From: Granulicella aggregans
GTDB lineage: Bacteria; Acidobacteriota; Terriglobia; Terriglobales; Acidobacteriaceae
Reading direction: 5' to 3'
Length of the DNA stretch: 64,000 bases
Assembly (NCBI RefSeq): GCF_025685565.1
Contig: NZ_JAGSYE010000003.1
Location: 248,001 to 312,000, forward strand
In this document: positions 1-64,000 of the stretch, piece after piece
Numbering within the stretch: the stretch's first letter is position 1
How the letters are laid out: every line of letters starts with the position of its first letter
Notes under the pieces: model-generated
What the model was told of the DNA's origin: nothing
Database searches by the model: none
Seen by the model: only the letters and a program-made list of their open reading frames with translations
Program-made: the position numbers and the translations under genes

Positions 1-211
1 GGCTGACGAACCCACCGGCAACCTCGACGCCGCCAACCAGAAGATCGTCGCCAACCTACTCGCCGAGCTCCATCGCTACGGCCACACCATTGTCATGGTC
101 ACCCACGACCCTGAGATGGCCGCCCTGGCGCAACGCAAGATCGCACTCAGCCACGGCAAGGTCTTCTGCCACCCGACGTCGTCTTCAAGAATGATTCGCC
201 TGCAGCGCTGA
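1..211 (+). CDS. ABC transporter ATP-binding protein, C-terminal fragment
   Basis: Frame 2 is open from the window edge to TGA at 209-211, giving the last 69 residues of an ABC ATPase. The visible Walker B/D-loop segment reads ADEPTGNLD and the H-loop reads VTHD. The ADEPTGNLD form is typical of the MacB/LolD/FtsE-like exporter class. The signature motif and Walker A lie outside the window. The protein would be the cytoplasmic engine of an export or lipoprotein-release complex, but the permease partner is not visible, so the substrate cannot be stated. Confidence 0.85.
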
Positions 212-239
212 CACACCCTTCGGCATCGCCGCAAGAACC

Positions 240-326
240 GTCATCCTGAGCAGAGTGCAGCGGAGTCGAAGGACCCCGACGAAGCTCGTACACGTACGAC
301 GGTCCGGACCTTTCTGCCTCGAATTC
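240..326 (+). repeat. Interspersed repeat, family B
   Basis: Starts with the family head GTCATCCTGAGC and carries the GTCGAAGGACCCCGA core and a tail ending near CCTTTCTGCCTC. It forms an inverted pair with the family B copy at 382-440, between the ABC gene and the 3' end of nadK. Confidence 0.75.
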
Positions 327-381
327 TCGCCTGCGAACCAATAGGCCGAAAGCTTCGATCGGTATGGATGACGTCAGCACC

Positions 382-440
382 CTCGGGGTCCTTCGACTCC
401 GCGTCTCGCAAACTACGCGAGCCGCTTCGCTCAGGATGAC
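382..440 (-). repeat. Interspersed repeat, family B, opposite orientation
   Basis: The minus strand reads GTCATCCTGAGCGAAGC, then a hairpin with CTCGC/GCGAG arms around GTAGTTT, then GGAGTCGAAGGACCCCGAG. It lies 20 bases beyond the stop codon of nadK. Confidence 0.75.
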
Positions 441-459
441 GGGGTATGGGTATTGGAGA

Positions 460-1335
460 TCAACCCCACTTCAACTTCGACCGCAGCACATTAAACAATC
501 CATTCGGCCGCAGCCTCAACAGCCTCACGCTGTACTCCGACTTACAACAACTGATGCTGTCCCCGCGATGAATCTCCACCGCCTCCTGGCCATCCACCGT
601 CAGGAAGGTCTGGCTGGGCACTCCCTCAAGGTGCACACTGATCGTCGACTCCCCCGGCACCACGATCGGACGAATCGTCAACAAATGCGGGCATATCGGC
701 GTCACCATCATGGCATCGACGCTGGGCATGACGATCGGCCCATCCGCAGCGAGATTGTAAGCAGTAGAACCCGTCGGCGTAGAAACAATCACACCATCCG
801 CACGGAACGAAGCGACAAACTGGTTATCCAGCGCCACGATAAAGTTCGCCATGCGCGCAATCGCGCCCTTCGCCACAACGGCGTCATTCAACGCATCCCA
901 CTTCTGGAAGAGCTGCCCATCGCGGTGGAGCTCAATCCGCATCATGCTGCGCAACTCGATGCCCGCGCAGTTCTCGCACCACGCTTCGAGGGTCGTATAG
1001 AGCTCGGCCAGCGGGATCTCGGTCAGAAATCCCAACGACCCAAGATTCACGCTCAGTATGGGAACCGTCGTCTTGGCAAACGCGCGCGCGGCAGAGAGTA
1101 GCGTCCCATCGCCACCCAGAACGATCACAAGGTCCGGATTCTGCTCCGGCATCTCTTCGCGGTCGATCGGGTCCGACGCGTCAATGTAGTGCGCGCTGTC
1201 CGGGTCAACGATGGAGTTATATCCACGGCGGGAGAGCCACGCGATCAGATCAGGAAGAATCGTCCTGAGCTCAGGCTTCTGCGGTTTTGAGATGATAGCG
1301 GCCAGGTGCATCTGCTTTAGTGTAACGGCTTTCAC
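460..1335 (-). CDS. nadK: NAD kinase
   Basis: Cytosolic ATP-dependent NAD kinase that makes NADP+. The 291-residue length fits the family. The diagnostic GGDGT motif is at residues 74-78 and is followed by the LGSLGFLTEI strand. A TPTGSTAYNLAADGP segment near residue 190 belongs to the NAD-binding domain. The ATG overlaps the stop of the upstream tlyA gene by four bases, so the two are probably translationally coupled. tlyA-nadK pairs are common in bacteria. Confidence 0.96.
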   Translation of the reverse strand: MKAVTLKQMHLAAIISKPQKPELRTILPDLIAWLSRRGYNSIVDPDSAHYIDASDPIDREEMPEQNPDLVIVLGGDGTLLSAARAFAKTTVPILSVNLGSLGFLTEIPLAELYTTLEAWCENCAGIELRSMMRIELHRDGQLFQKWDALNDAVVAKGAIARMANFIVALDNQFVASFRADGVIVSTPTGSTAYNLAADGPIVMPSVDAMMVTPICPHLLTIRPIVVPGESTISVHLEGVPSQTFLTVDGQEAVEIHRGDSISCCKSEYSVRLLRLRPNGLFNVLRSKLKWG

Positions 1336-2093
1336 CTTCTTTGCACGTCATCCGCCTTGCCCTCGAACAACACGTGCAGCAGATATTCATGATTGCCTTC
1401 CATCCCGCGGATCGGCGAATCGATCACCTCAAGCGCACAGCCGCCCAGCGACTCCGCGCACTCCCACACGCGCTCAATCGCGTACTTTCGCGCGTCGGGA
1501 TCGCGAACGATTCCCCCCTTGCCGACGTTCTCCCGGCCCGCTTCAAACTGCGGCTTTACCAGCACCACTGCCTCGCCCTGCCAGCGCTCGCCCGGCAGCG
1601 CAAGGGCCCCGACTACCGCAGGCAGCACCAGGGTCGCCGAGATGAAAGAGACGTCCATGGCAAGAAAGACCGGCGTATCGGCGGGGTCTTCACGGACCAA
1701 CTCGCCTTCATTCAGCAGCCTTGCGTTCGTCCGCTCGCGAAGAGTCACTCGCTCGTCATGCCGGAACTTCTCCGCGATCTGCCCATAGCCTGTATCCACA
1801 GCGAGAACGCTGCGGGCTCCAGCCTGCAGCATGCAGTCCGTAAACCCTCCGGTGGAAGCTCCCACGTCGATGCAGGCGAGGCCCGCCACGTCGATCTTCC
1901 AATAGTCGAGAGCCTTCTCGAGCTTTAGGCCGCCCCGGCTCACGTACTTGAGATCGTCGCCGAGCATACGGATGGTAACGTCGCCTGCAACCGCCGTTCC
2001 GGGCTTGTCGATGCGCTGTTCATTCACCAGCACGCGCCCGGCGAGTATCATCGCCTGCGCCCGCTCCCGCGACACCACGTGGCCGCCCTCCAC
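1332..2093 (-). CDS. tlyA: TlyA family rRNA methyltransferase / S4-domain protein
   Basis: Predicted 2'-O-methyltransferase acting on rRNA (TlyA/RrmJ-like). It has an N-terminal S4 RNA-binding domain, a SAM-binding motif CIDVGASTGGFTD at about residues 74-86 and the conserved AMDVSFIS segment. The start given is GTG at 2093, the first conventional start codon in frame. The S4 domain clearly extends upstream: the preceding in-frame codons read KVRLDKLLV, which is the normal first helix. The frame stays open past an AGGAG-like site at about 2144-2150, followed eight bases later by ATC (2135). A non-AUG start there is possible. Confidence 0.9.
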   Translation of the reverse strand: MEGGHVVSRERAQAMILAGRVLVNEQRIDKPGTAVAGDVTIRMLGDDLKYVSRGGLKLEKALDYWKIDVAGLACIDVGASTGGFTDCMLQAGARSVLAVDTGYGQIAEKFRHDERVTLRERTNARLLNEGELVREDPADTPVFLAMDVSFISATLVLPAVVGALALPGERWQGEAVVLVKPQFEAGRENVGKGGIVRDPDARKYAIERVWECAESLGGCALEVIDSPIRGMEGNHEYLLHVLFEGKADDVQRR

Positions 2094-2415
2094 CAGCAGC
2101 TTATCGAGCCGAACCTTCCCAATCGCCTCTTTGATAGCACCTTCTCCTCTGAAACCCGCAAGAACGTCATCTCGACCGAAGCGACGTGGCTATATCACGT
2201 CGCGTAGTGGAGAGACTCGCATGTCGCGCCGCATGCGCTCTTTGACAAGGCTACACCTCCGCACTTTCTATAACGTCTTCCAACGATTGCAGTTATCATG
2301 GTCTGGTTGCGGACACACACGTGACCTTTGCGCCATCCTTCGATCACCGAAGTTGCATGGGTTGCAGGTATTTGCAGATTTCAAGGCAATCCGATCTTTT
2401 TGTGGGTGCGTTCTT
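2094..2415. other. Divergent intergenic region
   Basis: This stretch separates tlyA (minus) from the sigma-factor gene (plus). It holds the true N-terminal codons of tlyA next to that gene, a family A repeat at 2166-2216, and about 200 bases in which I find no convincing promoter. Confidence 0.6.
2166..2216 (+). repeat. Interspersed repeat, family A, with hairpin
   Basis: Head GTCATCTCGACCGAAGC is followed by a perfect hairpin (GCGACGTG / CACGTCGC, loop GCTATAT) and then the family tail GTAGTGGAGAGAC. Confidence 0.85.
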
Positions 2416-2982
2416 ATGTACAGAGACACGGGTTTGTTGAACATTCCTCCACCGTCGATGCAGGAGGATGCACATCTCCTCTCACTCGTTCAGCGGGGCG
2501 ATGAACGAGCCATGGCTTCGTTGTACGACCGATATTCGAAGGTCGTCTACTCAGTCGCACTTCGGGTGCTTCGCGACCCGGCTGCGGCCGAAGACGTCCT
2601 ACAGGAAATTTTTATGCAGGTTTGGCGAAATCCCGATAGCTTCATCGCGACAAGAGGCAGCCTTGGTGGCTGGCTCGCCGTCGTCTCTCGGAATCGCTCG
2701 ATCGATGCTCTGCGCAGAAGGCGGCCCACGGAAGACGTCGAAGACGTCGCCCTCGCCGCTCCCTGCGATCTCGGCAATGAAGCCGAGCGAAATATCATGA
2801 TGGAGAAAGCCCGGCTCGTGATCCACAAGTTGCCCGCCGAACAGCGCAAAACACTTGAGATGGCCTTCTTTGACGGCCTCACCCACTCCGAGATCGCGGA
2901 GATGACAGGCGATCCTCTTGGCACCGTGAAAACACGCATCCGCAGCGCGCTCCTGACGCTGAGAAAGGCCTTCCAGTCATGA
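2416..2982 (+). CDS. ECF-type RNA polymerase sigma factor
   Basis: Alternative sigma factor of about 188 residues in the SigK/RpoE-like ECF group. Region 2 contains AAEDVLQEIFMQVWRN, and region 4 contains the helix-turn-helix LTHSEIAEMTGDPLGTVKTR. The open frame begins far upstream; ATG 2416 is chosen because homology begins just after it, and ATG 2458 is an alternative. The stop overlaps the start of the anti-sigma gene (ATGA), so the two are made together and the sigma factor is probably held inactive by its neighbour. Confidence 0.92.
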   Translation: MYRDTGLLNIPPPSMQEDAHLLSLVQRGDERAMASLYDRYSKVVYSVALRVLRDPAAAEDVLQEIFMQVWRNPDSFIATRGSLGGWLAVVSRNRSIDALRRRRPTEDVEDVALAAPCDLGNEAERNIMMEKARLVIHKLPAEQRKTLEMAFFDGLTHSEIAEMTGDPLGTVKTRIRSALLTLRKAFQS

Positions 2983-3845
2983 GTGCAAACAACCAGAACG
3001 GTAATAATCATGTCGAACACGACGATCTCGCGCTCTACGCCATGCACTTCCTGACTGAGCAGGAGGCCGAAGCCGTCGAGGCTCACATCGATACCTGCGC
3101 CGGTTGCACCGACGCGATCGCTCTCCTGCGTGGAGATCTCGCGGCCCTCGCCGTCACTGCGGAGATGGTCACCCCGCCAGCCGCGGCCCGCCAGAGGTTC
3201 ATGACCCAGGTCGCCCGCGAGAAGAAGATCATCCCCTTCGACCGGCCTGTCCATCAGGATCTCGGCAGCCCTCTTGCCGACCACATCGCCATCGGCGATG
3301 AGGTCGTCGCGCAGCATACCTCCGCCGCCCGGGTTCTGCCCTGGGTCAGTTGGGTAGGCTGGGCAGTCGCTGCCGGAGTCACGGTGCTGGCTACAGACCT
3401 CTACCGGGACCGCGACCTGCTCCGCTCCGCCGTCGCACAGCAAGCAACGCAGATATCGACTCTGTCTACGGACGCGCAAAGGGAGCGGTCCATCATGGGC
3501 GCTCTCACAGACCCTGATGCGATGCGCGTGACCCTCGTCAAGACCCCCTCGAAGACGACCCCGATTGGAAGGGCCTCCTACGTAGCCGGCAAGGGCGCGC
3601 TGCTCTTCACTGCAAGCAATCTCGATCCACTCGATCCGTCCAAGACCTACGAGCTTTGGATCATCCCAGCCGACGGAACCAGCCCCATTCCCGCTGGCAC
3701 CTTCAGCCCCGACATGCACGGAGACGCAGCTCTGGTCATGCCGGACATCCCCAAGGGGATCATCGCCAAGGCCTTCGGCATCACCGTGGAAGACCAGGGC
3801 GGCTCGCTTAAGCCCACTTCGCCTATCGTCCTTCAGGGCGAATAA
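2979..3845 (+). CDS. Anti-sigma factor, RskA-like, with zinc-finger motif
   Basis: Membrane-anchored regulator of 288 residues. The cytoplasmic N-terminus carries the zinc anti-sigma signature H-x3-C-x2-C (HIDTCAGC). One transmembrane helix lies around residues 118-135 (WVGWAVAAGVTVLA). The periplasmic C-terminal half matches the anti-sigma-K (RskA) domain: ALLFTASNLDPLDPSKTYEL and the LWIIPADG strand. Its overlap with the sigma gene indicates the two form a pair. The signal that releases the sigma factor is not evident. Confidence 0.9.
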   Translation: MSANNQNGNNHVEHDDLALYAMHFLTEQEAEAVEAHIDTCAGCTDAIALLRGDLAALAVTAEMVTPPAAARQRFMTQVAREKKIIPFDRPVHQDLGSPLADHIAIGDEVVAQHTSAARVLPWVSWVGWAVAAGVTVLATDLYRDRDLLRSAVAQQATQISTLSTDAQRERSIMGALTDPDAMRVTLVKTPSKTTPIGRASYVAGKGALLFTASNLDPLDPSKTYELWIIPADGTSPIPAGTFSPDMHGDAALVMPDIPKGIIAKAFGITVEDQGGSLKPTSPIVLQGE

Positions 3846-3870
3846 CCAGCCAGCCTTACCCCAGACAAGA

Positions 3871-3905
3871 GAAGGCCATCCGCAAGGATGGCCTTCTTCT
3901 GCTTC
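3871..3905 (+). terminator. Rho-independent-like terminator after the anti-sigma gene
   Basis: Perfect 11-bp stem GAAGGCCATCC / GGATGGCCTTC (3871-3881 and 3886-3896) with a GCAA loop, followed by a T-rich TTCTGCTTCT. It lies 25 bases after the stop codon. It could serve both this operon and the convergent YVTN gene. Confidence 0.75.
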
Positions 3906-3937
3906 TAACGCAGAACGTACAACTCACAACGTAAAAC

Positions 3938-5278
3938 TTACTGCGCCGTCATTCTCACCTGGATCCCATATCCCTGAAGCGAGATCGCCGTATCCACCTG
4001 GTTCGTATCCGTGCGAATGACCGTCATCAGCTTGGATGTCGTTGATGTCACGTAGACCTTACCTGTCGGGGTTCCGGTCGTCACCGCCAGGAAGGTCGGG
4101 TTTGGGGTAGCGGGAACCGGGATCGTCGCCGTGACCGTGTTCGTCTTCAGGTTGATCACCGAGACCGTGCTGTCGCCCTGGTTGATCACGTAAGCCTGGG
4201 TGCCGTCCTGCAGCACACCTACCATCAGCGGATTCTTGCCCACCGGGATATTTGCCACCAGAGCGCCGAATCCCGTCGCATCGATCGGATTGTTGACGTT
4301 GCAGTTAGGATTTCCCGTCGGCGAAAGCGCGGAGCATAGCGGAATGCTGAAGATGCTCACGCTGCCGTTATCCGTTCCCGTCCCCTCGTTCGCAACCACC
4401 AGCTCGGAGAGAGTCGGAGCGAAATCGGCCCAGATCGGAGCGACCGCGTTCGGGTCCTGAATCGTGCCATTAGTCACGCCCGTGTCCAACTGGTTGTTCT
4501 GTGCGTCGATCACCGACACGGTGTTCGATCCCTGGTTCATCACAAAGGCACGCCGCGCGTCCGCTGTCATCACGCCATACACCGGATTCACGCCCACAGG
4601 CAGCGCCGTCGAGGGAGTATTGGTCGAGGTCTCGATCGGAGTCGCCGTGCCCGGAGAGCCTGCCGTTGCGCTCGGGCTAAGCGCATAGATTCGGGGCGCC
4701 GAAGCAACGCCCGCAATGTAGATCGGCGCGGCGCCCACCGGCGCAAGCTCCTGTCGTAGCGTGAGAGGGCTGCCTGCAAGCTCTGCAACAGAGGCGCGCC
4801 CCGGCTGCGTGATGTACGTATAGGTTCCTTGCGGAAAGATGCTCGTCGGAAGCGGCGCACCAGTAGGATTCTGCAGCAACGTCGTCTGCTGAACGGCACT
4901 CGACAAGAGGCTCGTCGAGATACCGAAGGAGTTCACCGTCCCATCCTGGTTCAGCGTGATGCCCGTCGATCCGCTCGCACCCAGGATCAGGTAGTACGGC
5001 TTCACCCCGATATTCGCGGTGATCAGCACGGTGTCGCCGGAAAAGTCGACAAACGTGACCAGGCCAGGCAGCGTGCCGTTCGGGTCACCAAGGTTCGGAT
5101 CGGAGATAGCCACCGCGTACTTCGTCGGCTGACCGGCCGGCCCTACCGGGTTGATCGCCGTGATTACCGGGCGGTAGTTATTCCCGCATCCAACAACCGA
5201 AAACAACCCCATAACGAGTGCCGCCGTCGCTGTGCGACGGCCGTAACGTGTGACTGCTGGCCGCAAACTCTGCGACAC
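3938..5278 (-). CDS. YVTN-type beta-propeller lipoprotein
   Basis: Secreted or envelope protein of 446 residues. The chosen start is GTG 5278, preceded by AGGGA with correct spacing. It yields a basic N-terminus (RYGRR), a hydrophobic stretch and a lipobox ending VVGC, typical of a lipoprotein signal. The frame upstream of 5278 lacks any sensible protein. The C-terminal two thirds contain YVTN propeller repeats such as AYVINQGDSTVSVINLKTN, AFVMNQGSNTVSVIDAQNN and KVYVTSTTSKLMTVI. The role is unknown; such proteins are plentiful in Acidobacteria. Confidence 0.85.
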   Translation of the reverse strand: MSQSLRPAVTRYGRRTATAALVMGLFSVVGCGNNYRPVITAINPVGPAGQPTKYAVAISDPNLGDPNGTLPGLVTFVDFSGDTVLITANIGVKPYYLILGASGSTGITLNQDGTVNSFGISTSLLSSAVQQTTLLQNPTGAPLPTSIFPQGTYTYITQPGRASVAELAGSPLTLRQELAPVGAAPIYIAGVASAPRIYALSPSATAGSPGTATPIETSTNTPSTALPVGVNPVYGVMTADARRAFVMNQGSNTVSVIDAQNNQLDTGVTNGTIQDPNAVAPIWADFAPTLSELVVANEGTGTDNGSVSIFSIPLCSALSPTGNPNCNVNNPIDATGFGALVANIPVGKNPLMVGVLQDGTQAYVINQGDSTVSVINLKTNTVTATIPVPATPNPTFLAVTTGTPTGKVYVTSTTSKLMTVIRTDTNQVDTAISLQGYGIQVRMTAQ

Positions 5279-5393
5279 CTTGTTCCCTGCCGACGTCTGA
5301 TTCCCTGCTAATTGCAAAAGTGCTCCCACGGTACCGCTGGTGTTGGCTATGCTCAAGTCACGATTGTAAATCACCGAACAGGACTGCCGCGGA

Positions 5394-6332
5394 ATGAAGA
5401 GTGAAATGAGCGAGCGCCCCGGCGCAGGGCGTGCTATCCAAACCAGGCGGTTGAAGCCCGTCCCCGCCTCGCGCGACCGCAAGCAGAGTGACCTGCTCAC
5501 CGGCGCCGTAGGCTTCCTGCTGATCATCAAGCTAGCCGTCGAATCCTGGCGGCTCCACGGCATCGGCCCGTTCCACAAATCCTTCTACGCCGCCTGCGTC
5601 TTCAGCCTCCTCTTTGCCTTCTTCGTCTGGGTCGTCCGCTCCGCCACGGCACCCGCAGCAGCCATGGGCGGTGTCATCTGTATGGACCTGTTGTTGCGCC
5701 AGAGAGATGGCTTTGACGCCCAGAACTCCGCCATCGTCTCTTTGATCTTGCTCTTCATCCTCACCTTCGCCGCAACCCGGTTCGGTCGCTCGCGCAAAGA
5801 GTCACTGGGCGTCGCGGAACGCCGAACCGGCAGGTGCGCCTCGCAGGTCATCGCCAACCTCGGTGCGGCTGGTTTGCTCGCTGCTACGGGATCTCAGGGA
5901 ACCGCTATCTCCACTCTCGGCCTCGCTGCCTGCGTCGCCGCTCTCGCCGAGGCCACCGCAGACACCGTCTCCTCAGAGATCGGTCAGGCGCTGGCCGGCA
6001 CTCGCTTTGGAGCGACGATTCTCATCACCTCCGGCCGCGCAGTTCCGCCCGGCACCGATGGAGGCATCAGCCTTGCGGGGACTTTCGCAGGCATTCTTGC
6101 GGCTGCCCTGGTCGTCATGGTCAGCCCGTTCGCCTATACCTTCGGGCCCGCACTCTGCATCTTCTCGGGAGCCCTCGCGGGACTGATCTTCGACAGCGTC
6201 CTCGGAGCGACCGTCGAACGCAAAGGCTGGCTCAATAACGACCTGGTCAACTTCGCATCCACGCTGCTGGCTGCCGCCGTGGCCTGGGCCGCTCATGCTC
6301 TCCTGCTGCCGATCACTTCGACGCAGCTTTAG
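5394..6332 (+). CDS. DUF92 family integral membrane protein
   Basis: Polytopic membrane protein of 312 residues matching the DUF92/TIGR00297 family, whose plant member VTE6 is a phytyl-phosphate kinase. The conserved segments LAEATADTVSSEIGQAL and the PGTDGGISLAGT region are both present, with many Ala/Leu/Val-rich helices. The bacterial function is not established. Start choice between 5394 and the ATG at 5409 is uncertain. Confidence 0.87.
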   Translation: MKSEMSERPGAGRAIQTRRLKPVPASRDRKQSDLLTGAVGFLLIIKLAVESWRLHGIGPFHKSFYAACVFSLLFAFFVWVVRSATAPAAAMGGVICMDLLLRQRDGFDAQNSAIVSLILLFILTFAATRFGRSRKESLGVAERRTGRCASQVIANLGAAGLLAATGSQGTAISTLGLAACVAALAEATADTVSSEIGQALAGTRFGATILITSGRAVPPGTDGGISLAGTFAGILAAALVVMVSPFAYTFGPALCIFSGALAGLIFDSVLGATVERKGWLNNDLVNFASTLLAAAVAWAAHALLLPITSTQL

Positions 6333-6350
6333 TTCTGGAACCTGTCGCGG

Positions 6351-7019
6351 CTAGAGTTCGTCCTTGTTCTCCAGCCACCGGTGCACCCAGCTAGCATGAA
6401 GATTCAACCGCAGCGAAGTATAGCTCAACATCTCGTGCACATACCGACGAAGCATCTCAAAGTCGCTTACATGCCCCACAGCCGGTCGCGGAGACGTATA
6501 CACATCCAGCCCCGCCGCCTTGCATAGCTCCCGGATGCGAAACAGGTGCGTCCCATCTGACACCACCACGATCTTCTCCAGCCCGTCCGCCTGCGCAATC
6601 GCAGCCAGCCGCTGCACCTGCTGCTCCGTGTCGACCGACCGCGTCTCCGCGATGATCTTGTCGTACGGAACGCCGTTCGCCAGCAGATAATCCCTGCCGA
6701 CTCCACCCTCGGTCGTGCCGGAGTCCTTATCCCCGCCGCCACCGAGCGTGATGACTAACGGAGCGATCTGCTTCTTGTATAACTCCACCGCATGGTCCAA
6801 ACGCGCATGGAGCACCGGCGAAGGATGCCCTGAATACTCCGCCGCGCCAAACACCGCGATCGCGTCCGCAGGCTGCGCATGGTCTTCGCGAGCCACCGTG
6901 TCGATCTGCAGATACACCCAGCCAAACCAGCCCAGCGCCCCCAGCAGAACCAGCCCCACCACCCTCCGCAGAAAATTCCCGGAGGCGCGGCTTCGAGTTG
7001 GAACAGTGGGAGAAGTCAT
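6351..7019 (-). CDS. YdcF/SanA-like DUF218 protein
   Basis: Membrane-anchored protein of 222 residues. One N-terminal transmembrane helix (VVGLVLLGALGWFGWVYL) is followed by the DUF218 fold: ADAIAVFGA, an LVITLGGGG strand, and ETRSVDTEQQ matching the conserved E..S..T.E motif. Members include SanA and ElyC, linked to envelope integrity. It lies 48 bases downstream of tsaC on the same strand. Confidence 0.88.
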   Translation of the reverse strand: MTSPTVPTRSRASGNFLRRVVGLVLLGALGWFGWVYLQIDTVAREDHAQPADAIAVFGAAEYSGHPSPVLHARLDHAVELYKKQIAPLVITLGGGGDKDSGTTEGGVGRDYLLANGVPYDKIIAETRSVDTEQQVQRLAAIAQADGLEKIVVVSDGTHLFRIRELCKAAGLDVYTSPRPAVGHVSDFEMLRRYVHEMLSYTSLRLNLHASWVHRWLENKDEL

Positions 7020-7067
7020 TCAGGTAAGCCTTGAGTATAAGTTCAGCGCTCTTGAGCGGCTACGCCT

Positions 7068-7712
7068 CTAACGTTGCAGCGTCAGCGCAATCTCGTGGGT
7101 CGCAATCGCTCCCTCGCGCACAATCATCCACGAGTTCCCGCCGCCCGAAAGGTCCACAATCGTCGTCGGAATCGCTCGCGCCGTCGGGCCGCCATCCACG
7201 ATCAACGGAATCTGGTCTCCCAACTGGTCGCGCACGCAATTCGCATACGTACACTCCGGATATCCGCTCAGGTTTGCGGAGGTCGCCGTAATCGGCAGCC
7301 CCAGCTTCGCCACCACCGCCCGCGAGATCGCAGCCTCTGGAACCCGCAGCGCGACATTGCCCGTGTTCGCAGTCACCCGCAGCGGCAGCTTGCCGCCCGC
7401 CTTCACGATGATCGTCAGCGGCCCCGGCCAGAACTTCTCCGCCAGCCGGTCGAACGCCGTGTCGATCTCGCGTGCCAGCTCATACGCCTGCGCCACCTCG
7501 GAGATCAGTAGCGAAAGCGGCTTGTGCCGCGCCCGCGTCTTGATCTCGTAGATCCGGTCCACCGCCCGCAGGTTCACCGGATCGACCGCAAGCCCATAGA
7601 ACGTGTCCGTCGGCAGCGCGACTACCTGGCCCATATTCAGGCTGTCCACAACCGTCTTGACGAGCGCCGGTTCCGGTTCGTCGGGATGAATCCGCAAAAT
7701 CTCAGCCGTCAA
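7068..7712 (-). CDS. tsaC: L-threonylcarbamoyladenylate synthase (Sua5/YrdC/YwlC)
   Basis: Makes threonylcarbamoyl-AMP from threonine, bicarbonate and ATP for the t6A37 modification of tRNA. The 214-residue protein is a single YrdC domain with the expected PTDTFYGLAVD segment, KTRARHKPLSLL, the PGPLTIIVKA strand and PITATSANLSGYPE. No Sua5 C-terminal domain is present, so it is the short TsaC form. Confidence 0.94.
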   Translation of the reverse strand: MTAEILRIHPDEPEPALVKTVVDSLNMGQVVALPTDTFYGLAVDPVNLRAVDRIYEIKTRARHKPLSLLISEVAQAYELAREIDTAFDRLAEKFWPGPLTIIVKAGGKLPLRVTANTGNVALRVPEAAISRAVVAKLGLPITATSANLSGYPECTYANCVRDQLGDQIPLIVDGGPTARAIPTTIVDLSGGGNSWMIVREGAIATHEIALTLQR

Positions 7713-7752
7713 TCGCTACTCCTTCGCTAATCCTCGTTGCCTGTTTTGAAAC

Positions 7753-7812
7753 GTCATCTCGACCGGAGCATTGCGGCCTCATCGCAATGCGTAGTGGAGA
7801 GCGCCCCGCATT
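7753..7812 (+). repeat. Interspersed repeat, family A, with hairpin
   Basis: GTCATCTCGACCGGA head; hairpin GCATTGCG / CGCAATGC with loop GCCTCAT; tail GTAGTGGAGAG ending CCCCGCATTT. It lies between the divergent tsaC and HAD genes. Confidence 0.88.
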
Positions 7813-7897
7813 TAAATCTCACTCGGCACAGAACCCTAGCATAACGCCCGCACCCGTCATCAGCCACACCCTCGCCCGAATCTGAGACCATACCAAC

Positions 7898-8497
7898 ATG
7901 AAGCTAGCCATCCCCAACCACCCCTTCAAGGCCTATCTCTTCGACTGCGACGGCACTATCGCCGACTCAATGCCCCTCCATTTCGTCGCCTGGTCAAAGG
8001 CCCTACGCGAGTGGGAGTGCGCCTTCGCCGAAGAGCAGTTCTACGCCTGGGGCGGCCGCCCTGTCGACGAGATCATCCGCGCCCTCAACGAAGCCCAGGG
8101 CCTGCACATGCCCGTCGACGAAGTCATGCAGCGCAAGGAAGCTCTCTTCATCGACATGCTCCCGCAGCTCCAAGGTGTCCCCGAAGTCCTCGAACACATC
8201 GAGCACAGTTATGGCAAAATCCCCTTCGCCGTCGTCTCCGGCGGCCCGCGTCACTCCGTCGAAGCCTCGCTCAACACCCTCGGCATCCGCGACCGCTTCG
8301 AACTCCTCGTCTGCGCCGGCGAGTACGCCAAAGGCAAGCCCCACCCGGAACCATTCCTCAAAGCCGCCAGCCTCCTCAACATCGCCCCTGAAGACTGCCT
8401 CGTCTTCGAAGATGCCGATCCCGGCATCGCTGCCGCCGAAGCCGCCGGAATGCAGTGGGTCAAGATCGATTCCCCCATGGTCCGCGCAGCCAGATAG
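7898..8497 (+). CDS. HAD-superfamily phosphatase, YqaB / beta-phosphoglucomutase-like
   Basis: Cytosolic phosphotransferase of 199 residues. Motif I is FDCDGTIADS at residues 14-23, followed by the helical cap (MPLHFVAWSKAL). Motif II is VVSGG, motif III is the GKPHPEPF lysine loop, and motif IV is VFEDADPGI. This order and the length fit the sugar-phosphate phosphatases related to E. coli YqaB. The substrate is not known. Confidence 0.9.
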   Translation: MKLAIPNHPFKAYLFDCDGTIADSMPLHFVAWSKALREWECAFAEEQFYAWGGRPVDEIIRALNEAQGLHMPVDEVMQRKEALFIDMLPQLQGVPEVLEHIEHSYGKIPFAVVSGGPRHSVEASLNTLGIRDRFELLVCAGEYAKGKPHPEPFLKAASLLNIAPEDCLVFEDADPGIAAAEAAGMQWVKIDSPMVRAAR

Positions 8498-8506
8498 CCA
8501 CAATCT

Positions 8507-8545
8507 GGGGGACCCATATCTGGCAGCTTCATCGCCAGATGTGGG
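8507..8545 (+). repeat. Interspersed repeat, family C
   Basis: Arms CCCATATCTGGC and GCCAGATGTGGG around AGCTTCATC, just after the stop of the HAD gene. Confidence 0.85.
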
Positions 8546-8601
8546 AATACGGACACCACAGACCGGGGTGCGGCCCATGTCACATGAAATCCCTCCACGC
8601 C

Positions 8602-8666
8602 GGGTGCCCCACCCATCGCGCTCTTGCCTCTCGCGATGGGTGGGATATTCGTGCGAAGCACCAACC
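8602..8666 (+). repeat. Interspersed repeat, family C, with tail hairpin
   Basis: GGGTGCCCC head; CCACCCATCGC / GCGATGGGTGG stem with a longer loop; then the tail TATTCGTGCGAAGCACCAACC, a slightly broken TTCGTGC/GCACGAA inverted repeat. Confidence 0.85.
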
Positions 8667-8759
8667 GCTTTCACTCCGCCCCCCCCAATCCTTGTCATCT
8701 GTTGTCTTTACTAACCCCTACAACCTACCCCCTACACCCTTCTCCCCTACAATCCCTCC

Positions 8760-9254
8760 ATGCACATCCGGAACGCCACCGCCTCCGACATCCCCGCGAT
8801 TGTCCGCCTCGAACACCGCCGCGAGTTCCACACCTTCATCGGCACCTGGCCCGAAACCAAACACGCAAAGACCTTCGCCGACGAGGACTCCTGCTACCTC
8901 GTGGTCGAAGACGACGCGCACGAAGTCGTCGGCTACGCCATCCTCCTCGGCGTCGCCTCGCCCGACAGGTCGATCGAACTTAAGCGCGTCGTCATCTCCG
9001 CCCCCGGCCAGGGCCACGGCAAGCAACTCCTCCACTTCATAGCCAACCGAGTCTTCAACGAGTACAAAGCGCACCGCCTCTTCCTCGACGTCTACGAGAC
9101 CAACCCACGCGCGAAGTACGTCTACGCCACCTTTGGATTTAGCGAGGACGGCATCCTCCGCGAAGCCGCCTTCCGCGACGGCCACTTCTACTCCATGACC
9201 CTCATGTCCATCCTCGACCGCGAGTACCAAGCCCGCCACTCCACCAATGCTTGA
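8760..9254 (+). CDS. GNAT family N-acetyltransferase
   Basis: Acetyl-CoA-dependent transferase of 164 residues. The central strand and pyrophosphate-binding loop read ELKRVVISAPGQGHGKQLL, and the following LFLDVYETNPRAKYVYATFGF is typical of GNAT motif B (RimI-like). The acceptor is unknown. The region just upstream is a pyrimidine-rich tract with no clear Shine-Dalgarno. Confidence 0.9.
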   Translation: MHIRNATASDIPAIVRLEHRREFHTFIGTWPETKHAKTFADEDSCYLVVEDDAHEVVGYAILLGVASPDRSIELKRVVISAPGQGHGKQLLHFIANRVFNEYKAHRLFLDVYETNPRAKYVYATFGFSEDGILREAAFRDGHFYSMTLMSILDREYQARHSTNA

Positions 9255-9268
9255 CGGAACCCTCATGG

Positions 9269-9293
9269 TTTGTCATTCCCGAAGGGAATCTGC
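9269..9293 (+). repeat. Interspersed repeat, family E, short
   Basis: TTTGTCATTCCCGAAGGGAA followed by TCTGC, containing the small hairpin TTCCCGAAGGGAA. Confidence 0.75.
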
Positions 9294-9314
9294 GTTATCA
9301 CCACCACAAAATCC

Positions 9315-9353
9315 GGGTGCCCCATATCTGGCGGCTTCATCGCCAGATGTGGG
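9315..9353 (+). repeat. Interspersed repeat, family C
   Basis: GGGTGCCCCATATCTGGCG, loop GCTTCAT, CGCCAGATGTGGG. It lies 32 bases ahead of the TrmH-like gene and immediately follows a family E copy. Confidence 0.88.
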
Positions 9354-9385
9354 ATTACAGCCACCACACCATCTAAACTCTCCTT

Positions 9386-10195
9386 ATGGCCTTCTCCGAC
9401 AGCGCGAGCGCAGTCATCACCAGCCGCTCCAACGCCCGCATCAAACAACTCCGCGCCGCATTCGCCGGACAAGCCCGCCTCTCAGGCGGCCTCGTCGCCA
9501 TCGAGGGCGACAACCTGCTCAACGAAGCCCTGCGCAGCGGCATGGTGCTCAAGACCATCTTCATCAGTGAGCGCCGCGAACTCCCCAGGTCCGTTCCGAA
9601 GAGCGTCGAAGCCCTCTGGCTGGCCAACGACATCTTCGCCAGCGTCGTTGAGACGCAGTCGCCGCAAGGCATCGCCGCCCTCCTCGTCCCGCCCGTCCAC
9701 AAGCTCGACGCTGTCATCAGCGGCACGCCGCTCATCGTCGTGGCTGCCGGCCTGCAAGACCCCGGCAACCTGGGCACCCTCATCCGCTCCGCCGAGGCCT
9801 TCGGCGCAACCGGCGTCCTCTTCACTCCCGGCACCGTCAGCGCATGGAACCAGAAGGCCCTCCGCGCCTCTGCCGGCAGCGTCTTCCGCACACCCGTCGT
9901 AGTAGCCACGCTCGAAGACCTGGTCAACCTAAAATCTCGAGGCATCCAGATAGCCGCTGCCGTCGCTGAAGACGCCTACAAAGTCATCCCCGCCCACGAA
10001 GCCGACCTTACGCAACCAACAGCCATCCTCATTGGCAACGAAGGCTCCGGCCTCGCCGATGAACTCCTCGAACTTGCCGACCTCTTCGTCACCATCCCCT
10101 GCCCCGGCCGAGTGGAGAGCCTCAACGCCGCCATCGCAGGTTCGCTGCTCCTCTATGAAGCGGCCCAGCAGAGAGCATCCAAACAACCAGCATGA
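9386..10195 (+). CDS. TrmH/SpoU-family RNA 2'-O-methyltransferase
   Basis: SPOUT-class enzyme of 269 residues using SAM to methylate ribose 2'-OH in rRNA or tRNA. The N-terminal substrate-binding domain begins ITSRSNARIKQLR. The catalytic knot carries the three SpoU motifs: LQDPGNLGTLIRSAEAFG, ILIGNEGSGL and IPCPGRVESLNAAIAGSLLL. The stop overlaps the rarA start (ATGA). The exact target is undetermined. Confidence 0.93.
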   Translation: MAFSDSASAVITSRSNARIKQLRAAFAGQARLSGGLVAIEGDNLLNEALRSGMVLKTIFISERRELPRSVPKSVEALWLANDIFASVVETQSPQGIAALLVPPVHKLDAVISGTPLIVVAAGLQDPGNLGTLIRSAEAFGATGVLFTPGTVSAWNQKALRASAGSVFRTPVVVATLEDLVNLKSRGIQIAAAVAEDAYKVIPAHEADLTQPTAILIGNEGSGLADELLELADLFVTIPCPGRVESLNAAIAGSLLLYEAAQQRASKQPA

Positions 10196-11526
10196 GCCTC
10201 TTCGACACATCGCCGATCGCCACCGCCGCAAACCCGCGCACCACCCCGCTGGCCGAACGCATGCGACCACGCACCCTCGAAGAGTACGTCGGCCAGGACC
10301 ACCTCCTTGGCCCAGGCAAGCCGCTGCGTCTCGCGATCGAGCACGACGATCCCACCTCCATGATCTTCTGGGGCCCTCCCGGCACCGGCAAGACAACTCT
10401 CGCCAAGATCATCGCCCACCGCACCCAGGCCAGCTTCATCGAGTTCTCCGCCGTCCTCTCCGGCATCAAGGAGATCAAGCAGGTTATGGTCGACGCCGAA
10501 CGAGCCTCGCACATGGGTTCCCGCACCATCCTCTTCGTCGACGAGATCCATCGATTCAACAAGGCCCAGCAGGACGCCTTTCTCCCTTATGTCGAGCGCG
10601 GCACCATCCGCCTCATCGGTGCCACCACCGAGAATCCCTCCTTCGAGATCAACGCCGCGCTCCTCTCCCGCTGCCGCGTCTACACGCTTCAAGGCTTGAG
10701 CGAGCCGCAGGTCATCGGCCTGCTGCAACGCGCGCTCACCGACACCGAACGCGGCCTCGGAGCCTCTGGCATCACCGCAGACGACGAGGCGCTCGCCACC
10801 ATCGCCGCCTACACAAGCGGCGACGCCCGCAACGCTCTTAACGCCCTCGACGTCGCCGCCAAGCTAGCCGAAGGCCGCGGCGAAAACCTCCTCACCAAGA
10901 CTCTCGTCTCCGAGGCCATGCAGCGTCGCGTTCTCCTCTACGACAAGAAAGGCGAGCAGCACTACGACATCATCTCTGCCCTGCATAAGAGCGTCCGCAA
11001 CTCCGACCCCGACGCTGCCCTCTACTGGCTGGGCCGCATGTTGGAGGCCGGCGAAGACCCCATGTACTGCGCCCGCCGCGTCGTCCGCATGGCCGTCGAA
11101 GACATCGGTCTGGCCGCGCCCGAAGCTTTAAACCTCTGCCTCTCCGCCCGCGACGCGATGCACTTTCTCGGAGCTCCCGAGGGCAACCTCGCCCTCGCCC
11201 AGGCCGTCGTCTATCTCGCCCTCGCTCCCAAGTCGAACGCCGTCTACACCGCCTACGCCGCCGTCCAGGCAGACATCGCCGCCACCGCGGCCGAGCCCGT
11301 CCCGCTCCATCTCCGCAACGCTCCGACCAAGCTGATGAAGTCCCTCGACTACGGCAAGGACTACCAGTACGCCCACGACGTAGAAGGCCGTGTCGCCGAC
11401 ATGCAATGCCTCCCATCCTCACTCGCCAACCGTCGCTACTACCACCCCACCAACGAAGGCCGCGAGCGCGCCCTCGCCCAGCGCATGGAAGAGATCGCCC
11501 GTATTAAGTCGTCCAAGCGCGAATAA
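10192..11526 (+). CDS. rarA: Replication-associated recombination protein RarA/MgsA
   Basis: AAA+ ATPase of 444 residues, related to the clamp loader and acting at stalled forks. Walker A is GPPGTGKTTL at residues 61-70, Walker B is LFVDEIHRFN near 112-121, and sensor 1 is IGATTENPSFEIN. The C-terminal tetramerisation region contains MLEAGEDPMYCARRVVRMA and the conserved DYGKDYQYAHD. It overlaps the methyltransferase gene by four bases. Confidence 0.96.
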   Translation: MSLFDTSPIATAANPRTTPLAERMRPRTLEEYVGQDHLLGPGKPLRLAIEHDDPTSMIFWGPPGTGKTTLAKIIAHRTQASFIEFSAVLSGIKEIKQVMVDAERASHMGSRTILFVDEIHRFNKAQQDAFLPYVERGTIRLIGATTENPSFEINAALLSRCRVYTLQGLSEPQVIGLLQRALTDTERGLGASGITADDEALATIAAYTSGDARNALNALDVAAKLAEGRGENLLTKTLVSEAMQRRVLLYDKKGEQHYDIISALHKSVRNSDPDAALYWLGRMLEAGEDPMYCARRVVRMAVEDIGLAAPEALNLCLSARDAMHFLGAPEGNLALAQAVVYLALAPKSNAVYTAYAAVQADIAATAAEPVPLHLRNAPTKLMKSLDYGKDYQYAHDVEGRVADMQCLPSSLANRRYYHPTNEGRERALAQRMEEIARIKSSKRE

Positions 11527-11563
11527 GCACGGCTCTTATCCTTCTCATCCCTTCGCCCTTACC

Positions 11564-11600
11564 CTTGTCATCCTTCGCCGCAGGCGGAGGATCTGCTTCT
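11564..11600 (+). repeat. Interspersed repeat, family E
   Basis: TTGTCATCCTTCGCCGC, then AGGCGGAGGATCTGCTTCT; the two halves form a short hairpin. Confidence 0.75.
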
Positions 11601-11636
11601 CGCCTTCGCCTGCCCTTGCCGTTGCCTGCTTTTGCC

Positions 11637-11709
11637 GTCATTCTGAGCGAAGCGAAGAACCCCGAGCGAGCCCACACTCCCACAACCGCCCGAACCTTTC
11701 CGCCTCGGA
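11637..11709 (+). repeat. Interspersed repeat, family B, short form
   Basis: GTCATTCTGAGCGAAGCGAA runs directly into GAACCCCGAG with no inserted hairpin. The conserved tail continues to CCGAACCTTTCCGCC. Confidence 0.8.
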
Positions 11710-11768
11710 AGCTCATCTTTAACTTCAACCGTTCGAAATCCGACGTATCCTGACCCAACAGAGGCGCC

Positions 11769-12227
11769 ATGACCTATCCACCCCTGATCCCGTACCTCGT
11801 CGTCTCCGACGCCGCCGCAGCCATCGACTTCTACAAGTCCGCCTTCGATGCCATCGAGCTGACCCGTCACACCGCCGGGCCCACGCAGCAGATCTCCCAC
11901 GCCCATCTGCTCATCAACGGCGGCAGCATCATGCTCTCTGACGACTTCTCGGGCATGATGGGCGGCAAGTCCATGGTCCCCGAAGCCCTCGGCGGCTCGC
12001 CCATCACCCTGCACCTCGTGCTCGAAGACGTCGACGCCTTCTGGGAGCGCGCCGTAGCCGCCGGTGCTCTGATCAAGATGGAACTCGCCGACCAGTTCTG
12101 GGGCGACCGCTACGGCCAGCTCGTCGATCCCTACGGCCACATCTGGTCGTTAGGTCAGACGAAGGCCCAGCTCAGCGACGAACAGATCAAGATCGCCTCC
12201 GACGCCTACTTCGAAGGTCGCGTATAA
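11769..12227 (+). CDS. VOC / glyoxalase-fold protein, PhnB-like
   Basis: Small cytosolic protein of 152 residues with the vicinal-oxygen-chelate fold. It begins PYLVVSDAAAAIDFYKSAF, has MLSDDFSG in the middle and ends with DQFWGDRYGQLVDPYGHIW, the pattern of PhnB/YdcA-type members. The metal ligands and substrate cannot be assigned with certainty, and no pathway neighbour is evident. Confidence 0.88.
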   Translation: MTYPPLIPYLVVSDAAAAIDFYKSAFDAIELTRHTAGPTQQISHAHLLINGGSIMLSDDFSGMMGGKSMVPEALGGSPITLHLVLEDVDAFWERAVAAGALIKMELADQFWGDRYGQLVDPYGHIWSLGQTKAQLSDEQIKIASDAYFEGRV

Positions 12228-12240
12228 GCACCCACCCTTC

Positions 12241-12280
12241 GGGTGCCCCATCCATACAGTCTCATCGTATGGGTGGGACG
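12241..12280 (+). repeat. Interspersed repeat, family C
   Basis: GGGTGCCCCATCCATAC, loop AGTCTCATC, GTATGGGTGGGACG. The preceding CACCCACCCTTC can also pair with GGGTG. It lies between the convergent VOC and DsbD-like genes. Confidence 0.85.
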
Positions 12281-12334
12281 TAAACCGCCCGCTTCACCGT
12301 CTTCTCCACCATGAAGACGGCGAAGCAGGACAGC

Positions 12335-14446
12335 CTACTTCACCGCATCCCTCTTGATCGCATCCAGCACAAGCCCCTTCTCCAGCAGCTCCGGCAACAC
12401 ATCCGGTGCTGCATCCTTCGCGCTTGGATAGATCACGTAGGTGGGCACCCCACTCCGCCCCAGCGAAGCCAGCTCCTTCGTAATCTCCGGGTCGTACTTT
12501 GTCCAGTCCGCCCTTAGCAGCACCACGTTGCGGTCGCTCAATTGCTTCTGAACATCCGCTGCATGAAGCACCAGCTTCTCGTTCACCTGGCAACTCAGAC
12601 ACCAGGCCGCCGTGAAGTCGATAAACACCGGCTTGCCATCCTTGCGCGCCGCATCGAGCGCCCCCTGCGAGTAAGGAGCCCACACCAGGTTCGTGTCCTT
12701 CGGCTGATACAGCGGGACAGCCAACGCAACCGCGATTAACGCGACAGCCGCAGCGAAACTTCCCCACTTCGCCGGCCACTTGCCCAGCACCCACCCTGCG
12801 ACCGCCAGCACCAGGAAGCATCCCAGCAGCAGCGACAGCTTATAAACGCCCTCGCTCGGATCGGTTGCTCCGCCCGAGTTCAAGCTTCCGTAGACATAAG
12901 CCAGCCAGATTGCCGTCCCAAACAACGGCACCGCCGTCAACTGCTTCAATATCTCCATCCACGCGCCCGGACGTGGCAGAATCTTCGTCCACGCCGGCTG
13001 GAAGCTCAGCAGCAGATAGGGCATAGCCAGTCCCAGCGCCAGCGCCGTGAAGATCGCAAACGTGATCCACGCCGGCTGCACCAGCGCAAACCCAATCGCC
13101 GCTCCCATCAACGGCGCGGTGCAAGGTGTAGCCACCACCGTCGCCAGCACTCCCGTAAAGAAGCTTCCGGTATAGCCCTGCTTCTGAGCAAGCTCGCCAC
13201 CGACGCTGGTCAGCGACAATCCAATGTCGAACATTCCCGCCAGCGACAGTGCAAAGAAAAAGATGAACGAAGCCAGCACCACGATGAACGCCGGCGACTG
13301 CAACTGGAATCCCCACCCCGCCTGGCTACCGCCCGCACGAAGAATCAGCAGCACGCCGACGATCGCCCAGAACGACACAAGAATCCCCAGCGTGTACACC
13401 AGCCCATGGCGGCGAAGCTCCTTCCGCTCCTCGCCCGACGACTGCACCAGCGCCAGCCCCTTCAAAAACAGCACCGGAAAGACGCATGGCATCAGGTTCA
13501 GAATGATCCCGCCAAAAAACGCCAGCCCAATCGCCCCCAGCGTCGTCACGCCCGAAGCCACAGCATGCTTGACCGGCGCAGGTGCTACCTCGCCCGGCAC
13601 CACCGCCGAGGTGAACTCATAGCTCTCCGTGTCCGACAACTTCAGGAGCCCGTGCAGCTCCTTCGGCAGCTTCGCCTTCTCGTCTGCCCGCGCGATCCGC
13701 ATCTGGAAGCCATCCGGCGTGGCCGTCACATCCTGGTCCGCCGCATTAGCAATCTCGTCGATATCGTACGGATAGAACTCAACATCATCCACATTCACGT
13801 TCGTAATCGACGAGCTCTTCAGCGTGATGGCGAGCAGCTTCTTCCCGCCCAGCACCGTCACCTGCGCATCCGCAGGCAGCGGCTTCGGCAACAGACTCAG
13901 AGCCTCACCAAGAGCGCCCGCAGGCGCAACCGGAGCACCCGCCGGCCCAACCATCAGCGTCAGCCCTAGATGCGCCTTGCCGGGAATGCAGACCTGCGCA
14001 CACACCAACCAGTCGGTCAGCGCATCGACATGCACCTGGCCCGGCTTCATCTTTGGCGAGGCAGTAAAGGTAAATGGGAATGCCGCCGTGTCTTCGTATC
14101 CAAAGTCCATCAGGGGACCCAGCGGCAGACGGCTCGGCGCGGGAAACTGCAATGGCCCCACCGACAACCCCGGAGGCAGCGTCCACTTGATGTGCGGCGG
14201 CTCACCCGAGTCGCCAGCGTTCACCCAGTACACATGCCAATGCTGTTCCATGGTCAGCACCAGCCCGGCCTGCAGCGTGCTTCCGGGCGCAATCGTCGAC
14301 CCAAGCGTCACAAGCTCCGCCGTCAGGTGCTGCGCCTTCACCGGCCCCGGCCCACCGTCGCCGACCGTCGTAAGCTGGGCTTGCGCCGAAGTCGCGATGG
14401 CACACATCGCGACTAACAAGATGGAGAGATACGTACGAATCTTCAT
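12335..14446 (-). CDS. dsbD: DsbD-family thiol:disulfide interchange protein
   Basis: Carries electrons from the cytoplasm across the inner membrane to periplasmic thiols. The chosen start at 14446 gives a clean signal peptide (KIRTYLSILLVAMCAIATSA) and 703 residues. The N-terminal periplasmic DsbD-alpha-like domain is followed by the transmembrane DsbD core with both redox cysteines (NLMPCVFPV and ATPCTAPLMG). The C-terminus is a thioredoxin domain with FTAAWCLSCQVNEKLV, a CxxC active site. The architecture is complete. Confidence 0.9.
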   Translation of the reverse strand: MKIRTYLSILLVAMCAIATSAQAQLTTVGDGGPGPVKAQHLTAELVTLGSTIAPGSTLQAGLVLTMEQHWHVYWVNAGDSGEPPHIKWTLPPGLSVGPLQFPAPSRLPLGPLMDFGYEDTAAFPFTFTASPKMKPGQVHVDALTDWLVCAQVCIPGKAHLGLTLMVGPAGAPVAPAGALGEALSLLPKPLPADAQVTVLGGKKLLAITLKSSSITNVNVDDVEFYPYDIDEIANAADQDVTATPDGFQMRIARADEKAKLPKELHGLLKLSDTESYEFTSAVVPGEVAPAPVKHAVASGVTTLGAIGLAFFGGIILNLMPCVFPVLFLKGLALVQSSGEERKELRRHGLVYTLGILVSFWAIVGVLLILRAGGSQAGWGFQLQSPAFIVVLASFIFFFALSLAGMFDIGLSLTSVGGELAQKQGYTGSFFTGVLATVVATPCTAPLMGAAIGFALVQPAWITFAIFTALALGLAMPYLLLSFQPAWTKILPRPGAWMEILKQLTAVPLFGTAIWLAYVYGSLNSGGATDPSEGVYKLSLLLGCFLVLAVAGWVLGKWPAKWGSFAAAVALIAVALAVPLYQPKDTNLVWAPYSQGALDAARKDGKPVFIDFTAAWCLSCQVNEKLVLHAADVQKQLSDRNVVLLRADWTKYDPEITKELASLGRSGVPTYVIYPSAKDAAPDVLPELLEKGLVLDAIKRDAVK

Positions 14447-14525
14447 GAACCCCAATTGTAGGCTGAACCAATGAATTTGTAGGACGAACAGATAAATCCA
14501 GATGCTGTAGTCATAGACCGTTTTG

Positions 14526-14600
14526 CATAAGAGCACGGCGTCAGCCGTGCCAACACAAGTCCAGCGGCAAAGACGGCTTTAGCCGCTGAGGTACGCTGAT
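14526..14600 (+). repeat. Interspersed repeat, family D, double hairpin
   Basis: GCACGGCGTCAGCCGTGC and, after a 25-base spacer, GCGGCTTTAGCCGC-like CGGCTTTAGCCG followed by TGAGGTACGCT. Confidence 0.8.
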
Positions 14601-14653
14601 CGGTCGCCGCGCCAAACTTCTCAATCACGAGAAGAGAAACCTGGAACATCCGC

Positions 14654-15052
14654 TCATGACATCCGGCGATGCTCAACCATAATGCAATGATCCATAACTA
14701 CGCGGATGCCGCTGGCCTCCGCCTTCTCGGCAGCTTCCACGTTTATGATTCCCAACTGCACCCAAAGGTTACAAAGTCCCAGGCTCTCCATCTCTTCCAC
14801 AATGCGCGGAATCACCGCCGCACCCCGAAAGACATTCACCAGATCCGGCTTCTCCGGCAGGTCGCTCAGCGACTTATAACTCTTCTCGCCCAGCACCGTT
14901 TCGACCGAAGGATTCACCGGAACAATGCGATAACCATGCCGCTGCATGTACTCCGAGACATAGTGGCTAGGCTTCTCCGCATCGGCCGAAAGTCCCACCA
15001 CGGCAATCGTCTTCGCCCCGAGCATCGCTCGAATTACTTCCGGCTCGTTCAC
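14654..15052 (-). CDS. CoA-binding protein, YccU-like
   Basis: Single Rossmann-type CoA_binding_2 domain of 132 residues: TIAVVGLSADAEKPSHYV at the N-terminus, YRIVPVNPSVETVLGEKSY, then DLVNVFRGAAVIPRIVEE and the C-terminal RVVMDHCIMVEH with the family cysteine. The precise function of this family is not established. Confidence 0.93.
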   Translation of the reverse strand: MNEPEVIRAMLGAKTIAVVGLSADAEKPSHYVSEYMQRHGYRIVPVNPSVETVLGEKSYKSLSDLPEKPDLVNVFRGAAVIPRIVEEMESLGLCNLWVQLGIINVEAAEKAEASGIRVVMDHCIMVEHRRMS

Positions 15053-15078
15053 TTCGACCTCTCACAATACTCGAAACC

Positions 15079-15138
15079 GTCATCTCGACCGAAGCATCGC
15101 GGCCTTATTGCGATGCGCAGCGGAGAGACCCCCGCATT
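15079..15138 (+). repeat. Interspersed repeat, family A, with hairpin
   Basis: GTCATCTCGACCGAA head; GCATCGCG / TGCGATGC arms around GCCTTAT (one G-T pair); tail CAGCGGAGAGACCCCCGCATT. Confidence 0.88.
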
Positions 15139-15158
15139 GCGCTCTTGCCTTTAGACCT

Positions 15159-15656
15159 TTACGACTTCCAAATCCCCAACAACCGCCGCAACACCACCAG
15201 TTCCCCAAGATGATACGCATTGTGGTCCGCAATCAACATCGCCTCACGTAGCAGATTCTGCCCATCGCCCCACCGAAACGGCTTGTACAAATCCACGCCC
15301 GGCTTCTGCAATAGAGCCTCAAACTTCCGGCGGTCGCTCTCGATTGCCGCCAGCGTCTGATCCCACGACCCCGGGTAAGGCGGCTCCGAAGACTCCGGCC
15401 AATACGCCTTCGGCCACTCCATCGGCTGATACCCGCCCGTCGGCGGAGCACAGAACTCCAGGATGTCGCGCTGCGTGATCCGCAGATGCTCAATCAGTTG
15501 CCACGCCGAGTAGGGCAGCTTCTCCGGCACCACCCCACGCATCTCCTCTGGAAAGTCCTTCACCGCGCGTTCGAGATCGACATGCGCCTGCTTGCCCTCG
15601 ATCAACGCCAGCAACTGCTTCACCAGCTCCGCATTCTCTCCGTCCGCCACAGCCAT
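15159..15656 (-). CDS. DinB-family protein
   Basis: Helical-bundle protein of 165 residues related to DinB/YfiT metalloproteins. The start at 15656 is chosen because GGAGG lies nine bases upstream. The three-histidine pattern is visible: YSAWQLIEHLRITQRDI near residue 50 and ADHNAYHLGELVVLRRLLG at the C-terminus. These enzymes often act as thiol-dependent transferases; the substrate here is unknown. Confidence 0.85.
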   Translation of the reverse strand: MAVADGENAELVKQLLALIEGKQAHVDLERAVKDFPEEMRGVVPEKLPYSAWQLIEHLRITQRDILEFCAPPTGGYQPMEWPKAYWPESSEPPYPGSWDQTLAAIESDRRKFEALLQKPGVDLYKPFRWGDGQNLLREAMLIADHNAYHLGELVVLRRLLGIWKS

Positions 15657-15721
15657 CGGTCCCTGCCTCCAATATCTTTGCCTTTTGGATGCGCAATGCA
15701 ACCACAAGGAACTGAAAATCC

Positions 15722-16468
15722 TTAGGCAGCCGGCTTACGAGCCACCACCACAGTAAGCGGCGGAAACGTGGCCCACATACTTCCCCTCTTCTTTGCCACC
15801 TCAAAACCCGCCCCACGCAGGTACGCCCCATACTGCGAGGTCAACTTGTAGTCCGACAGAATCGCCTGTCCGCCGGGCTTCAGCACCCGCACAATCTCCG
15901 CCAGCGCCCTCTGCCTTGTCGGCTTGTCATAAATGTTGTGCAGACACAGATTCGACACAATCACGTCGAACGAACCATCCCCGAATGGCATCTCCTGCGC
16001 TCCGGCACTCACCAGCGTACAGCGATCAGCCACGCCCTCCAGCTCAATGTTCTTCTGCGTAGCTGCCATCGCGTTTCCGCCCATGTCCACCGTCGACCAG
16101 ATGTCGATTCCAGTCGCGCGTCCTGCGCTGCCCACCCGCTTGGCCGCGCCGATCAGCAGCAGTCCGCGCCCACATCCCACATCGAGCACCTGTTCATCTC
16201 CGCGCCACGCATGAAACGCAAGCATGGAATCGCGATGGTGCATCTTCCCTACCTTCACATAGAGCAGGTAGAGAAATCCCTCCACCACGAGTGCCACCCC
16301 GGTCCAGAGAAACATGCTGTGGAGCGAGAGGATCACATTGCCTATATGGATCGGCGCATGAATCACTCCAGCGGCGAACAGGCACGCAGAGCCGAACAGA
16401 AAGAGATTGCGCAGCACCGCCGGTGCATCCACGCCATAGTCAGGTTTAGTCACTGCTGCAGTCGCCAT
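15722..16468 (-). CDS. Membrane-associated SAM-dependent methyltransferase
   Basis: About 248 residues from ATG 16468, which follows GGAGGCGTG. Two hydrophobic helices come first (LRNLFLFGSACLFAAGVI and MFLWTGVALVVEGFLYLLY). A class I methyltransferase domain follows, with motif I VLDVGCGRGLLLIGAA, VSAGAQEMPFGDGSFDVIVS and the motif around LAEIVRVLKPGGQAIL. This combination suggests methylation of a membrane lipid or hydrophobic substrate, which is inference only. Confidence 0.85.
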   Translation of the reverse strand: MATAAVTKPDYGVDAPAVLRNLFLFGSACLFAAGVIHAPIHIGNVILSLHSMFLWTGVALVVEGFLYLLYVKVGKMHHRDSMLAFHAWRGDEQVLDVGCGRGLLLIGAAKRVGSAGRATGIDIWSTVDMGGNAMAATQKNIELEGVADRCTLVSAGAQEMPFGDGSFDVIVSNLCLHNIYDKPTRQRALAEIVRVLKPGGQAILSDYKLTSQYGAYLRGAGFEVAKKRGSMWATFPPLTVVVARKPAA

Positions 16469-16596
16469 CACGCCTCCACCCGGCAATCTCAAAAGCTTCC
16501 CGGTATGGAAGGAGTATCTGCCTCGCAGCCTCAGGAACAAAGAAGCATCTGTCACAATCGCTCGTGACAGATGTCACCAGGGTCTAGTGCAAAGAT

Positions 16597-17731
16597 CTAG
16601 CCCAGATCGTCGTCATCCGCCGCTGCCGCCGGGAAGTTCCCCTCGCGCCGCATCCGCAGATACCCGCGAATAAACGGCTCCAGATACCCATCGAGCACAC
16701 GGTCCACATCACCCACCTCGACCCGCGTCCTCAGGTCCTTCGCCATCCGGTAAGGCTGAAGCACGTAGCTCCGAATCTGCGATCCAAACCCGATATCCAG
16801 CTTCGAATCCTCAAGCTTCTTCGTGATCGCCTTCTTCTTATCCAGCTCGTACTCATACAGCCGCGAGCGCAGCATCTTCATCGCACGCTCTTTGTTCTTA
16901 TGCTGCGACCGCTCATTCTGGCACCCCGCCACCAGCCCAGTCGGAATATGCGTAATCCGTACCGCGGAGTCGGTCGTATTCACATGCTGCCCGCCCTTGC
17001 CGCCAGAGCGATACGTATCGATCCGCAGGTCTTCCGTCTTGATGTCGATCACAATCGTATCGTCGATCTCAGGGGACACGAAGACCGACGCAAAGCTCGT
17101 ATGCCGCCGCTTCGCTGAGTCGAACGGCGAGATCCGCACCAACCGGTGCACGCCCGTCTCTCCCGAGAGCAACCCAAACGCGAACTCGCCCGTGATCGTA
17201 AACGTCGCCGACTTGATGCCCGCCTCGTCGCCGTCCTGGATCTCGTTCAGCTCCGCCTTGAAGCCCTCGCGCTCCGCCCAGCGGATATACATCCGCATCA
17301 GCATCTCCGCCCAGTCCTGGCTCTCCGTCCCACCCGCGCCCGGATGCACGACGACGATGGCGTTCAGCGGATCGGTCTCGCCCGAGAGCATCGTCTTCGA
17401 CTCCAGCTTCTCGGCAAACTCCACCAGCGCCGGAATCTCTCGAACCAGATCAGGCTCAGTGTCTTCGCCCTCTTTGGCAAGTTCGAAGTAGGCCTCGATA
17501 TCGTCGCTACGCCGTTCCAGTTCCGCGTCATCGGCCAGCAGCGTCTCCAGCCGCTTTCGCTCCCGCATCAACGGCTGCGAACGCGCCGCATCCGCCCAAA
17601 CGCTCGGATCGGATGTCTTCTCTTCGATTGTGGCGAGTTCACGCTTCAGGCGGGCAGAGTCAAAGATACTCCCGCAGCTCACGAACTTTATCGCGCACTG
17701 GGGAGTAGGAGTATTCGAGATCGCTAATCAT
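16597..17731 (-). CDS. prfB: Peptide chain release factor 2, with programmed +1 frameshift
   Basis: Recognises UGA and UAA and triggers peptide release. The gene is two frames: ATG 17731 encodes 23 residues (MISDLEYSYSPVRDKVRELR, EYL) to an in-frame TGA at 17660-17662, and the main frame continues at GAC (17659-17661) for 354 more residues, about 377 in all. The GGQ catalytic loop (GGKGGQHVNT) and the stop-decoding tripeptide SPF (RISPFDSAKR) are present. Reading only the downstream frame from a later start would lose the N-terminal helix. Confidence 0.96.
17659..17674 (-). promoter_or_regulatory. prfB: prfB autoregulatory frameshift site
   Basis: On the minus strand the sequence is CGGGAG-TAT-CTT-TGA-C. 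This is the classical RF2 recoding signal: an internal Shine-Dalgarno-like CGGGAG three bases before the slippery CTT, then the UGA stop followed by C. Low RF2 favours slippage, so the factor controls its own synthesis. Confidence 0.95.
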
Positions 17732-17816
17732 CCCTCTAGTTTACGGCAATCTTGTGGTTTCCATTTCGCAGCCAATTGCCTGACATTGCTGGGTGAATGA
17801 CACGTAACAATTCCCA

Positions 17817-17912
17817 CGCCCTTGTCATACGCCCTTGTCATACGCCCTTGTCATCCGCCCTTGTCATCCGCCCTTGTCATCCTTCGCGCAGCGGAGGATC
17901 TGTTTCGGCTTT
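17817..17912 (+). repeat. Family E repeat preceded by a 13-bp tandem array
   Basis: Five head-to-tail copies of CGCCCTTGTCATM occupy 17817-17881. The last leads into CTTCGCGCAGCGGAGGATCTG, the family E hairpin. The first two units end in A and the last three in C. Confidence 0.9.
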
Positions 17913-17938
17913 TGCATTGTTCTTACCTTTGCTTCTAG

Positions 17939-18005
17939 GTAAGCCAAGGCTTCAGCCTTGGCCCTGACGCCTGCCACAACCGCGGGCTTCAGCCCCTGGG
18001 GTATG
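17939..18005 (+). repeat. Interspersed repeat, family D, overlapping the lnt stop
   Basis: GCCAAGGCTTCAGCCTTGGC, a spacer, then GGGCTTCAGCCCCTGGGGTA. The second hairpin supplies the last codons and the TGA of lnt on the other strand. Confidence 0.85.
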
Positions 18006-19695
18006 CACTTTTATTCGTCGCTCCACTCACCAAACCCGCCGCCGCCATCACCACCACACACCCATACGCAAACAGATCTCCCCACCGCGTATAAAACGTC
18101 TCATCGTCCTCATACCCAAACGCCACATGGAGACTTGTCCTCACATGCCTCGGAGCCGCCGCCGTCACCCGTCCCGCAGGATCGATCGCAGCCGTCACGC
18201 CGGTATTCGTCGACCGCAGAATCCACCGGTGATTTTCAATCGCCCTCATCCGCACCATGTTCAGATGCTGCCACGCCGCGCCCGTATCTCCGTACCATCC
18301 ATCGTCCGAGATATTCACCAGCACCTGCGCTCCGTTCTTCACAAACTGCCGTACCTCATCCCCGAAGATCGACTCATAGCAGACAAACGCCGCATAAGTG
18401 TGTCCGCCAATCTGATAGACCGTCCGCTGCGTCCCCCGGTCCATATCGCCCACTCCGGCAGTCAGCTTATGGGCAAATCCCAGTAGACTCTTGAACGGAA
18501 TATATTCGCCAAACGGCACCAGGTGGATCTTGTCGTACCGCGAGATTCCCGCGTCGTTCGGCCGGAAGAATGCCGCTGAGTCATAGAGAAGATAAGGCCG
18601 CCCATTCGCCGGATCAGGATTCGGCGCGATTCCCAGGCTGCCGATAATCAGCAGCGACTTACTCGAATCCGCCAGCCGATGCATCGCTTCCAGAAACTCC
18701 GGTTCCGTCGTATAGAACTCCGAGGGAGCCTCCGGCCACACGATCAAATCCGTCTTCGGCGTCCACGTCTGCGTCTGGTCTTGGGCCTCGGGAACCTCTT
18801 GCGCGTCCATCCCTCCGCGGTGCAGGATCACCACCTCGGGCGTCCCGGCCATCTCCGGGATCCCTGCCAGAAACGTCGGCGAAGGATGCGTACTCAAGTG
18901 CGAAAACGACTCCAACTTCTGCCCGATACTTTCGGGCAGCCCCTTCTGCTCCGCCCCCACAGAAAGGTTCTCCTGCACCAGCGTCGCCGCTCCGGTTGGC
19001 GGACTTAGCTTCACCTCCGGCAAAGCATGGACCCCAACGACATAACCGACACATAGAGCCACCGCCGCAACAGCCAAAGCCGGCCGCATCATCCTGCGCC
19101 CCTGGACCTTCACTCGCAGCAGCCACAACGTATTCACCAGCGCAACCACAAACGAAAGCCCATAGACTCCAGTAACCGGAGCCAGCCTCGACAGCAGAGG
19201 GTTGTCCACCTGCGTCATCCCCAGCAGGTCCCACGGAAACGACGTAATCCTCGCCCGGGCCAGCTCGACCGCAACCCAGGCAAACGGCACCAGCAACAGC
19301 ACAGCGTTCCGCCCGAATCCAGCCCGCCGCAACCCTCCCACCACCGCCCCAAACAGAGCATGGTAAAGCCCAAGGTACAGCGCAAAGAGGACCAAGATCC
19401 CCAGCGCCACCGGCTTCGGCAACCCGCCGTAGAGATACATTGTCTGGTAGATCCAGTAACAATTCCCCGCATACCAGATCACCCCGCTCAGGTAGCCGAG
19501 GAGCGCACTCTGCCACGGCGAAAGCCGCTCTCCACGCCGGTCGTCAGCCAGCAGCGCATACAACAGTGGCAATAACCCTATCCAGGCGAACGCAGTACGC
19601 CAAAGTGGGATTGGCCCAGCTATTGGAAAAGGCAGAATCTGGAGTAGACCGGAAAGCGCCGCAAGCGCCCAGCTTCGCATAGCAATGGATCGCAT
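17989..19695 (-). CDS. lnt: Apolipoprotein N-acyltransferase
   Basis: Inner-membrane enzyme that adds the third acyl chain to lipoproteins. About seven N-terminal hydrophobic helices are followed by a nitrilase-fold domain with the catalytic triad E322 (WPEAPSEF), K389 (RYDKIHLVPFGE) and C439 (FVCYESIFGDE). The 568-residue length is somewhat above the usual value; an extra loop lies between residues 245 and 312. The C-terminal residues AYPRG and the stop codon are encoded by a family D repeat. ATG 19680 is an alternative start. Confidence 0.95.
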   Translation of the reverse strand: MRSIAMRSWALAALSGLLQILPFPIAGPIPLWRTAFAWIGLLPLLYALLADDRRGERLSPWQSALLGYLSGVIWYAGNCYWIYQTMYLYGGLPKPVALGILVLFALYLGLYHALFGAVVGGLRRAGFGRNAVLLLVPFAWVAVELARARITSFPWDLLGMTQVDNPLLSRLAPVTGVYGLSFVVALVNTLWLLRVKVQGRRMMRPALAVAAVALCVGYVVGVHALPEVKLSPPTGAATLVQENLSVGAEQKGLPESIGQKLESFSHLSTHPSPTFLAGIPEMAGTPEVVILHRGGMDAQEVPEAQDQTQTWTPKTDLIVWPEAPSEFYTTEPEFLEAMHRLADSSKSLLIIGSLGIAPNPDPANGRPYLLYDSAAFFRPNDAGISRYDKIHLVPFGEYIPFKSLLGFAHKLTAGVGDMDRGTQRTVYQIGGHTYAAFVCYESIFGDEVRQFVKNGAQVLVNISDDGWYGDTGAAWQHLNMVRMRAIENHRWILRSTNTGVTAAIDPAGRVTAAAPRHVRTSLHVAFGYEDDETFYTRWGDLFAYGCVVVMAAAGLVSGATNKSAYPRG

Positions 19696-19745
19696 CGAGT
19701 TCTAACTTACCACCGGGAAATTGACTGGAGTTACAATCGGTGTAC

Positions 19746-19877
19746 ATGGATCCGCTTATCCACATCGTCTCGAAGATTCTCGTCCCGCTCTTTTTCTTCG
19801 GACTCCTGGGATCGGCCGTCGTTGTTCTCATCAGTTTCTTCGAAGATTTGACAGAACTGATCGGCGAAGAGGAATAG
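19746..19877 (+). CDS. Small single-span membrane protein (43 aa)
   Basis: ATG 19746 to TAG 19877. The product starts MDPLIHIVSKILVPLFFF, continues with a hydrophobic stretch rich in Val/Leu/Ile (one membrane helix) and ends with an acidic tail, EDLTELIGEEE. The mix of a clean membrane span and charged tail argues for a real gene, though the Shine-Dalgarno is weak (GGAG about 15 bases upstream). Function unknown. It sits divergently from lnt. Confidence 0.6.
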   Translation: MDPLIHIVSKILVPLFFFGLLGSAVVVLISFFEDLTELIGEEE

Positions 19878-19954
19878 TCTTGAAGCTACCGATTCCTCGC
19901 AGAGTTTCTTTCGTATTCGGCGCGACAGCGCGTTTTACGGATCCCGCATAGTCC

Positions 19955-22402
19955 ATGAAGACCAGCCCGCCAGCCCGGCAAAACTCCTCCCAAACTGTAA
20001 ACCGCCCGCCCTCAGGCCGCATTCGCCTTGTCGTCGCATCCTCCGTGATGCTGACATTCATCTCCTTCTGGCGCGCCGCAGCCATCGTTCTCAACGACCT
20101 CGGCTCCTCCGCCTTCTACGCCGGTGGCATCGCCGAAGAGGCGGTCGGGAAGTCCGCTCCCTGGTTCATCCTCGGCGTCATGCTCTTCAGCTTCGCCGTC
20201 CGCGCCGTCTACGTCGAAAGCTGCAGCATGTTCACCCGCGGCGGCGTCTATCGCATCGTGAAGGAGGCCCTCGGCGGCACCTTCGCCAAGCTCAGCGTCT
20301 CCGCGCTGATGTTCGACTACATCCTCACCGGCCCTATCTCCGGTGTCTCCGCCGGCCAGTACATCGTCGGTCTTCTCAATGAGCTGCTGCGGCTTGGCTC
20401 CAATCACCATTGGATCCACGGTGCCTTCACCCACACCAGCGGCGTCGCTCGCCAACTCCCCGTGGACGGCACCTCCGCCGTCTTCGCGGGACTCGTCACC
20501 GTCTACTTCTGGTGGCAGAACATCAAGGGCATCGAAGAGTCGAGCGACAAGGCCCTCAAGGTCATGAAGATCACCACCGTCATGGTGGTCCTGCTTCTCT
20601 CCTGGGGCTTCTTCACCGTCCTGCGCACCGGAGCTCATCTACCTCCGCTACCTGTCCCGGCAAATCTGCACTTCTCAAACGACGCCCTCGGCTTCCTCAA
20701 GAACACCAGCTTCGCCAAGACCCTCGGCCTCTTCGGCGTCATCATGGCCTTCGGCCACTCCGTGCTTGCCATGAGCGGCGAAGAGTCCCTCGCCCAGGTC
20801 AACCGAGAGATCGAGCACCCCAAGCTCAAGAACCTCAAGCGTGCCGCCATCGTCATCGCCATCTATAGCTTCATCTTCACCGGCATCGGCTCGCTCCTTG
20901 CGGTCATGATTATCCCCGACGCCGTCCGCGTCTCGGTCTATCGCGACAACCTCATCGCCGGCATGGCGATGTTCATGGTTGGCCCGCTCGCTGCTCGCAT
21001 CGCCTTCCGCATCTTCGTCGTCATCGTAGGCTTCCTCATCCTCGGCGGAGCGGTAAACACCGCCATCGTCGGCTCAACCGGCGTCCTCATGCGTGTCGCT
21101 GAAGACGGTGTCCTGTCCGACTGGTTCCGCAAGCCGCAGCACAAATTCGGCACCAGCTATCGCATCGTCAATCTCGTCGTCCTGCTGCAGCTCTTCACCA
21201 TCCTCGTCACCCGCGGCAACGTCATCATGCTCGGCGAGGCCTACGCCTTCGGCGTCATCTGGAGCTTCACCTTCAACTCGCTCGCCATGCTGGTACTTCG
21301 CTTCAAATACCACGGCGAGCGTGGCTGGAAGGTTCCCGTAAATATCAAGGTGGGCAAGACCGAAATTCCGCTCGGACTTCTCTCCGTATTTCTGGTTCTT
21401 CTCACCACCGCAATCGTCAATCTGTTTACTAAATCGGTCGCGACCGTCAGCGGAGTCTTATTCGCCGCAACCTTCTTCGTCATCTTCTCGCTCTCCGAAC
21501 GCGACAATAAGAGACGTCACGATGTCGCCACGCGGCAGATGAAGGAACACTTCCAGCTTGAGCACCGCGACGACATCGGCACCGAAGCTCTCGACATCCG
21601 CCCCGGTGCAGTCATCGTCTCCATGCGCGACGCCGGTGCTCCTTTCGCTCTCAAGTGGGCGCTATCCCGCACGAATACCGACGAGCAGGATCTAGTCGTT
21701 TTAGCTGCGCGCATGATGGGCGCAGGCGGCCCGGATTATCTGAGCCCTGACGATCAGCTCTTTAGCGAACACGAGCAGATGCTCTTCACCAAGGCCGTCT
21801 CCGTCGCCGAAAGCTTTGGCAAACATATCTCGCTCCTCGTCGTTCCCGCCGGAGATATCTTCGCGGCGCTCGTCCAGACCGCGAAGTCGCTCGAAGCGGG
21901 TGCCGTGGTCTGCGGGCTCTCTTCTAAGCTGACCGCGCAGGAACAGGCCTATCACACAGGGCAGGCGTGGGAGCAACTCCCCGAGCCCAAGCGGCAGTTC
22001 ACCTTTTACGTCGTCAAGCCCGAAGGCGAGGCTATCAGCTTCCACATTGGCCCACACGCTCCAGCCATTGAACAGCGCGAAGTCCAGTTGGTCCATCGTC
22101 TCTGGCTAAGCTTGCGTAAGTCGCCTGAGATGCATGACCTGCATCACAGCGATGTCATGACCTATGCGTTAAGCCGCATGGCCAGAGAGTTTTCGCGCGA
22201 CCGTGAAGGCACGCTTCGCGACCTTCGTCGATCGATTGAGGAACATAGCAGGTTCCAGCGGCTTGGGGATGTACGCTTCGAGATATTCGACAACCACGAT
22301 AAGGATTTGATCAAAGCGCCCAGCGAAACTGAAGAAGCCATCGAAGAGAGCGACGTGGATGGCTTTGAAGCGGATGCGATTATTCCCGTATCGAAAGAAT
22401 AA
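19955..22402 (+). CDS. APC-superfamily permease with cytoplasmic C-terminal domain
   Basis: Predicted amino-acid or related transporter of 815 residues. Roughly the first 520 residues form 12 or so hydrophobic helices in APC style (FRAAAIVLNDLGSSAFYAGG and the later MAFGHSVLAMSGEESLAQV segment). The remaining 300 residues are soluble and resemble a universal-stress-protein-like regulatory tail: GAVIVSMRDAGAPFALKWAL and EAGAVVCGLSSKLT. Substrate not assignable. Confidence 0.85.
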   Translation: MKTSPPARQNSSQTVNRPPSGRIRLVVASSVMLTFISFWRAAAIVLNDLGSSAFYAGGIAEEAVGKSAPWFILGVMLFSFAVRAVYVESCSMFTRGGVYRIVKEALGGTFAKLSVSALMFDYILTGPISGVSAGQYIVGLLNELLRLGSNHHWIHGAFTHTSGVARQLPVDGTSAVFAGLVTVYFWWQNIKGIEESSDKALKVMKITTVMVVLLLSWGFFTVLRTGAHLPPLPVPANLHFSNDALGFLKNTSFAKTLGLFGVIMAFGHSVLAMSGEESLAQVNREIEHPKLKNLKRAAIVIAIYSFIFTGIGSLLAVMIIPDAVRVSVYRDNLIAGMAMFMVGPLAARIAFRIFVVIVGFLILGGAVNTAIVGSTGVLMRVAEDGVLSDWFRKPQHKFGTSYRIVNLVVLLQLFTILVTRGNVIMLGEAYAFGVIWSFTFNSLAMLVLRFKYHGERGWKVPVNIKVGKTEIPLGLLSVFLVLLTTAIVNLFTKSVATVSGVLFAATFFVIFSLSERDNKRRHDVATRQMKEHFQLEHRDDIGTEALDIRPGAVIVSMRDAGAPFALKWALSRTNTDEQDLVVLAARMMGAGGPDYLSPDDQLFSEHEQMLFTKAVSVAESFGKHISLLVVPAGDIFAALVQTAKSLEAGAVVCGLSSKLTAQEQAYHTGQAWEQLPEPKRQFTFYVVKPEGEAISFHIGPHAPAIEQREVQLVHRLWLSLRKSPEMHDLHHSDVMTYALSRMAREFSRDREGTLRDLRRSIEEHSRFQRLGDVRFEIFDNHDKDLIKAPSETEEAIEESDVDGFEADAIIPVSKE

Positions 22403-22430
22403 TCCGTGTACTTCTTAGCACCTTTTCCAC

Positions 22431-22465
22431 TTGACAATTGCAAACCTAACTATATTTCTGTATCT
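22431..22465 (+). promoter_or_regulatory. Candidate sigma-70-type promoter
   Basis: TTGACA at 22431-22436 is followed by an unusually AT-rich stretch containing TATATTT. The best -10 spacing is imperfect. It lies about 75 bases ahead of the AT-hook-like gene. Confidence 0.3.
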
Positions 22466-22538
22466 TCTTTCAAAGAAGTCGCGATACTTAGCTCTTTGCT
22501 GGATAACTTGCGAGACGCGATTTTTTAGGAGGCGTCAA

Positions 22539-22826
22539 GTGGATGTAAGTCTGATTCTTGCGGAAATTGATTCTCAGATCGCGAAGCTGCAGCAGGCACG
22601 CGATATCATCTCTGGAACATCATCGGCTCCCGCACCAGTAAAGACCGGGGCGAAGCGTGGGCGGCCGAAGGGCAGCAAGAACGCCACCACAAAGATCGTT
22701 GCAACAGCGCCGCTCAAGGCGACTGCCAAGACGACGAAGCGCAAGCTAAGCCCTGAAGGGCGCAAGGCCATCGCCGACGCCATGAAGAAGCGTTGGGCTG
22801 AGCGCAAGAAACTCGCATCAAAATAA
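22539..22826 (+). CDS. Small basic AT-hook-like protein
   Basis: 95 residues from GTG 22539, chosen because AGGAGG lies six bases upstream; earlier in-frame starts lack this. A short N-terminal coiled segment (ILAEIDSQIAKLQQARDII) leads to an Ala/Thr/Lys-rich region with a GRPKGSKN core like an AT-hook. The C-terminal helix contains SPEGRKAIADAMKKRWAE, a NUMOD3-like motif. Probably binds DNA; role unknown. Confidence 0.8.
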   Translation: MDVSLILAEIDSQIAKLQQARDIISGTSSAPAPVKTGAKRGRPKGSKNATTKIVATAPLKATAKTTKRKLSPEGRKAIADAMKKRWAERKKLASK

Positions 22827-22889
22827 CTTTCCCCATAAAAGTATCCGGCCCGCAAATCAGGCCGTTACCCACACAGCGCGATCGAGAAA

Positions 22890-22919
22890 AAAGGCGCCCG
22901 GATCTCTCCAGGTGCCTTT
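22890..22919. terminator. Bidirectional terminator
   Basis: AAAGGCGCC pairs with GGTGCCTTT (one G-U), with two further G-C pairs after a mismatch. A-rich on the left and T-rich on the right, it lies between convergent genes ending at 22826 and 22953. Confidence 0.75.
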
Positions 22920-22952
22920 CCGCTTTAACGCCGTACATCGCTACGTCACTAC

Positions 22953-23588
22953 TTAACGAGTCGCCAGCACTTCGCTCAAATTATCTTTCGCCAGAAAAAA
23001 TCGATATCCGCTGAACGCATGCAGCAGCTTTTCAATCTGCCGATTGTTATACACATGCAGGATAGGATGGGCCCCGGTGCGCTGAATATCGATCGCATCG
23101 GTCGGTGTCAGGTGATAACGCGAGAATCTCACCTCGCCCGCATTCACTTTGGAGTGAAAGAACCCCAGCAGCACACCGCCCGGCAGCATGACCTCATGGA
23201 TTCGATCGATCACCGGCGCAAGCAGCGGCGCAGGCAGATAATCCGCGGTATCCCAGAACGTGACCACATCGAACATCCGCCCCGCAAAGTCCAGGTTGGA
23301 CTTCACGAACCGCTCCACATCGAAGTGCTTCGCTTCGCTATCCTCGCCAGCGACCATGTATTCAGGCTTCGCCGCTTCGTCAACAAGGTTCGCCATGTAG
23401 ATGCTGTGGCCAAGGCTCGTAATGTAATTGATGTTGATCGCCGAAGTAGGCCCGATATCGAGGATCCGCAGTCCTTCATTCGTCGCAAGATGCTTCTGCA
23501 ACTGCGCCCATCCGCTCGACTTGCGCGACTCTCGAGCGGCTTCCTCGCGTTCGCTGGTGGAACCGTGATTGCCAAAGAAATTCAGCAT
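22953..23588 (-). CDS. Probable SAM-dependent methyltransferase
   Basis: 211 residues with a degenerate class I methyltransferase fold: LRILDIGPTSAININYI as motif I, DVVTFWDTADYLPAP, then RIHEVMLPGGVLLGFFH. A final region (SRYHLTPTDAI, NRQIEKLLHAFSGY) matches the substrate-selecting end of small-molecule methyltransferases. No substrate can be proposed from context. Confidence 0.75.
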   Translation of the reverse strand: MLNFFGNHGSTSEREEAARESRKSSGWAQLQKHLATNEGLRILDIGPTSAININYITSLGHSIYMANLVDEAAKPEYMVAGEDSEAKHFDVERFVKSNLDFAGRMFDVVTFWDTADYLPAPLLAPVIDRIHEVMLPGGVLLGFFHSKVNAGEVRFSRYHLTPTDAIDIQRTGAHPILHVYNNRQIEKLLHAFSGYRFFLAKDNLSEVLATR

Positions 23589-23625
23589 GGGGATCTGTCC
23601 ACAGTCTAGAGCCGCACACGCCGCT

Positions 23626-23652
23626 GGTCTAGTAGCACTCTAGTGCCAGACC
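23626..23652 (-). terminator. Hairpin after the bactofilin gene
   Basis: GGTCT/AGACC outside and GCACT/AGTGC inside, starting four bases beyond the stop codon of the minus-strand bactofilin gene. There is no T-run, so termination is only a guess. Four CTAG sites cluster here. Confidence 0.4.
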
Positions 23653-23655
23653 CGG

Positions 23656-24057
23656 CTAGACCTTCCCTTCGCCGAACAAGGGCGCGTCCGTCACGGCAGG
23701 CGCCTTCGCCGCAGCTCCACCAGGAGTGGCCGTTCCCACATCCACGCGCCCACGAATCGAAGCCTTCTCTTCGATCGACAGGCGCGAAGTCAGAATATCG
23801 CCCGTGACCTCGGCGGTCTGCCTCAGGTCCACTCGCCCCGATGCCTTGATGTTCCCTTCGACTCGTCCGTACACCACGATGTCCCGAACCTCCAGGTCCG
23901 CGACGATATGCGCGTTTGGCCCCACTGTCAGCCGGTTTCCCGCCAGCGTCAGCGTTCCCTGCACCGACCCATCCAGGTAAAGATCTTCTCCGCCCGTAAT
24001 CTCGCCGTGGATCGTTACCGAACGCCCAATCACCGTGGTCGCTTCTGCTGGCTTCAT
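23656..24057 (-). CDS. Bactofilin family cytoskeletal protein
   Basis: Polymer-forming protein of 133 residues with a right-handed beta-helix core (DUF583). Successive turns are visible: SVTIHGEITGGEDLYLDGSV, NRLTVGPNAHIVADLEVRDI, YGRVEGNIKASGRVDL and AEVTGDILTSRLSIEEKASI. The Ala/Pro-rich tail is disordered. Bactofilins scaffold envelope or cell-shape functions. Confidence 0.93.
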   Translation of the reverse strand: MKPAEATTVIGRSVTIHGEITGGEDLYLDGSVQGTLTLAGNRLTVGPNAHIVADLEVRDIVVYGRVEGNIKASGRVDLRQTAEVTGDILTSRLSIEEKASIRGRVDVGTATPGGAAAKAPAVTDAPLFGEGKV

Positions 24058-24237
24058 GCTTATGGAGTCTCCCTTGGCTTTCTCGTGTTAGCCCGAACTA
24101 TACCCAAGCCATCCCCAACCTGCAAACCGCAACCTTGTTCGCTGCAAGAACGTCTTACCTCATGCGATCCTTGCATCATCGCTCAAAGGCGCTCGCCTAT
24201 TCCCAAGAGGTGTCGTATCTCAACCCGAAACAAATCT

Positions 24238-25080
24238 ATGCGCTTCGCCTCGCTCACCCTCTGCGTTGCAATGTCACCGCTTCTGCCGGCCCAGCACACT
24301 TCTTTCGTCTCCGCCCCCGCAAAGTCATGGGCAGTCGACGCCGCCGCCAAAGAGATCGACATCATCAACCACTCCGGCTCCTACATCCGCTATCGTCAGC
24401 GCGCCATCGACGACAAAGGCGACGAGCTCCGCGATGTCATCGAGTCAAAAGACGGCGCAGTAGCCCGCCTGATCATGCGCGACAATCGCCCGCTCACGCC
24501 CGAAGAGGACCAGGCAGAGCGCGACCGCCTCACCGCCCTGCTCGATCATCCCTCCGAGTACGCGCGTCACGTCAAGAACGAGAACAGCTCCAAGAAGATG
24601 GCCATCGACATGATCAAGATCATGCCGAATGCGATGATCTTCACCTATGCCCCGGACCAGACGCCCAGCCCCGAGAGCTCCGCGCCCCAGGTCGTCATCG
24701 ACTACGCACCCGACCCCGCGTTCAATCCGCCCAACACCACCAGCGAAGCCCTTACCGGCCTTCGCGGCCGCATCTGGATCGACGCCAACGCAAAGACCAT
24801 CGTCCACATGACCGGTGAAATCTTCCGGCCCGTAAACTTCGGCTGGGGCGTCCTTGCCCACATTTATCCGGGTGGCAAGCTCGACCTCGACCAGGCATCA
24901 GCCGCCGGCTCACGCTGGAACATGACCAGCTTCCATGAGGAAGTCACCGCACGCGCCCTCATGGTCAAAACCATCGCTGTCAAAAAGGAGTTCCACTCGC
25001 TGGACTTCCAGTCCATGCCCGGCCCCATAAGCTACCAGGACGCCATCCACCTTCTGCTCAACACACCTCTGCCAAGGTAG
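24238..25080 (+). CDS. Secreted hypothetical protein
   Basis: 280 residues from ATG 24238, the start that gives a signal peptide (MRFASLTLCVAMSPLLPAQ). No known domain is recognised. The body is soluble and mixed alpha/beta, with RGRIWIDANAKTIVHMTGEI resembling the outer-membrane lipoprotein-sorting-like or DUF4292-type beta strands often seen in Acidobacteria. The open frame extends upstream to 23908 but without coding character. Confidence 0.75.
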   Translation: MRFASLTLCVAMSPLLPAQHTSFVSAPAKSWAVDAAAKEIDIINHSGSYIRYRQRAIDDKGDELRDVIESKDGAVARLIMRDNRPLTPEEDQAERDRLTALLDHPSEYARHVKNENSSKKMAIDMIKIMPNAMIFTYAPDQTPSPESSAPQVVIDYAPDPAFNPPNTTSEALTGLRGRIWIDANAKTIVHMTGEIFRPVNFGWGVLAHIYPGGKLDLDQASAAGSRWNMTSFHEEVTARALMVKTIAVKKEFHSLDFQSMPGPISYQDAIHLLLNTPLPR

Positions 25081-25146
25081 CGGAGGAAATACTAGCTCTT
25101 GATATCTCCGATATCTGCGACTAGTCATGGGAACAAAGCGGTCTTG

Positions 25147-25219
25147 CCTAAGCGCACGGCTTCAACCGTGCCCGTAAGACTTCCGTTCGTTTCGCGGCTT
25201 TAGCCGCTGAGGTACGCTT
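25147..25219 (+). repeat. Interspersed repeat, family D, double hairpin
   Basis: GCACGGCTTCAACCGTGC, then after a spacer GCGGCTTTAGCCGCTGAGG and TACGCTT. The rest of the 236-base gap (25081-25316) shows nothing else. Confidence 0.85.
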
Positions 25220-25316
25220 CTGAGCAAGCGACAAAGCTAACGGCATCGCGAACCACCCTCGCGTCTGCGCGCTGATTTAGCTACTAACTTCGCTTCCTTC
25301 AGTATCGCGACAACGC

Positions 25317-26459
25317 CTACACCAACTCCCGCGCCCGAGCCTTCATCGTCTCCCGTCGCACAGTCAGCTTTTCTATCCGGTCCCGTCGCACCTCAAAGCC
25401 CATCCCTGCCACCTGCGGGACCACAATCTCACCCGCGCTGCTTACCGTCACCTCGGGCTCGATGATGTCCTCCGACCAATACCGCTTCGATGCCGATACA
25501 TCCCCGGGCAGCGTAAAGTTGGGCAGCGACGACAGCGCGATGTTATGCGCCCGCCCAATGCCCGTCTCCAGCATGCCGCCGCACCACACCGGCACGCCTC
25601 GCTCTGCCGCGACGTTATGAACCGCAATCGCCTCGCTGAAGCCGCCCACCCGCCCATTCTTGATGTTGATGATCCGGCACGACTCCATATCGATCGCAGC
25701 CAGCGCATCCCGGCGATTGCGGATTGACTCGTCTAAACAGATTGAGGTGTCCAGCCGCTTCTGCAGCATCGAGTGAAAATAAAAGTCGTCGTACCACATC
25801 GGCTGCTCGATCATCAGCAGGTTGAACGCGTCCCACTCGATGATGTGGTCGAAGTCCTTCATCCGGTAAGCCGAGTTCGCATCGCAGCTCAGCGTAATGT
25901 CAGGCCAGCGGTTCCGCACCGCCTCAAACATCTTCGTATCGTGCCCCGGCTTGCACTTCAGCTTGATCCGCTGATACCCCGCCGCAAGCTCCGTCTCAAT
26001 CTTCTCCATCAGCTTCGGCAGCGAGCTCTGTAATCCGATCGACACGCCGCATGGAATCACCTCGCGAACGCCTCCCAACAGGAAACCCAGGCTCACACCG
26101 TTCCGCTGCGATTCCAGGTCCCACACCGCGTTCTCAATGGCCGCCTTGGCCATGCGGTGCCCGCGCACCTGCCCAAAGATGTGCGGACAGTTCCCTCCAC
26201 CGCGGAGTTTCTCTCCCGCATTCAACAGGCTCGGAACCAATTCGCCTGTCATCACTCCCCAGGCCGTGTCGACGGTCTCGTCGGAGAAGTAAGGGTGCTC
26301 GCCCGCGACACACTCGCCCCAGGCCGTGAGTCCCTCAGACTCGATCTCGACCAGTAGGATGCGGCGCGCGTCGGTCACGCCGAAGCTCGTCTCAAACGGA
26401 TGCGCTAGTGGAAGGTTGATCTCGCGAAGGTGAATGGCATCGATCGTGATCGTCGACAT
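25317..26459 (-). CDS. menC: Enolase-superfamily enzyme: o-succinylbenzoate synthase or N-succinylamino-acid racemase
   Basis: 380 residues from ATG 26459, preceded by AGGA. The muconate-lactonising subgroup active site is complete: K166-x-K168 (RIKLKCKPG), metal ligands D193 (SCDANSAY), E218 (LMIEQP) and D243 (CLDES), and K267 (INIKNGR). OSBS and N-succinylamino-acid racemase (NSAR) share this signature. No other menaquinone genes are nearby, and the gene upstream encodes a COG3375-type GNAT protein, which favours the NSAR role. The symbol is therefore provisional. Confidence 0.88.
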   Translation of the reverse strand: MSTITIDAIHLREINLPLAHPFETSFGVTDARRILLVEIESEGLTAWGECVAGEHPYFSDETVDTAWGVMTGELVPSLLNAGEKLRGGGNCPHIFGQVRGHRMAKAAIENAVWDLESQRNGVSLGFLLGGVREVIPCGVSIGLQSSLPKLMEKIETELAAGYQRIKLKCKPGHDTKMFEAVRNRWPDITLSCDANSAYRMKDFDHIIEWDAFNLLMIEQPMWYDDFYFHSMLQKRLDTSICLDESIRNRRDALAAIDMESCRIINIKNGRVGGFSEAIAVHNVAAERGVPVWCGGMLETGIGRAHNIALSSLPNFTLPGDVSASKRYWSEDIIEPEVTVSSAGEIVVPQVAGMGFEVRRDRIEKLTVRRETMKARARELV

Positions 26460-26557
26460 AGTTCCTGTCCTGTTGTTTTCGTGGGGTGAACTGCTTCGGG
26501 GAGCGGCAAGCGGCGGCAACAGCTTCGAGATCGACTCAGGTGCGAACTCCATCTATC

Positions 26558-27340
26558 CTATCGGACATCCACGCCCAGAGTTGTGGACTTTTCCAAATTC
26601 CCCAGCAAAAACACGCCGTTCCCCTCGGCATCGCGCTCGTACCCGACAATCGCTAATCCCGTGGCAAACGCGTCCTGCAGGGCGATGCGGTTCGCCGTCT
26701 GCACCGCCTCCGCGCGCGGTCGCAGCTCAGCCGCAGCCTTCCATTCGGCAACTTGCTTCGGGACGACCACTCGCTCCAGCGGCTCAACCGTAGCCGCTTC
26801 ACCACTTAGAACGTTCTCCACCCGCTCCGACCGCAGCCACCACTCCGCATACAGCCGATCGGTCGGCAGCCCGCCCTGCAGCACAGAAGTCGACGCCCCA
26901 TAAAAATTCGCCTCATACCGCCGCGAGATCGCCCCCAGCTTCGCGATGTTCAGATACGCATTCTTCGTCTCCAGCGGATCGTAAGTCCACTCCATCCTCT
27001 CGATACCTCTGGCGATCGCGTCATCCCTCTGCGCCAGCTTCAGTCGGCGTCCAAGCCCCGCGTTGCGATACTCCGGCAGCACCGCCAGCATGTGCGAGTG
27101 CAGATAAGCCGTCCCCTCGCGATAAGCCGGCAGCGCCATCGCGAATCCGATCATCTTCCCATCGCCAGCGAATGCACCCACCACCTGGCCGCCGATCTTC
27201 ATCGCCAGCAGAAACATCCTCCGCGGCACGATATCGCTATCTTCATACCCCCAAACAGCACCCTGGATATCGACGCACTGTTGAAACTCCTCCAGCCCCG
27301 CCGCCATTCGGATCAAGACATCGCCGTTCGGACCTTCCAT
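26558..27340 (-). CDS. GNAT acyltransferase, COG3375-like
   Basis: 260 residues. The GNAT core includes MLAVLPEYRNAGLGRRLKL (CoA-binding loop) and ERMEWTYDPLETKNAYLNI, the latter distinctive of the COG3375 group. It lies 98 bases upstream of the OSBS/NSAR gene on the same strand. In Geobacillus a related transferase succinylates D-amino acids for NSAR, so an N-succinyltransferase role is plausible but not shown. Confidence 0.85.
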   Translation of the reverse strand: MEGPNGDVLIRMAAGLEEFQQCVDIQGAVWGYEDSDIVPRRMFLLAMKIGGQVVGAFAGDGKMIGFAMALPAYREGTAYLHSHMLAVLPEYRNAGLGRRLKLAQRDDAIARGIERMEWTYDPLETKNAYLNIAKLGAISRRYEANFYGASTSVLQGGLPTDRLYAEWWLRSERVENVLSGEAATVEPLERVVVPKQVAEWKAAAELRPRAEAVQTANRIALQDAFATGLAIVGYERDAEGNGVFLLGNLEKSTTLGVDVR

Positions 27341-27370
27341 CGGACTCTCTTACCCCTATTCTAGAAAATC

Positions 27371-27432
27371 GTCATCTCGACCGGAGCCGCGCAGCCTTAT
27401 CGCGCGGCGCAGTGGAGAGACCCCCGCATTTT
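27371..27432 (+). repeat. Interspersed repeat, family A, with hairpin
   Basis: GTCATCTCGACCGGA; arms GCCGCGC / GCGCGGC around AGCCTTATC; tail CAGTGGAGAGACCCCCGCATTT. Confidence 0.88.
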
Positions 27433-27477
27433 GTCTTTCATTCTTGGCATGATTTCCAGGCTGTCCTTGGGCCCCAT

Positions 27478-27523
27478 ACCCTTGTCATCCTTCGACGAAG
27501 TCGGAGGATCCGCTTTCTTCTCC
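27478..27523 (+). repeat. Family E repeat overlapping the mazG 3' end
   Basis: CCCTTGTCATCCTTCGACGA, AGTCGGAGGATCCGC, TTTCTTCTCC. TCA at 27485-27487 is the mazG stop on the other strand. Confidence 0.85.
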
Positions 27524-28372
27524 ATTACCGATCCCTATCGTCTGCGAAGGAGCCCCTTGCCTCTTTGCCTTCACCCAAAACGCTTCCAGCTCCACCGCAC
27601 TCTTCCCACGCAGCCCGTCCTCTCCCGCCTCCGCTTCCATCCCCGCAAATCGCCGCCGAAACTTCGCATTCGCCCCACGCAGCGCCGCATCCGGATCGAC
27701 CTTCAAATGCCGCGCCAAATTCACTGCCGTAAACAGGAGATCGCCAAGCTCCGCTTCCATTAACTCGCGCGAGCCGGTTGCAACCTCAGCCTTCAACTCT
27801 TCAATCTCTTCATCGAGCTTCTCGAACAACTCTGTCGCCCGCCCATCCGCGTTCGGCCAGTCGAAGCCCACCTTAGCCGCTTTCGACCCCAGCTTTCCCG
27901 CCTCCAGCAGCGGCGGCATAGCGCGAGGCACCTCATCCAGCAGCGAAGCTGCTTTCATTCCAGCCGCCTTCTTCTCCTCCAGCTTGATCTGTTCCCAGTT
28001 CCGCAGCACCGCATCCGCGTCGGTCGCCGTGACACCTCCCCCCGTCTCTCGGGAAAAGATATGCGGATGTCGCCGGATCAACTTCGCGTTCAGGTTCGCC
28101 GCAACATCATGGATATCGAAGTACCCAGCCTCCGCTGCCATCTGCGAATAAAACAGCACCTGCAGCAACAGATCGCCCAGTTCATCTTTCAAATCCGGCC
28201 ATGCCCGGCGCTCGATCGCGTCGAAGACCTCGTAGGTCTCCTCCAGCGTATGCCGCTTAATGCTGTCGAAGGTCTGCTCACGGTCCCAAGGACACCCATC
28301 CGGCCCCCGCAGACGCGCCATGATCGCAACAGCTTCAGCAAACGCATCTTCTCTTTCTTCCATCGCCCCCAA
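27485..28372 (-). CDS. mazG: Nucleoside triphosphate pyrophosphohydrolase MazG
   Basis: Hydrolyses (d)NTPs to NMP and PPi in housekeeping of the nucleotide pool. Two MazG helical domains are present in 295 residues: LRGPDGCPWDREQTFDSI with HTLEETYEVFDAI and DELGDLLLQVLFY in the first, and EEIEELKAEVA with EAELGDLLFTAVNLAR in the second. The C-terminus after AFWVKAKR is unusual: the last dozen residues (GEESGSSDFVEG) and the stop are encoded by a family E repeat. ATG 28363 is an alternative start. Confidence 0.95.
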   Translation of the reverse strand: MGAMEEREDAFAEAVAIMARLRGPDGCPWDREQTFDSIKRHTLEETYEVFDAIERRAWPDLKDELGDLLLQVLFYSQMAAEAGYFDIHDVAANLNAKLIRRHPHIFSRETGGGVTATDADAVLRNWEQIKLEEKKAAGMKAASLLDEVPRAMPPLLEAGKLGSKAAKVGFDWPNADGRATELFEKLDEEIEELKAEVATGSRELMEAELGDLLFTAVNLARHLKVDPDAALRGANAKFRRRFAGMEAEAGEDGLRGKSAVELEAFWVKAKRQGAPSQTIGIGNGEESGSSDFVEG

Positions 28373-28458
28373 GCAGCAAGCCCTCCCCAGCTACGAAAAG
28401 CCTACAGCATCTTCACCACCCATCCCGACCCGCTGCCGTATCACTCGCCTCCACGGCC

Positions 28459-28492
28459 GTCATTCTGAGCGAAGCGAAGAATCCCCGCATTT
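28459..28492 (+). repeat. Interspersed repeat, short B/A hybrid
   Basis: GTCATTCTGAGCGAAGCGAA joined to GAATCCCCGCATTT: a family B head with the family A end and no hairpin. Confidence 0.75.
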
Positions 28493-28519
28493 ATAGTTGT
28501 CAGTTTTCAGTAAACCTCC

Positions 28520-28618
28520 GTCATCCTGAGCGAAGCTTCTTGCAGCCTCACCGCAAGAAGAGCACTCGAAGGACCCCGAGCGATCCCACATCACCCAAAC
28601 CCCTGAAACCTTTCAGCC
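28520..28618 (+). repeat. Interspersed repeat, family B, full length
   Basis: GTCATCCTGAGCGAAG, hairpin CTTCTTGC / GCAAGAAG around AGCCTCACC, then CACTCGAAGGACCCCGAG and the tail to AAACCTTTCAGCC. Confidence 0.88.
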
Positions 28619-28648
28619 ACAAGAATCCCATGCCACAATAAAACAGCG

Positions 28649-28864
28649 ATGCCCCCGACCACCCAATCCGGAACGCCCCGCGCCTGGAAGTTTCTTCTAC
28701 TCCTACCCTATTTAGGCCTCTGCTTCCCTCAGCTCTACACCCGCTCCATCCCAGCGCTCTTCGGCTTCCCATTCTTCTACTGGTACCAATTCCTTTGGGT
28801 CATCCTCACCTCAGCCATCCTGGCCGTCTACTACCTCCTCACCCGCCGCAGCACTACACCCTGA
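28649..28864 (+). CDS. DUF3311-like small membrane protein
   Basis: 71 residues with two membrane spans: WKFLLLLPYLGLCFPQLY and YQFLWVILTSAILAVYYLL. The PALFGFPFFYWYQ segment between them is the DUF3311 hallmark. Such proteins normally precede a sodium:solute symporter; none is here, so this one appears orphaned. Confidence 0.75.
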   Translation: MPPTTQSGTPRAWKFLLLLPYLGLCFPQLYTRSIPALFGFPFFYWYQFLWVILTSAILAVYYLLTRRSTTP

Positions 28865-29018
28865 ACCATACCGTTAAAGAGGCTAACGGAACCCTATACA
28901 AGCGGTTCCGTCGCGGTGGGAGGGAAAGCGGATCCGGAGGTTTCCCGATTCGCCCCGTAAGCGGGTTGGTCGTGCGGAGGTAAGGCGAGGTTTGGTAATG
29001 CAGCTTGTTGGCGGCGTT

Positions 29019-29798
29019 TTATTGCCCACCGCTCGGAACTGTAGAACTTGACGGCTGAGATTGCTGGCCCATATTGCTCATCAACTTCACTTCAACTCTG
29101 CGATTCTTAGCGCGCCCCGTAGCTGTCTTATCGGATGCAACCTGCTGATCTTTACCAATGCCGATCAGATAAAACTTGTGCGGAGGAACGTTGTATTGAG
29201 TCGCTAAGTAATTAACTACAGCATCCGCGCGGCGTTGGCTGAGCTGATAGTTGTATTGAGCGTCCCCAGTAGAGTCAGTTCCGCCCGTAACTTCCAGCAA
29301 ATAGCCCTTTGTGCTATTCAAATTGGCCGCAAAGTCATCCAACTGCTTCTTATCCGCCGCCGTAAGCACAGCCTTGTCGAAGGCGAACGTGACACTCACA
29401 TCCGAGACCGGTTTGTAGTTATCCAGGTTCGCAACCACGCCGCTCAGAGTGTCCACGCGGTTGTAAGCATCCTGCGCATTCTGTCCAGCGGCGTTCGCGG
29501 CTTCGCCAGCAGCATTGGCGTGCTGATTCGCTGCGTCCGCCGAAGCCTGTGCGCCAGCGATTCCCTTTTGGGCCCGGTCATCCGTGTCGCCAATCGCCCG
29601 GTGGTCCGCCGCCGTCTTTGCATCCAGCTCGTTCGTCTGCTGAACCAGAGGGCCAGTCTGTGCCTTCACGTAGTTCTTCGAAGCGCATCCGGTCACGCCT
29701 AAGCCCATCGCCAGAACTCCGGCGGCAAAGATCCCCGCCGTATACATCGTGCGCGATGCTGACTGCACCCGCACCCTACCAGAAGCGTAAGTTTTCAT
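29019..29798 (-). CDS. OmpA-family lipoprotein
   Basis: 259 residues. The N-terminal signal ends with a lipobox-like GVTGC. Then comes an Ala-rich helical segment with heptad-like AGAQASADAANQHANAAGEA, probably a trimeric or extended coiled coil. The C-terminal peptidoglycan-binding OmpA domain carries VTFAFDKAVLTAADKKQL, LSQRRADAVVNYL and GRAKNRRVEV. It probably tethers the outer membrane to the cell wall, like Pal. Confidence 0.92.
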   Translation of the reverse strand: MKTYASGRVRVQSASRTMYTAGIFAAGVLAMGLGVTGCASKNYVKAQTGPLVQQTNELDAKTAADHRAIGDTDDRAQKGIAGAQASADAANQHANAAGEAANAAGQNAQDAYNRVDTLSGVVANLDNYKPVSDVSVTFAFDKAVLTAADKKQLDDFAANLNSTKGYLLEVTGGTDSTGDAQYNYQLSQRRADAVVNYLATQYNVPPHKFYLIGIGKDQQVASDKTATGRAKNRRVEVKLMSNMGQQSQPSSSTVPSGGQ

Positions 29799-30141
29799 AG
29801 TCGTTCTCCACGTTCGGTATTACTTCTCTTTAGATGCAAACCTCCATCCGTCGTTGGCTAGATCAACTAAGCCGCTTCTAATCAGACCTTTGCCAATCTT
29901 TCGCAAAATCCCCCAACTTCCGCCCCAACATCGCAAAGCATTTTTTCCCCACAAACCAGTCAATTTTTCCCAACAACTTTTTCCGAGCGACAAATCCCTC
30001 ACCCACCGGCCTGATCCACGCGAAGGTGAAACAGAAGCCCGCTATCCTCCGCAAACCCGCCTTTCCCTTATCCCTTCTCCCTCGCCGCCTACACCCTGCA
30101 CCCTACCCCCTGTCTTCCATCTACACTTGAATCAGCCCCAA
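29799..30141. other. Divergent intergenic region, OmpA gene / uvrC
   Basis: 343 bases. The half near the OmpA gene is AT-richer with runs of T and probably holds promoters, but I cannot place boxes. The uvrC side is a pyrimidine-rich tract ending CCCTACCCCCTGT-like, similar to that before the GNAT gene at 8760. Confidence 0.5.
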
Positions 30142-32265
30142 ATGGATCTCCTTGCCAAAATCCGCACAATCCCCACCCTCCCCGGCTGCTACCTCTACAA
30201 GAACGCCGAAGGCGAGGTCATCTACGTCGGCAAGGCCAAGAACCTTCGCGCGCGCGTCCGCTCCTACTTCCTCGAAGCGAACCAGATGAACGCCAAGACC
30301 GGCTCGCTGATGCGCGAGGCCGTCGACGTCGAATACATCACCGTAGACAACGAGCGCGAGGCCCTCGCCCTCGAAAACAACCTCATCAAGCAGCGCAAGC
30401 CACGCTTCAACATCCTGCTGCGCGACGACAAGACCTACCCCTACATCAAGCTCACCCTCAACGAGCGCTTCCCCAAAGTCTTCGTCACCCGACGCCTGCG
30501 CAAGGACGGCAGCGCCTACTTCGGGCCTTACTTCCCTGGCAACCTCGCCTACAGGCTGGTCGACCTCATCCACCGCAGCTTCCTCATCCCCAGCTGCAAG
30601 ATCGACCTGAACCGCTACCACCCCCGCGCCTGCCTGCAGTTCTACATCAAGCGCTGCCTCGGCCCCTGCGTCGAAGGCTTCGTCACCCCCGAGGCCTACA
30701 AAGAGACCGTCCGCGACGTCCAGCTCTTCCTCGAAGGCCGCACCGAAGAGCTCGAGCGCAAACTCACCTCCCGCATGTCCGCCGCCGCCGAAGCCGAGCA
30801 CTTCGAACTGGCCGCCCGCCTCCGCGACCAGGTCGTCACCGTCCACCAGATGCAGGACAAGCAGCGCATCGCCACCGCCGACAACGAAGACGCCGACGTC
30901 TTCGGCTTCCACTTCGAGAACCAGATGCTCGCCGTCAACCTCTTCCACATGCGTGGCGGCAAGATCGTCGACCGCCGCGAGTTCTTCTGGGAAGACCTCC
31001 CCGAGATGAACGCCTTCTTCGGCGAATCCCTCAACGAAGACCCCGACGCCGATAGTTCTACAGACGAAACCCAACATCAACTCCGTCATCCTGAGCGGAG
31101 TTCGTCGCGCTCTTTGCGACGAACGGAGTCGAAGGACCCCGATACCCTCTCCCAGCCTGAGCCGCTCGAATCTTTCTCCCAGGAAAGCCAGTCCTCTCAA
31201 GCAGAACCCAACCCCACCCAGTCCGCCCCCGAGATCACCGAAGCCCCCCCCATCCTCCAGCACACCCCCATCGAAGAACCCGGCCAATCCTTCAGCCCCT
31301 CCGCCTTCTTCTCCGCTCTGCTCAAGCAGCTCTACCTCGATCAGTCCTACATCCCCCGCTCTATCCTTCTCCCGGTCGACTTCCCCGACCGCGCAATCCT
31401 GACCGATGTCCTCTCCGAGAAAGTCGGCCACCGTATCGAGATCGCCGCCCCCCGCCGCGGCGACAAACGCTCCTTAGTCGACCTGGTCGGCCAGAACGCC
31501 CGCCAATCCTACGACCAGCGCTTCCGCGTCCTACAACCCAACCAGAAGGCCATCCAGCAAGCCCTGCAAGACGCGCTGACCCTCGAAGAGTTGCCGAAAA
31601 GAATCGAGTGCTTCGACATCTCCCACATCCAGGGTGCCGAAACCGTCGCTTCCATGGTGGTCTGGGAAGACGGCACAATGAAGAAGTCTGACTACCGCAA
31701 GTTCCAGGTCAAGACCGTCTCCGGCGTCGACGACTTCGCCTCCATGCGCGAGATCATCCACCGCCGCTACAAGCGCCTCCTCGACGACAAAAAAGACTTT
31801 CCCTCCCTGATCCTCATCGACGGCGGCCTAGGCCAACTCCACGCCGCCGCCGACGCCCTCGCCGAGATCGGCGTCACCCTCCAACCCCTCGCCTCCATCG
31901 CCAAGAAGGAAGAGATCATCTACGTCTACGGCCAGGAGAACGACCCCGTAGTCCTCGACCGCCGCAGCCCCGTCCTCCACTTAGTCCAGAAGATCCGCGA
32001 CGAATCCCACCGCTTCGCCGTCACCTACCACCGCAAGCGCCGCCAGATCCGCGACCGCGAGACCGAACTCGACGCCATCCCCGGCGTAGGCCCCCGCACC
32101 CGCCAACGGCTCGTCCAGCACTTCGGCAGCGTCCGCGGCATCAAGCAGGCGACCCACGACGCCCTGACCGCCGTAGTCTCCCCCTCCATCGCCACCAAGA
32201 TCAAATCCCACTTCGCCGAAGAAGCTCCCACCGAAGTCCTGGCCACCCTGGTTCAAATCTCCTAG
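30142..32265 (+). CDS. uvrC: Excinuclease ABC subunit C, with repeat-encoded insertion
   Basis: Makes the 3' and 5' incisions in nucleotide-excision repair. The start at 30142 gives the normal N-terminus with the GIY-YIG nuclease domain (LPGCYLYK ... VIYVGKAKNLRARV). A UVR motif (ELAARLRDQV), the UvrC RNase H-like endonuclease domain (ECFDISHIQGAETVASMVV) and C-terminal helix-hairpin-helix motifs (IPGVGPRTRQRLVQHFGSV) follow. At 707 residues it is about 100 longer than usual. The excess lies at about residues 305-385, a polar, Ser/Glu/Pro-rich linker, part of which is a family B repeat. Confidence 0.96.
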   Translation: MDLLAKIRTIPTLPGCYLYKNAEGEVIYVGKAKNLRARVRSYFLEANQMNAKTGSLMREAVDVEYITVDNEREALALENNLIKQRKPRFNILLRDDKTYPYIKLTLNERFPKVFVTRRLRKDGSAYFGPYFPGNLAYRLVDLIHRSFLIPSCKIDLNRYHPRACLQFYIKRCLGPCVEGFVTPEAYKETVRDVQLFLEGRTEELERKLTSRMSAAAEAEHFELAARLRDQVVTVHQMQDKQRIATADNEDADVFGFHFENQMLAVNLFHMRGGKIVDRREFFWEDLPEMNAFFGESLNEDPDADSSTDETQHQLRHPERSSSRSLRRTESKDPDTLSQPEPLESFSQESQSSQAEPNPTQSAPEITEAPPILQHTPIEEPGQSFSPSAFFSALLKQLYLDQSYIPRSILLPVDFPDRAILTDVLSEKVGHRIEIAAPRRGDKRSLVDLVGQNARQSYDQRFRVLQPNQKAIQQALQDALTLEELPKRIECFDISHIQGAETVASMVVWEDGTMKKSDYRKFQVKTVSGVDDFASMREIIHRRYKRLLDDKKDFPSLILIDGGLGQLHAAADALAEIGVTLQPLASIAKKEEIIYVYGQENDPVVLDRRSPVLHLVQKIRDESHRFAVTYHRKRRQIRDRETELDAIPGVGPRTRQRLVQHFGSVRGIKQATHDALTAVVSPSIATKIKSHFAEEAPTEVLATLVQIS
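31085..31180 (+). repeat. Full-length family B repeat inside uvrC
   Basis: GTCATCCTGAGCGGA head, hairpin GTTCGTCGC / GCGACGAAC with loop GCTCTTT, GGAGTCGAAGGACCCCGATA, and a tail with GAGCCGCTCGAATCTTTC. It keeps the uvrC frame open, encoding about residues 315-346 (LRHPERSSSRSLRRTESKDP). Confidence 0.92.
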
Positions 32266-32282
32266 CCACAAAACCGGGTGCC

Positions 32283-32322
32283 GGGTGCCCCATATCTGGC
32301 GGCCTCATCGCCAGATGTGGGA
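32283..32322 (+). repeat. Interspersed repeat, family C
   Basis: GGGTGCCCCATATCTGGCG, GCCTCAT, CGCCAGATGTGGG, just after the uvrC stop. Confidence 0.88.
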
Positions 32323-32339
32323 TCCAAGCCACAGACTCT

Positions 32340-32381
32340 GTGCCCCATTCATTCGTAGCCTCATCGCGAATGAGTGGTCCC
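32340..32381 (+). repeat. Interspersed repeat, family C, diverged stem
   Basis: GTGCCCCATTCATTCG, loop TAGCCTCATCG, CGAATGAGTGG. Stem sequence differs from the neighbouring copy but still pairs. Confidence 0.85.
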
Positions 32382-32421
32382 GCCTCACCCATTCATCGAG
32401 AATCGAAAGCACCGATACTCC

Positions 32422-32507
32422 CCGAACTTTTCCTGCCTTCATCCCGTATCCTCCTGCACATGGCCACCACAGTCGTCCGTCCCGCCGACCCCACTCTCCG
32501 CGCCGCC
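32422..32507 (+). repeat. 86-bp direct duplication, left copy
   Basis: From CCGAACTTTTCCTGCC to CCGCGCCGCC. It matches 32559-32644 with two mismatches and includes a spare copy of the glycosyltransferase start codon (32460). Confidence 0.93.
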
Positions 32508-32546
32508 GGGTGCCCCATATCTGGCGGCCTCATCGCCAGATGTGGG
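32508..32546 (+). repeat. Family C repeat between the 86-bp copies
   Basis: GGGTGCCCCATATCTGGCG, GCCTCAT, CGCCAGATGTGGG; nearly identical to the copy at 32283. Confidence 0.9.
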
Positions 32547-32558
32547 ATCAAGCTCGAG

Positions 32559-32644
32559 CCGAACTTTTCCTGCCTTCATCCCGTATCCTCCTGCACATGG
32601 CCACCACAGTCGTCCGTCCCGCCGACCCCACCCTCCACGCCGCC
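32559..32644 (+). repeat. 86-bp direct duplication, right copy
   Basis: Functional copy containing the glycosyltransferase ATG at 32597 and its first 16 codons. Confidence 0.93.
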
Positions 32645-34204
32645 CTGCGTCTGGCCCTCCTCTTCGCCGCCATCAAACTCGTCCTCCACGTGGCCGCCAA
32701 CCTGTGGGAGGCCCACATCGGCTACGGCTACTTCCGCGACGAGTTCTACTACATCGCCTGCGGCCGCCATCTCGACTTCGGCTACGTCGACCACGGCCCC
32801 ATCGTCGCCCTCCAGGCCCGCGCCTCGGAGCTCCTCTTCGGCCGGTCACTAGCCGGTCTGCGTTTCCTCTCCGCCCTCGCCGGAGCTGCCCGCATCTTCC
32901 TCACCGGCATCCTCGCCTGGGCCCTCGGAGGCCGCCGGCCCGCGCAAGGCCTCGCCATGCTCGGCGTCCTGCTCGTCCCCCAGTACCTCGGCACCGACAG
33001 CTTCCTCTCCATGAACTCCTGCGAGTCCATGTTCTGGATGACCTGCCTCCTCGCCCTCATCCTGCTCCTCAAAAACGAAGCCGACGCCAACTCCCAAAAA
33101 CTCTGGCTCCTCTTCGGCATCTCCGGCGGCATCGGCGTCCTCAACAAGCCCTCGATGACCTTCTTCCTCATCGCCCTCCTGATCGCCCTCATCCTCACCC
33201 CGCAGCGCCGCATCCTCTTCACCAAGTGGGCCGCCATCGGCACCGCCGTCCTGATCCTGATCGCCCTGCCCAACCTTCTCTGGCAGATCCACAATCACTG
33301 GCCCACGCTCGAGTTCCTCCGCAACGGTCAGCTCGGCAACAAGAGCATCAAGCTCTCACCCATAGCCTTCACCCTCAAGCAAATCCTCAACATGGGCCCG
33401 CTGCTGGCCTTCATCTGGGTGGCTGGATTAGTCCGCCTTCTTCGCAGGAAAGAAGACCGCTGGCTAGGCATCACCTTCGTCCTCTTCTTCGCAATCATGA
33501 TGCTCGAGCACGCCAAGGACTACTACGTCTCGCCCGTCTACCCCATCCTCTTTGCCGCTGGCGGCATCGCCTGGGAGGCACAGTTCGCCGCGCGTAAATG
33601 GGTGAGACAAGACCGCGCCATCGCCTTCCCCATCTACGCGACGATCCTGGTCCTCGGAGCGATCTTCATCCTCCCGCTCGCCCTCCCGCTCATGCCGCCG
33701 GCGCAGTGGCTCGCCTACACCCACGCCACCGGCCTCGACCACATCACCACCAACTCCGAGACCAACTCCAGCGGCCCGCTCCCACAGTTCTTCGCCGACC
33801 GCTTCGGCTGGCAGGAGGAGGTCGACCAGATCCAGCGCGTCTACGACTCGCTCCCACCCGAGCAGCAGAAGATCACCGGCATCGTCGCCGAAAACTACGG
33901 CGAAGCCGGAGCCGTCGACTTCCTCGGCCACAATCTCCCGCCCGCTCTCTCCGGCCAGAACAACTACTTCCTCTGGGGCCCGCACGGCTACAACGGCGAC
34001 TCCATGATCGTCGTCGAGCACACCACGCGCGAACACCTTCTCAACTTCTGCGACCACGTCGAGGTCGTCGGCCACACCGGCACGACCTACTCCATGCCCT
34101 TCGAACACAAGACGATCTTCCTCTGCACTGGCCGCAAGCTCGACGCCGACGGCCACAGGTTCAGCCTGCTCGAACAATGGCCGTCCAAGAAGGATTTTTT
34201 CTGA
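32597..34204 (+). CDS. ArnT/PMT-like glycosyltransferase family 39 membrane protein
   Basis: 535 residues, polytopic. The first lumenal loop carries GYGYFRDEFYYIACGRHLDF and GYVDHGPIVA: the DE motif and following aromatic/His pattern of GT39/GT83 dolichyl- or undecaprenyl-phosphate-sugar transferases. Ten or so membrane helices follow, then a C-terminal soluble domain with GIVAENYGEAGAVDF. It would glycosylate an envelope acceptor. The start is fixed by the right copy of an 86-bp duplication; frames opening further upstream run through repeats. Confidence 0.88.
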   Translation: MATTVVRPADPTLHAALRLALLFAAIKLVLHVAANLWEAHIGYGYFRDEFYYIACGRHLDFGYVDHGPIVALQARASELLFGRSLAGLRFLSALAGAARIFLTGILAWALGGRRPAQGLAMLGVLLVPQYLGTDSFLSMNSCESMFWMTCLLALILLLKNEADANSQKLWLLFGISGGIGVLNKPSMTFFLIALLIALILTPQRRILFTKWAAIGTAVLILIALPNLLWQIHNHWPTLEFLRNGQLGNKSIKLSPIAFTLKQILNMGPLLAFIWVAGLVRLLRRKEDRWLGITFVLFFAIMMLEHAKDYYVSPVYPILFAAGGIAWEAQFAARKWVRQDRAIAFPIYATILVLGAIFILPLALPLMPPAQWLAYTHATGLDHITTNSETNSSGPLPQFFADRFGWQEEVDQIQRVYDSLPPEQQKITGIVAENYGEAGAVDFLGHNLPPALSGQNNYFLWGPHGYNGDSMIVVEHTTREHLLNFCDHVEVVGHTGTTYSMPFEHKTIFLCTGRKLDADGHRFSLLEQWPSKKDFF

Positions 34205-34230
34205 TTCCTTCGTGATCCATTCTAGGCTCC

Positions 34231-34294
34231 GTCATCCTGAGCGAAGCGAAGGATCCCGAGGGTGTCCGCGCTACCCATGCGGCTCGAACCATCC
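34231..34294 (+). repeat. Interspersed repeat, family B, short form
   Basis: GTCATCCTGAGCGAAGCGAA, GGATCCCGAG, tail with GCGGCTCGAACCAT. Confidence 0.8.
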
Positions 34295-34335
34295 TGCCCG
34301 CACAGCCCGAGCCCTGTGCCCCATCCATCGCGCCC

Positions 34336-34396
34336 GGGTGCCCCATCCATGGCTCGCACTTGGCCATGGGTGGGACATTCGTGCAAAGCACGAACC
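34336..34396 (+). repeat. Interspersed repeat, family C, with tail hairpin
   Basis: GGGTGCCCCATCCATGGC, GGCCATGGGTGGGACATTCG, then a TTCGTGC/GCACGAA tail. It is preceded by a truncated copy. Confidence 0.82.
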
Positions 34397-34398
34397 CC

Positions 34399-34676
34399 TT
34401 ACTTCTGAGCATCCACATAAGCCCTGAGCACCGCGTTCATCCGAGTCAGGTGGCCCTTCCCGTTCGCCCTGAACCACTCCACCACATCGCTGTCCAGACG
34501 AAGATGCACCGACGTCTTCCCACGCAGCATCACCACCCGAGCCTTGCTCCAGAACTCCGCGCCAAGCGACTCCGCCTCCGGAGCCTTCGCACTCGTCTTA
34601 TCCGCGCGCTCGCCCTCAGCCTCTTGAGCTATCTAAAGCGGCCAGATCAGCTATGGGTTTTTTCGAGAGTGCGCAC
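34399..34676 (-). pseudogene. BrnA-like ribbon-helix-helix antitoxin, apparently frameshifted
   Basis: The minus strand ends with EFWSKARVVMLRGKTSVHLR and LDSDVVEWFRANGKGHLTRM, NAVLRAYVDAQK, a good BrnA/RHH antitoxin C-terminus stopping at 34399. The in-frame sequence upstream has no start before a TAG near 34637. The expected N-terminus (KKPIADLAALDSSR) is in another frame, and a third frame begins GTG-CGC-ACT-CTC at 34676. A run of six A (34658-34663) and the CAAGAGG region mark the two frame changes. No BrnT toxin gene is present. Programmed slippage at A6 is a less likely alternative. Confidence 0.6.
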
Positions 34677-34831
34677 CGCGCACGCTCTGAGTGGAGGGTT
34701 GCATCCCAAGAGCAGTCGTGCCGGAGTGAGAGGTCGCCAGATTTTGTAGAGACTACCCAACGCTGTTTCTCTTTTGGAGCCTAGAATAGGAAGAATCTTC
34801 AACAAAGCACTTCCGTGACCGGAGGATCGAC

Positions 34832-36373
34832 TTGTCTGCCCCTATTGCGAATTTGCGAAAGTTAATCCAGGAAAACTCCCGAATTCAGAAGGGAGCATCG
34901 ATTCAAATCGACTATGTCGACGTGACTCACGCTCTCGCTGACGCCACGACAAAGCAGAATCACGTTGTGTTTGGACGGCGCGGATGCGGTAAGAGCCTGC
35001 TACTGGAGAAGGTGCGTAAGGGCACCGATGAGAAAATCCGTGCAATCTATATCAACTGCGAAGATTACAAGCATCACTCGTTCCCTAACGTATTAGTCGA
35101 GATTCTAGACGCCGTCTTTACCGAGATTGAGACACATCTTGGAGGATGGTTTGGGAAGAAGAAAAAGCTGAAAACTCTGGTTGGCGAACTGAGAGGCGAG
35201 CTCTCTACTCTCCGCGCCAAGGAAGATGAGATAACAAAAAAAGTCAAAAGCAAAGCGGAAGTCGAGAATAAAAAGTCCATTGGGGCAAAGGGCGGCGTTC
35301 CCCACCTTCAGGCAGATCTCGGCCTATCCAGCACACAAAAGAAATCGATTGAAGCGGAATATGAGACCTTTGACGATAAGATCCGCGAACTCAACCAGAT
35401 CCTTCCACGTTTGAAGAGGATTATTGAACAGTTTTTTGTATTGTCCCAAAAGGTAGAAGTCATCTTCGTGGAACTGGATGATTTTTATCAGCTGAGGCGC
35501 CCAATACAGCCTTATGTCGCAGATTATGTTCACCGTCTATGCAAAGATGTTCCACTTTTCTTCAAAATCGGTACCCTTCGTCATGCAAGTTCTTTATATG
35601 CTGATCGTCACCAACAGCCGATTGGAGCTCAGGAACGTCACGACTATCAGCCTATAAATATTGATTACACTCTGGCTGATTTCAAGAAGACCTCGGAGCA
35701 GATCCGCAAGATTCTGTACGAGTACGCTAACAAGGCAGGGATGAAGAAAAATGAAGCGGATGCGCTTTTCAAAGGAGAAGGATTCAACCGGTTAGTTCTG
35801 GCTTCGGGAGGGGTACCACGCGATTTTCTCTCTCTGCTGCTCGAAGCGCTATCGGAGAAACCGGCGGGTGATGAGCGAATCGGGAAGGACGACGTGAGAG
35901 TGCTCAGCCTCAGCACTTTTCAGCACAGAATTGAGGAACTAAAGGCTGATTCGGAAGAGAAAGACCACGACGTCCTCATACGCGGTATTTATGCAATCAG
36001 GAAGCTCTGCCTAGATAGAAAAAACAATGTGTTTCTTGTAGCCGATAGAACTCTTCAAGAACGCAGCGCAATAAGAGACCTGCTGAACCGCCTGGTTGAC
36101 TACAGAATCATTCACCTCGTTGGCAATGCGTTGACGCATAAGTCGCAACCGGGCACATTCACAGCGTACATGATTGACATCGGAGCTTACGCCAATCTGC
36201 GTAAGCTGGCGAACAGATTCCGCGAAATCGATGTCACTGCTAGCAACTCGAAAGAACAATGCAGAAACGCACCTGTTTTAGACGGATTGACTCTTGAAGA
36301 GTTCTTCGCGGCCGCCCCGAGCAACGCGGAGGCACAACTGCTCAAAGAGACTGAGGATATTGACGAGGAATGA
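34832..36373 (+). CDS. P-loop ATPase of unrecognised family, likely foreign
   Basis: 513 residues from TTG 34832, which follows GGAGG at proper spacing. The P-loop GRRGCGKS is at residues 48-55, a Walker-B-like VIFVELDDF at 210-218, and a sensor-2-like SGGVPRDF at 325-332, as in Orc1/Cdc6- and STAND-type ATPases. Residues 105-200 are highly charged and probably coiled coil. Residues about 385-450 look like a winged helix (DRTLQERSAIRDLLNRLVDY). The DNA is visibly AT-richer than its neighbours with different codon choice, which suggests transfer. It stands alone, with no partner gene on either side. Function unknown. Confidence 0.82.
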   Translation: MSAPIANLRKLIQENSRIQKGASIQIDYVDVTHALADATTKQNHVVFGRRGCGKSLLLEKVRKGTDEKIRAIYINCEDYKHHSFPNVLVEILDAVFTEIETHLGGWFGKKKKLKTLVGELRGELSTLRAKEDEITKKVKSKAEVENKKSIGAKGGVPHLQADLGLSSTQKKSIEAEYETFDDKIRELNQILPRLKRIIEQFFVLSQKVEVIFVELDDFYQLRRPIQPYVADYVHRLCKDVPLFFKIGTLRHASSLYADRHQQPIGAQERHDYQPINIDYTLADFKKTSEQIRKILYEYANKAGMKKNEADALFKGEGFNRLVLASGGVPRDFLSLLLEALSEKPAGDERIGKDDVRVLSLSTFQHRIEELKADSEEKDHDVLIRGIYAIRKLCLDRKNNVFLVADRTLQERSAIRDLLNRLVDYRIIHLVGNALTHKSQPGTFTAYMIDIGAYANLRKLANRFREIDVTASNSKEQCRNAPVLDGLTLEEFFAAAPSNAEAQLLKETEDIDEE

Positions 36374-36504
36374 AATTAGCCATCTCACTGCAACCCGGAT
36401 GAGCCTAATACCACTGGGGTGCCTGCTGCTGGTTTTAGGTCCGTCCCGATGAACGTTTTGAATTACCACGCTCCACCCCCTGTGCTACCCTCCACACAAC
36501 CCAC

Positions 36505-37884
36505 ATGCCCCAGCCACCCTCCACCCACGAGCTCCCGCGCGTCCTCAACGCCTCCCACGCCACCTCCATCGTGGTCGGCATCATCATCGGCAGCGGCATC
36601 TTCCTCGTCCCCCGAGAGATGATGGCCGCCGTCGGCTCCTCCGGCATGGTCTACGCCGTCTGGATCGTCGGCGGCCTGCTCTCGCTCTTCGGTGCCATGA
36701 CCTACGCCGAGATCGCCGCCGCCCGCCCGCTCTACGGCGGCGAGTACGCCTTCATTAAAGCCGCATACGGCGACCTCATGGGCTTCCTCTATATGTGGTC
36801 GTGGATCTCGATCGGCAAGCCCGCCTCGCTGGCCACCATCGTCGCCGGGCTCACCCGCGTGCTCGGGTCGTTCGAAGTCTTCAGCTTCTTCTCGCAGCCC
36901 GCCTTTCGAATCGGGGAGGCCGGCCCTCTGCTGTGGAGCCAGGTCGTCGGCATCGGCGTCGTCTGGGCCATCACCCTGCTCAACATCCTCAGCACGCGCG
37001 AGTCCGCCAACGTCCAGCTCGTCCTGACATGGCTGAAAGGTTTGCTGATCGTCGTCATCGCCGGATTCTGCTTCTTCGCTGCCGGCAACCACGGCGGTTG
37101 GCACAACTTCGCGACCTCCTTCACCGGCGCGAAAGGCGGCCTCACCGGCTTCATGGTCGCGCTGATCGCCGCTCTGTGGGCCTACGACGGCTGGTCCGAC
37201 GTGACCCAGATGGCCGGCGAGGTCAAGAATCCGCAGCGGTCGATGCCCCTGGCGCTGGTGGGTGGAATCGCCATCGTCGGCGCGCTCTACATGCTGACCA
37301 ACGCGGCGATCCAGTACGTCCTTCCCGCCACCGCGATCGCTCTCGCCGATCGCCCGACGGTCGACGCGATGCGCCTCGTCGCCGGTCATTGGGGAGCGGC
37401 GCTGGTCACCATCGGCATGTCGGTCAGCATGGCCGCGACCTTCGTCGGGTCGTCCCTATCAGGAGCGAGGGTCACCTTCGCCGCCGCCCGCGACGGCCTC
37501 TTCTTCGAAGGCCTCGCCCACGTGAACCGGCGCTTCAAGACGCCCGACACGTCGCTCATCCTTCAAGCGACGCTGACCTCGCTGTTGCTGCTGTTCATTG
37601 GGAGATTCCAGGCGCTCTTCTCGCTCGCCATCTTCGCGATGTGGCTCTTCTACGGCCTGACCGTCTCGACGGTCTTCGTCTTCCGCCGCCGCGACGACCC
37701 GGCCACCCGCCCCTTCAGCATGATCGGTTACCCGATCCTGCCCGCGATCTTCATCCTCGCGGCCATCGGCATCGCTGTCTTCTCCATCTACAACGACCCG
37801 CGCAACTCGCTGGTCGGGTTGGCGATCATCCTCTGCGGCATCCCGATCCACTATCTGCTGAAGCGCCGAGTCTCACAAACATAG
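36505..37884 (+). CDS. APC-family amino-acid permease
   Basis: Integral membrane transporter of 459 residues with 12 hydrophobic segments. The N-terminal IVVGIIIGSGIFLVPREM is the glycine-rich first helix of the APC fold, typical of LAT-like members; AEIAAARPLYGGEYAFIKAA and LWAYDGWSDVTQMAGEVKNP are also characteristic. Substrate unknown. The 131-base gap before it shows nothing. Confidence 0.92.
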   Translation: MPQPPSTHELPRVLNASHATSIVVGIIIGSGIFLVPREMMAAVGSSGMVYAVWIVGGLLSLFGAMTYAEIAAARPLYGGEYAFIKAAYGDLMGFLYMWSWISIGKPASLATIVAGLTRVLGSFEVFSFFSQPAFRIGEAGPLLWSQVVGIGVVWAITLLNILSTRESANVQLVLTWLKGLLIVVIAGFCFFAAGNHGGWHNFATSFTGAKGGLTGFMVALIAALWAYDGWSDVTQMAGEVKNPQRSMPLALVGGIAIVGALYMLTNAAIQYVLPATAIALADRPTVDAMRLVAGHWGAALVTIGMSVSMAATFVGSSLSGARVTFAAARDGLFFEGLAHVNRRFKTPDTSLILQATLTSLLLLFIGRFQALFSLAIFAMWLFYGLTVSTVFVFRRRDDPATRPFSMIGYPILPAIFILAAIGIAVFSIYNDPRNSLVGLAIILCGIPIHYLLKRRVSQT

Positions 37885-37909
37885 ACTCCGCCTTATGAGC
37901 GGGCAGGAG

Positions 37910-37977
37910 GAGAAGCAGATCCTCCGATGGTCACGATCACGATAAGGCTGTGATCGGGACCATCGAAGGATGACAAG
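37910..37977 (-). repeat. Interspersed repeat, family E, long form with hairpin
   Basis: The minus strand reads CTTGTCATCCTTCGATGGTC, then CGATCAC / GTGATCG arms around AGCCTTATC, then GACCATCGGAGGATCTGC. It is followed on the plus strand by TAAGGGG tandem units (37981-38000). Confidence 0.85.
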
Positions 37978-38058
37978 CGGTAAGGGGTAAGGGGTAAGGA
38001 TGTCAGGGGCAGGGGGAAAGGATGACAGGCAGGAGGGTGAGAACGCCTGAAATCGGTA

Positions 38059-39516
38059 CTAATTTCGGTTATTCACCGCCCGCTCGTAGACCCGCACATA
38101 CTCCTTCGCTGGATGCTCCCAACTGAAGTCCTGCGCCATCCCGCGCTTCATCATGCCGGTCCACTCTTCCTTGTTCTGGAAGGTCGCCAGCGCCCGCTTG
38201 ATTGCGTCGAGCAGGTCCTCTGGGTTGTAGCCCCAGAACTTGAACCCGTTCCCCTGTCCGCCGTGGCGCTCGTCGATGGTGTCTTCGAGGCCGCCCGTCG
38301 CGCGGACGACGGGAATCGTCCCATAGCGCAGGCTGTACATCTGGTTCAATCCGCTGGGCTCGTACCGCGAAGGCATCAGGAACATATCCGATCCCGCCTC
38401 GATCTTGTGCGCGATCACATTGTCGTACTTCACCTGCACGCGCACCTTGCCCGGGAAGCGATTCGCCGTCTCCGTCAGCAGGCGCTCGTAGTACTCCTCG
38501 CCGTTGCCCAGGATGACGAGCACCATGTCCTCCTGCACCAGTCGGTCCATGATGGCAACGATGAAGTCGAAGCCCTTCTGCGTCGCAAACCGCGAGACCA
38601 CACCGATGACCGCCGTCGTCTCCGCAACGTCATTCAACCCAAACGCATGCAGCAGATCTTCGCGGCACTTCTTCTTCCCGGCCAGGTTCTCCGCCGTATA
38701 GTGCGCCGCGATGTTCGAGTCGTGCGCCGGGTCCCACTCCGCGTAGTCGACGCCGTTCAAAATCCCGAACAGGTCCGAACTCCTCCGCTGCAGAATCCCC
38801 TCCAGCCCATTGCCAAACTCTGAGGTCTGAATCTCTTCGGCATACTTGCGGCTGACGGTCGTGATTGCGTCCGCATACAACACGCCGCCCTTGAGGAAGT
38901 TCACCGAGTCATACGACTCCAGCTTGTCGAAGGTGAACATGTCCCACGGCAGCAGCAGCAGCTCCATCGTCGACGGCGGAAACCACCCCTGATATCCGGC
39001 GTTGTGGATGCTCAACACTGCCGGAACGCCCTTCAGCACAGGATCGAAGAAGTAAGTCGAGCGTAGCAGCACCGCCAGGATCGCTGTCTGCCAGTCGTGC
39101 ACATGGAAGACGTCGGGAACGCCTAAGACTTTCGTGGCTTCGATGACCGCGCGACTGAACAGTCCAAACCGCTCTGCGTTGTCGAGGTAGTCGCCGCCCG
39201 GCGTCGCATAAAAGCTATCGCGGTCGAACATCTCCGAGTTCGCGACAAAGTAAAGCTGGACGCCATCCTTCACGCCACCGTCCAGAATCTGGACAAACCG
39301 GTTGTAGTGCGGAAACGGGATCGTCACGCTCGGCTGCACCACCGGGCACTCCGGGGCCAGCTTCGCCACCTGCCGGTAGTAGGGGATAAACACGCTGACC
39401 TTATGCCCCAGCGCCACCAACGCCTTCGGCAGAGCCGCAACCACGTCCGCCAGTCCACCCGTCTTCGCCCAGGGCGCGCACTCCGATGCTGCAAACACGA
39501 TAACCATGCACTTCAT
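38059..39516 (-). CDS. glgA: Glycogen synthase (ADP-glucose, GT5)
   Basis: Elongates alpha-1,4-glucan from ADP-glucose. At 485 residues it is normal length. The N-terminal ADP-glucose-binding KTGGLADVV loop is present near residue 20, the HVHDWQTA segment in the middle, and the C-terminal catalytic region PSRYEPSGLNQMYSLRYGTI followed by RATGGLEDTI. No other glycogen genes are adjacent. An ATG three codons later is an alternative start. Confidence 0.95.
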   Translation of the reverse strand: MKCMVIVFAASECAPWAKTGGLADVVAALPKALVALGHKVSVFIPYYRQVAKLAPECPVVQPSVTIPFPHYNRFVQILDGGVKDGVQLYFVANSEMFDRDSFYATPGGDYLDNAERFGLFSRAVIEATKVLGVPDVFHVHDWQTAILAVLLRSTYFFDPVLKGVPAVLSIHNAGYQGWFPPSTMELLLLPWDMFTFDKLESYDSVNFLKGGVLYADAITTVSRKYAEEIQTSEFGNGLEGILQRRSSDLFGILNGVDYAEWDPAHDSNIAAHYTAENLAGKKKCREDLLHAFGLNDVAETTAVIGVVSRFATQKGFDFIVAIMDRLVQEDMVLVILGNGEEYYERLLTETANRFPGKVRVQVKYDNVIAHKIEAGSDMFLMPSRYEPSGLNQMYSLRYGTIPVVRATGGLEDTIDERHGGQGNGFKFWGYNPEDLLDAIKRALATFQNKEEWTGMMKRGMAQDFSWEHPAKEYVRVYERAVNNRN

Positions 39517-39539
39517 CCTCTACGCTTTCGCGCGATGCT

Positions 39540-39968
39540 TCAACCCTGCCTTTGCCATGGATTCAGAATCGTCAAGCCTAAGCCATCAAAGTCTTTCACA
39601 TTGCGCGTCACCAACGTAAGTTCATACTCCACTGCCGTAGCAGCGATCAAGCCGTCAGCCATCGCCAGCGGCTTTCCCTGGAGCTGCCGATCCGCGCTCA
39701 TCGTGCCCCACCGATCACCAACCGCCTGCGTTACCGGCAGAATTCTATCCGCAACCAGCGGCAGCAGCGACTCAGCGAACCAATCTTCTAGTTGTGTTCT
39801 TCGTTTGCTGGGAGCCAGCAGGGAGAGCCCTTTTCGCAGTTCACCAATGCTGACCACGCTCAGGTGAAGATCATTCTGCGCCGCTAGCCAATCGGTTACC
39901 CGAGGCTCAGGCAACGGCCGCGTCAACTCCGAAGGCACATTCGTGTCCAGCAGGTATCCCCGAATCAC
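39540..39968 (-). CDS. vapC: PIN-domain toxin, VapC-like
   Basis: Predicted Mg-dependent ribonuclease of a type II toxin-antitoxin pair, 142 residues. Acidic active-site residues are in place: D in YLLDTNVPSEL, E in VVSIGELRKGL, and D in LAMADGLIAATA and VTRNVKDFDGLG. The start overlaps the antitoxin stop (ATGA), the usual toxin-second order. Confidence 0.92.
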   Translation of the reverse strand: MIRGYLLDTNVPSELTRPLPEPRVTDWLAAQNDLHLSVVSIGELRKGLSLLAPSKRRTQLEDWFAESLLPLVADRILPVTQAVGDRWGTMSADRQLQGKPLAMADGLIAATAVEYELTLVTRNVKDFDGLGLTILNPWQRQG

Positions 39969-40231
39969 GACAACTCAGCCGGGCGCCCGGGTGAAGCATC
40001 ACGGCTGAAGTCCAGTTCGCTCTCGGCAAACAATCCTCGCGCCTTGGCGAACACATCGACCAAACTTCTGCCTAAAGGAACTACAGGAGTCGTCCCATTC
40101 GCGGGCGGCGAAAGGTGCAGTGCTTCTTCAAGCAGAGAAGCGGCATGAGCCTCCACACCACAGCCGGTGATCGCGGCCTGGCGAGCCAGCTCAGCCTGCG
40201 CCTGCGGCGTAATCTCAAGCGTGATGTTCAT
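39965..40231 (-). CDS. Antitoxin of the VapC-like toxin
   Basis: 88 residues. A short N-terminal ribbon-helix-helix-like segment (MNITLEITPQAQAELARQAA) precedes a helix (AASLLEEALHL) and an extended C-terminal tail with SLVDVFAKARGLFAESELDF, which would thread into the PIN toxin. It overlaps vapC by four bases. The gene starts 105 bases from the divergent rsmA. Confidence 0.85.
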   Translation of the reverse strand: MNITLEITPQAQAELARQAAITGCGVEAHAASLLEEALHLSPPANGTTPVVPLGRSLVDVFAKARGLFAESELDFSRDASPGRPAELS

Positions 40232-40336
40232 CGCGACAGCCCTCCATCATCAAAGTATGGAAACTTTCATGGCGTGAGTCAATCAGACGGCTCCGTGCAG
40301 GCTGAAACCACCACAGGCACTACTCTATACAAAGCA

Positions 40337-41149
40337 ATGTCCAACAAGCGCAAACCCAAATTCGGGCAGAACTTCCTCGTCGACGACAACGTCCGCCACG
40401 CCATCGTAGACGCTCTCGGCGACATCTCCAACCGCACTGTCCTTGAGATTGGCCCCGGCCACGGAGCCATCACCTCGCTGCTCGCCCCTCGCGCCCAGCG
40501 CCTCATCGCGCTCGAGCTCGACCACTCGCTGGCCGCTGAGCTTACCTTCAAATTTCGCGAACAGCCCAATGTGACAATCGTCCAGGGAGACGTCCTCGAA
40601 ACTGACTTGGCTGCGTTAGTTCCCGAAGGCGCAACAGCAGACGTCATCGGCAACCTCCCCTACTACATCACCTCCGACATCCTGCTCCAACTCTTCGCCG
40701 CCGGCCGCGCCGGTCTGCTCACGCGTGCTGTTTTGATGATGCAGCGCGAGGTTGCCGACCGGCTCTCCGCCTCGCCCGGGGTGAAGGAGTACGGACTCCT
40801 CGCCGCCACAACCCAGGTCAACGCCGAGGTCGACAACCTCTTCACCCTTCCACCATCCGCCTTCAATCCTCCGCCGGACGTCTTTTCCACCGTCCTCCGG
40901 CTGCACTTCGCCCCGCGTTTCGAAGAGCTTCAAGTCGACCCCACTGGCTTCGACAGCTTCCTCAAGCAGATCTTCGCCCAGAAGCGAAAGACGCTTCATA
41001 ACAACCTCCGCGCCGCCAATTACGACCCCGAAACACTCGCCGCCGCTTGGCCCGCCGAAATCCCCCCACAGGCCCGCGCCGAATCGCTCGCGCTCGAACC
41101 CCTCGCAACCCTCTACCGGGCCCTAACCCAGCACCCACGCGGTCTGTAG
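40337..41149 (+). CDS. rsmA: 16S rRNA dimethyladenosine transferase
   Basis: Dimethylates A1518 and A1519 of 16S rRNA (KsgA). From ATG 40337 the 270-residue protein begins with the canonical KPKFGQNFLVDDNV. Motif I is VLEIGPGHGAITSLLA, the catalytic NLPYYIT is present, and the C-terminal FAQKRKTLHNNLR matches the family. The frame opens earlier (40115) but the family start is clear. Confidence 0.95.
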   Translation: MSNKRKPKFGQNFLVDDNVRHAIVDALGDISNRTVLEIGPGHGAITSLLAPRAQRLIALELDHSLAAELTFKFREQPNVTIVQGDVLETDLAALVPEGATADVIGNLPYYITSDILLQLFAAGRAGLLTRAVLMMQREVADRLSASPGVKEYGLLAATTQVNAEVDNLFTLPPSAFNPPPDVFSTVLRLHFAPRFEELQVDPTGFDSFLKQIFAQKRKTLHNNLRAANYDPETLAAAWPAEIPPQARAESLALEPLATLYRALTQHPRGL

Positions 41150-41193
41150 TATCCTCAACCTCTGAAACCAGCAGAAAATTGGAGCACATCACC

Positions 41194-41655
41194 ATGGCAA
41201 AAGGCGTCAACAAAGTTCTTCTTCTCGGCAACGTAGGCAAAGATCCCGAGATCCGCGCCACCGCAGGCGGCATGACCATCGCCAGCTTCACCCTGGCCAC
41301 CGCCGACCGCGCCAAAGACGCTCAGGGCAACTGGGCCGACAAGACCGAGTGGCACAACCTCGTCTGCTTCCAGCGCACCGCCGAAGTCGTCCGCGACTAC
41401 GTCAAGAAGGGCACCCAGCTCTTCATCGAAGGCAAGATCCAGACGCGCTCCTGGGACGACAAGGAGTCCGGCCAGAAGAAGTACCGCACCGAGATCCTCG
41501 TCAACGAACTCACCCTCCTCGGCAGCAAGCAGGGCGGCGAATCGAGCGGCGGCGGCTACTCCAAATCCAGTTCCACCAGCTACAACCAGTCCGCGCCGGT
41601 CAGCGCACCTGACTACGGCGACACCGGCATCACCGACGACGACATCCCCTTCTAA
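41194..41655 (+). CDS. ssb: Single-stranded DNA-binding protein
   Basis: 153 residues from ATG 41194, preceded by TGGAG. The OB-fold shows NKVLLLGNVGKDPEIR, TEWHNLVCFQRTAEVV and YRTEILVNELTLLG. The Gly/Ser-rich linker ends with the partner-docking tail ITDDDIPF. A typical SSB, just downstream of rsmA. Confidence 0.96.
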   Translation: MAKGVNKVLLLGNVGKDPEIRATAGGMTIASFTLATADRAKDAQGNWADKTEWHNLVCFQRTAEVVRDYVKKGTQLFIEGKIQTRSWDDKESGQKKYRTEILVNELTLLGSKQGGESSGGGYSKSSSTSYNQSAPVSAPDYGDTGITDDDIPF

Positions 41656-41728
41656 CTCCACAATCGACGGCTGGCGCTGAAACACTTTCCTCAGCGCCTC
41701 CGTCAACCCCGTCAACACTACAACCACT

Positions 41729-41789
41729 GTCATCCTGAGCGAAGCCACTCGCGGCATCATCGCGAGTGGCGTAGTCGAAGGATCCCGAC
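41729..41789 (+). repeat. Interspersed repeat, family B, with hairpin
   Basis: GTCATCCTGAGCGAAG, arms CCACTCGCG / CGCGAGTGG around GCATCAT, then CGTAGTCGAAGGATCCCGA. Confidence 0.9.
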
Positions 41790-41877
41790 GCTTTCGACTC
41801 ACCACAGCTCTGCGTAGCTTTCTGCCACCAGGCGATCTGTTCGAACCCGCACCACATCAGATTTGGAGGTACTCCTC

Positions 41878-43197
41878 TTGAATCGTGCCCGCATCGCCCT
41901 CTGCCTCATCTCCGCTGCAATCCCCGCCGCCGCCCAATCCCTCCCCGACCTCGTCATCAAGAACGCCACCGTCATGACGGCCTCGCACGGCACCATTACT
42001 CAAGGCAGCGTCTGGGTCCACAACGGCAAGATCGCTGGCGTCGGCGCAACCGTCAACGCCCCCTCCAGTGCCACGGTCATCGACGCCACCGGCAAATTCC
42101 TCACCCCCGGCATCATAGATCCCCACTCGCACTCGGCCTTGGGCAACGATGTTAACGAGGCAACCAGCCCCGTCACGCCCAGCATGATGATGATCGACGC
42201 CTTCGACAGCACCGACAAGGCGCTCTACCAGGCCCTTGCCGGCGGCGTCACGACCGAGCTTCTTCTCCACGGCTCCGCCAACATGATCGGCGGCCAGGCG
42301 GTCGTCATCAAGAACAAGTTCGGCCTCAGCCGCGAAGAGCTTCTCTTCCCCAACGCCCCGCGCTCCATCAAGTTCGCCAGCGGCGAGAACCCCAAGCGCG
42401 TCTATGGTTCTCGGAATCAGTTGCCGTCCACAAGGATGGGCAACTTCGAAATCATGCGCCAGTCCTTCGAGGACGCAAAGGTCTACAAGAAGGAGTGGGA
42501 CGACTACAACGCCAAGCTGGCCAAGGGCGATAAGGACCTCGTCACCCCCCATCGCGACCTCAAACTAGAAGCCCTCGCCGACGTCCTGAACGGCAAGCTC
42601 TACGTCCAGATCCACTGCTACCGCGCCGACGAGTTCCTGACCGAAGAGGCCATCGCCAAAGAGTACGGCTACAAGATCCGCGCCTTCCACCACGCCCTCG
42701 AGATGTACAAGGTCGGCGACAAGATCGCCAAGGACGACACCGCCATCGCCACCTTCGCCGACTGGTGGGGCTACAAGGACGAAGCCTGGGACGCGATCCC
42801 CTGGAACGCCGTGATGTCCATGCGCCAAGGCGTCCGCGTGGCGCTCAAGAGCGACTCCAACGACCACATCCGCCGCTTGAATCAAGAGGCCGGCAAGATG
42901 GTCCACTACGGTGGCGCAACCGAAGACGAAGCCATCGCCATGGTCACGCTGAATCCCGCATGGATCATCGGCGTGCAGGACCACACAGGCTCCATTGACG
43001 TAGGCAAGGACGCCGACTTAGTCATCTGGAACATGGACCCGCTCTCCACCTACGCCCGCGCCGAAAAGGTCTACATCGACGGCGACCTCTTCTTCGACAA
43101 CAGCTTTAAAGGCTTCGGCACACCGCACTTCAACGGCGTCATGCACGACGCCGAGTCCGGCGGCTCCCACGACGGCTCCGACGAAGGAGGCAACTAA
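41878..43197 (+). CDS. Secreted amidohydrolase-family protein (first of a pair)
   Basis: 439 residues from TTG 41878, with GGAGG eight bases upstream. The signal peptide (NRARIALCLISAAIPAAAQ) places it in the periplasm. It is related to imidazolonepropionase-type amidohydrolases: the metal-binding H-x-H is in GIIDPHSHSALG, a later histidine in VQIHCYRADEF, and the catalytic-type aspartate in ALKSDSND. The C-terminal strand domain is GKDADLVIWNMDPLS. The stop overlaps the next start by one base. Substrate unknown. Confidence 0.88.
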   Translation: MNRARIALCLISAAIPAAAQSLPDLVIKNATVMTASHGTITQGSVWVHNGKIAGVGATVNAPSSATVIDATGKFLTPGIIDPHSHSALGNDVNEATSPVTPSMMMIDAFDSTDKALYQALAGGVTTELLLHGSANMIGGQAVVIKNKFGLSREELLFPNAPRSIKFASGENPKRVYGSRNQLPSTRMGNFEIMRQSFEDAKVYKKEWDDYNAKLAKGDKDLVTPHRDLKLEALADVLNGKLYVQIHCYRADEFLTEEAIAKEYGYKIRAFHHALEMYKVGDKIAKDDTAIATFADWWGYKDEAWDAIPWNAVMSMRQGVRVALKSDSNDHIRRLNQEAGKMVHYGGATEDEAIAMVTLNPAWIIGVQDHTGSIDVGKDADLVIWNMDPLSTYARAEKVYIDGDLFFDNSFKGFGTPHFNGVMHDAESGGSHDGSDEGGN

Positions 43198-44612
43198 TGC
43201 TTTCCGCCCGTAATTCTCGTTCTCTTGTTTGTCATTCCCGCTCTTGTGTTTGTCATTCCCGAAGGGAATCTGCTTCTTCTTTTGCTGTTGCCCTTGCCTT
43301 CGTCTTTGCCCTTCTCATCCCCACCACAGCCGCCCACGCCCAGGCCCGCATGGTCGACACCACACCACCCACCGGCATCACCGCCATCATCCACGGCAAG
43401 CTCCTCACCGTCACCCACGGCACCCTCGAAGACGGCACCCTCCTGCTGCAGTCCGGCAAGATCCTCGCCGTAGGCCCCGCCGCATCCGTCAAAGTCCCCA
43501 CCGGCGCAACCATCGTCGACGCCCACGGCCTCACCGTATACCCAGGCCTCATCGCCTCTGAATCCACCCTCGGCCTCAGCGAGATCGCCTCCGACGACGT
43601 CAACAACGACCTCGTCGAGACCAGCGAAGAGATCTTCCCCAACATGCACGTCTACGACGCCTTCCACGCCGAGACCGAGCACATCCCCATCGCCCGATTC
43701 AACGGCATCACCAACGCCATCGTCGCTCCCATCGACACCGATACGATGCCTGGTCAATCGATGTTCATCCAGCTCGCAGGCCGCGATCGCGACGCCATGA
43801 TCCTCACAAAAGACATAGCGCTCCCGATGAACTTCGGCGCAAACCCCAAACGCAAGGACAAGTTCCCATCGACCCGCATGGGCGAGATCACGCAGCTCCG
43901 CCAGGCCCTCATCGACGCCACCGAATACATGCAGAACAAAGATGCCGCCGCAAAGAAATCCGGAGCGAAAGACAGCAAAGACAAGAAGTCCGACCCACCC
44001 AAGTTCGACCTGAAGAACGAAGCCCTCATCCCTTACCTCAAGGGCCAGAAGCCCGTTATCGTCACCGCTGACGAAGGCCATGACATCGAAGTCGCCTACG
44101 CACTCGCGCAGGAGTTCCACCTCAAGATCGTCCTCGCGCACGTCACCCACAGCCAGGAGATCCTCGACAAGATCGCCGCCTGGCATGTGCCCGTCATGTT
44201 CGGCCCCATCTATGAGTTCCCCCACGCCAACGAGCGCTTCGATGCTGTCTACACCCTGCCCGCCGAACTGACGAAGCGGGGCGTAAAGGTCACGCTCCTC
44301 CCCGGCGACTCCGGCGGGGCAGGCAGCGCGCAGTCTCTACGCAACCTTCCCTACGTGGCCGGCATGGCCGTAGCCTACGGCATGCCCTACGACGACGCGC
44401 TGAAGTCCATCACCCTCTACCCAGCAGAGATCTGGGGCATGGCAGACAAGCTGGGCTCACTCGACGTGGGGAAGACCGCCAACATCGTCATCGCCAACGG
44501 CGACCCACTCGACGTCCGCACCGACGTGAAGCAGGTCTTCATCGATGGCGTCTCCATTCCCATGGAGACCCGCCAAACCCGCCTCCGCGACGAATACATG
44601 CCAAAGAAATGA
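43197..44612 (+). CDS. Amidohydrolase-like protein lacking the HxH site (second of a pair)
   Basis: 471 residues; start ATG 43197 follows GGAGG and overlaps the previous stop. The N-terminus is a long signal peptide whose n-region, about residues 10-31 (VCHSRSCVCHSRRESA), is encoded by a family E repeat; the hydrophobic part is AVALAFVFALLIPTTAAHAQ. The fold matches amidohydrolases at both ends (HGKLLTVTHGTLEDG and VGKTANIVIANGDPLDV). Where an H-x-H is expected it reads YPGLIASESTLG, so the usual metal site is incomplete. It may act with the first protein. Confidence 0.85.
   Translation: MLSARNSRSLVCHSRSCVCHSRRESASSFAVALAFVFALLIPTTAAHAQARMVDTTPPTGITAIIHGKLLTVTHGTLEDGTLLLQSGKILAVGPAASVKVPTGATIVDAHGLTVYPGLIASESTLGLSEIASDDVNNDLVETSEEIFPNMHVYDAFHAETEHIPIARFNGITNAIVAPIDTDTMPGQSMFIQLAGRDRDAMILTKDIALPMNFGANPKRKDKFPSTRMGEITQLRQALIDATEYMQNKDAAAKKSGAKDSKDKKSDPPKFDLKNEALIPYLKGQKPVIVTADEGHDIEVAYALAQEFHLKIVLAHVTHSQEILDKIAAWHVPVMFGPIYEFPHANERFDAVYTLPAELTKRGVKVTLLPGDSGGAGSAQSLRNLPYVAGMAVAYGMPYDDALKSITLYPAEIWGMADKLGSLDVGKTANIVIANGDPLDVRTDVKQVFIDGVSIPMETRQTRLRDEYMPKK
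43226..43290 (+). repeat. Family E repeat inside a signal-peptide coding region
   Basis: TTTGTCATTCCCG occurs twice, the second copy continuing AAGGGAATCTGCTTCTTC, all in frame within the gene starting at 43197. Confidence 0.85.
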
Positions 44613-44692
44613 CCTGCGGATCGCAAAACGTGCAGCATTGCAATGAGCAAGCCGGATCGGGCTTGCAAGCATTACGAGTAAAAGTAATATCC

Positions 44693-44790
44693 GTCATCCT
44701 GAGCGAAGCAGTTCGCGGCTTCATCGCGAACTGCGTAGTCGAAGGACCCCGATAGAGCTGACATCACCCAAGCCGCTCGAACCTTTCAAC
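44693..44790 (+). repeat. Interspersed repeat, family B, full length
   Basis: GTCATCCTGAGCGAA, arms GCAGTTCGCG / CGCGAACTGC around GCTTCAT, GTAGTCGAAGGACCCCGATA, and the complete tail ending CGCTCGAACCTTTCAAC. This is the clearest full-length copy. Confidence 0.92.
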
Positions 44791-44817
44791 CCCCATACCT
44801 CACGAAACGGGTCATCC

Positions 44818-47800
44818 ATGAAGCCTCTGCTCCTCGTCGCCGCACTCCTCAGCACCTCCGCCTTCGCTCAGAGCACCCTCAACGACACCTTCGCCCGCGA
44901 CCCTCACCAGCCCATCGACGACGCCTACACCGCGAAGATCCACGAGTACACCACCGACCCGCACTTCACCTCGCACCTGGTCGACTACCTCCCCGCTTCG
45001 AAGACCGTGCCCACCCCGGAAAAAGTCCTCGGCAACATCGCCGGCGCGCCCGACATGCTCCCCTACGCCGAAGACGTCTACAAGTACATGCGCCTGCTTG
45101 AAGCCTCCAGCCCGCGCGTGAAGGTCACCACCATCGGCCACTCCGAAGAGGGCCGCGAGATGATCGCCGTTGCCGTAGCCGACGAAGCTCTGCTGAAGAC
45201 CTACAAAGAAAACGAAGCCCGCCTGGCCAAGCTAGCCGACCCGCGCACCATCGGCCTTGACGACGCCAAAGCCAAGCCGCTCATCGACGCCTCCTACCCC
45301 GTCTACTACATCACCGGCACCATCCACTCGCCCGAGACCGGCGCGCCAACAGCGTTGATGGAACTCGCCTATCGCCTCGCCGTCGACGACTCCCCCTACA
45401 TCAAGTACATCCGCTCCCACATGGTGGTCCTCATCACGCCCGTCGTCGAAGTCGATGGCCGCGACCGCATGGTCGATCTCTACAGGTGGCACAAGGCCCA
45501 CCCCGGCCAGATCTACCCCCGCCTGCCTTATTGGGGACACTATGTGGCCCATGACAATAACCGCGACGCCATGGGTATGACGCTCAACCTCACGCGCAAC
45601 GTCCTCAACGCCTACATCGACAACCACGCCCAGGTCCTGCACGACCTCCACGAGTCGGTTCCCTTCCTCTACGACAACACCGTAGGCGACGGCCCCTACA
45701 ACGCCTGGATCGACCCCCTCCTCGCCGACGAGTGGGCCGACCTCGCCTGGAACAACGTCGCCCAGATGCAGTCCTTCGCCATGCCCGGCGTCTTTACCCA
45801 CGGCGACTTCGACACCTGGAGCCCCGGCTACCTTATGTTCCTCGCCGGGTTACACAATGGCATCAGCCGCCTCTACGAGACCTTCGGCAACGGCGGCGCG
45901 GACACCGAAAAGCGCATCCTCGACCCCGAAGAATACAGCCGCACCTGGTACCGCCAGAACCCGCCCCAACCAGTCGTCACCTGGTCGCAGCGCGATAACA
46001 ACAACTACGAAGAGTCCGCGCTCCTCTCGACCATCAGCTACTTCTCGCACAACACCCATCACTTCCTCGAGAACTACTACCTCAAGAGCAAGCGCAGCGT
46101 CCTCAAGCCCACCATCGAAGGCCCATCCGCCTACATCCTTCCTGCCTCGCCGGAAGAGCTCAATCGCCAGCTCCAGCTTCTCAGCGTCATGCAACTCCAG
46201 CACGTAGAGATCAGCCAACTCAGCGAGCCTGTCACCGTCGCCGTTCCTGTCTCGAAGAAGTCTGAAAAGCCCTCAAACAAGACCGAAGAGAAACCAGAAG
46301 AAAAGCCGGAAGCTGACACGCACAACAAGACCGAAGAAAAGACCTTCCCTGCCGGCAGCTACGTCATCCGCCTCGACCAGCCCTACTCCCGCATCGCCGA
46401 CGCTCTACTGGACAAGCAGTACTGGGCACCCGACGACCCGCAGAAGCACCCTTACGATGACACCGGCTGGAGCTTCTCCCAGCTCTTCAACGTCAAGAGC
46501 TTCCGCGTCGTAGATCCCGTCATCCTCAAGTCGAAGATGTCCTCCGTCACCGACCTAAGCGCCGCCGCAGGAAATGTAACCGGCACCGGCACAATCTACG
46601 CCATCGCCAACACCGGCCAGACCAGCCTCCTGGCACTGCTCTACGCCGCCAAGTCCGCACACGTCGAAAGCACCGAAAAGTCCTTCGATTCCGAAGGCCA
46701 CTCCTTCCCCGCAGGTTCACTTCTCATCTCTAGCACAAGCGACACCGACCTCTCCCCGATCCTCAAGAAGCTCTCGCTCAACGCCACAAAGCTCGCCGAT
46801 AAACCCAGCGTCGCGACCCATCCCGTCGCCGCTCCTCGCGTGGCCTTCATGCACACCTGGCTCGGTACTCAGACCGAAGGCTGGTGGCGTCTCGCCTTCG
46901 ACAAGGCCGGCGTCCCCTTCAGCTACATCAACACGCAAACCGTCTCCGCCGAAGAAGACCTCCGCGGCAAATACGACGTCATCGTCTTCGCCCCCGTAGG
47001 CCGCGCCTCCGCACAACAGATCATCGACGGCGTCCCCATCAACTCAGCCACCAACCCCATGCCATGGCAGAAGACCGACCTGACGCCCAACATGGGCCTG
47101 CTAGATTCCACCGCCGACATGCGCCCAGGCCTCGGCTACACCGGCCTCGCACACCTCAAGGACTTCGTCGCCAAGGGCGGCCTCCTCATCACCTGCGAAG
47201 ACACCGCCCAATTCGCCGCCGAGACCGGCCTCGCCCCCGGCGTCAGCATCGCGTCGACGAACGACGTCCGCGTCACCGGCACCGTCCTCTCCAGCGTCTT
47301 CGTCTCCACCTCCAGCCCCATCGCCTATGGCTACGGAAAGACACTCCCGGTCATGAGCGCCAACGGCATGGCCTTCAACGTCAGCAACACCTACGGCCGC
47401 GCCGGTGGCCGCACACTCTTCGACCCCTACGAAAGCCGCCCCACCGGTCGCGGCGGCCCCGACGAGTCCGACACCGTGCAGGGCCGTGTCACGGTCGACC
47501 CCGTCATCCTGCCCAAGCAGCAGCCCTGGCAACCACGACCGCTCAACGAAGAGCAGATGCGCAACAACCCGCAGCTCATCCCTGCCGCCCAGCGCCCCGA
47601 GGTCATCCTCCGCTTCAACGACGGCAAGAATCTCCTGCTCTCCGGTCTGCTCGACAAATCAGGCTCCATCGCAGAACGGGCCATCGTCATCGACGCTCAC
47701 CTTGGCACCGGGAACGTCCTTCTCTTTGCCAACAACCCCGTCTACCGTGGCGAAACCATCGGCAGCTACAACCTCGTCTTCAACGCCATCATGAACTTCG

Positions 47801-47826
47801 ACCACCTCAACACACCAGCAAAGTAG
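44818..47826 (+). CDS. Secreted M14-family zinc carboxypeptidase-like protein
   Basis: 1002 residues with a signal peptide (KPLLLVAALLSTSAFAQ). The M14 zinc motif H-x-x-E is in TGTIHSPETGAPTAL near residue 170, with AHDNNRDAMGMTL further on supplying a conserved region. The C-terminal half is not peptidase: after a Glu/Lys-rich linker there is a flavodoxin/glutamine-amidotransferase-like segment (AFMHTWLGTQTEGWWRLAFD). It follows the amidohydrolase pair on the same strand, after a family B repeat; together they may degrade and process exported peptides. Confidence 0.88.
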   Translation: MKPLLLVAALLSTSAFAQSTLNDTFARDPHQPIDDAYTAKIHEYTTDPHFTSHLVDYLPASKTVPTPEKVLGNIAGAPDMLPYAEDVYKYMRLLEASSPRVKVTTIGHSEEGREMIAVAVADEALLKTYKENEARLAKLADPRTIGLDDAKAKPLIDASYPVYYITGTIHSPETGAPTALMELAYRLAVDDSPYIKYIRSHMVVLITPVVEVDGRDRMVDLYRWHKAHPGQIYPRLPYWGHYVAHDNNRDAMGMTLNLTRNVLNAYIDNHAQVLHDLHESVPFLYDNTVGDGPYNAWIDPLLADEWADLAWNNVAQMQSFAMPGVFTHGDFDTWSPGYLMFLAGLHNGISRLYETFGNGGADTEKRILDPEEYSRTWYRQNPPQPVVTWSQRDNNNYEESALLSTISYFSHNTHHFLENYYLKSKRSVLKPTIEGPSAYILPASPEELNRQLQLLSVMQLQHVEISQLSEPVTVAVPVSKKSEKPSNKTEEKPEEKPEADTHNKTEEKTFPAGSYVIRLDQPYSRIADALLDKQYWAPDDPQKHPYDDTGWSFSQLFNVKSFRVVDPVILKSKMSSVTDLSAAAGNVTGTGTIYAIANTGQTSLLALLYAAKSAHVESTEKSFDSEGHSFPAGSLLISSTSDTDLSPILKKLSLNATKLADKPSVATHPVAAPRVAFMHTWLGTQTEGWWRLAFDKAGVPFSYINTQTVSAEEDLRGKYDVIVFAPVGRASAQQIIDGVPINSATNPMPWQKTDLTPNMGLLDSTADMRPGLGYTGLAHLKDFVAKGGLLITCEDTAQFAAETGLAPGVSIASTNDVRVTGTVLSSVFVSTSSPIAYGYGKTLPVMSANGMAFNVSNTYGRAGGRTLFDPYESRPTGRGGPDESDTVQGRVTVDPVILPKQQPWQPRPLNEEQMRNNPQLIPAAQRPEVILRFNDGKNLLLSGLLDKSGSIAERAIVIDAHLGTGNVLLFANNPVYRGETIGSYNLVFNAIMNFDHLNTPAK

Positions 47827-47841
47827 CCTCGCCGCAAGTCC

Positions 47842-47879
47842 GGGTGCCCCATCCATCGCGCCTTATGCGATGGATGGGT
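47842..47879 (+). repeat. Interspersed repeat, family C
   Basis: GGGTGCCCCATCCATCGC, GCCTTAT, GCGATGGATGGGT. Confidence 0.85.
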
Positions 47880-47941
47880 AAACCACCACGGAACTCCTGC
47901 AAGGTCATCCCCGTACTACCCACAAATACGGGAGACCACAC

Positions 47942-48283
47942 ATGCCCCTCAAAATCACCCTCGGCATCACCGGCACAATCTTCCTTCTGCTCGCCTACCC
48001 GATGATCCTCTTCATCCGCCAGGAGCCAGCGCTCTCCATGATGCTGAGCCTTTACGTCACGCTCGGCGTCTTCCTTCTGCTTGCCATCCGCAATCCCTCC
48101 GCGCATCGTAGCCTCATAGCCTTCACCGCATGGTCCAGCCTCGCCCACGCTGCCCTGATGGCCACCCAGGCCATGCGCGACATGATCGCCCATCGCGAAC
48201 TCATCGGCGTAGCCGTCCTTGCCCTTATCGGCATAGTCCTTATCGCCCTAGCCCCGGCCAAACTGTCTACCCCAACCCCATAA
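47942..48283 (+). CDS. Small four-helix membrane protein (DUF6632-like)
   Basis: 113 residues with four hydrophobic spans: ITLGITGTIFLLLAYPMILF, LYVTLGVFLLLAI, TAWSSLAHAALMATQAM and LIGVAVLALIGIVLIAL. The pattern resembles DUF6632 proteins of unknown function. The start is preceded by GGGAG. Confidence 0.75.
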   Translation: MPLKITLGITGTIFLLLAYPMILFIRQEPALSMMLSLYVTLGVFLLLAIRNPSAHRSLIAFTAWSSLAHAALMATQAMRDMIAHRELIGVAVLALIGIVLIALAPAKLSTPTP

Positions 48284-48287
48284 AACC

Positions 48288-48342
48288 GGGTGCCCCAAAT
48301 CTCGCGTGGGAGATGTGGGACATTCGTGCGAAGCACGAACCC
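48288..48342 (+). repeat. Interspersed repeat, family C, with tail hairpin
   Basis: GGGTGCCCCAAATCTCGC, GTGGGAGATGTGGG, then ACATTCGTGCGAAGCACGAA. It ends four bases before the stop of hyuB. Confidence 0.85.
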
Positions 48343-48345
48343 CTT

Positions 48346-49929
48346 TCACCCCACCGAGCCCCACCCACCCCCACCGGGCGACTCCACCCGCACAACGTCT
48401 CCCGCCTTGACCGCCACTGAGCACTTCCCCGGCAGCTCCTTAGTCTCATCCCCAGACACCAGCGAAGACCTTCCCAGCGACCCCGCATCGCCGCCCTTCA
48501 GCCCATACGGCGCGAAGACGCGACGGTCCGCCAGCAGCGTCACCTGCGCCTCTCCCAGCATCTCGATCTCCCGCACGATCCCATCGCCACCGCAAAACTC
48601 GCCCGCCCCGCCCGATCCGTCCCGATAGCCATACCGCCGCACGCGCAGCGGATACGCATACTCCAGCGCCTCCACCGGCGTGTTCAACGAGTTCGTCATG
48701 TGCGTATGAATCCCCGAGACCCCATCCGCTCCGGGCCGCGCTCCCATCCCTCCCGCAATCGTCTCGTAGTACGCAAAGCTCCGTCCGTTACGCGGATCAA
48801 CTCCGCCAATCGTCAGATTATTCATCGTCCCCGAACTAGCGGCAGGAATCCTCTTCGGCATCGCCTGCGCCAGTGCCCGCAACAACACATCGACGATCCT
48901 CTGCGAAGTCTCAACGTTCCCGCCTGCCACCGGCGCCGGCAGCATCGCATTCACTATCGATCCCTCGGGCGCAATCACTTTCACCGGCCGCATCAACCCT
49001 GCTGTCGCCGGCGCGTCCTCAGCCAGCAGACACCGAAAGACGTAGTACACCGCCGAGTACGTGATCGCGTACACCGCATTGATGCTGCTCCGAACTTGCG
49101 CGCTCGATCCCGCAAAGTCCACCGTCACGGCCCGCGCCTCCGCATCGAACGTCACTTCTACCGCAATCCGTATTGGCTCATCCTCAAACCCATCGCTGTC
49201 GAGAAAGTCCTCCGCCTCATATCTCCCCGACGGCACCTTCGCGATCTCCGCCCGCATCAGTTCTTCCGAGTAATCGAGCAGCCCCCGCATCAACTCCCGC
49301 AGCCGCGCTACGCCATGCTTGGCGATCAACTCGCCGACCCGCTCGGCCCCGACGCGGCAAGCCCCAATCTGACTCATCAGATCGCCCTCGCGTTCCATCG
49401 GCGTCCGCACGTTGGACAGGATGATCGCCATCACATCACGCACCACCTCGCCGCCTCGCACAATCCGCACCGGCGGAATCCGCAAACCCTCCTGGTAGAT
49501 CTCCCGGCAAAGCCCCATCGAGCCCGGATAAATCCCGCCCACATCCGCATGGTGTGCCCGCGCCGCAACATACATCATCGGCGCAGTTTCGCCCTCAACA
49601 AACACCGGCAGCACCATCGTCAGATCCGGAAGATGCGTTCCTCCCGCATAGGGATCGTTCAACACCACCACATCCCCCGGCCCCATCGCTACCGCATCGA
49701 TCGCTGCCCGCACCGACATCGGCATCGACCCCAGATGCACCGGCATATGGTCGCCCATCGCCACCACGGCCCCATCACCATCGAAGACCGCGCAAGAGTA
49801 GTCCCGCCGCTCCTTGATATTCGGCGAGAACGAAGTACGCCGCAGCACCGCACCCATCTCCTCGGCCACCGAGTGCGTTGCGCTCTTGAACACCGCCAGT
49901 TCGACCGGATCGATCTTGTTGTAGATCAT
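48346..49929 (-). CDS. hyuB: Hydantoinase B / 5-oxoprolinase beta-type subunit
   Basis: Second subunit of an ATP-dependent hydantoinase/oxoprolinase-type enzyme, 527 residues. It begins KIDPVELAVFKSATHSVAEEM as the family does, with RRDYSCAVFDGDGAVVAMGD and the NDPYAGGTHLPDLT motif. The Gly-rich C-terminus ends SPGGGGWG. It overlaps hyuA by four bases. Whether the substrate is 5-oxoproline, hydantoin or another lactam cannot be read from the sequence. Confidence 0.93.
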   Translation of the reverse strand: MIYNKIDPVELAVFKSATHSVAEEMGAVLRRTSFSPNIKERRDYSCAVFDGDGAVVAMGDHMPVHLGSMPMSVRAAIDAVAMGPGDVVVLNDPYAGGTHLPDLTMVLPVFVEGETAPMMYVAARAHHADVGGIYPGSMGLCREIYQEGLRIPPVRIVRGGEVVRDVMAIILSNVRTPMEREGDLMSQIGACRVGAERVGELIAKHGVARLRELMRGLLDYSEELMRAEIAKVPSGRYEAEDFLDSDGFEDEPIRIAVEVTFDAEARAVTVDFAGSSAQVRSSINAVYAITYSAVYYVFRCLLAEDAPATAGLMRPVKVIAPEGSIVNAMLPAPVAGGNVETSQRIVDVLLRALAQAMPKRIPAASSGTMNNLTIGGVDPRNGRSFAYYETIAGGMGARPGADGVSGIHTHMTNSLNTPVEALEYAYPLRVRRYGYRDGSGGAGEFCGGDGIVREIEMLGEAQVTLLADRRVFAPYGLKGGDAGSLGRSSLVSGDETKELPGKCSVAVKAGDVVRVESPGGGGWGSVG

Positions 49930-51902
49930 GGCTGTACCTCAATCACGACGTTGCCGAACTTATCTATATGCGCCTCGCATCCTCGCGGCATTACGGTCGT
50001 CGCGCTGTACTCCGTAATCAGCGCAGGCCCCATGAAGCGATCCCCTGCCCGGAGCGAAGCACGGTCGTACACGTTACTCTCCAACCACTCACCATCGAAG
50101 AAGATCGGTCGCGACTTCACCACCGCCTGCGAACCATCTCCATCCCGCACCTCGCTCACAGGCAAATCGATCGCCTCACTCCGAGCCGTCATCCGCACTC
50201 TGACCGTCACCGCATCCACCGCCCTCGCCTGATCCGCATACCCAAATCGTTTCTTATGCAGAGCATGAAAAGCCTGCATCATCCCCTCACCCGCTGCCAC
50301 ATTCAACTCATATCCCTGTCCCAAATACCGCAGATCGACGGACCGTTCACTCTCGCCAACTAATCGCTCCTCTCGGAACTCCGCCGCAGCCTTCGCCTCA
50401 AGCGAATCAAAATGTAACTTCAATCGTTGCAAATCAAAATCGCCCGATATCGCAGACATCACCGTTCGCGAATAATCCCGCACCACGTCCGCCATCAGAA
50501 TCCCCAGCGCCGACAGCGCTCCCGGCATCACCGGCACCAGCACCCTTGGAATCCTCAACGCCTTTGCAAGCGCGCACGCATGGAGCGGCCCCGCCCCGCC
50601 GAACGCCACCAGCGTAAACTCTCGCGGGTCGTATCCACGCTCGACAGAGATCATGCGGATTGCTTTCTCCATAGCAGCCTCGGCCAGCCGAACGATCCCT
50701 GCGGCATACTTCTCTACGCCAAGTGCTTCACACTCCCGCCCCATCCACTCCCGCGCCCGCTCCAGATCGAGCCTCACGGCACCGCCCAGGAACAGCTCCG
50801 CATCGAGCCGCCCCAGCACAAGATTCGCATCCGTCACCGTAGCCCGCTCGCCCTTGCCGTAACAGATCGGCCCCGGCACCGCACCCGCAGACTCCGGCCC
50901 CACATGCATCACCCCGCCCGCATCGAACCGCGCCAGCGACCCTCCGCCCGCGCCCACCGTATGAATATCGAGCATCGGCACGCTCACCGGCAGCTCGGAA
51001 ACGATCGCTTCGTTCGTCGTCCTCGGCCCGGCTTCATCGATCAAACAAACATCGGTGGAAGTCCCACCCATATCGAACCCGATGATCTTTGAAAATCCCG
51101 CAGCCCGCGCCACCCGCCAAGCTCCCATCACCCCGCCTGCCGGCCCCGAGAGTACCGTCCTCACTGGCTCCCGCGCCGCCAGCCGAGCCGGCACGATCCC
51201 TCCTGAAGACTGCATCACACCGAGCGAAGCCCCGGGAAATCTCTCGCCCAGACCCACTTCAAGCGCCGTCAGATACCCGCTCATCTTCGGCGCGAGATAC
51301 GCATTCACGACCACCGTCGCGCCACGCTCATACTCGCGAAACTCCGGCAGAATCTCATGCGAGACCGACACCGGCACGCCAAGTTCCTTCAGCGCCTCAG
51401 CCACTGCCCGCTCATTCACCGGGTTCGCAAACCCGAACAGCAGCGACACCGCGACCGCCTCCGCGCCGCTCGCCTTGATCTTCTCTATCAACTCCCGCAA
51501 CTCCGCATCGGTCGGCGACCGCAGCACCAAGCCCTCCGCCGTCACCCGCTCGTTCACTCCGAACCGCAGTTCCTTCGGAACGACACAAGGCAGTGGCGAC
51601 CGCATCCAGTCGTAAAGGCTCGGCCGAGCCTGCCGCCCAATCGCGATCACATCTTCGAACCCCGACGTCGCCACATAAGCCACCCGGGCCCCTTTGCGCT
51701 CGAGCATCGCATTGGTCCCCACCGTCGTCCCATGCCGCACCTCCGGCACCGAACCTGACTCACCCACCGCAGCGACCACGGCCGCAAGCACCGCATCCCC
51801 AGGCCGTTCCGGCGTCGAGAACATCTTCAACACCTTCAGCACTCTGTCCTCTACATAGACGCAATCCGTAAACGTCCCTCCGCTATCGATCGCAACCCGC
51901 AT
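49926..51902 (-). CDS. hyuA: Hydantoinase A / 5-oxoprolinase alpha-type subunit
   Basis: ATP-binding subunit, 658 residues, of the ASKHA-fold hydantoinase A family. Phosphate-binding motifs are AIDSGGTFTDCV at the N-terminus and IIGFDMGGTSTDVCLIDE in the middle; HGTTVGTNAMLERKG and VAFGGAGPLHACALA are also typical. It forms a two-gene operon with hyuB on the minus strand. Confidence 0.94.
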   Translation of the reverse strand: MRVAIDSGGTFTDCVYVEDRVLKVLKMFSTPERPGDAVLAAVVAAVGESGSVPEVRHGTTVGTNAMLERKGARVAYVATSGFEDVIAIGRQARPSLYDWMRSPLPCVVPKELRFGVNERVTAEGLVLRSPTDAELRELIEKIKASGAEAVAVSLLFGFANPVNERAVAEALKELGVPVSVSHEILPEFREYERGATVVVNAYLAPKMSGYLTALEVGLGERFPGASLGVMQSSGGIVPARLAAREPVRTVLSGPAGGVMGAWRVARAAGFSKIIGFDMGGTSTDVCLIDEAGPRTTNEAIVSELPVSVPMLDIHTVGAGGGSLARFDAGGVMHVGPESAGAVPGPICYGKGERATVTDANLVLGRLDAELFLGGAVRLDLERAREWMGRECEALGVEKYAAGIVRLAEAAMEKAIRMISVERGYDPREFTLVAFGGAGPLHACALAKALRIPRVLVPVMPGALSALGILMADVVRDYSRTVMSAISGDFDLQRLKLHFDSLEAKAAAEFREERLVGESERSVDLRYLGQGYELNVAAGEGMMQAFHALHKKRFGYADQARAVDAVTVRVRMTARSEAIDLPVSEVRDGDGSQAVVKSRPIFFDGEWLESNVYDRASLRAGDRFMGPALITEYSATTVMPRGCEAHIDKFGNVVIEVQP

Positions 51903-51920
51903 CCCACCAGCCTAAACTTC

Positions 51921-51950
51921 TTTGTCATTCCCGAAGGGAATCTGCTTCTG
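51921..51950 (+). repeat. Interspersed repeat, family E, short
   Basis: TTTGTCATTCCCGAAGGGAA then TCTGCTTCTG. Confidence 0.8.
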
Positions 51951-51970
51951 CTCTTCGGGCGCCGGACACT

Positions 51971-52035
51971 GGGTGCCCCATCCATCGCGCCTTTGTTTTT
52001 GGCGATGGGTGGGACATTCGTGCGAAGCACGAACC
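51971..52035 (+). repeat. Interspersed repeat, family C, with tail hairpin
   Basis: GGGTGCCCCATCCATCGC, GGCGATGGGTGGGACATTCG, and the perfect tail hairpin TTCGTGCGAAGCACGAA. It sits between divergent hyuA and the MFS gene. Confidence 0.88.
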
Positions 52036-52072
52036 GCTCCCGCCCACTCATCCGTTACCATCCCCATATCCC

Positions 52073-53356
52073 ATGCCCACCGAGACCTTCCTCGAACTAG
52101 CGAAGAATCCAACCCGCCGCAACACCCTCATCGCCGCTTCTCTCGGCTGGATGCTCGACAGCATGGACGTCATGCTCTTCTCGCTCCTCATCCCGGCAAT
52201 CGAGAAAGACCTGAAAATATCAGCCGCCACCGCAGGCGGCATCATGTCGCTCACGCTTATCTCCGCCGCCGTCGGAGGCATCTTCTTCGGCTTCGTCGCC
52301 GACCGCTTCGGCCGGACGCGGGCGCTCTCCGCCAGCATCCTCGTCTACTGCCTCGCCACCGGCCTCTGCGCTTTCACCCACTCCGCCTTGGAACTCGCTG
52401 CATGCCGCGTCCTCCTCGGCCTCGGCATGGGTGGCGAGTGGGCCGCTGGAGCCGCCCTCGTCGCCGAGACCTGGCCCACCAGCCATCGCGCCCGAGCCCT
52501 CGGCCTCGTCCAAAGCGCCTGGGCGATAGGCTATGCGCTCGCCGCCGCCATCACCGCGCTCATCATGCCCCGGTTCGACTCCCACCTCGGTTGGCGCGCC
52601 GTCTTCCTCATCGGCATGGCTCCCGCTCTCGTCACACTCTGGATCCGTCGCAAAGTCCACGAACCCACAGCCCTGAAAGATCTCAGCCCAGCCACCAACT
52701 GTGTGCCCCATTCATCGCAGCACCATCGCGATGAGTGGGTCTCGCCGCCACACTTAGCCCCGACAACCTCCTTCAAACAACTCTTCCAGAAACCCCTCCT
52801 CCGCCCCACCCTCATCATCACCAGCATGAACGCCGCTTCCCTCTTCGCTTGGTGGGGGCTCTTCTCGTGGGTCCCGGCCTTCCTCTCGCTTCCCGTCGCT
52901 CAAGGAGGCCACGGCCTCAACATCGTCCGCACCTCCACCTTCACCATCCTCATGCAGGCTGGAACCTTCCTCGGCTACACGCTCTTCGGCGTTCTGGCAG
53001 ACCGCTTCCCCCGCAAGCGCGTCTATATCGCCTACCTGCTCATAGCAGCCGCCTTGGTTCCCCTATACACGCTCACAGGCAGCGCAATAACAGTCCTTCT
53101 CCTCGGCCCGCTGGTAGGATTCTTCGGCACCGGCTTCTTCTCGGGCTTCTCGGTCATCGCCGCCGAGGCCTTCCCCACCGCCCTCCGTGGCCGAGCCATG
53201 GGCATGGCCTACAACCTGGGCCGCATCGCCAGCGCCGCAGCGCCCTTCACCATAGGCCGCCTCTCCCAAACCCACGGTATAGGCCCCGCATTGGTCCTCA
53301 CCTCCGCCGGATTTCTACTCGCAGCAGTGATCGCATCGGGACTACGTACTAACTAG
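52073..53356 (+). CDS. MFS transporter (sugar/aromatic-acid porter type)
   Basis: 427 residues, twelve membrane helices. The loop 2-3 signature is FGFVADRFGRTRALSAS, repeated in the second half as FGVLADRFPRKRVYIA. RVLLGLGMGGEWAAGAALVA is typical of the SHS/AAHS-type carboxylate porters. The central cytoplasmic loop (about residues 210-222, NCVPHSSQHHRDEWV) is encoded by a family C repeat. The substrate is unknown; the neighbouring hydantoinase genes are only suggestive. Confidence 0.92.
   Translation: MPTETFLELAKNPTRRNTLIAASLGWMLDSMDVMLFSLLIPAIEKDLKISAATAGGIMSLTLISAAVGGIFFGFVADRFGRTRALSASILVYCLATGLCAFTHSALELAACRVLLGLGMGGEWAAGAALVAETWPTSHRARALGLVQSAWAIGYALAAAITALIMPRFDSHLGWRAVFLIGMAPALVTLWIRRKVHEPTALKDLSPATNCVPHSSQHHRDEWVSPPHLAPTTSFKQLFQKPLLRPTLIITSMNAASLFAWWGLFSWVPAFLSLPVAQGGHGLNIVRTSTFTILMQAGTFLGYTLFGVLADRFPRKRVYIAYLLIAAALVPLYTLTGSAITVLLLGPLVGFFGTGFFSGFSVIAAEAFPTALRGRAMGMAYNLGRIASAAAPFTIGRLSQTHGIGPALVLTSAGFLLAAVIASGLRTN
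52701..52739 (+). repeat. Family C repeat inside the MFS transporter gene
   Basis: GTGTGCCCCATTCATCGC, loop AGCACCATC, GCGATGAGTGGG; in frame with the transporter. Confidence 0.88.
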
Positions 53357-53557
53357 GTTCAGGCAGTGCTCGAAGTAACACTTTGGTCTGACTGAACACC
53401 GAGACATTCTTCGCTACACTGACCCAACCCTGGGTACTGGGACCACGCTGAGGCACTCATCGATGTCCCACACTGCGGATTTGCCCGAACAAAAACAAGG
53501 ACTCTCATAACCCCGGTACCGAGCCGTTTCCTAGTGCTCGCACCCTTGGAGTAGCGA

Positions 53558-54016
53558 ATGCGGCATCAGAAAAACCTCTGCGATTACTGTCCTCCCTCCG
53601 GTCCCAAGCCCCCCGTTCCCTGTGGTCCCCGCGACTGGGAGACGCATCCGTCCTGGATTGGCGGCATGGAAGCCCTGAACGCCTATGGCGACTGGGTAAG
53701 CTCCTTCGTCATGCCCGTCGCCTTCCAGTGGATCGAGGAGCACAAGCCGGAGGTCTACGCCTCCATTCCGGATGAACTCAGAGACGATGTCGGTGTGGTC
53801 ATCGCGGCCGCCTTCAAGCTGGTGAAGGAGCTGCCCGCCTACATGCGAGGCCTGGAACGCAGCGCAGCCTACGAGGCGGCTCTGGCCGATGGGACCTTCG
53901 ATCCCTCGACGACCAATCCCGTGTGGACCGGCATCGTCAAGAAGGTCCGCACCAGCACCGAAGAAGCCTTCGCAGAGCAATCGTCGCTTCTCGGAGATGG
54001 AGACGCAAAGAAGTAA
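53558..54016 (+). CDS. Hypothetical protein, 152 aa
   Basis: Not recognised. Start ATG 53558 with TTGGAG upstream. A Cys/Pro-rich N-terminus (LCDYCPPSGPKPPVPCGPRD) is followed by mostly helical sequence with no membrane span: EALNAYGDWVSSFVMPVAFQ, VVIAAAFKLVKELPAYMRGL and TGIVKKVRTSTEEAFAEQ. The three cysteines could bind metal. The 201-base gap before it has no repeat, unusual here. A nested hairpin follows the gene. Confidence 0.75.
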   Translation: MRHQKNLCDYCPPSGPKPPVPCGPRDWETHPSWIGGMEALNAYGDWVSSFVMPVAFQWIEEHKPEVYASIPDELRDDVGVVIAAAFKLVKELPAYMRGLERSAAYEAALADGTFDPSTTNPVWTGIVKKVRTSTEEAFAEQSSLLGDGDAKK

Positions 54017-54061
54017 GAAAAGCTCGCACCGACTCTCATCCCTAACACCGGCAACATCACA

Positions 54062-54132
54062 AGACCAGAGACGCTGTATCCAGAAACCATGAGCACCTTC
54101 AAGTCATGGAAAAGGGACAGCATCTCTGGTCT
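54062..54132 (+). other. Nested hairpin downstream of the hypothetical gene
   Basis: A 16-base outer stem (AGACCAGAGACGCTGT / ACAGCATCTCTGGTCT, one G-T) encloses a 39-base loop with an inner CCATGA / TCATGG stem. It is followed by TTTGTC and by two near-copies of GATGCCAAG (about 54141 and 54163). It could be a terminator or a structured RNA. Confidence 0.55.
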
Positions 54133-54197
54133 TTGTCATTGATGCCAAGAACTTCCTGTCGTGGATGCCAAGGACTCGTTGAGATACCCGGCTTCGC

Positions 54198-54268
54198 TTA
54201 AGGGCACGGCTTCAGCCGTGCCGTAGGCGCTTCAATTGCAATGCGGCTTTAGCCGCTGGGGTACAGCT
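54198..54268 (+). repeat. Interspersed repeat, family D, double hairpin
   Basis: GGGCACGGCTTCAGCCGTGC, spacer, GCGGCTTTAGCCGCTGGGG, TACAGCTTT. Confidence 0.87.
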
Positions 54269-54314
54269 TTCATTCTATTTCAGCCCTTTTTCAACGAGCC
54301 CAAAAATCAAGCGA

Positions 54315-56231
54315 TTAGCGATTGCATACCGAGGTATCCATCTCAGCCTGGACAACACAGTTGCGTCCCTCGCTCTTAGCCCGGTAGAGCGCCGCATCAA
54401 CCGCTCGGAGCACCGTCTCGTAATCCTCGTGCGACGGAAGCAGCGACGCCACGCCAAAGCTCGAGGTCACCTGCAGCAACGTCTCGCCGTCCGTAATGCG
54501 AGCCGTCTGTACAGCCACTCGCAGCTCTTCGCCGCGCAGAAGCGCGCTCTCCAGCTCGCAATTGGGCAGGATGATGAGAAACTCTTCGCCACCATACCTT
54601 CCAACGCAGTCATAAGAACGCAGGGTGCGCGAGAAGATGTTTCCGACCTCTTTCAGGATCAGGTCGCCCGCCAGGTGGCCGAAGTTGTCGTTGACCTTCT
54701 TGAAGTGGTCCACATCGGCAAGGATCACGCTGAGCGGTGTCCCATCGCGACGCGAGCGAATCATCTCTTCGCCCAGCCGTTCGACGATTACGCGGCGATT
54801 CAACAGACCGGTCAAACCATCATGCTCGGCGTAGTGACGCATCCGTTCGCTCTCGTGCTGTAGCTCCATCTTCTCCAGCTCCAGCACACCCTGGCGGCGC
54901 TGGTCCTCGCGAATGTTGTCATAGACCGCGTAAACGATCGCGACCAGCAGAAGTGTTCCGGCGATCGTGCTGACCGAAATGCCATTGCCATCAACAAAGA
55001 AGAGCGGCGAGTCGATCTTTTCCGCGATCGTCCATCCGGTGAACTGGCGCCCCTGCTTTACCGCGTAGCTGAAGACCAGCAACATCTCATCCAGCAACGC
55101 CAGGATGGCAACCAGCCACCGCGCAGGATCAAAGTTCTTTCTCTTGAAGAGCGCATACCCCACCAGGACCAGCGGAAAGACTTCCAGCGGAAGAATGAGG
55201 ATCGTCAACACTGCGTCGAAGATCTGCGCAAGCCGGGTCCACTGCGGATTCCAACTCACAGCAACCAGCACTCCATCCAATACGGAGCTAGCGATGTAAA
55301 TAGCAGACAGTATCCGCGTCATCCGGCAAAACGCGCGGTTCTCATGGAGACAAAGCAGCCAGAGAATAAGAAACCAGAGCGATATGTCCTGCATGGCCGT
55401 CAGCGGCTGTCCGACCCCCATGGCCACCGAGTACGGCAAGCCCAGGTGCGCATTCACCAGCAGCAGAATCGCGGGCTGCGCAATCGCAAAGCCCGCCGTC
55501 CAGAACAAGACCCACCGGCGCGGAGATCGCAGCCACAGCAGAAAGCTAAGAAAGGCAATCGCGGCGGAGAGAAGATTGGCGCCAAAGTGAAGTTGCCGGC
55601 TGCGCAGCCATTGAAACTCATACGCGGCCTTAGCGGTTGCAATCGCTTCAGGGCTTCCAATCAACGGAGCCTCATCGAAGCCGCCCTGCGCCCCGGAGTC
55701 GTCCGAAAGCAGAGGCGCCTTCCACACACGGATCGCCAGCACGCCCTTCTGCACCTGCCCCAGCGAGAACGTCTGCATCGGTTGCGAGATGTACCAGAGA
55801 GGGCGTGGAAGCAGCCTGCCGTTGTGCCCGATCAGCCTGCCATTCCAATAGACCTCGTACGAATCGCGGATCTTTGAAACCAGAAGCGAGATATCCTGCG
55901 GTACGCCGGCGGTCGGGGTGAATACAACCGGAATCCGGTACCAGGCAAAGCCTGCAAGATGCGCATGTCCCTGCCTGCCCCAGGGCTGGTCCGCGCTAAG
56001 CTGCTCCCATGCAGAGCTGTCGAACGTGAGACTTGCCCACGCCAAATCATCTCCAGCGTGGAACTGCCACGGCCCACTCAGTGGAACCGTTCCCTTGCCA
56101 AGCGCCTCCACCACAAGAGGGGCGGCAGGCCTGCTCTCTTTACCTGGCTGCACAGCGTGCGCCCAGGAAGCGGCAAAGGCGAGCAGAACAAGGACAGCTG
56201 TTCGATGCAGGACAAAACGGCCGGAGGGCAT
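54315..56231 (-). CDS. Membrane-bound diguanylate cyclase
   Basis: Makes cyclic-di-GMP. 638 residues: signal peptide, a periplasmic galactose-binding/jelly-roll-like sensor region (SGPWQFHAGDDLAWASLTFD to ESYEVYWNG-like strands), about seven membrane helices (residues 215-450), a short coiled coil and a C-terminal GGDEF domain. The active site reads RYGGEEFLIIL, and the upstream HDGLTGLLNRR is intact. RSYD lies five residues before GGEEF, forming a product-inhibition I-site. The layout resembles 7TMR-DISM cyclases. Confidence 0.92.
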   Translation of the reverse strand: MPSGRFVLHRTAVLVLLAFAASWAHAVQPGKESRPAAPLVVEALGKGTVPLSGPWQFHAGDDLAWASLTFDSSAWEQLSADQPWGRQGHAHLAGFAWYRIPVVFTPTAGVPQDISLLVSKIRDSYEVYWNGRLIGHNGRLLPRPLWYISQPMQTFSLGQVQKGVLAIRVWKAPLLSDDSGAQGGFDEAPLIGSPEAIATAKAAYEFQWLRSRQLHFGANLLSAAIAFLSFLLWLRSPRRWVLFWTAGFAIAQPAILLLVNAHLGLPYSVAMGVGQPLTAMQDISLWFLILWLLCLHENRAFCRMTRILSAIYIASSVLDGVLVAVSWNPQWTRLAQIFDAVLTILILPLEVFPLVLVGYALFKRKNFDPARWLVAILALLDEMLLVFSYAVKQGRQFTGWTIAEKIDSPLFFVDGNGISVSTIAGTLLLVAIVYAVYDNIREDQRRQGVLELEKMELQHESERMRHYAEHDGLTGLLNRRVIVERLGEEMIRSRRDGTPLSVILADVDHFKKVNDNFGHLAGDLILKEVGNIFSRTLRSYDCVGRYGGEEFLIILPNCELESALLRGEELRVAVQTARITDGETLLQVTSSFGVASLLPSHEDYETVLRAVDAALYRAKSEGRNCVVQAEMDTSVCNR

Positions 56232-56404
56232 AGCGCTTAGGATACAAAGTTAAAATGGGCGTGGCATACAAATCTAGGATACGTACACATCTCTGAACCT
56301 TGCGGTCATCGCATCAGGACTAGGCACAGCCTCGCGTTCAACGTCTTCCCGGCAATCCGATTCTCCCTTCCGCTAAACTGAAACCTGCCCTCACGGGAAG
56401 CCTC

Positions 56405-57202
56405 ATGCCAGCCGAGATCATCCTCCAACAAACTCCGGACGCCGCCGTTCTCCTCGCGAGACGCGAACAGCTTGCCGCCGTCCGCTCCACACTTGCAGAG
56501 CGCGAATCAGACCTCGCCCAGCTCCGCGCCCAACTCACCACCTTCGAAGGCCGCTACCTCCGCCAGGTCGGCATTCTCTACGCCGAGCTCGACGACCTCG
56601 AAGCCCGCATCGCCGAACGCGAAGTCGCCCTCTACGACTCCGAAGCAGCCCGCCGCCGCGCCGAAGAGACCCGCCGCCAGGCGCAGGAGACCCACGACGC
56701 CGCATTCGGCGAGGCCCGCGAAGCCGAGGAGTTCGACCCTCCGCCCACCCTCAAGACCCTCTTCCGCGAGGTCGCCAAGCGCATCCATCCCGACTTCGGC
56801 CGCGACGACGCCGAGCAGAAGCACTTCACCCTGCTGATGGCCCTCGCCAACCAGGCCTACAAACGCGGCGACACCGACACCCTCCAGCGCCTCCTCGACG
56901 ACCACCGCGAGATCGATGCCCTCAACAACGGGGCCCTCATCACCGGCGAAGACGAGGCCGCCGAGCTTCTCCGCATCACCCGCCAGATCCAGCACGCGGA
57001 GCGCGACATCGCCGCCCTTGACGCCGAGCGCTACACCATCCTCTCCGGCGAGATCGCCCAACTGCACCTCGACGCCGAAGCCGCAGCCCGCGAACATCGC
57101 GACCTCCTCACCGAACTCGCCGCCAGCCTCCGCGACCAGATCGCCGACGCCCGCCAGCGCTTCGAGCGCATCGACCGCCAGATCAGCGCCCATGGAAAAT
57201 AA
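56405..57202 (+). CDS. J-domain-like coiled-coil protein
   Basis: 265 residues. Residues 15-110 form a long Ala/Glu/Arg-rich coiled coil. A J-domain-like segment follows with the HPD tripeptide (LKTLFREVAKRIHPDFG) and ANQAYKRGDTDTLQRLL. A second coiled coil ends the protein. It may recruit DnaK to an assembly, but this is inference. It overlaps the Sel1 gene by 11 bases, so the two are probably cotranslated. Confidence 0.8.
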   Translation: MPAEIILQQTPDAAVLLARREQLAAVRSTLAERESDLAQLRAQLTTFEGRYLRQVGILYAELDDLEARIAEREVALYDSEAARRRAEETRRQAQETHDAAFGEAREAEEFDPPPTLKTLFREVAKRIHPDFGRDDAEQKHFTLLMALANQAYKRGDTDTLQRLLDDHREIDALNNGALITGEDEAAELLRITRQIQHAERDIAALDAERYTILSGEIAQLHLDAEAAAREHRDLLTELAASLRDQIADARQRFERIDRQISAHGK

Positions 57203-57998
57203 GACCGGGCTGCAACATATCCCGACCGGGACCACGCTCTCCCTGAACTCCACCCGCTCCAGCATCATCGCGCGCGGCCGCCGCGACGCCGCCAACGCGG
57301 CCTCCAACCCGCACTACAAACAGGCCGTCGCCGACTACAACGCCCGCAACTTCACCGAAGCCGCCGCCAACTTCCGCCTCGCCGCCGAACAAGGCCACGC
57401 CGAGTCGCAGTATCTCCTCAGCACCCTCCTCGACTCCAAAGAAGACTCCAGTGCCGACGCAGGCGAGGGCGTCCCGCAAGACCCCGCCGAAGCCGCCTTC
57501 TGGGAGCGCAAGGCCGCCGAACAGGGCCACGCCTACGCCCAGGCCAACCTCAGCTTCCGCTACTACGCGGCCAACAACTTCGCCGAGGCCTTCGCCTGGT
57601 GCCAGCGCGCCGCCTACAGCAACCTCGCCTGGGCGCAGTACAACCTCGGTCTGATGTACCGCAAGGGCGAAGGCGTCGAACCCAGCAACGCCGAAGCCGC
57701 CTATTGGTATCGCCTCGCCGCGACCCAGAACTTTCCCGAAGCCCAGCAGAAGCTGGCAGACCTTTACTACATCGGCCAGGGCGTCCCACTCAGCTACGCG
57801 CAGGCGGCCTCGTGGTATCGCAAGGCCGCCGACCAGGGCAACGCCGAAGCCCAGTTCCAGCTAGGCCACCTCTACGCCACCGGCCAGGGCGTGGAGCACG
57901 ACTACACGCAGTCCCGCCACTGGACCCGCCAGGCCGCGCTTCAAGGCCATGAGCAGGCAATTCGGGAACTCAAGCGCCGCGAGTACCGCGACCCATAA
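57192..57998 (+). CDS. Sel1-repeat (tetratricopeptide-like) protein
   Basis: 268 residues from ATG 57192. After a polar N-terminus come about five Sel1 repeats, for example AEQGHAESQYLLSTLLDSK, AAEQGHAYAQANLSFRYY, YSNLAWAQYNLGLMYRKGEG and AADQGNAEAQFQLGHLYATG. No signal peptide, so probably cytosolic. Such proteins scaffold partners; the obvious candidate is the overlapping J-domain-like gene. Confidence 0.9.
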   Translation: MENKTGLQHIPTGTTLSLNSTRSSIIARGRRDAANAASNPHYKQAVADYNARNFTEAAANFRLAAEQGHAESQYLLSTLLDSKEDSSADAGEGVPQDPAEAAFWERKAAEQGHAYAQANLSFRYYAANNFAEAFAWCQRAAYSNLAWAQYNLGLMYRKGEGVEPSNAEAAYWYRLAATQNFPEAQQKLADLYYIGQGVPLSYAQAASWYRKAADQGNAEAQFQLGHLYATGQGVEHDYTQSRHWTRQAALQGHEQAIRELKRREYRDP

Positions 57999-58037
57999 GC
58001 GCAGGTTGCGCTTTGTCGGAACCTTTCCCAAAAGCCC

Positions 58038-58083
58038 GACATCTCGGCCGGAGCGGAGCGTAGTGGAGAGCCCCCGCATTTCG
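58038..58083 (+). repeat. Interspersed repeat, family A, short form
   Basis: GACATCTCGGCCGGAGCGGA, GCGTAGTGGAGAGCCCCCGC, ATTTCG; no inserted hairpin. Confidence 0.8.
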
Positions 58084-58106
58084 CATTTGCAGCGCGTTTG
58101 GGACGG

Positions 58107-61100
58107 CTACCGTTGCAGCTTCAAATCGAACTGCAACACCCGTGGTGCCTGTGCCTCGATGATCTGTCCGAAGGCAGGTGAGTTGATATCGTCCACCGGC
58201 GGAATGAAGTTGACGTGGTTCGTCACGTTGAACGCCTCCGCTCGGAAGATCAGCTTCGTCGATTCATTGAGTGAAAAGTTCTTATCGATCGCAGCATCCA
58301 GACTGGCGAACCCTGGCCCATTGACGCTGTTGCGCGACTCATTGCCGAACTGTCCGGCATTGGCCACCGGATCAAGACGCTGGAACGCGGAAGGCGACAC
58401 CCACTGATCCACCCTGTGCGGCGCTCCCTTGTTGGGGTTGCCGACCACGTTAGGACGGTCCCCGAACATTCCGGACACTCCAGGATGCGGTGCCTGCAAC
58501 GACACGTTCGCGGAGTCATACACCGTGAACGGCGTGCTCGAGTTCACAGCCAGCAGAGCGTTCGCCTGCCAGCCATCAAGCAGCGTCCGGGACAATCCCT
58601 GCAGGTTGTGCGCGAACGGAATCGCATAGGTCACGCTCGCCGCGAAACGATGACGCGAGTCAAACAGCGACCGCCCATATTCTCCCTTGAGGTTCTGGTC
58701 GTTCTGCGGAACGTCGAGTTCCCCAAGCACAAGCCACGGAGCCGGACCCGACATATGCAGGCTCGAGGTGTAGTCGAGGTCCTTCGAATAAGTGTAGGCA
58801 AGCGTGTAGTTCAGGTTCGGCGTGCCACGCCGCGTGAGCGATACCTGTCCTGAGTGGAAGGTCGAGTTCGCGTTGCCTTCCACCAGTCCAACGGTGCCCA
58901 GCTTGCAGGTGCCTGTGGTGAGCGTACAGCCCGAATAAAGGCGACGCCGTCCAGAGTTCGCGAGCGTCGCACCTGGTTGATAGATGGCCGGATTCGCCTC
59001 CACCAACCGGGGCAGACGCGTGCCCTTCGCGCCGATGTATCCCACCGACAGCACCTGTCCGGCGATGCCCTGGTCCACCGTAAGGTTCCAGTCCTGCGTG
59101 TACGGCGGCAGCAGCTTCTGATCGATCGTGAACGTCGACGCCGGCAGCGCAAACTGTCCCGGAGTGAATGGATTGCTCACGGTCGAGAGCGGATTGACGT
59201 AGTTGATATTGCCCGTAAGCGTTCGCACCACCACACTCGGCAGTGAAGCACTGGCGGCACGCATCGGCATGCCTACCCCGTTCACCAGCTCGTCGTAGAA
59301 GATGCCATACGCGGAACGGACGACGGTGCGGCTGTTCCCGCGCGGGTCCCACGCGAAACCCACTCGCGGCGCGAAGTCTTTGTAAAAAGTGGGTGTGATC
59401 GTGTCTGACACTCCCGGATCGCCAGGGAAGAGGAGTCCGGCTGGGGCCGTCGGTTGCACCTTCGACTGCTGACCTGGGCTGAACGCCATCAACCGGTCGT
59501 GGATATCCTTGAAAGGCGTCGTGATCTCGTACCGCACGCCATAGTTCAACGTGAATCTGGGGCTGATGCGATATTCATCCTGGGCATACGCGCCCAACTC
59601 CCAGCCGCGCAGATCACGTTGAAAGTCTCCGCCCGCCTGGGTGAAGATGTCCGGCCGGCCCAACAGGAAGTTGGCCAGCGAGTTGTTCGTAACTCCCTGG
59701 ACGGTGAAGGAGAATGTGCCCGACGCGAAGTTTGCCTGGTAACCGTTTGTTTGAGTGCGGCGAAACTGTCCCCCCACGCTGGTAACGTGCTTGCCCTGCG
59801 TATGCGCGACGTTCGCGCTGAAGGCGTAGTCGTTCTGAATGGTGTCGCGCGGGTTGATGATCGGGTCGCCGACATTGGAGAAGCCCTGCGTCATGATCAG
59901 CGGCGCGCCTGTTGCCTCAGCGCGAGTGGACGCGTACGTGAACCCGAACGTCTGCGGCGAGTAGCCGGAGAAGCGCTTGTCCAGAAGGATGTGATTCTGG
60001 AAGAAGCTGACATTCGCCGTCATCACAGTCTTAGGAGAGAACGTATGTGTCTCGGTAAGGCCGGCAAGGTGAGTGTTCGTGTAATAACCAACCGGAAATC
60101 CTGGAACGTCCGCGCCCAACTCCGAGTAGGGGCTGTGCAGCTCGACCGTGGAATAGCTGTAGCGTGCACTCAAAGTGTCCACGCTGCGTAGCAGCCAGTC
60201 AGCCTTTGCGCCGCCCTGGTCGGTGTTGTAGCTGCTTCCATTGGTCGTCTGCGCAAGATGCGGATTCTCCGCCGTGTTCGGCTCCGGAAAGAACGCTAGG
60301 TACTTCGCTGTGATTGGGCTGATCTTACCCGAGAGATCGTTGCCATACGGTGTTCTTGTGGCATTGGCCAGGATCGGCGCATCCGCCGAGAAATCTCCAG
60401 AGCGTTCAGCAAGCGTGGGCACCACCACGCCGTGGGTCACGTCTTGCTGGTTGCGCATGCCCTCGTAGTAGGCGAAGAAGTAGGCATGGTCATGCACAAT
60501 GGGCCCGCCCATCGTGATTCCATACTGGTTCTGCCTGAGGCGTTCCTTGCGCGGAGCGAAGTAGTTGTTCGCATCCAGCGCGTCATTGCGAAAGAAGTCA
60601 TACGCCGTTCCGTGCAGCTTGTTCGTTCCCGACCGCGTAACGATCGTAGTGATACCGCCGTTCGTGCCGCCAAACTCCGCAGGCGCGGTCGCCGTAAGGA
60701 TGCGGAACTCGACAATCGCATCTGCTGGCGGACGAAAGGCATAGCCCCCATCCAGGCGATTGACGTCGCGCATGCCATCGATCAGGAAGGTGTTCGACTC
60801 CGGACGCTGGCCGTTCACCTCGTAGTTCTGCCCGGCACGACGGAAGCCGCCCATCACCGTCAGGCTCGCCGATGCCGGCCGCACTCCCGGCTGAAGAATC
60901 CCGAGTTGGGAAAAATTGCGGCCACTTAGGGGAAGCGCTGTAATCTCTTTATCGCTGATGACCGCTCCCTGCGCGATCTCATTGGTCTGCAAACGTGTCG
61001 CTGCCGAGGTGACCTCGACCGTCTCCTGTGAAGATGCAGGAACAAGCTGCACTGAGATCTGCGATTGATTGCCGACGTCGAGATGGATCTTCGAATTCAC

Positions 61101-61370
61101 CCAGGTGGCAAATCCCGGAGAACTCACCTCCACCCGGTAGTCGCCAATGAACAGCTCTTGGAACGAAAACTCTCCCCGGCTGTCGGCGTGCCCAACATGT
61201 CTCTGCGCCGTGTCGGTGGAGATAACGATGACCTCCGCCCCCGATACAACAGCGGCGGTCGCGTCTGTAACGACGCCCCTCAGTGAGGCCGTTGCGCTTT
61301 GGCCCAGCGCCATATGGGTGACCAACAAGAGAGCTGACAAGATTCCGGAGTGCAAGGCAAAGCGCTTCAT
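58107..61370 (-). CDS. TonB-dependent receptor with carboxypeptidase-regulatory domain (Oar-like)
   Basis: Outer-membrane transporter or adhesin of 1087 residues from ATG 61370, the start giving a signal peptide (MKRFALHSGILSALLLVTHM). An N-terminal CarboxypepD_reg-like beta domain (TASLRGVVTDATAAVVSGAE) comes first. A plug domain follows (LQTNEIAQGAVISDKEITAL, FLIDGMRDVNRLDGG), then a large beta-barrel (for example YALDANNYFAPRKE-type strands) ending LQFDLKLQR. This class is greatly expanded in Acidobacteria. Ligand unknown. Confidence 0.92.
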   Translation of the reverse strand: MKRFALHSGILSALLLVTHMALGQSATASLRGVVTDATAAVVSGAEVIVISTDTAQRHVGHADSRGEFSFQELFIGDYRVEVSSPGFATWVNSKIHLDVGNQSQISVQLVPASSQETVEVTSAATRLQTNEIAQGAVISDKEITALPLSGRNFSQLGILQPGVRPASASLTVMGGFRRAGQNYEVNGQRPESNTFLIDGMRDVNRLDGGYAFRPPADAIVEFRILTATAPAEFGGTNGGITTIVTRSGTNKLHGTAYDFFRNDALDANNYFAPRKERLRQNQYGITMGGPIVHDHAYFFAYYEGMRNQQDVTHGVVVPTLAERSGDFSADAPILANATRTPYGNDLSGKISPITAKYLAFFPEPNTAENPHLAQTTNGSSYNTDQGGAKADWLLRSVDTLSARYSYSTVELHSPYSELGADVPGFPVGYYTNTHLAGLTETHTFSPKTVMTANVSFFQNHILLDKRFSGYSPQTFGFTYASTRAEATGAPLIMTQGFSNVGDPIINPRDTIQNDYAFSANVAHTQGKHVTSVGGQFRRTQTNGYQANFASGTFSFTVQGVTNNSLANFLLGRPDIFTQAGGDFQRDLRGWELGAYAQDEYRISPRFTLNYGVRYEITTPFKDIHDRLMAFSPGQQSKVQPTAPAGLLFPGDPGVSDTITPTFYKDFAPRVGFAWDPRGNSRTVVRSAYGIFYDELVNGVGMPMRAASASLPSVVVRTLTGNINYVNPLSTVSNPFTPGQFALPASTFTIDQKLLPPYTQDWNLTVDQGIAGQVLSVGYIGAKGTRLPRLVEANPAIYQPGATLANSGRRRLYSGCTLTTGTCKLGTVGLVEGNANSTFHSGQVSLTRRGTPNLNYTLAYTYSKDLDYTSSLHMSGPAPWLVLGELDVPQNDQNLKGEYGRSLFDSRHRFAASVTYAIPFAHNLQGLSRTLLDGWQANALLAVNSSTPFTVYDSANVSLQAPHPGVSGMFGDRPNVVGNPNKGAPHRVDQWVSPSAFQRLDPVANAGQFGNESRNSVNGPGFASLDAAIDKNFSLNESTKLIFRAEAFNVTNHVNFIPPVDDINSPAFGQIIEAQAPRVLQFDLKLQR

Positions 61371-61595
61371 GGACGGCTGACTTCCTAAAAGTAGAGGTGG
61401 AGAGAACTCTATCCGTCGCGCAGCCCATGGCGCATCGACTGAAAGGTGGAGAGAAACACCCACCCCAGGATGGACTGACAACATCGTGTGTAACTTCCGG
61501 AGATGCACCAGAGATTACCTCCCAGCGAGCGACTCCCGTTTGCCCTTCCACCACTCTTCCATCTACATTTAACTCAGTGGTAAACAGCGAATGCT
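61371..61595. other. Divergent leader region, TonB receptor / gcvP
   Basis: 225 bases with no repeat of families A-E. Promoters for both directions must lie here or in the adjacent leader, but none is convincing by eye. Confidence 0.5.
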
Positions 61596-61761
61596 GTCGC
61601 GGGAGAGACCGGGCCTCCATAAACCCCGGCGCCGAAGGAGCAACCGCCCCGGAAACTCTCAGGCAAAGAGGACCGCGACCAGCTGTATCAACCTCTGGAG
61701 AGAGGCATCTATCGAGATGTCCGCCGACGGGATAACAATCTCAGGCACACGGACAGAGGGG
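61596..61761 (+). ncRNA. Tandem glycine riboswitch
   Basis: Two glycine aptamers in series. The first has a P1 of GTCGCGG (61596-61602) with CCGCGAC (61673-61679), and contains GGGAGAG, GCGCCGAAGGAGCAA and CTCTCAGGCAAAGAGGAC. The second has P1 CCTCT / AGAGG, with GGAGAG, CCGCCGACGGGATAA and TCTCAGGCACACGGACAG. The short linker and order match known cooperative glycine riboswitches, which turn on glycine cleavage genes. Confidence 0.94.
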
Positions 61762-61807
61762 GCGCACCAGGCAGGCTGATGACTCAGCCGCAAAAGGATC
61801 GCGCCCC
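61759..61807 (+). promoter_or_regulatory. Probable expression platform and ribosome-binding site of gcvP
   Basis: GGGGCGC (61759-61765) is perfectly complementary to GCGCCCC (61801-61807) directly before the start codon. Between them lie a small hairpin GGCTGA-TGAC-TCAGCC (61774-61789) and the Shine-Dalgarno AAGGA (61794-61798). This suggests translational control. Confidence 0.6.
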
Positions 61808-64000
61808 ATGAATCTGACGCCCCCCACTTCCGACCAGACGCCACTCGAACAAGACCAGACCTCCGACGCCACCAACGACGCCTCCGCGAACGACACCAAC
61901 ACCCTCGAAGCACCGGTCGCCGTGTCGATCGCGCACGATACCCCCCAAGATTACACAGACGCCTTCGCCCGCCGCCACATCGGCCCCTCCGCGGCCGACG
62001 CCGCCGCCATGCTCAAGGCCATCGGCGTAAGCTCCATCGACGAGCTCATCGCCCAGACTGTTCCCGACACCATCCTTGCCCCCGGCGAGTTGACCTTCGG
62101 CCCCGCGCTCACCGAGCCTGAAACTCTCGCCTATATGCGCTCGGTCGCCGCGAAGAACAAAGTCCTCAAATCTTTGATTGGGCAAGGTTATTACGGCACG
62201 CTGACACCCGCCGTCATCCAGCGCAACATCCTCGAGAACCCCGCCTGGTACACCGCCTACACGCCCTACCAGCCGGAGATCAGCCAGGGCCGTCTCGAAG
62301 CCATCATCAACTTCCAGACCATGGTCGCCGACCTCACCGGCCTAGACATCGCCAACGCCTCGCTCCTCGACGAAGCCACCGCCGCCGCCGAAGCCATGGC
62401 CATGGCCAAGCGCGGAGCCAAGTCCGCAGCCGCCAAATCCAACACCTTCTTTGTCGACCAGAACTGCCATCCCCAGACCATCTCCCTCCTCGAGACCCGC
62501 GCCAAGCCCTTCGGCTGGACCCTCGTCATCGGCGATGCCGCCACCGACCTGAAGCCCGAAGAAGTATTCGGCGCGATCTTCCAGTACCCCGGCACCAAGG
62601 GCGACATCGTCGACTACCGCGAGACCATCGCCGCCCTCCGCGCCACCGGAGCCGTAGCCGTCATGGCCACCGATCCCCTCGCCCTCACCCTCCTCGCCTC
62701 GCCCGGCGACCTCGGCGCGGACCTGGCCATCGGAAGCACCCAGCGCTTCGGCGTCCCGCTAGGCTACGGCGGGCCTCATGCTGCGTTCTTAGCAACAAAG
62801 GATGAGTTCAAGCGCAACCTGCCCGGTCGCCTTGTCGGCGTCTCCATCGACGCGCGCGGATCGAAGGCCTACCGCCTCGCCCTCCAGACCCGCGAGCAGC
62901 ACATCCGCCGCGAGAAGGCCACCTCCAACATCTGCACCGCGCAGGTCCTGCTCGCCGTCATGGCCGGAATGTACGCCGTCTATCACGGGCCTGAAGGCCT
63001 CAAGGCGATTGCAAACCGCATCCACACCAAGACCGCGAAGCTGGCCGCCGGTCTCGACGCCCTCGGCTACAAGATCACCACCAAGCTCTACTTCGACACC
63101 ATCACCGTCGCTCTCCCCACCGAGACCGAAGCCGAAGCCATCCACGCCCGCGCCGTGGAAGGCGGCATCAACCTCCGTCGCACGAGTGCAAAAGAGATCG
63201 GCATCTCCCTCGACGAGACCTCCACCGAGGCCACCATCAAATCCGTCTGGGAGGCCTTCTGCCCCGGCAAGAATCCCATCTTCTACAGCGACGCAGCCGA
63301 GCAGTCGCTCCCCAAAGACCTGCTGCGCACGAGCGCCTTCCTTACCCATCCCATCTTCAACCAGTACCACTCCGAGACCGAGATCCTCCGCTACATGCGC
63401 CGCCTCGCCGACCGCGACCTCGCCCTCGACCGAGCCATGATCCCCCTCGGCTCCTGCACCATGAAGCTCAACGCCACCACCGAGATGCTCCCCATCTCCT
63501 GGCCGGAGTTTTCGAACATCCACCCGTTCGTCCCCGCCGACCAAGCCGTCGGCTACGCCGAGATGGTCGCCGACCTCGACAAGCGCCTCTGCCAGATCAC
63601 CGGCTACGACGCCTTCAGCTTCCAGCCGAACTCCGGCGCTCAGGGCGAGTACGCAGGCCTCCTCGCCATCGGCGCGTACCATGCCAGCCGTGGCGAATCA
63701 CACCGCAAGATCTGCCTCATCCCCGCCTCCGCCCACGGGACAAACCCAGCCTCCGCGCAGATGGCCGCGATGGAAGTCGTCGGCGTCCTCTGCGACGACC
63801 ACGGCAACGTCGACGTCGAAGACCTCCGCGCCAAGGCCGAAAAGTATTCCGCCACCCTCGCCGCCGTCATGGTCACCTACCCGTCCACTCACGGCGTCTT
63901 CGAAGAACGCATCCGCGAGATCTGCGAGATCGTCCACGCCCATGGCGGCCAGGTCTATCTTGACGGAGCGAACCTCAACGCCCAGGTCGGCCTCGTCTAT
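61808..64000 (+). CDS. gcvP: Glycine dehydrogenase (decarboxylating), P-protein, 5' part
   Basis: PLP-dependent P-protein of the glycine cleavage system. Start ATG 61808; the frame is open to the window end (731 codons, incomplete). After a 45-residue polar extension the family begins [19 protein letters not shown], followed by [40 protein letters not shown] and the second-half motif [17 protein letters not shown]. The PLP lysine lies just beyond the last visible residues ([13 protein letters not shown]). One long chain contains both halves, so it is the fused form. No gcvT or gcvH is adjacent upstream. Confidence 0.96.

Follow-up and report, generated by a model that had tools for sequence, protein, structure and literature searches.

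The uvrC gene of this Granulicella aggregans genome carries, within its reading frame, a full-length copy of a dispersed palindromic repeat that we call family B. Conservation of the copy begins at position 31083 of the window (the whole stretch of 64,000 nucleotides that was analysed) and stops near 31180; the stretch 31084-31179 makes up exactly 32 codons, which are read in frame as UvrC residues 315-346 and start with RHPERSSSRSLRRTESKDPD. We put a probability of roughly four in five on the reading that the insert is a REP-like mobile palindromic repeat which became fixed after a tolerated landing in a loose loop of the protein. The features discussed below are collected in Table 1.

Table 1. 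Coordinates of uvrC, its repeat and a second gene with an in-frame repeat, as positions in the window
Feature	Position	Strand	Basis or remark
uvrC, 707 aa	30142..32265	+	ORF list; Pfam GIY-YIG, UVR, UvrC_RNaseH, UvrC_RNaseH_dom, HhH
Loop, residues 291-381	31012..31284	+	pLDDT below 50; hypervariable among 57 genus genes
Full-length family B repeat	31083..31180	+	Codons 315-346 = 31084-31179
Conserved head CCGTCATCCTGAGCG	31083..31097	+	Column information 1.6-2.0 bits, CC through G, 38 listed copies
Hairpin	31100..31124	+	Stem 31100-31108 with 31116-31124, loop 31109-31115
Conserved core GTCGAAGGACCCCGA	31128..31142	+	Alignment of family copies
Tail, end CTCGAATCTTTCTCCC	31143..31180	+	Similar tails in most of 38 listed copies
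Type D7 repeat, in frame, central loop of MFS transporter gene (52073-53356)	52698..52740	+	Profile match, E 1.8e-4

The family B repeat and its copies in genes

The genome itself (5.74 Mb, 14 contigs) was searched with the 63-nt segment comprising head, hairpin and core, which gave at least 38 matches at E <= 0.001; this number is a lower bound, the best 40 of 100 first-look candidates having been scored, and the 38 copies are those nearest to the uvrC copy rather than the whole family. The window holds nine matches to the family profile. Family B is a dispersed, multi-copy hairpin repeat of roughly 96 nt and is laid out as a CGTC tag, a conserved head, an inner hairpin, a core and a tail of about 40 nt. 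CCGTC opens most of the 38 copies, and the loops of the inner hairpin are mostly 5-9 nt long. The sequence of the hairpin stem differs among the copies with pairing retained: the 37 copies that could be parsed contain 30 distinct stems, and the mean perfect stem measures 7.46 bp vs 3.45 +/- 0.17 bp over 200 shuffles. In the uvrC copy the stem is a perfect one of 9 bp, the loop has 7 nt, and the tail terminates in CTTTCTCCC. A family profile that was built without this copy recovered it at E 9e-23 among 69 uvrC genes, which bears out the original prediction of a full-length element in frame. Compared with a copy on another contig, it is 97% identical over 61 query bases.

One of the three sense frames is shut in all 38 copies by a TGA in the head, and the remaining two are free of stops in 33 and 30 copies. 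Only 12 of the 38 copies have a length that is a multiple of three, so there is no sign that family B was built for coding. The repeats of the window mostly avoid genes: 20 of its 25 repeat profile matches fall outside crude gene calls, which cover 82% of the sequence, and of the five matches inside such calls three appear to be located at, or upstream of, the real gene starts.

Around the other family B copies there are 28 distinct open reading frames; 20 of these and uvrC were scanned with Pfam, the scan leaving aside seven, among them a reverse-strand frame over uvrC. Of the frames scanned, only uvrC and a transporter-hydrolase frame show domains to either side of the element, and this count of two copies inside genes is valid for the sample of 38 copies. 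The second case (L084, C2:788944-788998) concerns a large SSF - beta-lactamase-fold - NamZ fusion protein, an open frame of about 1,400 aa in many genomes of the genus, whose linker contains a family B copy read in frame. This copy uses the other of the two open family B frames from the one read in uvrC. The copy is common to the closest relative, G034, and at the same site G027 and G004 show similar-looking peptides (12 proteins aligned, judged by eye only). A repeat of another type, D7, lies in frame in the MFS transporter gene of Table 1; it is likewise common to G034, and eight other aligned proteins are without it. In both shared cases the frame is retained without indels between the two genomes, with two and three amino-acid-changing codons and one and three silent ones. 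Over all segments common to two genomes, amino-acid-changing codons equal or exceed silent ones in four of four pairs, so the backing for translation comes down to the lack of stops and frameshifts. On this footing, residues 315-346 of UvrC are presumably translated.

An Rfam scan of window positions 28000-35000 returned no match, and no tRNA was found within the window. A tandem array with the 13-nt unit ACGCCCTTGTCAT was noted at 17816-17880.

The loop in UvrC and its counterparts in relatives

Both UvrC RNase H-like models of Pfam match the 707-aa protein. PF22920, the N-terminal UvrC RNase H-like domain, hits it in two stretches, the best of which starts with profile position 40 at residue 384. 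In an AlphaFold2 model (17 sequences, mean pLDDT 68, pTM 0.42), predicted strands at residues 250-259, 262-271 and 274-283 are followed by a stretch from 291 to 381 with a pLDDT below 50 and then by a helix at 386-398. The model and the split Pfam hit place the repeat in a loop inside the N-terminal RNase H-like domain. The conserved residues 91-176 likewise have a pLDDT below 50, so low confidence alone is no proof of disorder; that the loop may be disordered is better argued from its hypervariable length and sequence. The insert had been expected in a disordered linker between the UVR motif and the endonuclease domain, of which the disordered-looking segment stands and the plain linker does not, the predicted site being inside a domain. 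The protein had also been taken to be about 100 residues longer than usual. In most members of the genus the loop measures about 60 aa, compared with 9 aa in one distant relative with a UvrC read as 601 aa; the repeat thus accounts for 32 of the roughly 100 extra residues, and most of the excess reflects the long loop found throughout the genus.

To compare the same loop across the genus, 62 genomes were searched, 60 of which had a uvrC match and 57 of which gave a full uvrC (G025, G043, G050, G052 and G060 yielded no full gene and are outside the loop count). The full family B element was found in none of the 56 other aligned UvrC genes, including that of the sister species, which is 89% identical; residues 315-346 were thus absent from relatives as the original prediction had proposed, and among these 56 genes there is no linker sequence common to all. 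One loop, that of G022, gave a weak profile match (E 0.0065) to a related type. A DNA alignment of our uvrC with that of G034 did not reveal a clean empty site; both genes contain inserts, and the next relative has diverged.

Repeats of other types do occur in this loop. In G034 (Granulicella aggregans M8UP14), whose flanking uvrC DNA is 94% and 90% identical to ours, the loop holds a different palindrome, GGTGCCCCATTCATCGCG...CGCGATGAGTGGG, with at least 40 matches in the G034 genome and at least 41 in our own; the insert matches the D7 profile. The loop of G056 contains a D2-type repeat (4 matches in G056, at least 41 in our genome), those of G002 and G022 the TCATCCCGAGC type (42 and 24 matches among those listed), that of G019 a short TCATCCTGAGCGCAGCGAAGGACC repeat (149 exact pattern matches) and that of G028 the GGTGCCCCAGG type (13 matches), each count including the uvrC copy itself where this was matched. 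The loop of G044 (L012) carries a probable decayed copy of the G028 type, an assignment based on the alignment with G028, as the DNA search that gave the G028 type did not detect it. Altogether, recognisable repeats of about six types are present in 8 of the 57 loops, or firmly in 7 of 57 when G044 is left out, and the loop repeats recur elsewhere within their own host genomes. Several types have a common head (TCATCC or GGTGCCCCA), so the six or so may form three or so broad groups.

The association with the loop is also seen in its position and length. All five profile matches at E <= 0.05 in the 69 uvrC genes lie inside the loop, which makes up 12,234 of 136,725 bp. Outside the genus (12 genes examined), the uvrC of L114 carries the family core in reversed orientation at E 0.0018. 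Eight of the nine longest loops in the genus bear repeats, and repeat-bearing loops have 81-118 aa, whereas none of the other 49 exceeds 84 aa (Mann-Whitney p 5e-6, kinship ignored). In the uvrC loops of L013 and L014, a second, simple AACTAACAACCA-like repeat was seen by eye near the loop end, seemingly in frame.

On a tree of UvrC with 60 rows, from which the loop was left out, the label "repeat present" requires at least six changes, which may be gains or losses and all of which are forced by well-supported branches. As few changes were required by 24 of 500 label shuffles, and repeat presence is thus neither strongly clustered nor scattered. Our genome (G000) and its sister G034 are paired with 100/100 support and carry two different loop repeats, so at least one event beyond the six has to be added. 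The UvrC loop seems to have picked up repeats time after time, leaving the gene intact.

Explanations of the insert and comparison with known repeats

We propose that a REP-like repeat landed in the uvrC coding sequence, most likely after the split from the sister species. The repeat is open in the frame used, and the net length change preserved the reading frame. If the landing site was a surface loop without a fixed fold, the protein would still work and the insertion could become fixed. Repeats would land widely, with selection purging those in folded parts or in a wrong frame; in loose loops they would be retained and left to decay. The loop of the relatives may have taken other repeat types because a loose loop tolerates in-frame landings. 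The uvrC insert itself is probably neutral. A broader version, in which mobile palindromic repeats continually supply the genus with new disordered protein sequence, the UvrC loop documents one capture after another by different repeat families, each decaying into linker, and capture is a main route of loop growth here and in other loops and linkers alike, is possible but considerably more doubtful.

Repeated hits to one loop would also be expected if the loop were useful and repeat capture selected, for instance if the new sequence tuned UvrC contacts or if a hairpin in mRNA or DNA regulated uvrC, and the REP-carrying genes described elsewhere include many DNA repair genes (PMC3733652). We consider such selection unlikely, since the peptides from captured repeats differ in sequence between repeat types, 49 of the 57 genus loops are without a recognisable repeat, and the MFS transporter and the transporter-hydrolase fusion also took repeats in their loops. 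Even less probable is that the repeats reached the loop via recombination between the uvrC genes of different species instead of by insertion in each lineage. The types common to the pairs G022/G002 and G028/G044 (G044 by alignment only) would agree with such an exchange; against it, the repeat types recur in the same host genomes, and the uvrC flanks group G000 with G034 at 100/100 although their repeats differ. The coding strand is C-rich, with a GC skew of -0.31 around the site, and a low-complexity C-rich coding sequence might resemble a repeat by chance without any insertion. This was ruled out by the match statistics: an E value of 9e-23 from a profile lacking the uvrC copy excludes chance resemblance, and the near-identity to the copy on another contig likewise speaks against it. 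Insertion of a mobile repeat into a tolerant loop remains our preferred explanation.

Capture of repeats within genes is as such a known phenomenon. In-frame insertions of REPs and of Rickettsia palindromic elements have been published, also in uvrA and uvrB, and DNA repair genes are prominent among the coding regions with REPs (uvrA, uvrB, UvrD/Rep, DNA polymerase I, recBCD), for which neutrality through placement in loops or linkers has already been suggested (PMC3733652). The same study describes two Xanthomonas species whose recB genes carry different REPs at roughly the same position (PMC3733652); uvrC does not appear in its main text. The uvrC element shares with intragenic REPs that it is multi-copy, has palindromic pairing, lies in frame in an open reading frame and is absent in its full form from the 56 other aligned orthologues of the genus. 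Like the GTAG and CGTC repeats, family B is a short palindromic repeat found in coding regions (PMC3733652), but it is longer (about 96 nt) and has a variable inner hairpin and a tail. With the CGTC superfamily in particular it shares CGTC at one end and the lack of a flanking transposase gene, no transposase having been found for CGTC-tagged repeats (PMC3733652), whereas the 8-9 bp stem, 4-5 nt loop and short CCA-like tail of that superfamily do not fit. The five phyla from which CGTC repeats are reported there do not include Acidobacteria (PMC3733652). Rickettsia palindromic elements are similar in being palindromic repeats in frame in many protein genes (PMC3733652); this likeness is one of description, and the two differ in host phylum and in that most copies seen here lie outside genes.

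Among its best matches, a literature search for repeats in UvrC returned no report, nor did we find one that describes a single UvrC loop taking up several types of repeat. What is of interest in our observation is that different repeats have used one loop recurrently, with about six types in eight genomes. Earlier in-frame cases of REPs and Rickettsia palindromic elements come as lists of individual genes; in the present case, no fewer than six arrivals or losses concern one loop in one genus, with a sister species at hand for comparison. Two questions can thereby be put to the test: whether captured sequence stays neutral filler or acquires a use, and what makes DNA repair genes prominent among the genes that carry REPs.

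Mobility and orientation of the repeats

One genome of Granulicella aggregans has been reported to contain 5,307 predicted REPs (PMC12306157), and an acidobacterial TIRYT group is among the RAYT-associated REPs or TIR repeats (PMC3733652). In our genome, palindromes of this association were found at two REP transposase (RAYT) genes. The RAYT (Y1_Tnp) gene of L001 (1386-1996) is closely flanked by D5 palindromes in inverted orientation (E 1e-16) and represents a REPtron-like unit. The RAYT (Y1_Tnp) gene of L003 (1057-2628) has D5 and D7 palindromes on either side, and the D5/D7 palindromes at these loci are of the kind seen in the uvrC loop of G034. Family B differs from these RAYT-mobilised REPs in that none of the three RAYT loci L001-L003 contains a match to it at E <= 0.01. 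Flanking direct repeats were also sought at the 38 family B copies, and none scoring 15 or more was found, so family B bears no transposition signature. The proposal that the repeats are or were mobile is therefore supported more strongly by the other repeat types in the loops of relatives than by family B itself, for which mobility is nevertheless likely in our view. The repeats may move as single-stranded DNA, with a RAYT acting in trans.

With genes on both strands, 24 of the 25 repeats in the window share one orientation (8 of 9, 5 of 5, 4 of 4 and 7 of 7 for the four repeat types, which were defined on the + strand), and the GC skew stays below zero in each of the eight 8-kb blocks of the window. 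The orientation of family B agrees with the local GC skew in 28 of the 38 copies (Fisher p 0.005), the skew over 3 kb being only a proxy for replication direction, and seven of the ten exceptions are members of close inverted pairs. Such a bias would fit insertion into one replication strand, as described for IS608 and ISDra2 (PMC6006769).

Downstream of uvrC, two direct copies of 86 bp that are 98% identical (32422-32644) and include the probable start of the next gene have a D5 palindrome (32508-32558) exactly between them. In G034, this site has a single 86-bp copy and a short intergenic region. It may be that the palindrome inserted recently and produced a very long target duplication, or that it was captured at a tandem duplication.
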